A stretch of 64,000 nt of DNA from Daucus carota subsp. sativus (lineage: Eukaryota > Streptophyta > Magnoliopsida > Apiales > Apiaceae), in NCBI RefSeq assembly GCF_001625215.2, contig NC_030381.2, positions 46,250,689-46,314,688 of the forward strand. Direction: 5' to 3'. Below, in pieces: positions 1-64,000 of the stretch. Every line of letters begins with the position of its first letter. Positions within the stretch are counted from its first letter, which is position 1. The notes under the pieces are model-generated. The model was given only the letters and a program-made list of their open reading frames with translations, was not told where the DNA came from and did not search any database. The position numbers were made by a program, and so were the translations under genes.

Positions 1-95
1 CTGTGGACCTATCTGCTGGTTCTAATCATAGTTGATTTTTTACCTGTGGATAGTGTCTTGGTAACTTGTCTTTGATTGATCTGTATCTTGTGCAG

Positions 96-384
96 ACCTG
101 GTTCCTGGAGATTTTGTTCATTCTATTGGTGATGCTCATGTCTACTGCAACCATGTCAGACCTCTTCGAGACCAGCTTCAGAAGTTGCCTAAGCCATTTC
201 CGGTACGTTTCAGTATGAAGACAGGGACTGTAACTTGCCTGGTTGTTGTGTTTTTTACATTATTAATGTGTAGGTTTTGAAGATCAATTCTGAGAAAAGG
301 GACATTGACTCATTTGAGGCTGCTGATTTCAAACTCATTGGTTATGATCCGCACCAGAAAATCGAAATGAAAATGGCAGTATAA
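96..384 (+). CDS. DHFR-TS: Bifunctional dihydrofolate reductase-thymidylate synthase, last two exons (5' part outside window)
   Basis: Exons 96..202 and 274..384 encode the C-terminus of the thymidylate synthase half: PGDFVHSIGDAHVYCNHV, then VLKINSEKRDIDSFEAADF and the end IEMKMAV before TAA at 382-384. The first exon contains the HVYCNH stretch typical of thymidylate synthase, which methylates dUMP to dTMP using methylene-tetrahydrofolate; in plants TS is fused to DHFR, which recycles the dihydrofolate produced. Acceptors (tgcag at 91-95, tgtag before 274) and the donor (gtacgt at 203) fit consensus, and the frame is continuous across the junction. Bases 1-95 are intron. I infer the fused DHFR-TS form because plants are known to have only that form; the DHFR half is not visible here. 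Confidence 0.93.
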
Positions 385-990
385 GCTGTTGTTCTCAGGC
401 AAGTATTGGCAGTCTTCAAACCTCAAGCATGCTAGTTATCAAATTTTAAAATCTCAATTTTGTAAGTTCAATATGGAGCATATCATTTGAGCATGTGGTT
501 CCATTTGATTAATGACTTGTGAGTCTTGATTAATTCTTGAAGTCATTACCTTTGTATATCGAGATCATGTTTTAGCGTCAAGCCTTGTGCATGCTTTTTT
601 TTTTTTTTTTTTTTTTTTATAGTATATGTTTCACAAGAATATCTTTTTCAGTAGTACTGAATGTGTTTACCCGTTGATGCAGGAACAGGAACGGATACTA
701 GGAATTTTGGCAGTGATCTGTATCCGCTGGGAAGAAAAAACATTAGAATATTGTTACATGAATATACCTTAGACACATGTAGGTACTGGGAATCCTTTAG
801 TTCTACAGACAGTGGTTCTAAGGTGATTTAGGATATGTTATCTGACTTTCTGGTTTGGCTGTCCATTGGAACTTTCAGTTTATGTTTGTGTTTACTTCCC
901 CTGCCTTGAAAATGTTTAAATTTGTGGAAGGTCTTGTGTTGGATGTTTCAATGGTTAAGTTTTGTGTTTGTTTACGCCGTCTTTGGAGCA
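385..990 (+). other. 3' untranslated / downstream region of DHFR-TS
   Basis: No coding potential is seen. The stretch follows the DHFR-TS stop and holds a poly-T run near 595-619. A possible 3'-UTR intron could run from the region after 400 to an acceptor-like gatgcag near 677-683. The true polyadenylation site cannot be read from the sequence. Confidence 0.4.
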
Positions 991-994
991 AAAT

Positions 995-1560
995 CTCTGA
1001 TGCCGTATAATTTAATTATTATTGGGGATATTCTCTATGGTATCACTGTACAATTGGCTTTTGTCAATGATGCGATAACATATTTTGCATATTTTGCTTC
1101 TACGTGATAGCTTTGTACATTTGGTTTTTCACGTATAATACCCTCATGTTATGTAAAATGTAACAGATTCGATTTCACATTGTAGAACAATTTGTATATT
1201 TGAAATCCTTGTAAAAAAAATTACATGACATACTCTTAAATTATGTAAAACGGAGTCAAACTGAGTGAGATATAAATGATCAAAGGTTTCTCATTCATTT
1301 AACTCCGTTTACATGATACAAAGGTATATTTCATGTATTTTTTACATAAAGATTTCAAATGTACAATTTGTTGTACAATCTAAAATCCATTTTATTATGT
1401 TTTACATAATATGAGGATATTATATGTGCAAAACCAAACGTACAGGGTTAGCATAAATAGAAGTAAAAAATGTGATGTTATCATTGATAAAAGCCAATTG
1501 TACGGTACCATGAAGAATATCCCTTATTATTACAGGCTTAATGAGAAAAAAATGGGGCTA
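995..1560. repeat. Long foldback (hairpin) element, arms of about 270 bp
   Basis: The left arm (about 995-1270) matches the reverse complement of the right arm (about 1290-1560). Paired landmarks are tgtacatttggttttt at 1114 against the complement of aaaccaaacgtaca ending at 1444, gtacaattggctttt in the left arm against aaaagccaattgtac in the right, and aaacggagt against actccgttt near the centre. Arms diverge by scattered substitutions and small indels. The short ORFs in the arms are not genes. No clear target-site duplication was found, so the superfamily is unassigned; a foldback MITE is most likely. No other gene is seen up to the minus-strand gene ending at 2454. Confidence 0.75.
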
Positions 1561-2453
1561 ATTTGGTGTATATCAATGAAAGAACATAAAAGTTAAAACC
1601 AACTATTTTTCTTCGGTCAAGACCCGTGTTCTCATATGCCATTGTGTTGAAATGGCAGCTTATTTCTGATGTATATTATTCTGCCAATCTGGTCTTGCAT
1701 AGATGCTTCGAATGTTCCCTGTTAATGAAATCTTGTCCTCTTTCATTTCATCAGTAAAACATTTTATTGCACACACTTACGTTTATTTTTTTCGCCTCTA
1801 AAAAAACACACAGCTTCACTTATTTAGTTGCCTATTTGCAGTATTATGCTACCAATCTTTGCAAAAAGAAATTAGAATAAAACCATCCTTTATTTATATT
1901 ATGTCCATAACGTTCCCAGGCCCTGTCGATCTCCACTGTTATTTTATCTGCAGAACATGACTGACCATAAATTCTATTCTAGGAATATAATGTTTGTCAA
2001 GTTTTCATCTGGAATATGACCCACAACTTGCTTATCAACTCTTCTAATATTATCAACTTGCTTATCTCTTTCAGCCAACATGATTATTCGAATCACTTCG
2101 TACAACTAAAAGATTGTTAATGGTTGGATAATTTTGTACGAGTAAACATCATATGCTCTGCACGCCCATGTTTGGTATTATTTTTTGGTTTTAATTCAGT
2201 GAAATTTTTATACCTCCAGTTTCATGTTTTTAGATTGTTTTCCGGTCATCTGTTTTTTTATATATTTTTGAAAATAAAAGTAAGTTAATATATATTTACA
2301 TATTTGTATGTACAAAATTAAGATCTGATGCACACATAATTTACATCTCTATATTAAATTAGCATTGGACTACTTTTATGACTTGTTAAAGACATCTCTA
2401 ATTGTAATCAACAAACTAATTCTAAGAAGAAGAAGCTTTCTTCCTCTCATAAT

Positions 2454-3167
2454 TTAGTTTCCATAAGCTACAATAGATGAGAATTCTTCCCTCAAAAATT
2501 TCTGCTGTCGCGCTATGAAAGCTTCAACTGCATGCCTGAACTCTTCGCCGCTCATTTCATCCTCTGCATAGCATTTAGCACTAAAGTTTTGTGCTGAAAC
2601 TCTGTGATCCCCACTTTTCCGGACCATAGCCGGAGATTCCAAAGTTCTTTCATCATGGTTTCTAAATTTTCGACCATTTTCTGTCACAGTTGGTCCAAGT
2701 TTCTTTCCAAAATCTCGATGTTGGTACTTCATTAAACTCTCTGACGGTCTCCTAAGCATCTTTCCATCCTCAGAACTACTACACATATCTGAAACAGCTT
2801 CTTCCCCTTGTTTTTCGACCTCCTCTACGCGATTAACACAACTTTCAACATACTGGGTACAAAATTCAGTGGTATGGCTAAAGTTTTTGGTTTCTTGAGC
2901 TGAAAGGTGGCCAGAATTGAACACGAGAACAAGAACAATAGCATTTCCGAGGATGAAGAGGAAAGCAGGACTGAAGATTGTGATATAAAGACTGTGAATA
3001 CAATCAGCAGAGACTTTGAGAGCCAAAGGCAGATGAGTGGAGAGCCTTGAAATGATGAAAAGAAACATGCACACTTCCATCAACCTGAATAAAGCTGTGA
3101 TTTTTTCCAATCTTTTGTACCTCAACATTGCATTGGCCTTTTCAACCTTAATATCAATGCTATTCAT
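2454..3167 (-). CDS. DUF4408 / DUF761 domain protein, 237 aa, single exon
   Basis: One uninterrupted minus-strand reading frame starting at the ATG at 3165-3167. Residues about 20-85 hold two hydrophobic stretches (LMEVCMFLFIISRL and SPAFLFILGNAIVLVLVF), matching the N-terminal DUF4408 membrane region of a plant-specific family. The middle is polar and probably disordered. The C-terminus, EEFRHAVEAFIARQQKFLRE, is a typical DUF761 ('cotton fibre expressed') motif. The family is known to combine these two domains but its biochemical role is not established; members are often stress responsive. A good TATA box lies about 130 bp upstream. I infer a small membrane-anchored protein with a soluble tail. 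Confidence 0.88.
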   Translation of the reverse strand: MNSIDIKVEKANAMLRYKRLEKITALFRLMEVCMFLFIISRLSTHLPLALKVSADCIHSLYITIFSPAFLFILGNAIVLVLVFNSGHLSAQETKNFSHTTEFCTQYVESCVNRVEEVEKQGEEAVSDMCSSSEDGKMLRRPSESLMKYQHRDFGKKLGPTVTENGRKFRNHDERTLESPAMVRKSGDHRVSAQNFSAKCYAEDEMSGEEFRHAVEAFIARQQKFLREEFSSIVAYGN

Positions 3168-3296
3168 TTTTTGATTTATTATTTTTAAAGCTGGGATGGT
3201 GAGTTAGAATTATATGAGAATTTCACTCAACAGAGGATTGATCTAATGACAGAAGAAAGGCCTGTTTCTTTGGCTGGCAATGGTTAAGAGGCACCT

Positions 3297-3305
3297 CTAT
3301 TTATA
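3297..3305 (-). promoter_or_regulatory. TATA box of the DUF4408/DUF761 gene
   Basis: On the minus strand the sequence reads TATAAATAG, close to the plant TATA consensus, about 130 bp upstream of the start codon at 3167. This leaves room for a 5' UTR of roughly 100 bases. Confidence 0.7.
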
Positions 3306-3918
3306 CTAGTTTTTTCTTTTATCCCTGCAGCCTATTCTGTCTCCAATTTAATTTTAATACTGTTTGAATAAACATGCATTTGTGATACATAATAAAGAAT
3401 GAATAACTCTGTTAATTCTCTGCCTCACATTATTCCAACTTTATTTAGTTGATTAGATGAGATAAGTATGGAGACAGAAGGAATTTGCTTACACAGCAGC
3501 ATTCTCAGGACCTATCAAGTAATAATTATGTTCAAGGGTTTCCTCTGAATGATTCGAATAAATTCTTTCCCATATTGTATGAGAATATATCCAATTTCTG
3601 TAAATCACTGCTAGTTTACTTGTTCCATCAAACAACCCAGACAAACACATACAAGAAGTGTCTTTTTCTATGAAAATTGGTGATCAACCGTACATATTAA
3701 CTTATAAGTTATATTTCTTATGGAAAAATCTTATAAGTTGCATTTTATTTTTAAGGGTTAAACATTGTCTAATAATAAATAAGAAAAACCTTTTTATTAT
3801 GATAAGTATCATGTGAATTGAGGTGTGGGAGTTCCAAATATTTATATTTAATTTTTTTATAACAAAAGAAGAATATCTTTTAATATTATAACTCTTCGTT
3901 TATCTGAATTATATAAAG

Positions 3919-4203
3919 TACTCCCTCCGTCCCTCCCATTTCTTTACACTTTCCTTTTTGGGGTGTCCTATCCAATTCTTTACATTTCAAAACTTATCAA
4001 AAATAGTTAATGGATCTCACCACTTCTCCACTTTTCTTTCCTTTTCACACTACTTTTACTCCACTATCTTCTTTTTATACATTAAAAATCAATGGGTCCC
4101 ACCACTTCACCCATTTTTCTTCCTCTTTTCTACTACTTTATACATATTTATTAACCTCCGTGCCCAACCCATTTGATAAGAAATGGGAGGGACGGAGGAA
4201 GTA
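3919..4203. mobile_element. Stowaway-type MITE (Tc1/mariner), 285 bp including TA duplications
   Basis: Terminal inverted repeats begin CTCCCTCCGTCCCTCCC at 3921 and end with the complement, GGGAGGGACGGAGGAAG, before 4202. They match over about 24 bp with one mismatch. TA dinucleotides flank both ends (3919-3920 and 4202-4203), as expected for Stowaway elements. The interior is AT-rich and non-coding; two short overlapping ORFs here are by-products of the pyrimidine-rich sequence. Confidence 0.9.
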
Positions 4204-5020
4204 TCCTCTTAGGACCATCCCATCAGAGTAAGAATTCGTAGAACTTTGTAATAACAGTAAGGATCTTGTAGTAGTACTGCACATGTAAAAGGTGTCATGT
4301 TTATATATTATATTTTAAAATTATATTTAAACATGCACAACGGTGTAAAAGTTATGTATTCAGATTTATATTTTGAAAATTATAAAATTCAGGGTTATAC
4401 CACCAATATAAAGTAATGGGTCAATTTATTCCGTTTTCAGGTACATGAGTAGTTTCCACATCACATTATGCACTCTATTCTCTAACATCACACATACACC
4501 ATTCTTTTAATAAGATTCCCTCCCTGGAATTTAAAATATTCCAATCTGATTCCTCAACATAAGTGTAGAGATAAGAATCAGCGGAAAAAGTTAAATTAAG
4601 TTAAGAAGTTAATAAAGTTTTTAATCCTATTTCAAAAAAAAAAAAAAAGGTTTTTGATCCACTTGCATAAAAAGTAAATACATTCATGTGAATGAATGTG
4701 TCTACTCATGCAATTTAATTTATTCTGGTAGAATGCATCTTTTACATGTGTTTAAATATTTTATATTTTATATTTTAAATAAAATATATTTATATTTATA
4801 ATATTTTTTTAAAATATTAACGTTTATACAATTAATAGACAATACGTTTTTTTTTTCCCAAATCGGTTTATTTTATATAAAATGTATTTTACATTGTCAA
4901 TACAATTTGTGGAGACTGCTGCAAGCAAGCCCACTAGTGAGAGCCTCCAAAATATCCAAAATTTGTTGGACCCCAATCCCCGTGACAAGGCTGCCTAAAA
5001 ATAAGCCGGTTCTTATAGTA

Positions 5021-5085
5021 TGGGCCATTGTATAAACCTAAGCCCAAATGTAAAGAAACTGAATAAAAACGCCTAGCTAGGGTTT
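5021..5085 (+). promoter_or_regulatory. Site II elements and telo-box in the eS25 promoter
   Basis: TGGGCC at 5021-5026, AGCCCA (inverted site II) at 5041-5046 and TAGGGTTT (inverted telo-box) at 5078-5085 lie within about 140 bp of the eS25 start codon. This combination of site II and telo-box motifs is known in promoters of plant ribosomal protein genes, where it links expression to growth and cycling cells through TCP factors and telo-box binding proteins. Confidence 0.75.
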
Positions 5086-5159
5086 ATATTACGGTGCGTT
5101 TCGTTGCTCTTTCAAGTTTCAGCCGCTTCTTCTCTCTACTATCTTTCTCTACAAATCAG

Positions 5160-6598
<1,439 letters not shown>

Positions 6599-7299
6599 GT
6601 GTTCCAATTGTTTGCATCAAATGTACCTGGCTTTTAATGAGCTGAAAGATATTTTATAAAAAAAGATTCTGCTCTCATGTCTGATTTAGCTTTAGCTTTA
6701 CATGTCACTATTCCAGAAGATGGTCCTCAGCTTTAGATTAAGTGTCTGCAATTTTCAAGTGTTTTTGTCTGTAATGGTGGGATTTGTGGAATTCTGAGAA
6801 CTGCTGTTTGGCGTCTGCTATTAGAAATTTGAATGCAAATCAGTGTTTTGGATTATTACAGTTTCAGATGAGATATGATGACTATGTCTTTGGCTCTGGA
6901 GGCAATTTTTTTACTGCAAGTGATGTTTTGTGATTGTTTTAGTATTCTTATCATTTAAATGGTTTCCCTTCAACATACTTCCCTGATCTGTTTAGGGGGC
7001 AAACTGTCTACAATTCAATGGAAGTGTTGTGTACTCCATGCTTAGCAATTTTTATATGATTTGGAAGTAGTTAATTTGGTTGAATGGAACTTGTATTAAG
7101 CTAGCTGATAATTTCATTTCCCGTGGTTGAATGGAAAAATACCAAGTCAGCCTATAATATAGAAACAGAAATTTTGTATAATTTTTCTTTCATTTTTTTG
7201 TGTAAATATTAAAATTATTTAGAATTTCCATGGATATATTCTAAGGAGATTATACCCCGAAGGTTGTTTGTCGTTAACAAATTGTCATTTTGGAAGACT

Positions 7300-7690
7300 T
7301 TGTTTTGGTGCATGACTTGATTCTTTCCTTTTTTCCTCCTTTTTTCCTCTCTTTATTTTATTTCTTTTCGTGGTTTTTTGTTTTTAATCTGGATTTTTTT
7401 CTTAGTCATTAAAATTTTATTGGCTAAATTTCTTAGATCATGTCTGCATGGTCTTTGGTTAGTCGATAGACTTTTTTGAATGAAAGTTCTCCTCTCTTAG
7501 TTTCGCGAATTTTGTTTCCTTTATTTTTTCAAGTGTTTTTTTCAGACATTAGAATTTTTATTTAATTTCTTTTGGGATATTTCGACATGTTGGTTAGATG
7601 AAAGTTTTTCATCTGTGAAAGAAGTTCTTCTGATTCTTTCGATATTGTATTTTACTGACGTGAAAGTCTTATGACTAGCTGGTCGAGGCG
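7300..7690. repeat. Low-copy dispersed repeat, related to 49230-49640
   Basis: The pyrimidine-rich block followed by landmarks such as TTAGATGAAAG and GATATTGTATTTTAC resembles a second block at 49230-49640, where GATTAGATGAAAG, GGTATTGTATTTTGG and CTTGAAAGTTTTGTGA occur in the same order. No termini or coding capacity are seen, so the class is unknown. The rest of 6599-8141 holds the eS25 3' UTR and nothing else I can support. Confidence 0.35.
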
Positions 7691-8141
7691 ATCAACTAAT
7701 TACAAGAAATAAAGAAAAACCCAGGGGAGGCACATGAACATCAGAATCTGTCAACAGCATATTAAATGGCATAACTTCAAGACGAAATCTATATATAGGT
7801 CACCATAATTCTTCCGATACAACCACTCTGCACCTTTCTGTTCAGGGTTTTAATCATTCACCTCCAAATTTGCAACTGAAAAAAGACTGTAGAAGAAAAC
7901 TTCAACTGAAGACAGATCAAGATATTCTCTAACAAATGATAATGATTTCCTTAAATCATATTAAAACTGAAAAAACAAACGATAAGATAAGAGCGGTGAT
8001 CTGATTTGACAAGGTTTAGTGCCTAGAAAAACAGCACTCCCTCAATTCCTTAAACTGAGATTTAGGTTATAAACTTCCTGATCTCACTACATAACAAACA
8101 ATTGAGCTATCTTACTTTAAATTGCGGACAAGTGGGCATGT

Positions 8142-8276
8142 CTATGTGACTCTGCTCGCTTCTGTATCCCTTTCAAAACTGAATTCCGCTTCTGTATCCC
8201 TTTCAAAACTGAATTCAGTTGTGATCTTAACCTTCTTAGCCGAATTCCAGCATCTCTTCTTTAAACAGCAAGCTAC
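8142..8276 (-). CDS. Possible terminal exon of an unidentified gene, with a 30-bp in-frame duplication
   Basis: On the minus strand an acceptor (ggttgcag before 8276) opens a frame VACCLKKRCWNSAKKVKITT, then EFSFERDTEA twice, then SRVT and TAG at 8142-8144. The doubled ten residues come from a perfect 30-bp tandem duplication (8157-8186 and 8187-8216); because it is a multiple of three it keeps the frame. I do not recognise the protein and cannot place upstream exons with confidence, though a UTR-like, pyrimidine-rich segment lies near 12460-12560 on the same strand. It may belong to a transcript crossing the SAD1 relic at 9.5-11.1 kb, or may be non-coding. Confidence 0.3.
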   Translation of the reverse strand, partial: VACCLKKRCWNSAKKVKITTEFSFERDTEAEFSFERDTEASRVT

Positions 8277-8899
8277 CTGCAACCATATCATTTCGTAAAA
8301 CTTATCCCTTAGTAATTATTTTCTTCTTTGTTGCGATTTTTCTTTTTCATGTAATAAGTTAACTTTGTAGTTTGTACAACAAACTTTGTAAGCAGTTCCT
8401 CAACCAAACATTTTATTACTGCCCTGATAAGCTTAATCCAATAAAAGTTGCTTAGTTTCTAAACAAGTTGTAACCAAGTAAGCAAAAAAAAAAAAAAACA
8501 AGTTGTAACCAACTAAATCCATGTCTTCAGGCATTAAGAAGATTAATCAGAATCTTATATTATTTAACAGTGCATAAATATAATTGTTGTGCAAATTGAC
8601 ACATATGGAGAACTAGATACTGTTGCAGCTTCTTGACACAATAGCTCATCCTTGCTCTTGCTGCACGAGAGCACATGACTTCTGTGGTACACTCATCATC
8701 GAAGTTATTTAAAGTGAGGAAGAAAGCTTTTCCATGGAGTCAATATCTATTCCCAGATGCGCTGATGAAATCTATAGGAAAAAGCTAGAAAAATACGGTC
8801 ATATACTCATATATAACTATATGTCATTCATCCTTGCAGTGCCTTGTGTTCTCAATCAAAATATGAATTTTACCAAGATTTTTATCCTGTGTGGCTTTA

Positions 8900-9273
8900 G
8901 AGCAAGTCCAATGCAAGATGCAAAATGGCTATAGTCATTGTTATAATTTAGCACTAAAAAGTGTTTTTTATTGTTAAAATAGAACTTCAATTCCAATGCT
9001 AGATGCATTTTGCATCCAAATAATTCCAAATTTAAGTAATTTTAGTCCCTCTCTCCTAAACTTTATTTAAGTTCACCACTATACATATCAATTATAGTTA
9101 GTTGATGATGTGGCATGGATGCATAAATGCATCCTTGATTTCAAATTTAGAACCAAGGATGCATATATGCATATTTGCATCCAAATATAGAACCCCATTG
9201 GATTTGATATTTTTAGCATTTGATTTCAAATTATAGAAATGGCACCACTTATAACATTGCATTGGACTTGCTC
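8900..9273. mobile_element. Tourist-type MITE (PIF/Harbinger), 374 bp
   Basis: The ends are perfect inverted repeats: GAGCAAGTCCAATGCAA at 8900 and its complement ending at 9273. They are flanked by TTA on both sides (8897-8899 and 9274-9276), the 3-bp target duplication of PIF/Harbinger elements. The interior has repeated atgcat-rich sequence and no coding frame. Confidence 0.92.
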
Positions 9274-9526
9274 TTACAGAAAAACTTTGGTTAATGACTA
9301 AACAGTATGAAGCAATGATACCATACCACACAATTAATTACCGGAAAATAAACAATAAAACGAAAATTGCAAAACAAAAATGAAAAAAGTCTGACAAGTA
9401 TGTTCCCTGGGGCAAGAAAAAGATGAGCCCAAAAGTTAAAATTATCATGACTGAGATAAATAGACTGACACTACTTACCTGTGGATTTTATATTTCTCTG
9501 TTACATCTTAAAGAAGGGGATGCTGT

Positions 9527-11090
9527 TCACTGTGAAAGCATCTGTAGCTTCACCTGCACCTTCACCTCTGCATCACTATTCAGGTTCACAATAGCCATAA
9601 TGATAAGTTCTTTCAGAAACTCCAGTTCTCCCTACAATATATAAAACTAATAGCTCCATGCATATGCATGTTGCAACAAAAGAAAACCAAATAGATAAAC
9701 GTTTGTGGTGGAAATTTGAAAACACTCATAAATGATGCTTAGTTTTTTCTTTGAAGGCTTGAGTTTTACATGAAGCTTTTTAAGAAGCCACAAAATGAAC
9801 TCTTCTGAGTCAGACTGACAACCTGATTCGAACACTTATTACTTGCATGTATAACCGCTTGTAGAAACTCATGTGGACTTACCTGTAAAAATGCATCACT
9901 ATAACTCAGTTACCAAACAAATCACATTATAAGCAGGCAATATTAACAACTTTATACAACACAGGGTCGCGCTCAAGAGAGAACCAGTCCTTAAAATAGA
10001 ACCATAGAACCATTAAGGTTCTGCTGTAGAACCCTAAATTTTAAATAGATTTTTAGGATCCAAATCTAAATACATGTTTTTTCATGTTTTTTCATCGTTG
10101 TGTGTGTTCAAAAATAATTTTAAAATATAATACATAGATATTGACATTTTTTTGCATGTGAAGTTCTGCTGCAGAACCCTAACTAATACTTAAGTTCTGC
10201 TGTAGAACCCCACCTACTACTAGAAATAAGGTAAGGGTTCTATGGTTCTCTCTTGAACATGACCCTAAAGACACAATATGAAACCTATTCTTTAAAGTTC
10301 CTAGCAAGCCAATTTTTTGGGTGAAATCCCTGAAGTGCTGCGCAAGAGGAGATTCTCTCTGAGCATAATTACCTGGTGTAAAAAATGAAATTCCTCAGTG
10401 GAGTGACACACCTTAAAGATTCAATGGTGACATTCATGAAGTCGGTCTCATTTATGTTGTTAAGTCCCACTTAAACAATACAAAAGTAAAGGCTTCAACA
10501 ATTAGAAACAGCCCACCAAAATCATACAGCTAGAAATAGATGCGAAAGAATTACAACAAAAAAAAATAACAAAAAATCTAAAGGTGGGTACCCCTTTCTG
10601 GAAGATAATTTGATTCATCAAAGGCTCTCAAGACCATTGCTTGTTTCTATCAAGCTGGTCAACTTGATCCTGACTGAATCTCTGAAGAAACGCAAGGAAA
10701 CATAATGAATGAATGTACTGGTATAATAAGATGATATGCAGGACAGCATAGCTTGTAAATTTGAATAGCTTGGTGAGTCAGTCAGCCTTCCTAACTTCTT
10801 AATAACAACTTACTATGTCCCTTACTAAACATCCTACTCTACTACTAAGAAAATTAGATTTATGATAATGACAAGTCATTGATTTCACATCAGTCAGGTC
10901 AGGGAGGCAACAAACTTTCTCTGCCAGAAGATATTTAGTGTCCAGTTGGACCAGCCGTGATACATGTGAGATTTCAGTCCTCCTCCTTGAATATACTTCA
11001 CACAAGGTAACCATGCATATACATTCAAGTTGGAAAGATATACTGAACAAATCATGAGCAGCCTGATTACCGTATGAGAACAAGCACATT
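9527..11090 (-). pseudogene. Decayed SAD1/USP39-like gene fragment, copy A
   Basis: Minus-strand pieces in collinear order resemble the U4/U6.U5 tri-snRNP-associated protein SAD1/USP39, an inactive ubiquitin-protease-like splicing factor. They are a zinc-finger part around 11020-10870 (ECICMVTLCEVYSRRR, then AEKVCCLPD), FSQDQVDQLDRNKQWS followed by RAFDESNYLPE near 10690-10600, a remnant of the LTRKIW-ARNFKG region near 10300, SPHEFLQAV near 9870, QSDSEEFILWLLKKLH near 9800, and GELEFLKEL near 9635. The frame shifts after NKQWS and again between SPHEFLQAV-HASNK and the QSD segment, and the donor after YECFQ is lost. It cannot make the normal protein. A MITE (9963-10266) sits inside. A transcribed relic remains possible. 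Confidence 0.8.
9963..10266. mobile_element. TIR MITE inserted in SAD1 relic A (possibly Mutator-like)
   Basis: The left end AGGGTCGCGCTCAAGAGAG and the right end, whose complement reads AGGGTCATGTTCAAGAGAG, form inverted repeats of about 25 bp. Inside are several copies of TTCTGCTGTAGAACCCTAA-like palindromic units. The homologous position in relic B (near 23000) lacks the element, confirming an insertion. Flanks (atacaacac and aaagacaca) are only loosely similar, so the superfamily is a guess. Confidence 0.72.
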
Positions 11091-11598
11091 AAACTAGAAC
11101 TACATGCATTATTATAGAATGCTACTAAATTAGCAAACGAGATAATGACATGATGTCATAGCGACATAGATGCAGATATTTTAAACCAGGTTTCATGGCA
11201 TCCATAGATCTTTAGGGCTTCAAAATAAACAATTTAGTTAAAGAATTTATGGAACATCTGGAGTCTGCCAACAATGCTGTACATTTATGAAACCTTATCA
11301 TCTAACCAAAGGACAATGCAAGATATTCCCGGAAATTTAAACAATAGCATTGTAATGTCTGGAAATAGAAATCCTGAATCTAAACTCTAAGCGCACTTGA
11401 AACAAAAAGAAGAGAAAATTAAACCTGAAATTAGTTATAACAATCATTAAAAAACTAGAGAATTTTACAAAGAAAAATCTAAACCAAATGAGAAATATAA
11501 CATAAAAAGATAATAGAAAATAGAAATCTTACCAAAGGGTGTCAATCAACATCATTAACGAGTCAAAATTAATATAATAAGCATCTATTAATATATTA

Positions 11599-11753
11599 GG
11601 GGGTATATTTAACTGAGATTTTAATTGACTGTTTTTAATCTATGAATTTTAATGGATTGTATTTGATTTTAGATGAGATTTTAAAAAGCTTAAAACAAAT
11701 TGAACATTTTACAAAATTTTGTACCATAATTTAAAATCCCGATTAAATACCCC
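11599..11753. mobile_element. Short MITE-like inverted-repeat element
   Basis: The left end GGGGGTATATTTAACTGAG and the right end, whose complement reads GGGGTATTTAATCGGGATTT, form imperfect inverted repeats of about 24 bp around a 100-bp AT-rich core. A further partial copy of the core follows to about 11815. No target duplication is clear. The rest of 11090-12750 shows no coding feature; 12460-12560 looks like a pyrimidine-rich 5' UTR read on the minus strand. Confidence 0.5.
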
Positions 11754-12756
11754 AAGATTCAGATACATTTTACAAAATTCGAGTTGAATACCCACGGATT
11801 TCATGAATGGATTTTAAACTATTTCAACCAACATAAGCATGGATATAAAGTCGTAATCTTAAACAAAATTTAACTAATGGTTTGAATATCAAGGTTCTAA
11901 TTTTTAGAGGGGACTTTTATATAATATTTGCCAAGAAAGAAAAAAAAAACTTGCCACCTAAAATGACACAATATCTCCATTCGTGATACAAACCGCCATG
12001 CCAAAACCCGCATCGGCAAAAAAAGCCATCAGAAACGCCATCCTTACTAGCAAGTAACTCCATTAAATAAAATATGAAACAAAAACGACGTACGTATAAA
12101 TATACTAATACTTCTTAGAAAAAGAATTTATTTAAATATACATACAGCCTGAATAGATAGGAAGATGGTTTAGAGGAAAAGGGAAAATAACTCATATAAG
12201 ATGATTAAAAGGAAAAGGAAAAGAACTTCGCATCTCTCGTGGGCATAACACAAGCACATTGGAAACAATTACACCAAGTATTTGTATGACAACGAAACCT
12301 GGTCTTAGAATCTAAATAACTATGTATCTATCTACGCATGTGTAACAAAATGAATAACTTAAAATCGATGGAAAACATAAGATCGAACAACAAAGACATA
12401 AAAAGGGAAAAAAGAAGAGGTAAACAACATTTTACCAGATTAGACTACAGAAGATCAATCATAAAATGAGTGAATTTACAACACCTAACTATGAAGTGGT
12501 GGCGGAAAGAAAATTGTTGAGGAAATTGACGGGGCGAGCATCTAACGGCGAAGTACATTCCTATTTTTTTAATATTAACAAAATTATCAAATTTGATTTG
12601 TTACTAAAATAAACATGATAGTCCAGATTCTATATTGAACATGTATAAGTTACATATAAGGTTTATGTTAAATTACATATAAAGTTTATGTAGGAACATT
12701 ATTACCTCTACAATATCATTATCGATTTTATCACTATAGTAATTTTGTGCAATTTA

Positions 12757-12906
12757 CCTTGAAAATTTCATTTGCTTTCTCCAACATGGAAGCTGTGTTA
12801 TCTTGACCTCGAAAATTTCATTTACTCTGTTCAACATGGAAGCTGTGTTATCTTGACCTCGAAAATTTCATTTGCTCTGTCCAACATGAAAGCTGTGGTA
12901 TCTTTA
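12757..12906. repeat. Three tandem copies of a 50-bp unit
   Basis: Units start at 12757, 12807 and 12857, each containing GAAAATTTCATTT followed by CCAACATGGAAGCTGTG or a close variant. The short ORF crossing them is a product of the repeat. Confidence 0.88.
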
Positions 12907-13074
12907 AGACAGCAAACTGTGCTCCGTGGAGTATCACATGAAATCATCAGTCATCACTGCTCTCCATTATTACCAAACAGGTGAGATGAGATAAGATATT
13001 TCTTAATGAAGTCCAGTCCAGTTATTTTGCATGGACTTTCTGAGCTACATACCTGCCTGTCAACTACTCCCCTT

Positions 13075-13294
13075 GTCCCGGTCATTTATATACATTTGAA
13101 ATAGAGAACTCGGCACATATTTTAAGGTTCTTATAAAATATAATTCCGTGAATTATTTTAAAATTCTTTTTCTTCTGAAACTTTTTATTCAGAAAGAAAA
13201 AAAAATTTAAATATAAATTATACAACTATACCTTATAGAATCCTTAAAATGCATGTCAAGCAAAACGAAAAAAAAATGATTGGGACAGAGGATA
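13075..13294. mobile_element. Stowaway-type MITE, about 220 bp
   Basis: Ends read CTCCCCTTGTCCCGGTCATT on the left and, in reverse complement, TCCTCTGTCCCAATCATT on the right, with TA at 13075-13076 and 13293-13294. The interior (tataaaatataattccgtga, then ttattttaaaattc) is related to the partial element at 56958-57180. Confidence 0.75.
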
Positions 13295-13722
13295 TAAAAC
13301 ATAAGTCACGGGTAAACCTATAGTTACAGAGAGATATTCTCTAGGACTACAATGCCATTGATTCTAATGAAGAGACTTGTCATGTATCACAAATGATTGT
13401 GTTTTCATACCACTAAGAAGAAAATGTCACAACTCAACTGGATAAGAACATGCAAATGCAAATGTACTTGGCAAAAAAAAAATGCAAATGTCACAAACAA
13501 TTGTGCTTTCATACCACAAAATTCTTCAGAGCATTTTACATCAAAACAGACTTGGTTTAACAAGGATTACTTATGAATCCAACAAAACTAAACATGTTCA
13601 AATAAAACTGATAAAACGAGAAAAGCTTAATTATTGCTAAGATATTATCATCTCTTTCTTTGTAATTCCACTTCCTTACCTGAACTTGGCCTACTCCATG
13701 ACATGTTACCTAATACAATCTT

Positions 13723-16390
13723 TCACAGCATATTATTCTGGACCTTGTTCTGAATCTCGATTTGTTTTTTATTAGAAACACTCTTGATCACATCCGTAGC
13801 AACAGCGCGTGGAACTTCCCTTTCCCTGCTGCTCCCGGAAGCAACATGAGAAATGTGTGGATTATGCACTACAGATGGTTCAGGGTTTTCCTGTCCAGTC
13901 AATCGAACTGTAGATGTATACAGAGGCCAATTCTGAGGCCAAAGACAAGTTACTTCTTCAGTTTTAGCCGTTCTCTGTGCAGAAGGAGACTTGTCAGTCT
14001 TATCTGAGGCTATGTTCTTCTCTACCTCCATCAGTTCTTTTGAGGAGGACCTAGTGAACGTTACTGAGGCTGGACCATCATCAGCATCATCGTCCGAGTC
14101 TAGCACAATAATCTCTTTACCAGCATATGTCAGTTCTGACTTGTTCAGTCCACCTTCCCCAAGCTTTCTAAATGACCTGCTCGCTATCTCATGCGGATTG
14201 CTCTCACCCAGGTTTATGCTCTTAGTCCCAAATAAATTTGAGCCACAAGCATCCTCAGTTTTCTCCATTCCCTGTGCAGATTGAGACTTGGAATTCTTGT
14301 CTGAAGCAATGTTCTTCTCTACCTTAATCAGTTCTTTTGAGGAGGATCTGCTGATCGTTACTGAGGCTGGACCATCATCTGAATCTAGCATAATCACTTC
14401 TTTACCAGAAAATGTCAGTCCTGACTTGTTCAATCCACCTTCCCTAAATTTTCTGAAAGACCTGTTAAGTATTTCACGTGGATGGCTGTCACCCAAGTTT
14501 AAGCCTTTTGTTCCGAAGGAGATTAAGCCAGAAGCATCCTCAGATTCCTCCATTCCCTGTGCAGAAGGAGACTTTAATATTGAGCCAGAAGAACTCGTCT
14601 TGCAACGCTTTTTTCCTCTGCTTGTGCTACCAGGTTGCACCGCATGGACTGAAGTCTTTTCTGAACACTTGGTTCTGTTAATGCTTGGGTCTGAATTTTC
14701 CATCACGTCTTCGGAATCCGGAAGGTCAGCAAGAGCTATGTTTAAATCAGGTATTTCGGGCATAACACGTTTGCGTCGATTTCCTTTTCCAGCTGAAGCA
14801 AATGCATCAGTAGAAGATAACTTTAAAGAGACCGTGTCCTGTAAAATAGATAATTAGTAGAATAATAATGCCTGCAAGCTTTAGCAACAAACAAAGTTCA
14901 GCTAATAAAAAGTTTGCAATAGAAAATTGGGTCTCTTGTAATGGCAGAAATTTTCTCTCACAAAACAGATTCTGCCTAAATGGCAAATACATAGCTCTAT
15001 TTTCTATACCAACAGAAAAGCAGCATCATATAGAATGCACAGGAAATTCTTTACTTGAAGCACAGTTTATAGTACAAAGTCTTGTTACACATAAATTTCA
15101 ATGCAGTATATACGATATATATTCCTGTACCTTGTCTATGTGTGAAGAATTTGCACCTGCAAACATTGAGAAAGAGAAATTAGATGCAAAAGAGAAAAGA
15201 AAAACCTAACCACAGGTTTAGCCTATGGGTTAGACACATAAATGGCTACAGATAAAAGAACATATAAAAAAATACATGATTGCATTCTGTAGAACAAAAA
15301 TGATCATATCAACAGGGGGAGGGGGGGGGGGGGGGGGGGTTGTTACTTTTATAGATTGTGCCCTAGAAGTCTAATAGCTACTTTATCTGTCAGCTGAGCT
15401 GCACTAACTCTTTGATCTATGTTCTTTTTATATAGAGGCATAAGATATATAGATACCAGAAAGTTGAACTTCTTCCAGCGGACCAAAAGCTGGCTGATAA
15501 TTGTTCAGCATCGGAAAAGAACCATAATTCTTCCTTGACATCGGCATCAATGATTTTGTGGAAGTTGAGCAGATATCTAGCCTTTTATTACTGGACAACA
15601 CTGTGGAGTCAAACTGGTGATTACACTCTTGTTTTGAAATTGTATCAGTAACTCTTGAGGTCTTTCTCAATGCTTCCGGGTACTGTACGTAGTTAAACTT
15701 TTCTTGTCTACATAGTGAAGATGGCATTGAACTTCTCTCTCCCTTGTCTCTGCATTCTCCAAGATTAGATCCTTGGGGCTGAATGTGAGATGCTGTGCCT
15801 GTAAAATAGTCATGCAAAGACCCTATGTAAGCAAAGCTGCCATCACAAATATGATGAAAATTAGAAAGGTTATTAAGGTTTCCACGACACTTACTGAGTG
15901 TAGTTTTGCTCGACAAAGTAGACACTGGATCTTTTGAGGAGAAGTATCCCCTATTAATACATAGAGCATAATTACTGTTCTCGAAGTTTTGCACAAGTGG
16001 ATTCTTTACTACTTGCACACTGTTGGTGCCTTTGTCATTTTTAAGAACGGACCCTCTCCCACTTAACTGAGAAATATTCGATACTGAGCCTACCATATCT
16101 GGTTTATAATAACTGATGTTATTTGACATTGTGGAGCTAGAAATTCCAGAATCAAATTTTCTATATCCTTTGGGAGGTCCATATGCGTTAGATGCATCCC
16201 CCACTCCACTTACTGAAAGGTGATTCATAGTATTATGACCAAGAGGAATAGAAAACTGGTGCCGCTCTTGAAGTGCTGTATTGGAACTGGCTCCTGACGA
16301 AGATGACATGTAGACGAACGGGTGATAATGTAACGGATTTCTAGATCTCTCAGCAGAAGTATGATATGATTTTATTGCATGATTCCACAT
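13723..16390 (-). CDS. Unidentified nuclear-type protein with duplicated SIM-like motifs, about 691 aa
   Basis: Exons 15457..16390, 15131..15156 and 13723..14838 join in frame with GT-AG junctions. The N-terminal half is Ser/Asn-rich and lacks a domain I know. A basic patch GKGNRRKR, a possible nuclear signal, is followed by MPEIPDLNIALADLPDSED, which resembles EAR-like DLN motifs. Then a segment of about 90 residues occurs twice; each copy has an S-AQGME start, an FGTK-NLG-S-P-EI block, an RSFRK-EGGLNKS block, and KEVIMLDSDD or KEIIVLDSDD. These last fit a hydrophobic SUMO-interaction motif followed by acids and phosphorylatable serine. The ATG at 16390 has an upstream in-frame stop in the same exon; additional 5' coding exons are still possible. 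Non-coding 5' exons probably lie at 17566-17606 and 19020-19205. Function unknown. Confidence 0.72.
15315..15339. repeat. Poly-G tract in an intron
   Basis: A run of 5 G, one A and 19 G lies in the intron between the first two coding exons of the 13.7-16.4 kb gene. A similar poly-C run of 18 bases lies at 22314-22331. Such tracts could form G-quadruplexes or be of uncertain assembled length. Confidence 0.85.
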
Positions 16391-16696
16391 GATGTTTCCG
16401 ATATAAGACTTTGTTTGCTTGTATATAATCTCTCTTCAGAGTCTGCAGGTTTGATGCAAAGGGTAACAGACAAATCCTGAATAGAAAAACCAATGCAATA
16501 CTATAAGCATAATATATACACGTCGATATACTAATAGTGATGCTGATTATGTGAGCACTGCATGACATATGGAATTTATGTTTTTCTCATCATATAAACA
16601 AAATTAGTTTAAAACCAAGTTTTGAGCATATATAACCATATGGATCTTATGGTAAATGGCTGTTGGGGAGATCAAGATTACTTTGGTGTTCACAAT

Positions 16697-17497
16697 GCCT
16701 CCTAAAAGCATAGAAGTAGAGGGACCAATAGCAAATACGGAGTATCACCTGAACTAAAACATAGCACAATTTATCATACAAAACTGGAAGCTTTACAATT
16801 TTTACTCATTTGGAAACAAGGATATGAGTTTTACAAGTTGAAAAGATATTTCATGAGAAGCCTCCCATAAGAATAGAAGGGAACAATAGAAAATACAGAG
16901 TCTCAACTACGCTAAAACATAGCACAATGTATCATGCAAAACTGGAGGCTATAAATTTTTTATTCGTTTGGAAACAATGATATGAGTCTTACAAGTAGAA
17001 AAGAAATTTCATGAGAAGCCTCCCATAAGAATAGAAGTAGAGGGACCAATTGCAAATATGGAGTGTCAACTAAGCTAAAACATAGCACAACTTATCATGC
17101 AAAACTGGAAGCTTTAAATTTTTACTCATTTTGAAAACAATGATATGAATTTTACACGTAGAAAAGAAATTTCATCAAAGCCTCCTATGATAATAGAGGT
17201 AATGGGACCGATAGCAAATACAGAGTATCAACTAAGTTAAAACATAGCACAATTAATCATGCAAAAGTGGAAGCTTTAAATTTTTTAATTCATTTGGAAA
17301 CAGTTATATGAGTTTTACAAGTAGAAAAGAAATTTCATGAGATGCCTCCCATAAGAATAGAAGTAGAGGGACCAATTGCAAATACGGAGTGTCAACTAGG
17401 CTAAAACATAGCACAACTTATCATGCAAAACTGGAAGTTATTTATTTTTTACTCATTTGGAAACAATGATATGAGTTGTACACTTAGAAGAGAAAAA
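16697..17497. repeat. Five tandem copies of a unit of about 160 bp
   Basis: Units begin with GCCTCC near 16697, 16860, 17018, 17180 and 17344 (spacing 158-164 bp). Shared landmarks are AATAGAAGTAGAGGGACCAA, AACATAGCACAA, ATCATGCAAAACTGGAAG, CATTTGGAAACAATGATATG and AGAAAAGAAATTTCATGAGA. The array sits upstream of the first coding exon of the minus-strand gene at 13.7-16.4 kb, probably in its 5' intron. No coding frame runs through it. Confidence 0.9.
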
Positions 17498-18205
17498 GCC
17501 CTGTATTCCAGGCCCCAAGCCCCTACAGGAATCAACAGTTGAAATATTGGCAGCAACAGTTACCTGACTGTAAAAGACCAGAACTGAGCCACTACCCACT
17601 GCTTCTGAAAGACCTAAAGGATGAGACACAAAAGCCAATATCTCAGATAGTCAGATGCAACAGGTAGCAATATGTATATATATTGTTCTAGCAACAACAT
17701 ATTCGAATCCCCTCACTAGTTCAGACAAATGTAGAATCTGTCTCAACAAAATATATTTATATCAGCGTTGCGAAAGGCACAAACTCACAGAAAGTTCAAA
17801 GTTAAGTCTAAAGTGCAGCATGCAAAGCTTCTATAAAATGAATAACAGCGAACACAATTTTTACTGAGGCAAAGTGTTTGCAGTTTCAAATAATTAATTA
17901 TAGGGTGCTTCGCACAACCTTTTATAGTAACTGGCCAAAAAATAACCTTAGATTTGTTCTCCCACACTTCTATGTATTAGTCTGTCATATGTTTTTACTA
18001 GTTTAATTTTTAATTTGGCAAAATAACTTTAAATAATAATCAAAACATATTGAACTCTTAATATTGATTGAAAAAATCATATCAGTAATTTAGTTCCGTA
18101 TTATTATTCAAATATATTTTCAGGGTGGGCTAATATCATATTTTATATCTCTTTCACTGAACAAAAAAAAAGTTCAACCAAATTTTCAGTGTTTAATGTG
18201 CGACA

Positions 18206-18398
18206 TGCCCTCCCTTTCTCATTTTATATGAGCGACCTACTTTTTGCACGCATTTCAATGTGTTCAGAATAGTTACTAGTAAGAAGATTATTCTAATTAC
18301 AAAAAATTACCATTTACAAGTATCACTTCCAAATGCATTAAATTGCGTGCAAAAAGTGCAAAAGTCAACTAGCTTACATAAAATGGACAAGGAGAGTA
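18206..18398. mobile_element. Stowaway-like MITE, about 190 bp
   Basis: The left end CCCTCCCTTTCTCATTTTAT and the right end, whose complement reads CTCTCCTTGTCCATTTTATG, are imperfect inverted repeats; both are followed inwards by a TTTTGCACG-type motif. TA follows on the right (18397-18398); the left flank is degenerate. Assignment rests on the resemblance of the ends to other Stowaway elements here. Confidence 0.55.
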
Positions 18399-19002
18399 TT
18401 TATTAATAACGATTTGTTTAAAAATGTTTGTACTTTTGTTATACCAGATCCAACACATTGACTAATCCCTGAGGGCTAAAAAGAAAATACTCAATTACAC
18501 TTAGCACATCATAATTCAAACAAATTACATAACAAATTAACTTAGCACATTATGATTCATATCCTATTAATATCCTATAAAAATACTGTAAACACTTGAG
18601 TCACTATATCTATATCTATATGCAAGACAAACTAAAAATTAAATTTTTATAACATCATAATATAAAAAATCATAAAAATTTACAATAAAATTATAGTGCA
18701 ACCAAAGGGCACAAAAAATGAAGAAATGAATGTAATTGATTGATGCTTGAATGTAAGGATAGAGTGGACAATATGAGATTCGACACGGGCAGATTAAATG
18801 CACAAAGAAGGGTGTACAAAGAAGGGTATGCAAATATCGCCACCCTTAATTATATAACGGTATGCGACATGGTCATAATCTGAAACACAATAGAAATAGC
18901 TCACAAGACATATACAGACTTACTTCAACAATTGTAATACTTCTTTCATTATAATTATAAAAAAACACGACTAGAGATGTAAATAGCTCTACTTACGTGA
19001 AA

Positions 19003-19150
19003 GGTAGAGTAGAAAGATATACCTGTGCGGAATTGCAAGGAAGAACGGTACAGATGCTCCTCGGATAGGCAGATTAGGTAGAGTAGAAAGATATACCTGT
19101 GCGGAATTGCAAGGAAGAACGGTACAGATGCTCCTCGGATAGGCAGATTA
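19003..19150 (-). repeat. 74-bp tandem duplication covering a 5'-UTR splice donor
   Basis: Bases 19003-19076 and 19077-19150 are two copies of the same 74 bp. On the minus strand each copy reads a pyrimidine-rich leader ending CCGCACAG followed by GTATATC, a usable splice donor. Upstream, 19151-19205 looks like the start of a 5' UTR (CGTCTCTCGACTCCCTCCCTC on the minus strand, shortened here). This is the likely first exon of the minus-strand gene at 13.7-16.4 kb, so its first intron would have two equivalent donors. Confidence 0.75.
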
Positions 19151-19205
19151 TAGGCGAGAAGAGGGAGGGAGTCGAGAGACGGTGAGGCAGATGAATTTAG
19201 GGTTT

Positions 19206-22200
19206 TCTTTTGGAAAAGGTCGTGATTATCTTTTTAGGTTCTTTTTGTAGCATTTTCTCATTATGGGCAATTTTGTCTTTTTACATCCACTCACGATTCC
19301 GCATTTCCGCTTAATTTTTTTTCGTTTAGGGCGCGGTCTGCTGTGTCTATTTACGAAGATTAAGTAAGTTCTTTTTTTACAACACTGAGCTATTTGTAAA
19401 GAACGATTGTGAGCTTTCCATTCAGTAGTCAGACAAGTCAAAAACTAAAATAGGCCATTACACAAACAAAATCAAACTACAAATTTGACCGCAGAAACAT
19501 ATGGGAAGAAGTTTGTCCCTTACAAATTAGAAACACAATCAGGTTACCGAAAATATCAAATTAAAATATAAATATAGAAAAATTTGAAGGAAAGCATGTA
19601 AATACATTAATATATTGTTACTCAAATTTGTCTAGATGCTAAAGTAAATTTTCACAATCATATTAATATAACTTAGTGATATCTGATATCTAATATATTC
19701 CAAAATGGAACAGATCAGAGTCTTTGGTTGCACATAGAGGAATCTTTTCTTACTTATCTGAACTCCTCCTGCGGAAGTGAAAAACATATTCACATGGAAT
19801 GACATATTCAAGTACAGCAGCGAAAATATGACTCCACTGGGAAAACATACGATAATCATCAATAATTAATTTGCATCAAAGAAGTGCAAGTTCTTAACAA
19901 AATAATTTGCATTAAAGAAATGCAAGTTGTTAACAACATATATACAAAGCATGAAGTGGAGCGAAGAACTGAACAGCAGACGGTTCAGAACTCAGACTTA
20001 GCACCTTGATCTAAACAGCCACACTCAGCCTATAAGACATATATCTATACACATCACTTTGTTTTTTCCAAAGATTCGCTTTCAAAATTTGTCATACAAC
20101 ATTTTAAGACAGATGACTCTATTAGTTGAGAAAATTTACCTGATACATTCAGTACAATCAAAATAGAATTTTACTTGATCAAGAAACAAGAGGTAAATGC
20201 CAGAGAAAATACCATAATTTCCTTCGAAATTTTTCGCAAAAATCTTTTTTCCGACCTTCAAAATCTTCTTCACCTCTGACTGCCCCTCAACTTTATATTC
20301 CTTTTCACTTCCACGACATCTCTCTATTATAATGCCTTATCTGCACGAACTCGTAATGAAATGAAATATATGTAAAATTTGTCCATCCAACACACTATGC
20401 CCACATGCAAGTAAGATAAAATAAATCATCAAAGAGCCCGTGTATTGACACATGTTTTCCATCGTGCAAAACTATATCTGCAAATAATATGTTTTTGCTT
20501 TTTTTGTTCTTTATTCCTACTGCACAAGTTCAGTTAACCCATCAGATAAGAGAGGGGTACACACACAAAAGCTCAAAATATGTCCGCACATTGATATAGT
20601 CAATGATTGTCATGCTAACATATCATATATCTTATACTCGGATTTTTTGTTTAAATTATAAAATTACCATTAAACATATGGCCAGAGAGAATCCTATGTA
20701 TTGGTGATCATGTGCTTAATAACTAATCTCGATCACATATTCAGGAGAATTACTTCAAACTTCAACCAATCACAAGAAAAATACTGCACTGATAACCAAT
20801 TCTGTATAAACTTATAACCCTTGGAGCTTTTTATTTCTGTTTCTCCTTGAAGTATTCCAGATCGCTCTCCATGTATACTCAGGTGATCACTTGCATACTC
20901 TATGGTCAATACTGCATTATCTCTACCGTCTACTATCTAGTGAGTATCTTGGTGTTCCACTAAAACATTATATGCATGACCTGATCAAAATTCCACGAGC
21001 GTTTACAGTTTTACAGCTGTGCTTCCAAGGTTATATATGTTGAACATCCTTTTATTTACATACATATTACAAGTGTACAACAATTTAACATTCTCACAGG
21101 CGACCGACCTTAAAATTATGGCTTCATCTACACACACATATGACATATCCACTGGCTTTCAAATTGAACTATTTCCTTGGAATAATTGTAGCATACAAGC
21201 TAAAAATCCCCATAAAAATAATGTCACTTAACAGGAACTACACTTAATTATTCATAAAACACCTATTTATTGTTCTAAAATGCTTTCATTCTTTTAGCTC
21301 CTGATTTGATCATAATTCATAAAATGAAATTGTGCTAGAATGGAGTCGGTTATAAATCTCTATAGCATGCATCCGTTTAAAAATTAAAGTCAAATGAAGG
21401 TGACCTGCACTATAACATCAGCAGATTTAATTATAACTATCTTGTTCCGACTTCTGACAACAGTGGGAAATCTAGTCTAATCAATTAGTAACATATACAT
21501 AAACTTGATATTTTCTAAGATCAGCGCAACATCACAAACACTAGATCTATTAGGACTTTTTCACTCGTTGCTTAATCTACGGAGCACAACTAGACAACGA
21601 ACTAAGCTGCATAAGTGGACAACCCATTTATTAAAGCCAATTCCTGCTAATACTCCACCTTTGACCATTCATATAGGGATTTATTTAAATACACCTACTC
21701 TATTTCTGAATAGAATACTATTTTAACGGACTCTTTCGGTCGACAGTCAAACACCCTGAACAAAAGGAATAGTGAAATTTTATTAAATTTGAACATACCA
21801 GAAATGCATGTCTTCTTCGTGCACTATCATTTAGAACAAAGAGTCTTTCTAGAATGTGGAGTGCATTGTTTTATTGCATGTTTCCACGGTATTTGGTTGG
21901 AAAGGTACAGCAGAATATTTAAGAAAATTTTTAGTTTGGTGAATGGTGTTTCAGATGGAGCAAGTTTTGGTTGGCTACTTGAGTTGATTGATGATAAGGT
22001 TTTGTAAGTTCTATCTTTTCTTAAGATTTGAATAGAGGTTTGATTTGTTTTTGTATCCTTGGTTTTCCTCCACCTCAGATTTCAGATCTCCATAGTTTGT
22101 TAGGGAGTCACTCTTGTACATGTGACCAGTGCCTTTCTTTTTTAAAATAATAAATGTTTAGTGCGAAGGAAAATAAGTCTTTTTGTAGGAATGATGCATT

Positions 22201-22440
22201 TTTTTTTAATAGGGTTCTGTATCTTCAATGTCACCTATAGTCTTGGTTTTGGATTTAAAACACGCCACCTACTCCCATAGCTTTGTCACATTTCTGAGAA
22301 TTTGGAACTGCGACCCCCCCCCCCCCCCCCCAGAAGAAAAAATGATAATGAACAAAAATAAATTTGCAGAACTTATGTGGTTATTTAGTAAATAGTCCCA
22401 AATCATTAATGTTGACAAGATACAGTTCATCATCACAACT
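19206..22440. other. Intergenic stretch without a supported gene
   Basis: Upstream of the 5'-UTR-like exon ending near 19205 I see no coding exon series. A short imperfect direct repeat (about 35 bp, twice) lies at 19866-19938 and a poly-C tract at 22314-22331. The ORFs here are short and have no recognisable family. Confidence 0.5.
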
Positions 22441-22614
22441 TTGAGAACAAATAGACAATTACCAGTGGGATTTTATCTTTCTCCATCACATCTTTATAAA
22501 GTTTCAGTGGTGGTAAATCCAATCCAGACATTTAAAAAAGGCATCCCCTGCTATCTCTGTGAAAGCGTCTTTAGCTTCTACTGCACCTTACAACTGTGTC
22601 ATTCAGGGGCTAGG

Positions 22615-24590
22615 GTGGAAGTAGCCTTAACATGAAGTTCTTTCACAGCCTCCAGTTCTCCCTAGAAAACATCAAATTGAAAACTCCATGAGTTAGTAGT
22701 AAAGGGAAAAAAAAAAGATAAACATTCATGGCGGAAAATATATGGGAAAAAGCCTAAAAACTCATGAATGATGTTGTTTTTTCGACAAAGACTCAACTTT
22801 TTAATGAAGCTTGTCAAGAATCCACCAAATGAACTTGACTGGGTCAGACTGAGAACCTATTTTTAACATTTTTTTTACTTGCTTTTATAACCACCTCTAG
22901 AGATTTATGTGGACTTCCCTGTACAAAATTACAAATGCATAAATATAAATCTGTAACTAAACAGATCACATGCTTAGGAGACGATATAAATAACCAAATT
23001 TTATAGACAGGACACCAGACCTGTCCTTTGAAGTTTACAGCTAGCCAAATTTTCGGGTGAAAAGTGTTTCCTTTATGGAGTGACACATAAAGACTGAATC
23101 ATGACTTTTACAAAATAAGTCACTTTTATGCTGTAAGGACCACCTAAACAATAACGAGAAAAGGCCCTGGGAGTCACAATCAATACATAATGCCTCAAAT
23201 GTCACTGTTTAGGAAAAAGGCCCCCACTGTCACTTCAAAACACAACTTCAAGTTGCGTTTTCCTCTTTTCAGTAAAAACGTAACACGAAGTCACGCTTTG
23301 AGTATTTATTTTTTAAATGTAACACGAAGTTACGTTTTAAGTATTTCTTTATAAAAAAATATACTTGAAATTAAATTGGACAAAAATTAACAATTATTAA
23401 TATTTAGGTTCACATTTGGGTTTTAGAATGATTTATTTATACTTGAAATTAAATTGGTTAAGAGTTGGGTTAAGGATTGAGGGTTTAGGGGTTTAGGGCC
23501 TAAATGCCCTAAACCCTTCAGCCTAAACCCTAATTAATTCTAGGCTTTAGGGCCTAACAGCCCTAAAGCCTAGGAACCCGTGTAATAAAGTTAATATTGG
23601 AATGTAGATTAACAGTTGTTAACATTTTAGGCTTCAGATTTGGGTTTTAGAATGATTAATTTATTCTTGAAATTAAATTGGCTGACAGTTAGGGTTTAGG
23701 CCCTAAACCCTCAAGACTAAACCCTAATTAATTCTAGGCTTTAGGGGAACCAAATTAAAAAATTATCCTTGAAACGTAAATTAACAGTTTTTAATATTTT
23801 AGGGTTCACATTGGGGTTTGAGAATAATATATTATATTTGAAATTAAATTGGTTTTGAATTTTTTTTATATTTTTTTAAAATAAATAATAATCAAAACGC
23901 AACTTCAAGTTACATTATCATTATAAAACACAGCTTCAAGTGGCGTTTTAGAAGCAAAACAAAACTTAAAGTTGCGTTCTGAGTATAATGTTATTAAAAA
24001 AACTATAGACGGCAACCGAAGTTGCGTTATGCCCTAAAACGCATGTCGAAGTAGCGTTTTGAAGTGACAATGTGATCGTGACGTTGAGGGCATTTTCTCC
24101 CCCCAATGTGACACTGAGGGCCAACACCCAACATTAACAAGTTAAAGATATCAATAAATCAGAAGTAAAAAAGCCCACTATAATAAAACAACCTAAAAAA
24201 AGATCTGAAAGAATTACAAATATATATAAATGAAAGTGGGTACCATTTCAAAAAGATGCTTTAACCCATCAAGGGCTCTAAACCGAACAGAACCTTTTAA
24301 TATCATAACCCAAAGCCTATAATCAAATAATGAGCAACCAGATTACTGGCACACAAAATCAGAACTATATCCACTCAAATGCAATGCTACTCGATTAGCT
24401 ATGGAGATGGTTACATAGATGCAGCATTTCTACATCAGGTCTTTTGGCATCTACACATCCCTGCATTTATCTGTAGGGCTGTCACATATAATTTGATTAA
24501 AGAATTTATTTCATTCCCTCTGAAGTTCGCCAACAATGCTGTACAATTTTCACTTGAGAGACAGTTCTGTAAAATTTGATAGGCCGAGGA
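22615..24590 (-). pseudogene. Decayed SAD1/USP39-like gene fragment, copy B
   Basis: This copy aligns collinearly with relic A. On the minus strand it has FRALDG near 24290, KIWLAVNFKGQV near 23050, SPHKSLEVVIKASKK near 22900, SDPVKFIWWILDKLH near 22830 and GELEAVKELHVKATSTLAPE then a stop near 22660-22615. These match the ubiquitin-hydrolase-like fold of SAD1/USP39, a component of the tri-snRNP. Relative to A it lacks about 400 bp with the zinc-finger part, and a TIR element of about 960 bp (23163-24122) is inserted. Frame breaks follow KASKK and LDKLH. Flanking non-coding sequence up to 24590 (landmark CCAACAATGCTGTACA) also matches A, so a segment of genomic DNA, not an mRNA copy, was duplicated. 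Confidence 0.78.
23163..24122. mobile_element. TIR transposon with many subterminal palindromic repeats, about 960 bp
   Basis: The ends GGCCCTGGGAGTCACAAT and, in reverse complement, GGCCCTCAGTGTCACATT are inverted repeats. Inside each end lie several copies of a near-palindrome of the type AACGCAACTTCAAGTTGCG. The core has about three copies of a unit of roughly 200 bp containing TTTGGGTTTTAGAATGAT, CTTGAAATTAAATTGG and CCCTAAACCC-type stretches. Relic A lacks all of this at the matching position. There is no transposase, so it is non-autonomous. Clustered subterminal repeats suggest hAT, CACTA or Mutator kinship, but no target duplication decides it. Confidence 0.75.
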
Positions 24591-24610
24591 AGACGGGGAA
24601 TCTATAATAA

Positions 24611-27092
24611 CTAGCATAGAAGCCCGTGCAAGGCACGGGCTCTGGCCTATAGCTTAGTATTGTTTTGATCATGCACACCTTGATCGGGCTCTGTAGGATT
24701 GTGGTGGTGTAAATCTATGCAATTACTTTGTGGTGGTGGTGTCAATCTATGCAATTACTTTTCTTTATCTAGTAAGAACTAAGGTCGAGTTAGTCTTTAA
24801 AATTTGACTGCATTTTCGTGTCCGAGTCCAAATTGAGTCGCTAAATTTATGCAAATGCCTCGCCAACACCTAGACAACAACCAAGTTTACATACCTTAAA
24901 ACACAAATGCATACGCATCTGAAAGTTGCAGTGTGTAAGCATGTAAGTGTATTTTTATATTTTTAGTTGAGTTTGTCTATGAGCTAGTATAACATACTTT
25001 TGAACCGCAGAAGGGCATCACCTGCTGTTATAATAACAATACATTCTGAAGTTCGGAAAAAACCTGAGTTGGTGTGCCTAAATTTCAAAATTTTGGATTA
25101 TGTACAAGTGTATACAACTATTGTAGGGGAATGGCGTCTGTAGTCAGGCACAGAAATACTCCAGCATTGCCAATCCATAATCAATTTTGCAAATTTGTAT
25201 TAATTTCGAGAATAGTATTAGATAGGACTTTAATTTACTCATGGAGAGAACTACTAATATAGAAAATTTGTATTATTTTTTATCCTGAAACAGTATCACC
25301 TACTTTGGCAGAGGTAGTGTTGATTCAGTATCCAATCTATGATGGATAAATTATTTCTATGATTGCAGAGGTAGTGTGGATTCAGCAGATATTTTTTATG
25401 ATGTACTGGGAAGTAAAGTCAGAAGATGTTAATTGACTCAAGTAAAACTGAACTTGGTTCTTATTAACATTTTTGGAGGGTACGGTGATATAGCAATACT
25501 GGTTAAAGAGTTGTAATTTGACATTTAGACACTGTGTTAGTGTGGTTGAAGCATAAGTGTGTCTGACAAAAACAGAATTTTTGAAGTGTGGTACTCCTAG
25601 TCATATGTAAAACTCTACATTGATATTAAAGTTTAGTAAAAGTAGTTCTGGTGGGCCTGTATGTGAACAGTAATCCTTAGTGGCAGATATGACCTGAGTA
25701 TCTAACCTGAAAACAGAACAAAAGAAAACCCCGAGCATTGAACCTGGAAACAGAACCAAAAAAAAAAAGTTGACAACAACTCATGATGAGAAAAGGGCAT
25801 TCAATGGTGTTTCTCGGGCAGCTTTGATCAATACAGGGTCGTCAATTGCCTTTGTGAGAGAGGCTGTGTCCATGTTTGGTGGTCTGTGAATTGCATCTGA
25901 GATATGATCTGTCCAAGCATGGTGGCTCGTGAAACTGGGAAGCCAACATAAGCCAGCCAATGGAGGTAATGGTAGCTTAAACTCTGTTTGTCAGCATTTA
26001 TTTTAATATTGTGAACGACTGCAATGGAGTTTAGCCAGTCCTTTAGGAGGTAGTTCATTGACATGATTCTTAGAAGCCGGTGTAAATAATATTTAAGTAA
26101 CACATGTACTACTGAGATTTTCCAAAGATTAACATCATTCACTCTAACAAATTTATATCATGATATGGAAGATATTAATTTCAACAATATCTTTCCTTCA
26201 TATGGTGATAAGATTCTTATTAATTTAAAATCTTTTTTATTTTTAATTTCTTAACATATCTGTTAGTCATACAATACTGTTTTTTTGGTACACACAGAGA
26301 TGAAAAAGTATTGAAGAACCTGAGGAAGTAAAGGAGTAGGTACCTGTAGTCAAGAGACATTCTGAAACAGTTTAAAATCCAAAATGTAGTGAGGTTCTCT
26401 ATCTGCACGATTCTTTCAACTTAGTATATATACAATTCTTTATATACTGATATATGCAAATTTTCATATATACCAAATGAACAGCTGATCCATCCATCAC
26501 ACGGAATTCACATTTTTTCTGATAGTTTTTATCCTTCACGTGATATCTTTATATTTGTCTAATTAACTAGATTTTAATACATTTTGAAGATAAATTTTCA
26601 TATAATTAAGAATGATTTTCATAATCATATAATTAACCACCAAAACATATGTAAATTGTCACATGTTTTACATAGTAACATACATGGGCATGGAGTGGCC
26701 TGTAGGGAGCCTAATATTGCTTTCTCAGTGGATTCACCGGACAGAAACCACATGTCTAATCTTGTTTTCCCAAATCAAGCACCAAACTGGGAGAATCTAC
26801 AAGACCGTGAGACACATAACTATGGCGCAGTAAGTAGAGCATGAAGAGAAGTATAGATGTCATGGGATAAAAGTAGTTTTTAAAACTTACAGAATTCGTG
26901 TTCTACAACCACCCCGAAAAAGGTGATGGGTAACTGCGTTTTGCAATAGTTTCACATTGAACCATATATATCAAGTTAATTTGTTTTGATTCATCTTTCA
27001 TATTAATATTTAAAAAAATTGACTGAACATGACTATATTTATATCATCATTTTCTTTGCCCAAAGTTTAAAGATGACTGATTTTAGTATAGA
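24611..27092 (-). mobile_element. Non-autonomous Helitron with both termini, 2482 bp
   Basis: Read on the minus strand the element starts A|TCTATACTAAAATC at 27092 and ends with a perfect 9-bp hairpin, AGCCCGTGC-CTT-GCACGGGCT, six bases before CTAG|T at 24614-24611. The 5'-TC start, the 3' hairpin followed by CTAG, insertion between A and T, and no target duplication are the defining Helitron features. No Rep/helicase coding was found. It lies directly beside relic B. Internal features are an imperfect tandem repeat of about 32 bp near 24700-24762 and a captured-exon candidate at 26676-26829. Confidence 0.85.
26676..26829 (+). pseudogene. Possible captured exon inside the Helitron (antisense to it)
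   Basis: An acceptor-like tttacatag and a strong donor (GCA|gtaagt at 26830) bound an open frame with HGHGVACREPNIAFSVD, NLVFPNQAPNWENLQ and DRETHNYGA. The composition is protein-like and the boundaries look like splice sites, which suggests an exon picked up from a host gene. I do not recognise the source. It lies in the plus orientation, opposite to the Helitron. Confidence 0.4.
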
Positions 27093-27420
27093 TTTTAGGT
27101 TGAGTATAATATTTATCCAAACAATTTAAGATCCACATAAAGTATTATGGGTTAATTGTTTATAATATTAGTAAATAAATAACATTTATGTAGACCTTAT
27201 CAACTAATAACCCTGATATGCCACATTATAAGTCTAAACCATTTTCTTGTTACACCTGCTATTTAAAGTTGTAGTTACTATAAATTTATAGGTTGACCAA
27301 AGTTCTTTAGTTTTACTCACATATTAAAGTTTTAATAAACATATAAGTTAAAATAAATAGCACATATATGACTATATGTTGATCAAACATTGGTGCACTA
27401 TTTATGTTAATAATTATACG

Positions 27421-27611
27421 GTCTTTCTAATGTGTGCCCAAGGGCACGCAATAATCACAAACTCTTATGAAAATGAGCTATTTTGATTGGTGGAATTGAT
27501 GTGAATGCAGGGGGGCCACAAACATTTATTACCTATCCACCAATCAGGAGCTAGTATTTCCATGAAACTTAGTGACTATTGTGTGCCCATGGGCACACCA
27601 TAGAAAATCCC
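27421..27611. mobile_element. Foldback MITE with TIRs of about 60 bp
   Basis: The left end (GTGTGCCCAAGGGCACGCAATAATCAC in two parts around 27431-27457) pairs with the right end, whose complement contains GTGTGCCCATGGGCACAC and AATAGTCAC. The two arms match over about 60 bp, leaving a core of about 70 bp. Each arm also contains its own small palindrome, GTGCCC-N2-GGGCAC. The target duplication is unclear. Confidence 0.72.
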
Positions 27612-30600
27612 ATTATTATATACTTCATTTTTGCATCTAAATTTTATATAAAATAAAAAAATTTATGACCAATCTAGAGGTTGACAAATTTTAATATTAA
27701 GTACTTAAATCCTCTGTATTAGAAGTGGAATTGACACACGCAACAAGCATATATACTTACCTTGAGAGAGATGACCAGCTGACAAAATGAGACCACTCTG
27801 ACCTGCCCTGGAACCAGATCATAGATCAAGCGTGCGAGAATTTCACATGCAGGATAACTAAATTGTTGCTATCAGAACTTAGATAAAGATAAGCAGTGAG
27901 GAAAACTTAGCAATAGAAAAGTGAAACTCATCACTCAATTAAATCTATACACTCACGAGACATCCCCAAATTCCGTTGAGATTTGTAATGGAGAAGCTTT
28001 AAAGCCCTATGTTCCTCCACCATCTCTTTCGTAAGGAACAGTTTTGGCATGCCTCGTTTTCTCGGTGTTGCATCCATTCAACATGGGGTGTCGTTCCCAG
28101 AGGAGCCCACGACCAATCCAGTGAAAAATCTAAACCCGCCTACTTTGCTCTCTGGAACTTTGCTACTACTGCCTGCTGTAAAATATTTCACACCTAAATA
28201 GAATGAAAGCGAAATTAGCTATGTACAGCTAAAACAACACATTAGATAATATCAATGTTCAGAAATACTCATAGCTTGACATAAGTATTTGCCCCGATCC
28301 TAGCTTCACACAACTGTATAAAGACAAAATGAGTCACTTCTAAAATGAAACAGGTAAAAGCACAAATTTCATAAGCTCACAGACAAAGGAGCAGTATTAG
28401 TAAACATTGCTGAAATCATGAACCACAGCAGCACTAAAGAAAGTCAACATTCAAGAAAATTCACTGTATTTTAAGTATACTAATTACGAAAAAGATGATA
28501 TTTTGTGTTGAATTTTAGCTTGACAGTGATTTACTTAAGATATGGGACTTGAGTCACCAGGTTAGCAACACTCGCCTTCCCTGCGATGACCCTCATCTGC
28601 TAGCATCATTATCTATAAACTATATCCATATCTATCTCTGGTTCAGTCAAGTTGTATTGTTATATCATCAAATGTCCTTTCAGTTTCTTCCTTCCACATT
28701 GTATAGGATATCATATCATCCAACTTACAGTGATTTCTTTTAGCGGGCTTTTGAGAGTGAATTGGAAGTCGAACACAACACAGGTAATATAGAAGATAAA
28801 ATAAGAGCAAGAAAAGTATAGAAGAAAAAAGCAACAAAAGGAGAAAGCTCAAAAATTGGTACTAGAACTCATTGCATTGTTTGTGTTTGATCAGGTATCT
28901 GCTCTAAATCCCAGCTTATTTAACTCTCCTACATAGACATATGTAGACATGAAGCATGGCATCAATATAAATAGCAGGAATACACCTGCACATGTACATA
29001 GTTGGATAGTAATATGAGGTAAAACATTTTTAATAAGAACAGTAACTCACAACACAGACAAACAGCTTTTAAACAAAATTAACAAAGTGCGCAATAATCT
29101 GGCAACACAATCAGCAGAAGCAAAAGAACCCAAAGTAAGATAAACAATATACATCAAAATTCTCAAAAGGTTCACTAGATTTCAGAATACACACATCATA
29201 AAATTGGGACAACATACTTATAAATGGGAGTCATAATCAGGCTTCACAACACACGAATAAGCTCTACAAACATACTTACACCACCACTGATGTTCATATC
29301 TTCGAAGAAAATGTATAAAATTTCCATTCCTTCAATCATTCCATTTCAAATTATTTGATATAGAAATCTAACCCACATGTTTTGGAAAGAATTCTCCTTC
29401 CACTTCTTGATCATGTTTTCTTACAATTTTCATCATAAAAAAATTAAGTATCAATCATATATAATCACTATTTTCTCATACATTCTTCTTTCACCGTAAA
29501 ACCCCTTTATAATTATTCATTCTCTTCTCCCCTCGTTCCATTCCATCTAAGTAAATGCAACCTTATACCCTTTGCCACACAAAATACTGTGTCTGCTCTC
29601 TGTAGATTCGTCTTTGAGCAACCTCTATCATACGACTCATAACTTCTCTTTTACATCACCTTCATTACCAACAATGACCGGAATTCTATCAAGTGTTTCA
29701 CATGCACAAAACATACTGTCAAAATATGTACCAATCAATGCTTTTGCAATCAAAATTAATATGAGACTAAACTCCACATAATAAAATAATAATCTACAAT
29801 TTGTCTGCGCTAATTCTACAACTCCCGCTGATACATTAGGAGCAAATATAACTGATTCTGATAAAGAGCTAACAAGAGTGTTGGAGTGATCAAGTAAGAA
29901 CATCTAAAATTCTTTCTGTAAAACAATGGAGTTAGTGAAATTAATAACAAATCAATTCAATTTGAACAATTCATAAAGAATGCCATAATTTGACTAAGTG
30001 TGTGTGCGCGCAAAAAGAAGCCAAGAGATTAGAGCTTGTAATAGGCGTACCTTGAGAAATGCGAAACAAGATATACACATAACTGTATGTATTATATCAT
30101 CTTGTAGAGTAATCGTAGAGTAATCAACGAGTGAAAACAAGGGTACAGTGGCTTTGTTGGGCAAAGCCTAGATAATTAGTTCAAGTGATTAAGGAAAGTG
30201 TGGTTTGTCGAACCTCAGATCAGATATTAAGTAGGCTATTCGTTATTAAAATTCGTGATAATTAAAATTAATATAATTACTTTTATTATATTTACTTTAA
30301 TCATATATTGAAAATATTTTATATGCAGCACTCTCTGGTCCACGTTACTTTACTTTTTTATATTCTTTTACCTTGCTTGATTCTAAAATTTATAAAATAT
30401 AGTTTCATGATTTATTTTTAAAAGTTTATATATAAATAGTTAGATTTTAAATATTTATTTAGAAAAAATTAAAAATAATTTGCCATGAGAGTTTTCAAAT
30501 AAATGTCAGGCCACTTTTCAAGAAAAATGCCCGATATTAGCCTTTTGTTTAGTTTTAAATCATCCTTTCATGTGTGATCTCGTCTTAATTATAATAGTCA

Positions 30601-31700
30601 ATTGTTGATTTTAAGAATATTTATAAAAATATCAATTTCTAACAAATCAGTTTAGCAATCTCATTTGCAACATTAGTTTCAACGTTGCAAATGAGATTGC
30701 ATAAATTGCAAATGAATTTCTCACATTTGCTGATGTTACCAAATGATGTTGCAAATAAGATTTTAGAAGTTGTAAATCGTATTTGTTGCATAAGTTGTAA
30801 ATGAAATTTATCAGTTGCAAGTAGTTGTTGCAACTGTTACAAATAAGGATACAGAAGTTGTGACTTGTGAGTCATGTTTTTATAAATAATTTATAAAAGA
30901 TAATATTTCAAAAAAAAAATATTGAAAGTTGTCAACTATTTTTGTAATAACATTCAAAAAATTAGCCGATTACAAGAAAATCCCTTATTTTGTTACTTTC
31001 AAAATTATTGATCAGATACAGTTGAAACAAACTATGTGCCCACATTTTTTTAAAAAATAAATCGGATTTAGTCAGAAAAAGGTGTCTTCTTCTATAAGTT
31101 AATCAAATAATTTGAAATTAATTTGATGATTAATCAAATTATTATTTGAAATCAATTCAATATTTTTTTTTAAATTGATATTTTATACGACAGTACAATT
31201 GACTTTTACAAATGATACTATCAATTTTTTTCTTTGTATCTACGATAATTACGTACATTTGATTCCTCACATAATATTATTATGTTAACCAAATATAATA
31301 TATTGTGAAATAAATTATATATTATCTTTCTTAAAAAAAAATTAGACTCTAAAATCATTTAAGTTAAAGTCAAAATGAGTAAATATAAATAATCAAAAAA
31401 TGATTATGAATTTTGAATATATTTCACTCATTTCAAATTCTTTCACATGATTCAATCAAAACACCAAAACGCTACACGATCCGGCGTTTTCTTCCCAAAC
31501 CGAAAACGCATACGTTATTAACCGATATCTGGACCATTTTTCGCATTTTAAACTCCCTCAAACAAATTATAAACTCTTAAACGAATGAAAATAAAATATT
31601 TTCGCCTTTAAAGAAAAGAGAGTTTAATAACAAAAAGTTCTTTAGCAAGCACAAGTAATTACTGACGATATTCTCGTCAAAAACTAATATTACAGATATT
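27612..31700. other. Long stretch without a supported protein gene; exon-like minus-strand pieces
   Basis: Read on the minus strand, 30050-30180 looks like a leader ending CTCAAG|gtacgc, 27770-27810 like a small exon ending CTCTCAAG|gtaagt, and 27960-28197 like an exon following an acceptor (tattttacag near 28190). The last could encode SSSKVPESKVGGFRFFTG and KLFLTKEMVEEHRALKLLHY, but a stop separates them. They could be parts of one transcript resembling the 5' part of the 13.7-19.2 kb gene, but I cannot join them into a gene. A block at 30650-30850 is rich in repeated TTGCAAATGA-type words. Confidence 0.3.
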
Positions 31701-31739
31701 GATTTTCTACATCTAACAAAACAGAGCCCTGTCTTCCTA

Positions 31740-31800
31740 TTTTTAATCTTCAGACCCATCTCTCTCTCTTCTCTCTCTCTCTCTCCCATTATCGTCGGAG
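31740..31800 (+). other. 5'-UTR exon of RER1
   Basis: A pyrimidine-rich leader (CTCTCTCTCTTCTCTCTCTC) ends at CGTCGGAG|gtaagt with the donor at 31801. The next acceptor is either TATCAG at 32330 or TTATCAG at 32339, eleven or so bases before the ATG, so a 5'-UTR intron of about 530 bp is inferred. No clear TATA box was seen. Confidence 0.6.
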
Positions 31801-32350
31801 GTAAGTTTATCTATTGTCAATGCACTTTCCGATCATTATCACAACACATATATACACATATTTAATACTTGTGTTCTGTATTTACCCTTCCCCCCTTTGC
31901 CCATAAATTTGTATAACTATAATTAGGGTTCTTGATTTTCCCTCTTCAGATCTACTTCTGATTTAATAGATATGTACCCTTTCTATTGGTTTAACTGCTT
32001 TTTTACTTTATTATGTAATGGGTTTATGAAATCATGAGAAAATATAGGACAAGATTGGGCCTTGTAGTCTTGAATATCAGTTGACTAATTTTCTTGATTT
32101 TTTTACCAAAAAATGTTAACTAGTTTGATTAAGTTGCTTCTTTGGGTTTAAGTTATTTATTAAGAATGTGGGACACTATACTCATGAATCATTTTCTTGA
32201 TGAGTTTTAAGTATGTGATTGAAGAATTAGATGGGTGTTTGAGAATGTGCGTTGGGTTATAAGTTATTGTATGTGTATATAAAGAATATCAGGATGGTGC
32301 TGATTGCGGTTTTGTTTAAAGATCTATCAGGGTTATCAGGCTTTGCTTCG

Positions 32351-34115
32351 ATGGAAGGTGTTGGAGGTGAGGGTGCCTCTGCTACGGCACCTCTTAATCA
32401 GTGGAGACGTGATGTTTGGAAGCTCTTCCAGTTTTATTTGGACAAGTCTACTCCACACGCGGTTTATAGATGGGTTGGAACTGCAGTTTTAGCATTTCTT
32501 TATGCGCTGCGTTGTTATTATGTTCAAGGCTTCTACGTTGTTAGTTACGGGCTTGGGATCTATCTGCTGAACTTGTTGATTGGCTTTCTGTCTCCTCTTG
32601 TTGATCCAGAACTGGAACCTTCCAATGGGCCTATGTTGCCCACAAAAGGTTCTGATGAGTTCAAGCCTTTTATTCGCCGTCTTCCAGAGTTCAAGTTCTG
32701 GTGATTGACTTGTACTCCCTTCTCTCAGTTTGCTGTTAAACTTATAAATATCTGCTTTGACATACCATGGTTTTGTTGCTAGTATTACTATTGCTGACTT
32801 GCCATGACTGCTACATTCTACTGGTGTTCATTCTTTCTCTACTTGCTAACTAATTTTTAATTCTCAGTTGTAACTGTTTTGGTCACATAAGCTCTGTTTA
32901 AAGTGTTAATTTGTCTTTCTTGACTCTTTGTTACACTAGATTGTTCAAGTGATGGGTTGCACATACTTCCAATTTATGTACTCCTCTGCTTAGGATCAAA
33001 CTAAATGCAAAAGGGTTGGTCTCAATAGTGGAGGCATTAAAGAATAATTCTAGTGATGAGTGATAACGAAAAAAAGTACACTGAGCATGTTTTATGCAGT
33101 CATGTTGGAATTGGAAAAAGTAGATTGTGTTTTGTTTCATTTAGCTGTTACTTAAATTAATTGTTTGATTGGCGGGATAGTAGTTTACATCAAACATCTC
33201 ATCCCTTGCTATATAATATCGGAAATGATGCTTAAAATGGGTTTTTGGTTAGTTGAGAACGTCTCAACTCTTATTGGCTTAAAATACAATTCTTATATAG
33301 CAAGTCAATGTGAATATATATGCTCCCAATCCCAAGTCCTTTACTTGGTAAACCTGGGCAAGTCTGTGTGTATGTGTTCCTGCATAGACTTAAGCAATGT
33401 GAATGCTAGGGCAATTATGAGTCGATTGGAATGCTTGAACAGGCTTATGTTGACAGAGTGATGCATTATTGCGCACACACACATATAAGTATCCATCCGG
33501 TCCAATACAATCCCCCTCAGATCCCTTTCATGGAGGAGGGCCTGGGGGTATATATGTAGTATAAATACACAGCTGAGTCGAGCAGTTACAATGGTTCTCA
33601 TTTATAAATGGCAAATTTTTTATTTTTAGTGTAAAAAGGTCTACATAATTGCATATAGATAGTTCTCTCTGGACAATGCAATCACTCGTCTCACAGCTTT
33701 TTAATCCAGCTCTTTTAAATACACGGTGTTGATCCTCTGTGTGTTATCTCTTTCTGTTCAGGTATGCGATAACAAAAGCATTTTGTGTGGCATTTCTCAT
33801 GACCTTCTTTTCTATGTTTGATGTACCTGTCTTTTGGCCTATATTACTATTTTACTGGCTGGTGCTGTTTCTCCTTACAATGAAGCGCCAAATTATGCAC
33901 ATGATTAAGTACAAATATGTCCCTTTCAACATCGGAAAGCAGGTTAGCACTATGATTTTTAAACATGATCCTTCAGTGTTTATATATATTCAATGTAGGT
34001 TTAGAACATCCAGTGATATGTCTTTCTCACAATTGTAATTGTGGTTTGTTGCCTACAGAAGTACAAGGGGAAGAAGCCTTCAGGGAGCGGCGGAAGCACT
34101 TCCAGAGGAGATTGA
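32351..34115 (+). CDS. RER1: RER1 family ER-retrieval receptor, 195 aa, three coding exons
   Basis: Exons 32351..32700, 33762..33942 and 34059..34115 join in frame. The family signatures are present: [88 protein letters not shown] and [16 protein letters not shown]. Four hydrophobic segments (about residues 43-60, 63-83, 120-138 and 140-158) form the known four-span topology. RER1 cycles between cis-Golgi and ER in COPI vesicles and returns escaped ER membrane proteins by reading their transmembrane segments. The tail, [18 protein letters not shown], is basic and cytosolic, as in homologues. The start is chosen at the family N-terminus MEGVGGEG; an earlier in-frame ATG at 32252 lies in the intron. 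Confidence 0.96.
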
Positions 34116-35702
34116 AACCACGGTGGTTCATAGCTTAGGCCTAGTAGAGATCGATGCAAAGATATAGCCAAGAAGCAAACTGTTATAGCTTTCTATCATA
34201 ATGTACAACTGTATTTAGATTGTATTAAATTTGAAGAAGGATCCTATAAACATGTATTTCAACTCTTCCAACTTCCAAGCAGTCTTTACAGGATGATCTA
34301 CTGGTTATATTCTATATTGGTTAGAAAAGTGATGTTTTTTGGGATTGACCTAATGAAATTTGTTGAGAAAATAAGGGGTTTATTGTACATGTTCTCCGCC
34401 TTTAGATGTTAGGAGCTTTAATTTAATTATTTTAAGACAAGTGCTGTAACTTTTATATAAATCAAACCCTCCATGGAACACCAAATTAAAGTTCAAAATT
34501 CTGTTCACTCCATTTTCTTTTTTGGCCAGGGGTGCGTATAATTTATACAGAGAAATTCTTTTTATTGCTTACAAGAACATGTAAGATATTCCCACAGAAC
34601 TTCAAGTGCACCTCATGACACAATTAAATCTAAAATTAATTAAATCAGGGGATTTATAAAGAAAATGTACACTAAGGGAGAAATAAATTATTGAAAAGAT
34701 AATAAATATTCAGAATTTAATTAAAGAGAATCCTTTTAATTGAGTTAAAATCAATAAAATACAATAAAATATTTAATCTAAACAAACGAATGAATTTGAG
34801 ATTTTGATCGTCCTTACGAGCTCACTAAATGAATCAAACACCCCAGTATATATCCCAGCGGCGTATCATGGATTCACGGTTATTGGGATGCTCTCGATCA
34901 GCGCACTGAGTTGATCTGTAAACGAATGTTCTTCTTTTTTTTTCTTTTTTTTTTTAAATTTTAAACGGTGTGCACAGGCCACAGCTGCAAAATAGATAAG
35001 AGGGGTAACTTTTTTCTCCGTTGTTTTGCTGTCCCTCCAGTGTATACTACCAAACTATGGGTATTGGGCTATTGGCCACATCTTTACTGGTCCGTTAGAA
35101 TGTAAATAGTCAAAACTTTGGTTATTACGATTTACGTGGGACGTTTTTTAATCAGTAGCTCAACGAATAAATTCTATAATATGAAAATGATTTTTAAAAC
35201 AGAGTACCGGCAGGCGTGTAAACTTTTATGAATCCGAAAGGGAACAAAAACAGGACCACAACTTTTGTACTGGCTTTTTTATATTAATTTTCTACTGCAA
35301 GAGACGTGGATAAGCGGTAAGAAGAATGCTACTGGTATTTTGCCGCAATATAAATAAATAAATTCTTCAAATATAGCTAAACAGCCCTTCTATTTTCATA
35401 TTTCTTATTTATTTTATTTAATCATTGATTCTTATACTTATATGTGATAATTTTCTTATTAATACATGGTTGTAATAATTGAATATCAAAATTAATTGAT
35501 TGACCAATCAATTCAGAATTTATATGAAATTTATTAGAGATTATTTAGTTAGAGTGTTATTGATAAAATCGATAAAATATTTCGGGAAAAAAAAACCCGC
35601 AGAGAGTAGCAAAGAAAAGTGGTAAACATAAAAAAGGTCACGGATTGCGTCCTACAAATAAACGCAGTCATGGAGTGCGTCATTTTTGTTGTTGCCCATG
35701 AA

Positions 35703-35710
35703 TATAAATA
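35703..35710 (+). promoter_or_regulatory. TATA box of the 58-aa gene
   Basis: TATAAATA lies 104 bp upstream of the ATG at 35814, a normal distance for a plant gene with a leader of about 70-80 bases. Between 34116 and 35700 I see only the RER1 3' UTR and AT-rich intergenic sequence. Confidence 0.65.
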
Positions 35711-35813
35711 CTCTATCCCATTTAAACTACATGCATTCAAATATTTCTCCCAACTAAACCAAGCTTCAACTTTGTTGGTAAGCTTGTCATAAACTTTTCT
35801 AGTATCTCGTACA

Positions 35814-35990
35814 ATGAATCATGAATTGGCTCAAGTTTATGTGACGAAGAAGCTTTACAAGGACAAAATGAACAAGATGCAACCTGCAACAAAGAATAGA
35901 GATCATAGGGAAGAGGCGGAGGAGGAGAAGAAGATGAATTATTATTTATGCTGCTTTTCGATGGTGATCAAGAAGATTCATCCTTCCTAA
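35814..35990 (+). CDS. Small basic protein, 58 aa, unidentified
   Basis: An uninterrupted frame from ATG 35814 to TAA 35988-35990: MNHELAQVYVTKKLYKDKMN, a charged middle with REEAEEEKK, and an end YYLCCFSMVIKKIHPS. It follows a good TATA box and a leader. The Lys/Glu-rich middle and the C-terminal CCFSMV-KKIHP motif look like a short plant peptide or membrane-associated protein with a possible acylation or metal-binding Cys pair. There is no signal peptide. I do not recognise the family. The support is promoter placement, composition and clean boundaries; the leader itself contains a donor-like TTGGTAAGC. Confidence 0.55.
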   Translation: MNHELAQVYVTKKLYKDKMNKMQPATKNRDHREEAEEEKKMNYYLCCFSMVIKKIHPS

Positions 35991-36548
35991 CAACAACAAT
36001 ACTTGCGACTACCATTTACCAAATGTCTACTCATACGTGCATTCAAGATTTATTTTTAATCTAGTGAGATATCTTATATATCTGTAATCAGTGGTTTAGT
36101 TGTATGAGTAAAATTAAGATTTAAACTTGTTTTGGTTAAGTAGAATGTAGATATAACAGGTTGTTTTCATGTACTTGTTTCTGCAGAAGGGATCGTTTGC
36201 TTTCAATGTACTTTTTGGCTTGTTCTATGCTCTGAAGTCCACTATCTAATTTCAACTGACCATATTAGTTATAATTGTCTTGTGAGCTGATAGATCTGTA
36301 AAATTGTTTCTTCTTTGTATCTTCTCTTACTCATTTCTAAAAGGCCAAGAAGCAAAAAATTTAAGCAGAAATGGAGTCAAGAGTGATGTCAGAAGCAAGT
36401 GAAATGTGTAAAAACTGTGAATATATCAGAAAGCAGGTTGAGTCTGTAATCTACATACAAGTATATTACACATCAACAAATTTAAGCAGAAATGAAGTCA
36501 GAATAACGTCATGATAAAGTTTAATGAAAGTGAAGTCGTTCATGTCAT

Positions 36549-38735
36549 TTAAGCTTTTTGCAAGGAAGAAAGTATTTTCTTGACGCGATTGTTGTACTCT
36601 GTGGCCTGATCGCTCTGAACAAGGTGGCCTGCCTCTTTTACAAATTCCAGAGTAGCTTCACCGCCTAACTTCCTGCAGTTGAATGTATTCCAGGAAATTT
36701 ATTTTACTGGTAATGTTCTACTAATACTTCATAAAATCACTATAGAAAGGTTATAATAGTATGGGTGTGCTATTAATATATTAGAATATGCTTATTTAAG
36801 AAAAATTGCCAGATGAAGGAGCAGGCCTAAGTAGATGTCGGTTAAATGTTCTGGTAGAGGTGATAAGAACTTACTGTTTTATGTTTTCAGCAATTTCTGA
36901 GTTAAAAACCTTGTCATCTTCACCCCATAGCAGATGGATTTTCTGCAGTCACAATATATTCACATGTTAAGTATCAATGAGTTGCAACCACTACCTGATA
37001 TTTTCTAGCGACCAGCAGCGTGTCATAGTCCAAACGAGATAATTAAAAGAGTGTAGCAGACCTGGCTGTAGTTGCAAGGGACAGCTTCATTGTCACTAAC
37101 CACCCAAGCCTGTAAAAGTTCAGTTCTCTCCTTTCTGTTAACCATGAATTCCTGTGGCAAGAAGGCAGGCATAATTCTTGTTACAAACCCACAGGAATAA
37201 AATAAATCAATTGTTTTTTAAACTGTTAATCTGTATCCAAACATAATGCGTCAATCTTTTAGTTGCAAGTAGCCAGACTGTCAATAAGTCATAATTCTAG
37301 TTCAACAGTTTGTTCTAAGCTTTTATACTACAATGAATATTATAGGTCTTAAAATTTATATCATTATAATCTTGTGGATATGTGTCTTCGTTGAGAAATT
37401 GATGTTGTGTTTGGTTGGGATGAATGAATATGGAAGGAACAGATAGATTTATGTTGTTACTAGTTCTCCTAAACCTTAAGGTGTCAGAGGAAGACCCCAA
37501 CATGATCTTATACTCTTCAACAATTTTAACTATATTATGCGTAAAAATTCAAAAGTCCATTCCTTCACCACTCCATCCTAACAATTTAAACTGGAAATGA
37601 AATCCACAAGTTCATTCCTTCATCATTCCAGCATAGCAATTTGAACTAGAATGAAATCCACCAATTCAAGATGAAATGCTGGATTCTCCCTCATACCCAT
37701 TTTCTTCGCAAATCTCATCATAAAAGTTCTGCTCTCATTCTTTTTTGTTCCATATCTTCCCTTCTAACTCCATTATTTCCCTTTATTTCACCCATTCCAT
37801 TCCATTTTCCGCACCAAACACTTGTGGAGGCACTTAAGCATCAACAAAAAATTACCCCATATACTTAACAGAAAATCGAAACCATAATTCTTGTTTTCCC
37901 TGACCCTTTTAAGTTTGATATCAATGTTATACTTCAATTCAAGTGGTACAAATAAAGATAATTACGATACTTAAACCTTCAAACAAATCTAACACCAAAG
38001 GCCAAGACAGTCCAAGAACATCACTACTGAAACACAAACAATATGCTTCTAACTTTAAACAATTCTAAGTAGCCAAACAACCAAAAACATACAAAGTATT
38101 TTGTTTACCTTGATAAAGTCCTTGGCCACAAAATCAGGCATCGACGGGGGCTTATGATTAGTCATTGCCAGAAACGCTTTCAGATCCTTAACAGACTCAG
38201 GCATCAAAAACTCCGACCAGCTCGAATACCCCATCCTCTTCAAACACGCTTCTGAAGTCGACTCAGTCAAGTCCACCACAGTCCCACTAGCCACAACACA
38301 ATCAACCAAATCAGGGTACAATTTAGCCATTTTAAACCCAACAGTAGCTCCATAGCTCAGCCCAACAACACTACACTTCTCCACCCCAAATTTCCTCAAG
38401 GCCTTGACCAAACACTCAGCCTGAAACTCAAGTGATCTGTCCGGCTTATCGGTCATGGAGCCACCAAAGAAAAGCAGGTCAGGCACGAAAACAGAGTACT
38501 CACTGGCGAAAGCAGTGACTTGGGAAAGCCATGAGAAGGTTCCATCAGTGGCGAAACCTTGTAGAAACATCACAGCAGGCTTGCTGGTCACCTTGGGATT
38601 GTTTTTAGTAAGTGCAGTGGGCACTAACATCTTGATCTTGGTTCCTGGTTCTATTTCAATGATCTGGGATGTCATGCCGTAGCATTTCATTTGGAGATTG
38701 AGCAGAGGCTTGGCTACTGCAAACACTTTCACCAT
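36549..38735 (-). CDS. Alpha/beta hydrolase, 302 aa, four exons
   Basis: Exons 38109..38735, 37062..37151, 36875..36942 and 36549..36672. The nucleophile elbow is GLSYGA (Ser127), the acid is in WGEDDK (about Asp248) and the histidine in EAGHLV (His278), so the triad is complete. The segment before the oxyanion hole reads FLQGFATDG; most relatives, including the neighbouring paralogue, have HG there, so Gln59 replaces the usual His. The family acts on esters, lipids or hormone-like substrates; the substrate cannot be inferred. There is no signal peptide; cytosolic location is likely. Intron 1 (957 bp) holds a MITE. Tandem paralogue at 39478-40645 on the same strand. Confidence 0.93.
37407..37821. 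mobile_element. MITE in intron 1 of the first hydrolase gene
   Basis: The left end GTGTTTGGTTGGGATGAATG and the right end, whose complement begins GTGTTTGGTGCGGAAAATGG, form imperfect inverted repeats. The element is about 415 bp. The paralogous intron at 39941-40027 is only 87 bp and lacks it. The superfamily (hAT or PIF/Harbinger) is not settled because no target duplication is clear. Confidence 0.65.
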
Positions 38736-38836
38736 GTTTGGTCTTGTGAAAAATGCTCAACTTTTCAAGATTTGCAGAAATGATCAACTCAGATTTATCA
38801 AACTGTGTTTCCTGGAGATGAGCTGCCTCTTGCAAG

Positions 38837-38844
38837 TCTATATA
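38837..38844 (-). promoter_or_regulatory. TATA box of the first hydrolase gene
   Basis: The minus strand reads TTATATAG about 100 bp upstream of the ATG at 38735. The region between the two hydrolase genes (38736-39477) holds this promoter and the 3' UTR of the upstream paralogue. Confidence 0.5.
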
Positions 38845-39477
38845 AGTAATACATATATGTGAATTATGTAATATACGAATCATCTAAGTCTACCATTCAA
38901 GTCTACCATGTTGTCAACTTGACATAATCTTGAAGAAGAAATCGTTTTTTCAAAGTCAACTGTGGCTGCTGATACTATTAAATCATCAATAACAATGTAT
39001 ATTTAATCTAACACTAATGGACTGTGATTCATAGGGTACTAATCTTGTAATAGTTTAATCCGTAGTTGATGCTGTTTCTTGGTCCCTGCTAGGCTGTTGC
39101 CAGACAAAAAATTACAATAAGTTAAGTAATAAGTTATTTTTGTATAAAAATGTACCCGGAATATTTGGTTCATGGTTGATGAATCCGGGAATTGCCATTT
39201 GGAAAAGGGAATATTATTTTCATCAATCAAGTGAACTATTCCTTCCTTGCTACATGAGATTTCAAATAATTCTTGTTCCTCTTTACACTCATTCTCATCC
39301 TCGATTTAAATGACCTTGTAGTGCCTAAAATAGTAACGAGGAAATTCAAAATTTTTCAGCAACTTTATTTACATGAATGTTCATTGCAGAAATCAGAACA
39401 TATACACCAGTGAAAAACAAAACCATATATCCGGTGTACATCTAGAACTTAAAAATAAACATTAAAATGAGGAAATC

Positions 39478-40645
39478 TCATTTATTTACAGAAGCAAGAA
39501 TGTTCTTGAGCCTTTGGTTGTACTCAGATGGCTGATCTGAATGAACAAGATGTCCAGCATCCTTTATAAACTCCAGATTAGCTTGCTCCCCCAATTGCCT
39601 GCATATCGTAAGAACATAATTTAATTATATGCAAGAGTACATTAAGAAATCTGATATGGTGGTGAACTAGAGAGGGTACTTGAGACTCACCTCTTAATGT
39701 TCTCCGCAACTTCTTTTTTGAAGATCTTGTCATCCTCTCCCCATATCAAATATACTTTCTGCAACAAGACCACATGAATTATAGTATTAGCATATCACCA
39801 AGTTAAATGATATCTCAACTTTTACAAGACGTAAAATCATTGATTGATACCTGGGAGTAGTGGCAGGGGGCTACATCATTGTCATTGATCACCCAAGCCT
39901 TCAAAAGCTCATCCCTCTCCTTTCTGTTGGCAAAGAACTCCTGCAAGTATCACATGAGCTTATATGAGACTAGACTTTATAGACTATGTTCACTGAACAA
40001 ATTCGCGATCACTATTGTACAACAAACCTTTAAAAAGTCCTTTGCAGCAAATTCAGGAAGAGACGGAGGTTTCTGACTAGCAATTGAGAAAAACGTCGTA
40101 AGACCCTTGGTAGAATCCGGCATCAGAAACTCAGACCAAGTTGAGTATCCAATATTTTGCAGTGAAGCACGCGAAATGGACTCAGTTAACTCAACAGCAG
40201 TGCCACTAGCCACAATACACTGGACCATCCCAGGGTACATCCTAGCCATTCTGAACCCTAGTGTAGCTCCATAACTAAGCCCAGCCACAGTAAACTTCTC
40301 AACTCCAAAGCTCCTCAACCCTTTCACCAAACACTCTGCATGAAACTCCATTGATCTTTCGGGCTTGCTTGTTGTGGAGGCGCCAAAGAACAGGAGGTCC
40401 GGCACGTAAACAGAGTACTTCCCAGACAAGGCTTGGACTTGTGATTGCCAGTTGAAAATCCCATCAGTTGCAAAACCATGAAGAAAAACAATATTAGGCT
40501 TGGCTGGATTGGTTTTTGATTTGCATGGAATCCAGAACCTCATTGTTGTCCCGGGTTCGATTTCCACAAGCTTGGGTTTCATGCCATAGGCCTTCATCAT
40601 GACTCGAACCATTGGCTTAACCACTGCTGCAAAAATCTTCACCAT
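39478..40645 (-). CDS. Alpha/beta hydrolase, 298 aa, four exons (tandem paralogue)
   Basis: Exons 40028..40645, 39851..39940, 39691..39758 and 39478..39598, with the same phases and the same internal exon sizes (90 and 68 nt) as the gene at 36.5-38.7 kb. The catalytic residues are Ser124 in GLSYGA, about Asp245 in WGEDDK and His275 in DAGHLV; the oxyanion region is the standard FLHGFATDG. The cap region contains FFANRKERDELLKAWVINDN. Conserved exon structure and shared head-to-tail orientation show a tandem duplication. The substrate is unknown; related plant genes are often annotated as monoacylglycerol-lipase or epoxide-hydrolase-like, which I would not assert. Confidence 0.95.
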
Positions 40646-40749
40646 GATTTTTTCTACTGAGTATAAAACTAGATAGTGAGCTTGGAAATTTTAATGTTGT
40701 GAGAATGTTTTGAGATTTGAAGTGAGGTCTAAGTATTTGACTACATTGT

Positions 40750-40757
40750 TATATATA
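40750..40757 (-). promoter_or_regulatory. TATA box of the second hydrolase gene
   Basis: The minus strand reads CTATATATAAC about 105 bp upstream of the start codon at 40645. Confidence 0.6.
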
Positions 40758-40989
40758 GAGGAGAAATAAGCTGGAATTCCATTTTGATCTGACCAATAAA
40801 AATATAAAATAAAGTGGTTGATAGTGTCACGTACGCGTTTTACCTTTATTCGATATTTTAAGAAAATACTACTAATAAACTGTAAATTTACCATGTGGGA
40901 GGAGTGCTAATGACGATAAAGAAGGATTAATAAAAAACTATAGAACCTTCTAACTTTAGTTCTGGATGTTTTTTTACATCTCAAACTTG

Positions 40990-41540
40990 TACATATCTAT
41001 TATCAGTGTTCTAAAAATCGGTCTAGTCGGCCGTCTAGGCGGTGCCTAAGCACTAGGCGGCGCATCAAAGCGCTCCGACTCGGTTTTAGGCGGTGAATTA
41101 GGCGTTTTTTTTATATAAAAATTGGTCCTAGGCGGTCAAAATCCCGCCTAGGCGGTCCAGGCGACCAATAATAAATAAAAAAAATAAAAATAAAAAATCT
41201 AAAATTATGATTATATTATAAAAAATTAGGTATTCACTTGTACTTAACTTAATATCCTATAAAAAATTAAAATGATTAATTTTATTTAATATTTCTTACA
41301 TTATTTATAAGATACTGATTGATATATATTTATTTAATCAATAATTTTGTATTACATGTATCAAGTATTTATTTTTAATATATGATATTATAATATTGCT
41401 TACTAGTTTGACTCTACTAATAATGAAAAGTAGATAAAATTATTAAATTATAATAATTTAAAAATAATATATTTCCGATTAATGCTCTGATTAATCTTTT
41501 CGATTAATCTCCGATTTCCAGATTAATCGCTAAAAAGTAC
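40990..41540. repeat. Repeat with clustered GCCTAGGCGG motifs
   Basis: A GC-rich head (41015-41170) carries many copies of CTAGGCGG / CCGCCTAGG in both orientations, followed by a long AT-rich body and a tail of repeated GATTAATC words (41475-41530). Head and tail suggest an ancient dispersed plant repeat, perhaps a non-autonomous DNA transposon. I could not define its termini. Confidence 0.45.
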
Positions 41541-41728
41541 CCCGAATGCCCAGCCACTTCTGGAACATTGCCTATTATTGTTACGCGGTACCCAGAAGGC
41601 CCAGAAGTTAACCCAACTGTGCTGGGAGCCTGGGACCCAGCGAACTAATAAGATCAGACAAATTCCTTCTAGTAGGCTTGGGAAACAAGACAACCCGAAG
41701 AAACGGGCCGGAAATGACAGCCCAAGTT

Positions 41729-41880
41729 TATAAAATAAAAACCATAAGGGATGGGCCGACTTTGTCAGAGCATAAAATTCAATTGGCGTCCAGGCTCTCG
41801 TAGGTTCAGGCGAAACGATCACTCATTCTCTCTCAAGGTTCTCTCTCGTCTCTCTATCTCTCTGCTTTTGTTGCATAATT
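41729..41880 (+). promoter_or_regulatory. Promoter and 5' leader of the 89-aa protein gene
   Basis: A TATA-like TATAAAATA at 41729-41737, site II TGGGCC at 41752-41757 and a CT-rich leader (41821-41865) lie on the plus strand. The first coding exon is at 43119, preceded by a normal acceptor (ttccatag), so a 5'-UTR intron of more than 1 kb is inferred. Site II motifs suggest a housekeeping or growth-linked gene. Confidence 0.5.
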
Positions 41881-43118
41881 GTTGCAAGAACATGCCATGC
41901 GTTTTTGAAACCTTTCTCTCTGAATAGAATCATTACAGGCACATGTTTTTTATACACATATACGTGTTCTTGCCCGAAAATACATACTTCTATCTTGAAA
42001 CGATAATAGTAAGCACCAGGATGTTGTTGTCGGCTGATTCAAAGTGTTGATCTGTTTTGATAAGATGTACTATGTGCTATGCATTGAGTGCTCATGCTCT
42101 AAGTTTCTATAGCCAGTGCTTATGTTAAAATCTTTCAAACTAGTTAGTTAGGTATTATTTTTGAAGCTATTTTCTGGTTCCTTCGCTGTGTGTGTTATTT
42201 AGTCGGTTTTTTTTTGGCCTAGGAGCTTGCGGATACAGGTAAATCTACTACAATTCGACAATTGAAGACAGCTTAAAATGCACAAAAATTCACCTGATTT
42301 CCTTAGTCATGTGTTTTGTAGTTGTGCCAATTGTAGAATACACATGTCAAATGGATATCTTATATTCACAAGTCATGCCAAGGAGAGAGTGAATTAGTGG
42401 TACGCCCTTGAACACAATGTTACCCTTATTCCTTTTGTTAGTGTATGAAGCCCCCGAGTACGAGGTCCAATAAGAATTTAAATACCTGAGCGGGTTTAAA
42501 ATAATTAAATCTTACTATTTACTCATAAGTCATAATTATATTCTCTGCAAAAGTTTAATATGAATCCATACCAAGACCAAGCCATCGATTATCACTTGAA
42601 AATATAGCCATTTTATTGAATCTAAATTAAAACATTGTCTTTGCAATGAAATAAAATAATTATAATTATATAAATAAATGAATTGTACCACTTCTTTTCG
42701 ATATACCAGTAATAAGTTTAAATTTGTGATACAGAAGAGATTGAATTTTCTTGTGCAGGGTAGACATTTAGAGATAATTATGTATATAATGTATAAAGAG
42801 TATCGATCTTTATGTATATAATGTATTCAATATAGTGTTTATTATATATTGAATACATTTTTGAGTATTTAAATGAGAAATGAACTGAAGACCAAAGTAC
42901 CTTATTTTACTTTGTACTCTTGCCAAAATTATTTACTTACTTATTTTGTCAAATATTGAATTATATCTTTAATTATGTATATTCTTATGTACCTCCTAGA
43001 AGCCATCTACAAGAGGCACATGAGGGGTTTTCCCGTTGCCTAGATTTTATAATGCTTGTAATATCTTATTTTTCTGAGTTACTGCTTGATTCTTTCTACT
43101 AAATTTTGTTTCCATAGA

Positions 43119-43497
43119 ATGGAAGCGAAAAAAGAGCAATCATCTCCTGCTGTGTCTACGCCTATCAGCACTTCATGTAGAAAGAAGAAATCTGAAGAAG
43201 CAACTTTCTTGGAGGACGTGAAGGACCATATTGATGAGTTTATTCATGCTTCCATGGAGGAACATGCAACCTGCTTTAAGAAAACTGTAAAAAAGGTTAA
43301 CTCGATTTCTTCAACTCTAATATATTTACTCTTACCACAGATTTTCACAAGGAAATTCTGTTGTTTAACTTCCTTGTTGACCATTCTTTGGGATCTTTTT
43401 TTAGATGTTTGGAATGTCAAAAATCGTTGCTGAAAGGAACTCTGAGAGTAAGGAAGTTGAAAGTTCTCTACCCCTTCGAACAACTGTTGCTGACTAA
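43119..43497 (+). CDS. Conserved uncharacterised plant protein, 89 aa, two coding exons
   Basis: Exons 43119..43295 and 43405..43497 join in phase 0. After a variable Ser/Thr-rich N-terminus the protein reads FLEDVKDHIDEFIHASMEEH, ATCFKKTVKKMFGMSKIVAE and SKEVESSLPLRTTVAD. This FLEDVKDH...HASM-EH-TCFK...KMFGMSK...EV-S-LPLQTTV pattern is one I know from small uncharacterised proteins found across flowering plants. It is mostly helical and charged, with no signal peptide or membrane span. The acceptor falls one base before the ATG. Function unknown. Confidence 0.85.
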
Positions 43498-44047
43498 AGT
43501 TATATATCAATCCAGTCGTAGTGTGGTACAATAAACTGGTACTAATAAAATAAGCAAATGGTTTACATGATTTTGTAGAGACTACTATTTGAATGTATGA
43601 ATATTATGTCCATCCATGAGTGCATACTGCATTTCTGGAGCTTCAGTTGTTAGTAAGAAGATCTGAAGTTTTAACCCCTTAATCAAGCTGTTTCATACTT
43701 GTGCTATTAATTTTTTGATTTATAGTACAATTTTTAAAAATAGTTTACGATATTCTAGTGACAAATTTCAAAATTTCCAACCAAATGTGGATTTATCTTT
43801 CAATCTCTTTATATAAAACTTGTTTCCGCCTCTTCCATCAATTGTATAAACTCTCGCTGATCTTGTTAAGTATGATAAATGGAGCATCTAACCATTTAGG
43901 GACTCCATCTTCCAGTTTTTATGGCCAGCCTGAAAGTTGTGTTAATTGAATGGAGCGATATCTGAACTAAATTTATAATTTTGGAGTAGAAAATGATTAT
44001 AATTTCTTGAATTTATATCGCAATCATTGTTTTAGTCCTTTTTTTAT

Positions 44048-44086
44048 GGGATTATAATACCTTGTAAGAGAAGGTATTATAATCCC
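44048..44086. repeat. Perfect 16-bp inverted repeat (39-bp hairpin)
   Basis: GGGATTATAATACCTT, a 7-base loop and AAGGTATTATAATCCC form a perfect stem. Related GATTATAATCC words recur to about 44190, so it is probably the core of a decayed AT-rich MITE. Confidence 0.8.
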
Positions 44087-44499
44087 AAGGCAATTAATCA
44101 AAAAAGTGATTGAAATACAATCCAAGGGATTATAATCCTTTAATTTAAAGAAAATCATGTAGTTATCTTGGAATTATAATCCTTTCAAACAAACATGGCC
44201 TATATCTATATATTTATGTATGTATGTTAGTATGTATGTATGTAAAATTTGTTAGTACATCATCTTACCTTCTTTATCTGGTTTGATAAATTTCACCCTA
44301 TGCTAATTTCTCTACATGTTTATCTTCAAATTACATTGATGTGATTAAAAAGTTATTGATCATACAGTATTATTTCCGTTGGAGCTTCCTCTGGAAGTTG
44401 GTACATTGAAAATGAAAACTAGGTGATTTTTGATTACATCATATATTATAACCCAATTGTTTTAGGCGAAATAAGAAAAAGGCAAGAATTGGTTCTTGT

Positions 44500-47400
44500 A
44501 TTTTTGAGCTTAAGGTGCATAGATTGATGCATCTTTATTTGTTGCTACTGTTTTTTGGTCATTCTTCACCCGAGCTTTTGATCTTCTATCCTGCGCGGTT
44601 ATTATCAAAGGAAAAAAAAAAAAGGGAACGGTTACTAAATGACAAGAAAATTCATTGATTTTAGGCAGCCGTATGTTGCCTTGGCATGTATATGTAATAT
44701 GTTGCAATACATGATGTGCATGTGAACTATAGTATTCATAAACAAAGACCATACCCATTTATAGAAGAACTAAAATTATTTTTAATAGGAGAAAACTGTG
44801 TGTTATATGTGCGCGAAAGGCTTTGATGTTGATGGAGGACGAGGAGAAGTGCTCAGTAGTCAGTAGTAGGCACTAGGCAGATAAGAATATCTGAATGGTG
44901 GTTTGAAATGATTCATTAGTCGTTCTTTGTATCGAATATATAGTTTTAACTTTTAACAGTCTAAATTTTAAGTGAAACAGATACTACATGAGACCAAATG
45001 CTTAATGCATTTAAAAGATTATCGCTAGGAAATAGAATATCTTATAGCAAGAGATTTTAGTCAGAAATGCATGAAATGCGGTAGTTATATTTACGTTTCC
45101 TGGTAGTTAGTACTCTTTAGTCCTAGGCTACAGAATGTAAGTACTCATGGTACCTTGATAATTACCTCTAGTTGTGCGATAGTTTGGTAAGGGCACATCG
45201 CCATTCTCAATGCGCTTGACGTCGGCCACAAGGATTTCATAATGCCTCTTCACCTCCTCTGCTGTCTTGCCACTAATGGCTTTGGCAACGTTGTACCAAC
45301 GGTCTGGAGTGTCTTTGTCATACTTAGCCAAAGCCTCTTCAAAGGCCTTGTTTTGCTGTACAGTCCAAAAGCCATGGGAGGACATGGATGCCATGAAACT
45401 TAACAGTGAGGGAATTATATGAAATTGTTACAAACGGCAGATGTGGCAAAAAAGAGACGAATTAGAGTTGGGAGAGAACAAAGAAAATAAGAGTGAAAGA
45501 TATCAGGGTCAAGCAAGAAGTCAGTTAGAGATTTCTTTAAGCCTGATGAGATGTGCAAAGAGGGTGTCTTGCATGTTCTTATATAAGCTCCAGGAGTAGA
45601 GGAGGTGCGGTAGGGCCATGCTAGTTGGACTATAGAGCTTAATTCTTTGAGTGAATTTAATGATTTGTCTACTCAAGAACCGCAATAACGGAGGACAAGG
45701 TAGAGCAAAAGGTCTAAGAATTGCTACAATCAGAATTTTTATTTTAGTTTCTAATTTGTAATGCAGAGGACGAGGGAGAGCCAAAGGTCTAAGAATTGCT
45801 ACAATTTGATTTTCTTATTTCTTATTTAGTTTGTACTTATAATACACGAAGCATATATTCATTTCTCTTCCTATTGATTATACATTGTAACTCGTTTTTC
45901 TGTTTTGAATGTGAAACATGAAAGTAGCCAGTTATTTTGTCTGCCACAAACAATTTTTCCTCGTGGTTTACTTTTACTGAGATAACCTAACTCATCTTTG
46001 ATTCGGCATTGGTAAGTTAAGAGTCATAGGCCGATCAGGTGAGGCAAATATTAGTTTGTTTTTTAAGATTCATGTTTTTTTGAAATTGTGCAAAGAAGCT
46101 TTCTAAAGCTCACAAAAGGCCATACCAAAGTTGTGGAAGAGTGTACTAGTAAGCAGTAAGGATAGTCTTATACTCTTATTGCTTTATATGTATGAGTCAG
46201 GGATGTCATCGTTGAGCATAAGTACTGTGACTTGAAGGCCTGAACAACATTCCAAGCCATATTGCTGGCAAGGTGAGCTGTTTTAGATGATATAGTGTTT
46301 TTTCCTGAGGAAGAGCAGGCCGTATTCTGTACTCTTTATCATCAGGACCCCATGAGTTTTCCAGCAACAGAAGTACTGAAGTACTACCATAATTTATCAC
46401 TTATCTCTCTCTCTAATTAGGTTATCGATGGTGTAAATTTTAGCCCAAGAAAAGCAATTCTTTTGTCCATTAACTGAATATACTTTTGTACTGCCTTTAT
46501 CTCATATATATTCTCATATCTTATTTTCTATGACATCTGTGTCAAATCCTTTAAAAGATCTTATATCATACAAGTCTGTTTTAATTTTTGTCCGTGATTC
46601 TAATTTCTGAATATAGCATGCATAATCTTTTGATTAGTTTGATGCTTGAGACTAGAGGAAGGAAATGGATTATTTGGATGATAAATCTGAATAATGTGAA
46701 ATTCGGAAAATGGGGGGACACCAATATATAATATTTGTTTGTTTAGTCGGTTTAGAGAATAAATGATTATGCTCTACTTAGTTTGCTTGATTTTGTAATG
46801 ACTAATGACCTAATCATCACTGAAGATACAAATAACCATACGATTCTGGAAAATGCTTTGCGACACTGAAAAGCTTAATTTTTCCAGTTATATTAGAATC
46901 TTATGTTTTTCGATTCGTATATGAGCTCATCCTTGCATGTAGAAATCTGTTATTACATTTTAATTTCCTTAAGATGAGGTTGCACAGAGTTCCAGGCTTA
47001 CGAAAGCAAAGTCAAGGGCAAGTACTTCTGCGAGAATCTTTCTGAGCATGTTGCAGTATTCTCTCTATCTTGTCCACTTGTCTTAATTTTGCCCTCTAGT
47101 GTCTTTGCTAATATTCTTTGACAAATTGCCACTCATAATTCCCTTTTTATCTTTTCCTGGAATAGGAGTTCATAGTGCGACCTGATTTAATTCACTTTGG
47201 AATATAGATGATCCTTTAAACTTTAATGAAAGTTTGTTTGTCTTGTGTTGGATTTACTATTTCTTTCTGTTGATTAGTTTACAAGATCATAATCCTTGAT
47301 AAGTCTTCAGTGTAGAGCTTAAGATGTCTAATAAGCAGAGGTCAAGAAGATGACAGAAACATCTGTACAGAAGTGGTAATACCCTAATGTTCTTAGAGTC

Positions 47401-48130
47401 CTCATTGTATTTGTATTTGTTAGTACATCATGATGATAGAGCTCAGCTACAAAGTATTTGCAGGGAAGGTGAGATGATGTTTGTTGACACCACGGTTGAT
47501 AGCTGATTAGGTTGATACTAGTGATACATAAAAGCATCTCTATGCATCTAGTGGACTAGAGGAACCCAACACAGGAGCTAGTGTCGACAAAGATCTTCTC
47601 TATGTTTAGGGTCCAGTTATATCAACTCAATATGACTTGAAAGCATAACGGCGTAGAGGATGGTACACACGATCAATATGATACTATGTTTCTGAGGTTT
47701 CTTACAGGACACGTATGTGCTGTTGACATTACTAAACTAGGATTCCTTATATCAGGTCCAGGATTGGAATTTATCAGCTAGCTTTAGCACAGCAAACTTT
47801 GAAAACTGGGCATGTATGATCCCTCTATGGCCAAGTTGCAATAGTCATATTCTTCCAATGAGGCTGTGCTGATCAGTAGTTGAGAACTACGTGTGCCATG
47901 GAATCTCTACAATATCGAAAGGCAGTAGCTGGAATCCTTATCATCTGGTTTCATATATTGTAGTACGTGTATGCGTTTCTTCTTGGTGGTCCTTCCAAGT
48001 TGAAGAAATTGTGAGACTCAGGACTTCCAGTGGTCCAATTGTATTACAATGCTATTGCAATTTGAGTGAATTTCATTTATAAGCTTAATTATCTTAGAAA
48101 AAGTCGGTATTTGTTGTTTAGTATGTAAGA
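44500..48130. repeat. Segmental duplication block 1 (partner of block 2)
   Basis: This block aligns in order with 49880-54040: RADIALIS-like gene and promoter (44500-45800 against 49880-50760), then non-coding landmarks such as CATACGATTCTGGAAAATGC (46835) against CATATGATTCTGGAATATGC (52630), AAGTACTTCTG (47020 against 52826), TTGTTGACACC (47485 against 53300) and TTGGTGGTCCTTC (47985 against 53880). The copies are clearly diverged. I see no second protein-coding gene within the block; it may be mostly regulatory or transcribed non-coding DNA. Confidence 0.75.
44586..45394 (-). CDS. RADIALIS-like SANT/MYB protein, 77 aa, two exons
   Basis: Exon 45166..45394 encodes nearly everything; after the intron only GA TAG is read (44586..44590), giving the end YRTTRG. 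The single SANT/MYB domain covers residues about 8-62: [68 protein letters not shown]-like proteins are known to compete with larger MYB partners (the RAD-DRIF-DIV antagonism) and affect floral asymmetry, fruit and photomorphogenic traits; they lack a second DNA-binding repeat. A TATA-like TTATATAAG lies near 45579. Its tandem paralogue is at 49953-50484. Confidence 0.9.
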
Positions 48131-49952
48131 CCAGATTCTAACAACTCCTGAAAAGTAACTAGAGTAACCTGTTATTTCTTAAACTTCTTATAATTGCAGG
48201 CAACTATAATATTTCCAGCATTTTGGGACTAAAAAAGGAAAACATGGTGAGTTGAGTTAAAGTATTACAACTCGTTCTCGGATTCTTCTGAGAAAGATAT
48301 TGGTCCTGTTTAGGTTCGTGAACAAAAGAGAGGGGATTGGACCATATTTGATCGATCAATCATTTGATAGTTAGTTGATTAAAATAACTGTTTAGATTTA
48401 AAAGGCCAAATTTGGAAAAGCTACTTTGGAGGAAGTTAGCGGCTGGGAGGGGTTTTTATAATTGCACGTCTGATATGTGTTTATTTATAATTATAATACT
48501 AAAAACTAAGTAACCAGTTATATAACAAACAAATTTTTACTAAAGAGTTAATTCAATCCAATAATCAAATTGCTAACCGTAATTGATAATTGTATAATGG
48601 TATCCGGTAATTAGTAATTGCCAAATAGGGTTATTCCCGAGTTTTAAGCACCTTGTACTGAATAGATCCAAAGCTTGTGGTGATTAAAGATTTATCATTG
48701 CAGAGAAGTGTTCGTTTAGAGTGGCTAAAGCGATGTGGCTTATACAAAATATAAATGACGATGTATGACCAATCGTTTATTCGTTTCTCATGTTTATCTC
48801 GGTAATTATTTAATATTAATTTAAATAAATACATAAAGTACTAAAGTAGTGTGTTTGTATTTCATGGTTACTCAGAGGTAAAATAAAGAGTTGGAGTTAA
48901 CATAGTTAGAATATACAGCAGGAACACTCAAAACAACTTTGTACGATGAGCAGAAGATTCTTTCATGACGTTGATGCTCCTGATGATGTATTTGTTTGAT
49001 AATGCTGCCCATCATGATCTAATACCATATTTGTCTAAAATTAATCTGGCTGAGATGCTGATTTAATTTTAATGAAACTGAAAGGTACGTTTATAAATCA
49101 ATGTAGATAATCACATAGCTTAAAGCATATGGGTAGGAACGAGGGACTAATGATTATAGACAATGCAGCACTGTACTCTGGAACTAATTTTTTGTATGTA
49201 ATCTTTAATAAACTTATATTAACAATTTTGTGTAATTTTTAGATGACCTTATCGTGGCATATAATATTAGTTTTTGTGCTTGATTTCTTTTTTTTCCTCC
49301 TCTTTCTTCTATCTCTCTCTTTCCTTCCTTCGATCTTGTGTCTTTTTCTAGGTTCTCTTAATCTCTTTTCAATTATCAAAGGCTTACTCACTAAACTTTC
49401 GAAGTTATCTCTACATGACATTAGATTAGAAGGTAGACTTTTTTGTTTCTATTTTCCGTTTTTAGATACGTGGTACATCACATTTTCTTCCAGGTGTTTT
49501 TTCCCAAATATAAAGATTTTTTTATCTAATCTGATTAGATGAAAGACTTTCTTATATGAAAAACTTCATTTCGGTATTGTATTTTGGTAAAACATTGACT
49601 TGAAAGTTTTGTGACAAAAAAACTTACATCGTTGTAGGAGCAAATTTGCACATCTGTTGAAATAACGTTTGGAATTATATCTTTCCCATAAATATGACAC
49701 ATAGGAGGGTAGAGATACATAGCATGTATAGCTAGAAAGAAGTATTGTTTCCTTTAGAGCTTGTTTGATGATCGATTACAAGTATACAAGAAAATGAACA
49801 GGAGGCACTGGTGATAATTTTATATCACCTCGAAAAGGAAAAAAAGAAGAACTTCAAAGGGAAGTAAGTGATGAAGGCAAGAATCGCTTCTTGTTGCATT
49901 GATTGATGCCTCTTTATTTGTTGCTACCCGTTTCGACTGAGCTTTAGCTTTC

Positions 49953-50484
49953 TCACCCTGCATAAGTCGTCACCAAATAATTAGTAACCGAAGACGGGAA
50001 AGTGATCTCTGGTAAGCTATGAATGTTTTGAAGAGATTTGGCATTTGGAAGCAGATATTAACATAAGATTGTGGTATGCCTCCTGTTTAAGTGACCAATT
50101 CTCCCAAAACCTCAAATTGTTGGGGGATGACTTACCAGGATCATATTATACCTCCCGTATATAAGTATTTACTGCATGGTTTTCTAAAACTTGTTGCAGG
50201 TGGTATTGTATACTATGATTCAAGTTCGTAACATACTAACATGTGTAGTGACAGACAGTAGTATGGTACATACCTCCAGTGGTGCGGTATTTGGGAAAGG
50301 GCACATTGCCATTCTCAATGCGCCTGACGTCTGTGACAAGTATCTCGTAATGCCTTCTCACCTCCTCTGCTGTCTTGCCACCGACAGCCTTGGCAACATT
50401 GTACCAGCGGTCAGGAGTGTCTTTGTCATACTTGGCCAGAGCCTTCTCAAAAGCCTTGTTTTGCTGAGCAGTCCAGGATGCCAT
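49953..50484 (-). CDS. RADIALIS-like SANT/MYB protein, 71 aa, two exons
   Basis: Exon 50274..50484 encodes [20 protein letters not shown] through [11 protein letters not shown]; the second exon (49953..49957) supplies only two bases and TGA. The SANT domain has the family residues [20 protein letters not shown] and [20 protein letters not shown]. It lacks the six-residue N-terminal extension (MSSHGF) of its tandem paralogue at 44586-45394. A TATA-like TATATAAG at 50621-50628 and the promoter around it are conserved between the two copies, so they may share expression control. Likely a nuclear or cytosolic competitor of DIV-type MYB complexes. Confidence 0.92.
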
Positions 50485-51149
50485 GCAACTTAATAATAAC
50501 TGGGAGTAGTATATATTTTGGTTAGCAACAGCTAGAGGCTACAAGTGTGGTGTAGCTGAACACTTGAAAGTGTGGGAGAATTGGATGGTTTGTGCTCAGA
50601 GAGGCTGCATTGCTTCGTCTTATATAAGCTCCGGGAGTAGAGGAGGTGAGGTAGGGTCATGCCAGTTTGGCTTTGGAGCCTCAATCTTTTTGACAAGTTT
50701 AATGATATGTCTCCCTGAGAACCACTTAATATTAGGGACCATAGATGAGCAAAATGGTTCAAGAATCAGCACATCTCTTTCTTTCTTTTTTTCTTTTCCT
50801 ATTTATGATAAAATGGTTTCTATTCTATAATCCTAATAAGGCAGAAAGTTGAAATAAACTTCCGCTATATACCACGTTGGAGGGTCGGTGAATAACTAGT
50901 GCAAACAGCCGCACAACACATTCCGAACCCCCAATTTTTATTATATGATGGTTAAAATCCTTAATTTGTATTTCTTTCTTTGCAGTTGGGTGCAATTGGC
51001 CATATTGCCAATAATATTATATTATATGTAAATTAATATTATATAAACTTATGTTAGTGTTTTATTTTGAATTTAATTATTATATTTTAGTCTTTTGTAT
51101 TGATTTCATAAGTATTCTTAGTGGATAATTAATATATAAATATTATTTT

Positions 51150-51869
51150 ATGTCACATATAACATCCTTAGCCCACAACTAGATGCATACCGGACCCAAC
51201 AACCCACCACAGGTCGGCCCAAAAGTGCTAGCAAATTAGTATACATTAGTTATTTGATTGTGCTTATAAAGGCCCAAATACTCATTATCTAACCGATGTG
51301 GGATGTTAGAAACACCCCCTCTTATATGCTCGACGTCCTCGTCGAGCTCACAATCAAACTTACGAGACCCGGGCAGTGCCTTTGCACTTCCGACATCCAC
51401 CCGGGCAGTGCCTTTGCACTTCCGACGTCCTCGTCGAGCTCACAATCAAACTTACGAAACCCGGGCAGTGCCTTTGCACTTCCGACATCCACCCGGGCAG
51501 TGCCTTTGCACTTCCGACGTCCTCGTCGAGCTCACAATCAAACTTACGAAACGCGGGCAGTGCCTTTGCACTTCCGGCCGGGCAGTGCCTTTGCACTTCC
51601 GACGTCCACCCGGGCAGTGCCTTTGCACTTCCGACGTCCTCGTCGAGCTCACAATCAAACTTACGAAACCCGGGCAGTGTCTTTGCACTTCCGGCCGGGC
51701 AAAGCTCTGATACCATATATAACATCCTAAGCCCACAACTAGATGCATACCGGACCCAACAACCCACCACAGGTCGGCCCAAAAGTGTTAGCAAATTGGT
51801 ATACATTAGTTATTTGCTTGTGCTTATAAAAGCCCAAATACTCATTATCTAACCGATGTGGGATGTTAC
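51150..51869 (-). mobile_element. TRIM (terminal-repeat retrotransposon in miniature), about 720 bp
   Basis: Direct terminal repeats of about 155 bp (about 51152-51308 and 51711-51867) start, on the minus strand, with the TAACATCCCACATCGG motif common in plant LTRs. Next to the right-hand repeat the minus strand reads TGGTATCAGAGC, the primer-binding site for initiator tRNA-Met, and a purine-rich tract precedes the other repeat. The internal part has no coding domains, only a nested tandem array (a unit of about 93 bp with 33-bp sub-repeats containing CGGGCAGTGCCTTTGCACTT). The two terminal repeats are highly similar, so insertion is fairly recent compared with the block duplication. Non-autonomous by structure. 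Confidence 0.85.
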
Positions 51870-54800
51870 AAATATATATTATAACTATTATTTATTTTTT
51901 ATATTTTTATATATCAATATACTTAAATTTAATTGTTTAATTTTACATAGGGTCTACCAAATTATTGATCCGGCCTGACATTACAGACTGTTTGATACTT
52001 TGATTTATGCTTCCTAGTATAATCCAAACTTTTAGCAGAGACTGGCAATTGAGTTTCTGTTTCTTTTTGCCTTCCTCCCGAGTAAACTCCCAAAAGGGCC
52101 CTAAAAGTTCGCCCTGTGAATTTAATTTGAAATTTTAATTTGATCAAATGACATGTTTGGATGCACAAAAAATGTTGGATTTAGATTTTATTCATTCAAA
52201 TTACTTGTATAAAAGTTGAGAATTTGAAATGACATTTCAAATCATGTCATTTGAAATCCAAAATTTGAAATGAAGCGCATCCAGAGGAGTTTGCTAGCAA
52301 GCAGTAGACGGAATCTTGTTGCTCTCTGTGAATCATAGATGTCATCTTTGTGTAATGTCCCAAGTTGTAGGTGTTGGCTTTCTAACTAATAAAAAAGAAG
52401 AGATTGATATGCCATTCTTCTGCCCATCATCCTATAATGAGTTCCGTCCTAATTTTGTATCATAATTCATACATAATTTACATGAATAACACTTTTCTAT
52501 GAGTGTACTGTGTATCAAATTCTGGAGGGAGGAAATCTAGTCTTCAATGACACATATCAAGTGTTTGGAATTCGATGATGCTCAAGTTTGATACTATTAT
52601 TGAACGATGACCTGAGATCCAGAGAACCATATGATTCTGGAATATGCTCTGCCATTTTTGAAGCCTACAAATTAACAGAAGAATACAACTAAAAGGTAAA
52701 CTTTTTTTTTTTTTTTACGAATTTTGAAATTATAAGCTCATTGTTCATGTCATTCTGACCTTTTTGTCCTTACATTGTAGGTTGCAAAGAATTATATGCT
52801 CATGAAATTAAAGTCATGCATGGGTAAGTACTTCTGTAATAATCATTTCTGACCAAATTGCAGTACTCTATCTTGTATTCCTTGACATAATTTCTCCCAT
52901 CAATTTTTGTTATATCCTTCTGTTATGATTTTCTTGTCATTACAGTATCATTAGAACCCCCCTTTGTAGCCTGCAACGAAGCAAAAAAAAAACTATTATA
53001 CTCTCCAGGAAATTATTCCTATAATATTTGTATATTTCAGTGGAAAAGCTCGTCTTTTTTGTGAATATGAGATCATATTGTCAAGTGATTTAATTGACTC
53101 CTCCGGATTTTAAGTGGTCAGTATATGGACTATCATATGTCTAAATGGCAGAGGTGGAGGAGATGATTGAGACATATTTATAGTTGATAATCGAACTGTT
53201 CTCAGGGCCCTCTGTATTCTTGTATATGTTTATACATCGTAATGGGAGAGCTCTACAAGGTTTTTGAAGAGAAGATGCGACAAAATTTGTTGACACCGCA
53301 ATACATATCCTGACATCCGATTAGGGTGATACTATTATACAGAAGTATCAAATCCTAGAAATTAGAGATAGAATGCCGGTGGCTTTATATAGATAGTGGA
53401 CTTGAGGAGCCCCAACTATGATGTGATGTCGGCAAAGATCTTTCCTATAGACTCTAGTTGAAGTGAATTGCTATCAACTATGACTTGAAAGGATAACAGA
53501 GCATAGAGAGACTTTAGCGCTAAAAGAAGGCTACATGATTCTCTATAGCTTATAGAATATGATATTTGGAGGTTTCTCATGAGACGCGTATATGTTGCCT
53601 ATATTACTAAATTAGGATTCCTTAGAGGAGGTCCAGGTTTGGTCTTTTCCGAGCCACAATAACAGGAACCTTTGATCCCTCTGCACCCAAGTTGCAGGAG
53701 TCATATTCATCCGACCTTGTCCACATACTTAATGTGGCTGTGCTGATCATTAGTTGAGAACTACGTGTGACAACTTTCCAGGAATCTTTAGGATATCAAA
53801 AGACGTAGCAGAAATGAGAGGGTAGTTTGAATACTTATCGCTTGGTATATATATATACTGGTACATGAATCCATTTCTTGTTGGTGGTCCTTCTTACAAG
53901 TTGGAGAAAGTAGGAGACTCAGACTCTCAATGGTCCAGTATTATCAATATAGTGATGAGATTTGAGTGAATTTTATTGATCAGCTTGTAATTTTTTAACG
54001 TTCAGAAAAAGTTCTTATCTGTTGTATAGTCTGTGAGGCCATATTTTAGCAAGTCGTAATCAGTGACTGAAGTCAGTAGCGATTTCTGATTCCACAGATT
54101 ACTCTTTGATTTGAGAAAATTGAAAATTTTATCTGTGAGCCATATTTTATGTTTTCAGGCTAACATAGCACCCCTGCAATAGGATTGTAGAAAATGCATT
54201 AGTACTGTAGAAGACGTCTTCGTGTTTTCATTAAACACATGGCTTTGAGTCCGCTGGACATACTAATATAGCTTTAGCTCTGTCATTCGTGAAAGAGGAA
54301 TTCAACCAAGTGCTGAGCTTTTGCCAGTTTGATATTAATACATCGTGGAATAAAATTTAGCTTGAAAGGGTAGAAAATATGGTGTTTATTCTAATGGTGA
54401 ATTTGGTCATAATACATGAGTCATAAGTGGCTCCCTTCAATGTTGTCAGTTGCCAGTTTCTTCAGGCTATATTTCTTGATTTTTTAGAATTAATTTTGTA
54501 CCTTGCTGTATTGTGCCCTAAGGTTATTTAGTCACCACACTGATTATGTCTGAAGGGCTGTATATTTACCCACATCAAATTTTGGCTTTAATTTTTCTTT
54601 TCATTGATTTCACTGATTTTGAAAAATTAGGACGATTTTAGACTGATCACAGTAGCTAGCTTTGAGCCTAGCACTTAAAATTATCAGAAGCTACTGTCCG
54701 AGCTATGTGAGATGAAGGAACGAATGCAGAAGATAGATGAGATGAAGCTGTAGAAATAAGGTCGTTTATGACCATCGATTGCAAGATATATGTTCACAAC

Positions 54801-55802
54801 AATACAGGAGAGGGTAACTGATGTCATATTTTAGGCTATAGCTTTGATTTTGTTATTCTAATATTTTGTTAACTGATCTAAATTTGGATCAGCGTTGGAA
54901 CAGAATTTGGAGTCATCCGTCTCAAATTTGGATGTTTGGCTGGTTTTCGCAGCGTCTGGTAATTGTATCTTCCCGAATCAAAATGCAAATAAGTCACTCA
55001 ACTTGTAAATCCTCAATCCCAAGTCTTTATCATTAATAATGATTCTGCTGTGGAGATTTTTTTTTCCCACCGAGTAATGAAGTTTATGGATTAGATGCTT
55101 ATCTATAAAATGACGAGTGATGTGGTAGCACTGTTGAGTACACAGGTGCACGCTGAATTACTGAACTTGAAAGATTTTTGTTTATTTCTAAACAAATGAT
55201 CCAAATGAATATGGGAGAAGTTAAGAGCTTATTTTGTGGAATAACGTCAGTCTAAAGACTTCATCAGGATGGACTGTGTTTCTCTTAAATGTATGTATAC
55301 ACCAACTAGATTAAGAAAAACATCTGGAAACACTTTTTAGAGTGTGTAACATTTTTTTTAATGAATGTGTTAGAACGATTTAGGACTAGCGTGATTTGTC
55401 ATTTTTTTCAAGTTCTAGTGTTTTGCTTGTAGCTTCTCTAGTTGCAGACAATCTTGTTAACGGTTCAACTTTCTCAGTAACAAGTTTTATGTCTCTGTTT
55501 TATTACAGCAAAGGTCCCGGTTCAAATTGAGGCGAGTTCACCGTTTATGTTCATTTCTGGTTTTAGTTTTAGTAAATCAACAATCAACAAATATTAAATA
55601 AATTAAGGCAAAAGACTGGAATTATTGATTAAGATTTAAGACTGAAATTGATAGATAGATAGATAGAGAGGGCAAAGGCATAAGCATAAGCCGTGATAGC
55701 ACAAACCCAGCATTGCACTAACTAGAATCACCCCCTTGATCATACATAATACTACTAACTAGATTCAAGAGCACCCCATCATAATACTCTAACTAACTGG
55801 AA

Positions 55803-56434
55803 TCACCAGCCCCCGTCATTTCCGCCACGGTTCGAGTAGCGAGAACCACCACCACCTCCTCCATAACCACCACCACCTCCATAGCCACCACCACCTTCAC
55901 GACGTCCACCGCCATAACCTCCGCCGCCGCCGCCATACCCACCCTCACGGCGTCCACCGCCGCCGCCTCCACGAGACTGAGCCTCATTCACAGTAATGTT
56001 GCGCCCTTCCAGTTCCTTCCCGTTCATCCCTTCAATCGCGTCATTCATCGCCTTCTCGTCCTTGAAGGTCACAAATCCGAACCCCCGAGACCTCCCCGTC
56101 TCACGATCATTGATGATCTGCATTCATAACACCCATCACAATCCACATAAACAAATTCAACAACTCATTATACACAAACTCAAAATCGGCCAAACATACC
56201 GTAAATCGTAGTAATTAGTAACACATTAGTAACAAAGAGTAACAATAGTAACACATAGTAAACAAGATCTGTGTCCAACGGGTCAGATCCGACCCGATTA
56301 CATAATTATCACAAACCGACCTTGGAATCAACCACATCACCGTACTGAGAGAAGGCGTCTTCGAGAGAGCGGTCAGTAGTGGCCCATGCCAGACCACCCA
56401 CGAAGCAACGGTACTCGACATCAGCTGAACTCAT
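55803..56434 (-). CDS. Glycine-rich RNA-binding protein, GRP7/GRP8 type, 142 aa
   Basis: Exons 56321..56434 and 55803..56117. One RRM (residues about 8-85) has RNP2 CFVGGLAWA and RNP1 RGFGFVTF; the C-terminal third is Gly-rich with [15 protein letters not shown] repeats and ends NRGGNDGGW. Class IV glycine-rich RNA-binding proteins act as RNA chaperones in cold and other stress and, in the GRP7/8 group, in circadian and splicing control. The single intron (203 bp) splits the RRM between SK and IINDRETG, the position used in GRP7/8, where intron-retained or cryptically spliced forms mediate autoregulation. A TATA box (CTATATAAA, 56511-56519) lies 80 bp upstream. A paralogue is at 61337-62088. 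Confidence 0.96.
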
Positions 56435-56510
56435 TTCTAGAGATATTTATAAACCCTAATTAGATTAGTTAGGTGGAGATGGTTGGGACTGAGAGTGAAA
56501 GGGGGGATTG

Positions 56511-56519
56511 TTTATATAG
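56511..56519 (-). promoter_or_regulatory. TATA box of the first glycine-rich RNA-binding protein gene
   Basis: The minus strand reads CTATATAAA 77 bp upstream of the start codon. Confidence 0.75.
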
Positions 56520-56957
56520 GACGAGGAGAGGGGGCAGATATTTTTTTGGACCAAAGATATTTTTGGATTCAAGGGCGTGTTTGGCTGGAACACTAGCTCT
56601 CTCACTATATAACGTTATAAAAGAGAAAAGTGAATATAAAAAGATTGATTGAAGTTTATTTTTATAAATTAATCAGAGATTATTTCAATTGAGCGTATAA
56701 AATTGATTAGACATTTTTTTTTCAGATTATTTAATTTCATTTGAATTTCTCTTAAAAATTTATAAAGATATATTTGTAAAGGGCTCAAAAATCAAAATAA
56801 ATGTTAAACCCTCTTTCATAAACACAAGGCGGATCTAGGATTTAAATTTTGAGGGCACCAAGCAAATTTTCGGAAAACATCTATATATTTTTAAATTTTG
56901 TAGGAGCACTTTTATAATTTCACAAAATTTAGAATATATGTTTAGGCTAAACATATA

Positions 56958-57180
56958 TTCCCTCCATCCCCTCAATTATTAATAATGAGTTTTGAGTCTC
57001 GGCATGCATTTTAATATCCTTATAAAATATAATTTGATAAATTATTTTGAGATTTTTTCTTTTGAATAAAAATAAATATTTAATTTTTCTATATAAATTT
57101 TTTTTTAAAATAAAGTATTAATTTTATATGTATATTAAAATGTGCACCTAACAATAGAAAAAACTTTATATGTCTATTAA
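56958..57180. mobile_element. Partial Stowaway-like MITE abutting the Helitron end
   Basis: The left end TTCCCTCCATCCCCTCAATT and an interior related to the element at 13075-13294 (CTTATAAAATATAATTTGAT) are clear, but no matching right end is found before 57183, where the Helitron terminus begins. It was probably cut by that insertion or has decayed. Confidence 0.5.
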
Positions 57181-58497
57181 AACTAGGACTTTTGCCCGGC
57201 TACCGCCGGTATATTTTTACTCAGGAGTACTGTGAAAAAGTTGAATGGAACTTTTTCAAACAAAAGGCCCACACAAAAGCCTATACTAAATTGCTATCAT
57301 AAGTCCCTAAGAATTTCTGTTTAATACTGCATAGGTATATACGAAACCCACTGAGCATTCTTATTTAACTAATTGGGCCTAAGCATAACAATTGGGCTAA
57401 CGCTAAAAAGGGAATTGCAAATTTTTCTTTTAACTTAATTCGCGTTACTTTGTGAAACACATCTTAAGATGACCCAACCACATACTTAATAATTTTATTT
57501 CAAATTAATTTTTGAATTGAATTAAAATATATATATTTATTCGTATTAAAAACCTACAACTTAAACATTGATATTTTTGAAGTAAACTCTTATTCAACTC
57601 TTCACTTTTGGCTTACGTATTTAGTTGAGATCATCAAATAATTAACGTAAATAATAATGCTATGGAAGAGTTTAAAGGAGATTTGTTATACAAAAGGCGT
57701 ATAGGGAATCCTCTCCATAAGTGCTATGATAATAATTTGCTTAGTAATACCGCTTAGGGACATAGCAATGACAGTAATTATACAAATTTGGCCCATACAT
57801 TAAAACTGGGGAAATGTTAGCTAATTTCAAGAGGAAACATGTTATTTTATTTTCCGTGAATTTTACTTTTGGTTCACATCTTTAGATGAGTTGATCGGAT
57901 AATCAATATTATTAATTTTAATTTATTTTTTCTGTTAATTAAAATATTAATTATATATTTATATTCCAAAATTACGTAATAATTTTCCATATATAAAAAG
58001 TCTTTTTTTACTAATTGCTTCTCGGCGCCGCCGAGCGACGACACCTCGCACTTTAATCAAATGTTTTATATTTTATAAAAAAAAATAATTTACACAGGTA
58101 AGCGACGACTCACATTTTAGTCGATTGTTTTTTATTTTTTAATTTTATAAAATTTAAATACATATCGTAGCTATCAAATTTTGAATAAAAATTAATGATT
58201 AATATAATGAATCACTTTTATAAGAATATTGAATTAAATTACCAGAAGATAATACGTGTGAAATTAAATATAATTTACATAATATTAATTTATTATAAGT
58301 TATCTTTTAAAGTGACCGTCTACATATTCATGACTCAAATTTCAAAATAAGTCCTTGAAAGAAGCTGATATTTTGAACTTCTTAGAATCACAAAACTTAA
58401 CTTATAAGTTCATTGAACCAACGTTAAAAAAAATTGATTCTAACTCATAATTAAAAGTTTCTCGATGTCGCTTCTCGTGACACCAGTCTATTGCTTC

Positions 58498-58807
58498 TGC
58501 ATTTGGGACATACCAACCTTGAGTATTGTCTCCTTCGGAGTCAAGCCCTTCTCAACATCTGACTTCAACCTTCTCATAAGGGATGGACGGAGGACCTAAC
58601 ATAAGCAAAAACATAATTAGAATAGCATCATATTGCAACCACGGACAACAAACTTAAATACAGTGCGTGTATCTTGTGAAGCTATTGAACAACCTCTTCC
58701 AAGTCATTTTCCCCAGAGATTGCAAACCATTCATCAAAAGTTTCTGATGAACTAAAAATCTCCGGAAGTAGAAAGTTCAGTAGGGACCAGAGTTCATGAA
58801 GATTGTT
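58498..58807 (-). pseudogene. Two exons of an ISWI-type chromatin remodeler (CHR11/CHR17-like), fragment
   Basis: Exon 58673..58807 encodes [40 protein letters not shown], then Q, stop, LHK; exon 58498..58595 encodes VLRPSLMRRLKSDVEKGLTP and KETILKVGMSQMQKQ then a stop. In ISWI ATPases these follow the GTPLQ motif and lie between the two RecA-like lobes. A CAG-to-TAG change (58682-58684) ends the frame before LHK, and the donor after LHK is no longer GT. The missing ATP-binding and helicase C-terminal regions mean it cannot remodel nucleosomes. The first exon begins exactly at the ISWI exon junction, which points to capture of genomic exons. Confidence 0.88.
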
Positions 58808-60219
58808 CTGCACATCACAACTGACATTGGTCAAAAATTAATTTACATACCAGATATCATATCTTGTGCTACGCACACTCGCAAACTAAGCAGATAACGT
58901 TATAGACGGATAAAAAAGAAAACACGCAAATATAAATACATAAGAACTTTAATAGGAGACACAAGAATCAGTCACCAGATTGCAGAGAGGAATCCAAACT
59001 AAAATAGCAGACCTCCAGCCATGGTATAACCCATCAGAGTCAGAAATATTGTTCCGCTGCGCAACAGACATCATTTAATCAAAACACTGTATAACAAACA
59101 TATATATAGATTTAAGCACGAAAGATCTTTACCTGACCCATTACACAGAGGACTCGTTTGTAAAGGAGAAATAATGGAGAAAAAGCTTCAACGGAGAACG
59201 GTAAGGCTGTGTCATACCCAGTATTTGTTATACCTGCCGACATGCCGAGAATGACTGATTGGAAACATCAGACAAAGGAGTTCTACCATGCTTGCTGTCG
59301 GAACAGTGACCACAAGCAGCTGCAAGACCGGTGCCTGTATGATATAGGAACATGAACATCGTTGCAGACGAAAAATAATGCAGGCAAATGAATACACAAA
59401 AACTTTAACAGGCAGCTTTAGAAACACTCACCAGAGTGCAGAGAGGAATCCAAACTAAAATCAGCAGACCTCCAACCATGGTAAAACCCATCAGAATCAG
59501 ATATATTGTTATGCTGCGGAAACAGAGTTCATTTGATAAAAGCACCGTGCAAACAAAATTTTGTGTGAATAAAACTTACTTCGTCAACATTTGATAAAAT
59601 ATCGTTTGAGATCACATGAGCAGGACTTATTTCGTCAACAATCACAGAATCAGTTACAGATCTTGTAAGCATGGGCGTTGACAAACCTCTGTTTGAGGAA
59701 TCATATCGTCCTTTTTGAGCTTACGTGCAAATCATTAGACATGAATTAGACATAAATGGAAAAATGAGTTAATATAAATGACATAGGGACAGTTAAATAC
59801 CTGACTTAGTTGTAGAACGACAATAAAAAGGACTGTTTTCATCAGAGAAAATACGCCCAGTATCTTTACCATGCTTGTCGCCGGAACAGTGGCCACGGGT
59901 AGCTGCAAGCCCGGTGTGGTCAACTTGAAGCAAATGTACGACGCTGCCTGTATAATATAGAAGAATGGACATCTTTGAAAACTAAAAACAGAACATGCAA
60001 ATGAATAAACAAAAGCCTAAAGTACCAGCTTTAAAAAAACTCACCAGATGGCATAGATGAATGAAAACTAAAATCAGGAGACCTCCAACCATGATCCAAC
60101 CCATCAAAATCAGAATCAGACATATTGTTAGGCTGCGAAAGAAAAGTTAATTGGATAAAATAACAGTAGAAAATAAATTTAGCAGAGATTTGCATACGAT
60201 GAATCTTTACCCGACCCAT
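58682..60219 (-). CDS. Predicted chimeric gene: repeated exon units joined to an ISWI exon, about 257 aa
   Basis: Exons 60211..60219, 60045..60132, 59801..59947, 59580..59719, 59432..59513, 59234..59334, 58976..59056, then ISWI exon 58682..58807. Phases agree at each junction. Exon type 1 ([20 protein letters not shown]) occurs three times, ending at HSSMPSG, DSSLHSG and, in a shifted frame, VWIPLCNL. Exon type 2 ([18 protein letters not shown] / [18 protein letters not shown]) occurs twice. The ATG exon is also duplicated (MGQ at 59133..59141). A single-base loss in the third type-1 exon makes its donor phase 0, which fits the ISWI exon in frame; TAG at 58682 then ends the protein. The source of the repeated exons is unknown to me. 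A promoter-like, CT-rich leader lies at 60220-60470. Expression is unproven. Confidence 0.5.
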
Positions 60220-61336
60220 TGTAAATTACAGTCGCTTGTTAATAACAAAATGGCGGAGGAAGCTCGGGGATAAAGCAGACAGAGATTATGGGGGAAAACA
60301 GAACAAAAGCAGAGTAGAGAAATGGAGAGATGGATCGGGAGCGAGTAGAAGAACAATAATAGAGCACTGAAATTTGAATTTTCAAAATGAAAGATAAATT
60401 TAAAAGAGGAGGAAAAAGGGGGCCGCATAAGTCAACTGCTGCAGGGGAAGTAATGATCAATGGCAAGTTTTGTAAATAAGAGGCCCGCGAAGGACAACCA
60501 TAGTAAAAGTGACTCGCATTTGCCTTCAGGATTTATATTCTATAGATGTGTACAGAACAATAAAAAAGACACGACACGAACCTGACCCGCAATCCGATTT
60601 ATCACAAAATCTGAAAGTGATCCGAAAATTACTTGATAGACCCGAAATTAGAATTTTAAGTGATTTTTACTTGATCCGGAATCATTTCGATTGCTGACAT
60701 GAACACGACCTGTTATTCGAAATCGCCGTCCCAGCTCTGTGTATCAAATTCAAGTCTACGCTAGTAAGCATGCAGGATTGACTCTATGCTTTTATGCAAA
60801 CCGGTTTTCGAGTGGCAAAACTACTGGAGTATGACTAGGCTGAATCTCGAATTTTAGCTCAAATTATTGAGTCATGAACTCGAGTATAATAATTCTCTAT
60901 TGGAGGACATTTATTTTCTCTCTCGAGTTTAACCAAATAATATAGACATTCCACAAAAAACATATTAATTTAAGCCCCTTACTATATTTCCTCTCCTTCT
61001 ATCTGCAATATTTAAGATTTTAAGTTCACTAATACAAAATTGAGAAATGAACGTAATTGTTGCTTTCGTATTATCTTCCTGTGGTACAAGAGAACAATGG
61101 ACACTCGGAGAGATCTGATATTCTTCAAACACTAGCTACTGAACCAAAGCATGTACACACACGCAAATAAACACATACCAGGCCCAACCTGTATCTAATC
61201 GATTCCTGATTTTTGAATTCATACATCATTTCTCGAATCAGAGAGAATCAAACTCACAAAACAATCACGCACACTAACTTTATTTTATTTATATCCAAAA
61301 AAACCAACGAAATTTAATCATGCAACATACTAAAAT

Positions 61337-62088
61337 TTAATTCCTCCATTTCCTGTCTGGACCTCCCGCACGGCTACCATACCTCGGAGACCCGGTATCA
61401 TATCCACGCCCACCACCTCCACCATATGGTCCGCTGTCACGACGACCATAACCGCCTCCACCTCCTTCCCGTCTTCCACCACTATGACGGAAACCTCCTC
61501 CACCTCCACCTCCATTTGCCCTCGACTGAGCCTCATTCACCGTAATGTTGCGTCCATCTAGACTCTGCCCATTCATTCCCTCAATCGCTTCTCGTAATGC
61601 ATGCTCTTCTCTGAACGTCACAAATCCGAATCCCCTCGATCTCCCGGTCTCGCGATCATTCACAATCTATCAAATAAAAAACATACAATATCAAATTAAA
61701 CTTAAAAAAAATATGAAGCACATGATGATCAATTAGATATCAGCTTATCAAATTTGCAAGATTAGTGGCTGAGAAATTACATATAATAAACATAATTAAA
61801 AAGGCATAACCGATCTTAACGTACCAGAGGAGAGGATGAGGATGAGTAAAAGTAACAAAAAGAGAGCTAGAGAGTATGATGATAACAGAAACAAAAGCAG
61901 AACAGGTAACAAATGATCAAGATCACTAGTAACAAATAACACATCAGACTGCGCTAGCTGCCCCCGTCACCGACCTTCGAATCCACGACTTCTCCGAACT
62001 GAGAGAACGCGTTGCCCAGAGTCCTGTCAGTAGTGGCCCATGCCAGTCCTCCCACAAAGCATCGAAACTCTACATCTGCAGCTGCCAT
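61337..62088 (-). CDS. Glycine-rich RNA-binding protein, 147 aa, two exons
   Basis: Exons 61975..62088 and 61337..61666. The RRM ([20 protein letters not shown], then [20 protein letters not shown]) has intact RNP2 and RNP1; the C-terminus is Gly/Arg-rich ([20 protein letters not shown]) and ends GGPDRKWRN, less glycine-pure than the paralogue at 55803-56434. The intron (308 bp) sits at the same RRM position. Likely an RNA chaperone of the class IV GRP group. The two GRP genes are about 5 kb apart on the same strand, consistent with tandem duplication later separated by the Helitron-like insert. The promoter has only a weak TATTTAA near 62181. Confidence 0.95.
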
Positions 62089-62981
62089 TGTCACGATGGG
62101 ATTAATATTATTAATTTATATTTAAAGAGTTAAAATTTAGTGGGAGAAAGCAATGAAGAGAGGAGAGCTGAATGGAGGGGTTAAATAGGTGAATCAGCCT
62201 AGTTTTAGTGATGATTCATTGACCCAGTTTTGTTGTTTGTCCATTCTTTGCGCTCTGTTCTTGCGCTGCTACTACCGAGTTTCACTCTATTTTGTTGCAA
62301 CTCAAACTCAACTAATTTCTAGCTTTTCCTCTACGTTTCCTAATTTTGCGTTTTCATTTTAATGGTTCAAAATCAATTAGAATTATAAATCAAGAGATGC
62401 AAAACAAACCTATTTATTTATCCCATCGATCAACTTGCTCTGTCACTTAAAAATTGTATGCCCCTGCTAATAATTAGACATTAAAAGATCGTGATCCGTC
62501 TTCGTTTTAGAGAATGTTCATGATCATAAGAAGCATATTGTTATAAATAACATATACAAGAAGTTCTTGTCTAATGTCCTCACGAGGACTGAAATTATAA
62601 GAGGATTCAAACAACATGACGTACACCATAATTGATCATATCCAAATTCAAAAGCACAGTGATAGAGATATGCGTACAACTGAAGAACAGATTGTAGCTG
62701 ATCTGTTAAGTAAGTGCAGGATTTTACAAAGTCATAGTATATTCAAGCACAATCACTTCCGTCCATATGTTGCGGTTAAAACCCGTGGTAACAAAACATG
62801 TTAAAACATCAGTTACTGTTGTGGGATGGATCTTTAAACAGTTCAATTATTTTTCGTTCTCATATTAAGGTTTGTAAGCAAGTCCAATCCGATGTCAAAA
62901 GAGGTGCAGCACCAAATGTAAATATTTAACAGAACATTGTCACTTAGGGCTATTGCTTCCAGTCTATTCTGAATAATTAGA

Positions 62982-63164
62982 CAAGGAATCACTGCTGCAT
63001 GCCCCTAATGAACTGCTTATTTTTTTTGACGGAATGAACTGCTTATTTTAAATGACTGGAATACTGATTCTTTTATTCTGATCGCTCTATTCAAGGAATC
63101 ACTGCTGCATGCCCCTAATGAACTGCTTATTTTAAATGACTGGAATACTCTGATCGCTCTATTG
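62982..63164. repeat. Two tandem copies of a 110-bp unit
   Basis: Both copies begin CAAGGAATCACTGCTGCATG (62982 and 63092) and include CCCCTAATGAACTGC, AAATGACTGGAATACT and TGATCGCTCTATT. The first also contains an extra internal copy of GAATGAACTGCTTATTTT. The unit lies just downstream of the bL27 gene on its transcribed strand. Confidence 0.85.
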
Positions 63165-63304
63165 AGACAATAATCTGTTAAACAAAGAAATCAGATCAGA
63201 AGTCCCATTGTCTTCACAAAAAACGTAAAATGCAATATCTCATGTTCATGAGATGAATAAATTCTGTGTACAAAACATTGTCATGCTATGCTACTGCAAG
63301 AGAA

Positions 63305-64000
63305 TTAAACACTCGTCTCCAGTTGCGAAACTGCAGCATTTGAGTAGATAGGGTGAAGCATATGACCTTCCTTGGGCTCAACATGCACCCATTTGCGTCC
63401 ACTAAGCTTATGGTGTTCAAACTTGACATTACCTTCTTTTAAAGCAAATAGAGTGTGGTCTTTGCCGATCCCAACATAATTCCCAGGGTGGAATCGGGTG
63501 CCTCTTTGACGAACAATAATGTTTCCAGGTATGACTCTCTGTTATTATATTTATCATAAAGTTAATAAATAATAATTAGACTCAATATTATTATAATACA
63601 TTGCAACAATAATTAGGTCCTTAAACAAGTACACTAGAATCAAAATTTGCTTACTTCTCCACCAAACTTCTTCACCCCAAGATTCTTGGGTTTTGAATCT
63701 CTCCCATTTTTTGTGGAACCTGCAGTTTTCTTGGAAGCCCAACGCCTCAATATCAAGTTCAAACCCCCTCCAGATGCATCTAGTTATCACAACATTAAAT
63801 TATTGACCTTTAGCATCTTCATGGTGAAGAGTAACTTAACATTATTATTTATTACCATTGATTTATTTTAATTCATTGACTGACTACTAGGAACTCAAAT
63901 CAGTACTTCATTATAAGAAAACATACCACTACCAGAACTGTAGACTGGAACTTTTGATACCAGCTCACTGAGATTCAGTCTTCTACACAGGGATGTTGCA
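63305..64000 (-). CDS. Mitochondrial ribosomal protein bL27m, N-terminal end outside window
   Basis: Exons 63927..64000 (partial), 63655..63779 and 63305..63538. The protein reads [100 protein letters not shown] and on to LETSV. The [21 protein letters not shown] block is the bL27 core next to the peptidyl-transferase centre. The Arg-rich, Ser-containing N-terminus and the C-terminal extension fit the plant mitochondrial form rather than the plastid one; the N-terminal part before RRWAS would be the targeting sequence. The start codon is just beyond base 64000. All junctions keep the frame. Confidence 0.94.

Follow-up and report, generated by a model that had tools for sequence, protein, structure and literature searches.

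A non-autonomous Helitron in carrot with a captured ISWI fragment and repeated exons of probable RepHel origin

The window analysed here is a stretch of 64,000 nucleotides from Daucus carota subsp. sativus (NC_030381.2). Two minus-strand glycine-rich RNA-binding genes, presumably of the RRM type, lie at 55803-56434 and 61337-62094 and are 73% alike over 119 nt. Between them is a complete Helitron of 3,364 bp, which occupies 57183-60546 on the minus strand; its 3′ end is 749 bp upstream of the ATG of the gene at 55803-56434. Read on the minus strand, the boundaries are A/TCTATAGAATATAAATCC at 60546 (5′) and CCGGCGGTAGCCGGGCAAAAGTCCTAG/T at 57183 (3′), and the copy in the window has the Helitron end motifs, 5′ TC and 3′ CTAG. 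The 5′ terminus (60519-60546, minus strand) reads TCTATAGAATATAAATCCTGAAGGCAAA with an A before it. The 3′ terminus (57183-57209, minus strand) consists of the hairpin CCGGC-GGTA-GCCGG (57196-57209), then GCAAAAGTCCTAG, then T. This hairpin has a 5-bp stem, stops 13 nt short of the end of the element and folds with a z of -2.5, an equally good fold being found in 5 of 200 shuffles.

Both end patterns were searched genome-wide at up to 3 mismatches, with the reversed patterns as a control. The 3′ pattern gave 11 matches and the 5′ pattern 12, with 0 in the reversed controls, and these could be paired into 10 complete elements of 3,364 to 8,606 bp, the window copy being the shortest. Copies sharing the ends at 57183 and 60546, whose absence the sequence-only reading had named beforehand as its refuting test, therefore exist; moreover, the Helitron, its orientation and its ends had been placed exactly by that reading, both ends being common to 9 other complete elements. 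All 10 have A/TC at the 5′ end, a T directly after the 3′ end and a hairpin with identical letters, whilst the 3′ CTAG is found in nine and reads TTAG in the sibling L009. The unpaired ends are a lone 3′ end at C5:28281075 and 5′ ends at C8:28863577 and C3:48194376, which belong to elements with a damaged 3′ end. In a further element, L015, the 5′ end is decayed. We also considered segmental duplication as a source of the copies and rejected it, since the 400-bp flanks of the 10 elements differ except for short repeat matches. These are few: the two inverted arms on either side of L009 itself, L013 with L022 (~113 bp, 75-77%) and L022 with the window copy (73 bp, 71%), the right flank of L010 comprising only ~35 bases.

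The mode of insertion can be read from L009, which is inserted in an abundant short inverted-repeat element (L009:1382-1561 and 9427-9776; 1215 first-look candidates genome-wide). When joined, its flanks align at 94-98% with uninterrupted copies of the repeat, 40 of which were scored out of these 1215 candidates, and the best such match is 98% over 513 bp with the length unchanged. The other arm of this repeat, too, aligns without a gap at the join, the one gap lying elsewhere. Therefore, the family inserts between A and T without target-site duplication, the empty site being supplied by this sibling.

The longest stop-free frame is 97 aa in the window copy and 156 aa over the 10 elements. A tblastx search of the elements against 12 Rep loci returned six short matches only, all between the L010 element and L029, and no element having these ends plus RepHel was found. 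An autonomous Helitron encodes Rep and a PIF1-type helicase, and the window copy encodes neither. It is a non-autonomous Helitron of a small family, and its own Rep and helicase domains have been lost.

The interior carries a segment of an ISWI gene at 58489-58854 (minus strand), made up of the end of an intron, exon a (58807-58682, to the stop), an intron without a splice donor and part of exon b. This segment is 90.6% identical over 371 aligned columns, intron included, to the ISWI gene at C8:27659 (L016). The sequence-only reading had claimed that ISWI exons were captured in sense orientation, which this match bears out, and had proposed a search for an intact donor gene, which it answers. 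The donor, which we take to be a plant ISWI of the CHR11/CHR17 type, is itself 96% identical in its best exon to an ISWI query, and the captured exon matches the Pfam family SNF2-rel_dom (E = 7.6e-9; 35.5 bits, the cut-off being 24.9). A complete ISWI remodeller is an SNF2 ATPase with HAND-SANT-SLIDE; only 58489-58854 of the element matches the donor gene. A genome search with the HAND family gave no match anywhere, controls included, and is therefore uninformative.

The donor match is present in 5 of the 10 complete elements (the window copy, L009, L011, L012 and L013) and absent in the other 5. L015 matches too, so that parts of the capture are found in six elements in all. Four of them (L009, L012, L013 and L015) retain two pieces of the donor, with position ~4120 joined to 5949 and GTTGTAA flanking the deletion at either side. 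L011 has the same junction and the second piece, which the window copy has lost. The ISWI piece is a true capture from the C8 gene, and given this single shared junction, the simplest account is that it was taken once and then spread with the family.

Seven exon-like units lie on the minus strand ahead of the ISWI segment, arranged in three groups that we call units A, B and C. Unit A comprises exon 1 (60211-60219; ATG GGT CGG, then GTAAAG), exon 2, an N-terminal exon of probable RepHel type (60045-60132), exon 3 (59801-59947), in which two exons are fused by a deletion relative to L012 and L013, and exon 5 (59580-59719), which has the acceptor GTAAG/C and no clear source outside the family. 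Unit B holds second copies of exon 2 (59432-59513) and exon 3 (59234-59334). Unit C holds a third copy of exon 2 (58976-59056), in which a 1-bp deletion happens to put it in frame with the ISWI exon. The window copy thus has exon 2 three times and exon 3 twice. That such units occur two or three times had been noted from the sequence alone, and the repeats are real, forming five families (D1, D2, D3, D5 and D9) that are 63-86% identical without gaps.

Their multiplication had also been called unusual. The repeats stand, and two things account for their number, an aligned block in common with L009 and a mosaic join. The block (window 58489-59558, or positions 1307-2376 of the element counted from 57183) is 89% identical to L009 and holds unit B, unit C and the ISWI segment. 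Elsewhere the closest relative changes along the element. The first 228 bases of the window copy are closest to L014 (96.5%; bins 95-98%), with L021 second at 92-95% in three bins. In bins of 60 bases, L011 is the best match across unit A (60246-59706) in 9 of 10; between 59526 and 57246, L009 is the best or an equally good match in 26 of the 39 bins by hand count, less clearly towards the 3′ end. The window copy therefore looks like a mosaic of about three lineages, in which the joining looks to have placed a further exon set ahead of an already doubled one. Template switching in rolling-circle copying would produce such a join, as would ordinary recombination, and the data fit both.

Turning to the source of the repeated exons, the N-terminal exons match five loci outside the family at E below 0.001 (C1:26049, C1:47388, C4:18974, C7:14882 and C5:24747). 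Weak matches were found at three more: C7:20579 (three pieces at E 0.06-0.18, and in another search one at 0.77), C9:32754 (E 0.1) and C3:38143 (E 1.4). These loci were compared with those listed of 168 Rep matches and with PIF1 matches, for which 150 of 232 candidates were scored. A Helitron_like_N domain lies downstream of the exon matches on the same strand at C7:14882 (2,178 bp) and C5:24747 (2,182 bp), and PIF1 follows after a further 1,698 bp and 1,681 bp, respectively, again on the same strand. At the weak locus C7:20579 the same order recurs on the same strand, with Helitron_like_N at 2,000 bp and PIF1 1,546 bp on, and the exon match and the PIF1 match both contain stops. For a random site, the probability that one of the 168 Rep matches lies no more than 3 kb downstream is ~6e-4. 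The chance of a Rep downstream is ~3e-6 for 2 of 5 loci and ~1e-8 for 3 of 8, both if the loci are independent; the spacings at C7:14882 and C5:24747 agree within 4 bp, so that these two are possibly copies of one element and not independent, and a single clear locus alone is expected by chance in ~0.3%. From this position upstream of Rep and PIF1, together with the short protein matches, the repeated exons are probably the 5′ exons of RepHel that remained after its domains had gone. A search for the source of a repeated exon had been proposed with the sequence-only reading; relatives upstream of Rep and PIF1 were found at two clear loci and a weak one. Exons 4-5 had no clear source, their search returning family members and four weak C3 matches (E 5.35), none of them at any RepHel locus.

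The coding capacity was assessed by splicing the seven exons and the ISWI exon in silico, which yields 257 aa with a stop at 58684-58682. The predicted ORF of about 257 aa ending within the ISWI segment was thereby reproduced exactly. This frame needs the 1-bp deletion in unit C and the non-standard acceptor of exon 5. The ISWI splice donor AAG/GT reads AAG/AT in all five aligned copies of the first donor piece. A CAG codon of the donor has become TAG in L009, L012, L013 and L015; the window copy reads TTG there and has its own TAG six codons on (58682-58684, minus strand, CAG in the donor), which closes the 257-aa frame. The captured copies also differ by frameshifting gaps. In exon a, the window copy differs from the donor by 2 non-synonymous and 3 synonymous changes (Ka 0.020, Ks 0.124), a ratio that, alone, would suggest constraint. 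Of the 10 pairwise comparisons between copies, 8 give a Ka equal to or higher than Ks and 2 a lower one, in a test that has ~26 synonymous sites and is hence weak. Taken together, we read the stops, the lost splice donor and the Ka/Ks values as decay of the ISWI part, and a working protein appears unlikely. As to the chimeric gene proposed for this locus, the frame is indeed open, but a coding unit is doubtful, given that none of the 5 aligned copies has kept the splice donor, that each carries a TAG and that frameshifting gaps separate them.

Three other readings bear on the exons and their product, along with a more speculative one. The repeated exons might derive from a host gene without a part in transposition, captured and joined with ISWI into a two-gene chimera, the original having since disappeared or diverged beyond recognition. 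Exon 2 matches no Pfam family, exons 4-5 are without a clear source outside the family, and three of the five clear loci (C1:26049, C1:47388 and C4:18974) have neither a Rep nor a PIF1 domain nearby among the matches listed, as would be expected of an independent or a captured gene; the same holds among those matches for the weak loci C9:32754 and C3:38143. However, the exons precede a Rep domain by 2.0-2.2 kb, with a helicase domain beyond it on the same strand, at two clear loci and a weak one, and a match to exon 2 or 3 (E below 0.01) is found in 8 of the 10 complete elements, with or without ISWI (the exceptions being L010 and L014). We consider a host gene an unlikely source, and the separate source gene assumed by the sequence-only reading is not upheld.

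A second possibility is that the element has been exapted, being transcribed into a RepHel-ISWI fusion peptide that would act, for instance, as an interfering ISWI fragment. The 257-aa frame is open across seven joins, the changes against the donor include the 3 synonymous ones against 2 non-synonymous, and chimeric Helitron transcripts have been described in maize (PMC4528327). Set against these are the splice donor lost in every aligned copy, the TAG that 4 of 5 copies share at the codon read as TTG in the window copy, the Ka values between copies and a peptide retaining only 41 ISWI residues, and we regard such exaptation as highly improbable. A third possibility is that the captured sequence works as RNA, a source of small RNAs that would silence or tune the ISWI donor. 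Its 91% identity to the donor would suit this role, and a review (PMC13317346) mentions such reservoirs among maize Helitrons; however, the sense orientation alone yields no double strand, and we give this reading little credence. More speculatively still, a spliced RNA might fuse the repeated RepHel N-terminal modules to ISWI, and the peptide or small RNAs might feed back on transposition or on the donor. We think it very doubtful, but if true, the product would represent a transposon recruiting a fragment of a chromatin remodeller for its own regulation.

The explanation that we favour, and hold to be very probable, is that of a non-autonomous mosaic Helitron with probable RepHel 5′ exons and a single decayed ISWI capture, presumably making no functional protein. 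In this scenario, the Rep and helicase domains would have been lost and the probable RepHel 5′ exons kept as two to three copies that have diverged. The host ISWI piece would have been captured once, by an ancestor, an internal part of it would then have been deleted at the 7-bp shared sequence, and this cargo would have multiplied along with the family. The window copy may then have been assembled from about three lineages, either by recombination among siblings or by template switching from one to another. A related RepHel presumably mobilises the copy in trans, and most likely it makes no functional protein.

Plant non-autonomous Helitrons, as far as the accounts of maize (PMC4528327) and of rice Mothra (PMC4683698) describe them, likewise have TC/CTRR ends and a 3′ hairpin, insert between A and T without duplication, capture gene fragments and are devoid of RepHel domains. 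Unlike the elements in those accounts, the window copy has repeated 5′ exons of probable RepHel type, few copies and an ISWI cargo. Within this genome, the three RepHel loci (C7:14880, C5:24744 and C7:20581) have related upstream exons with the same order and strand, weakly matching at the third, whereas the window copy has neither a Rep nor a PIF1 domain; the 11 3′-end and 12 5′-end matches of the family all fall outside these loci. With plant ISWI it shares exon a and part of exon b, at 91% DNA identity to C8:27659, but it is a fragment only, with the splice donor and frame lost. Among the open-licence papers searched, no earlier case of a Helitron capturing ISWI was found. The element adds a clear case to a process that is well known; it is not a new kind of gene. 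Its ends, the empty site of a sibling, the donor, a single capture, a micro-homology deletion and mosaic joining are all readable from one genome. Moreover, it carries a warning that exons which are repeated in a non-autonomous Helitron and taken for captured ones may be the remains of the transposon's own gene.

Lastly, several tandem arrangements were observed. Part of the interior of the element, 57957-58230, recurs in tandem with a period of ~420 bp at C9:3920.7-3924.0 kb (L028), and it is also found at C5:26203-26206 and 26219-26223 kb with a spacing of ~850 bp. Elsewhere in the window, 51331-51701 is a compound tandem repeat with units of 32, 92 and 117 bp that is open on both strands (145-180 aa), and 13971-14574 contains about two copies of a 285-bp unit within a 376-aa minus-strand open frame that is apparently coding.
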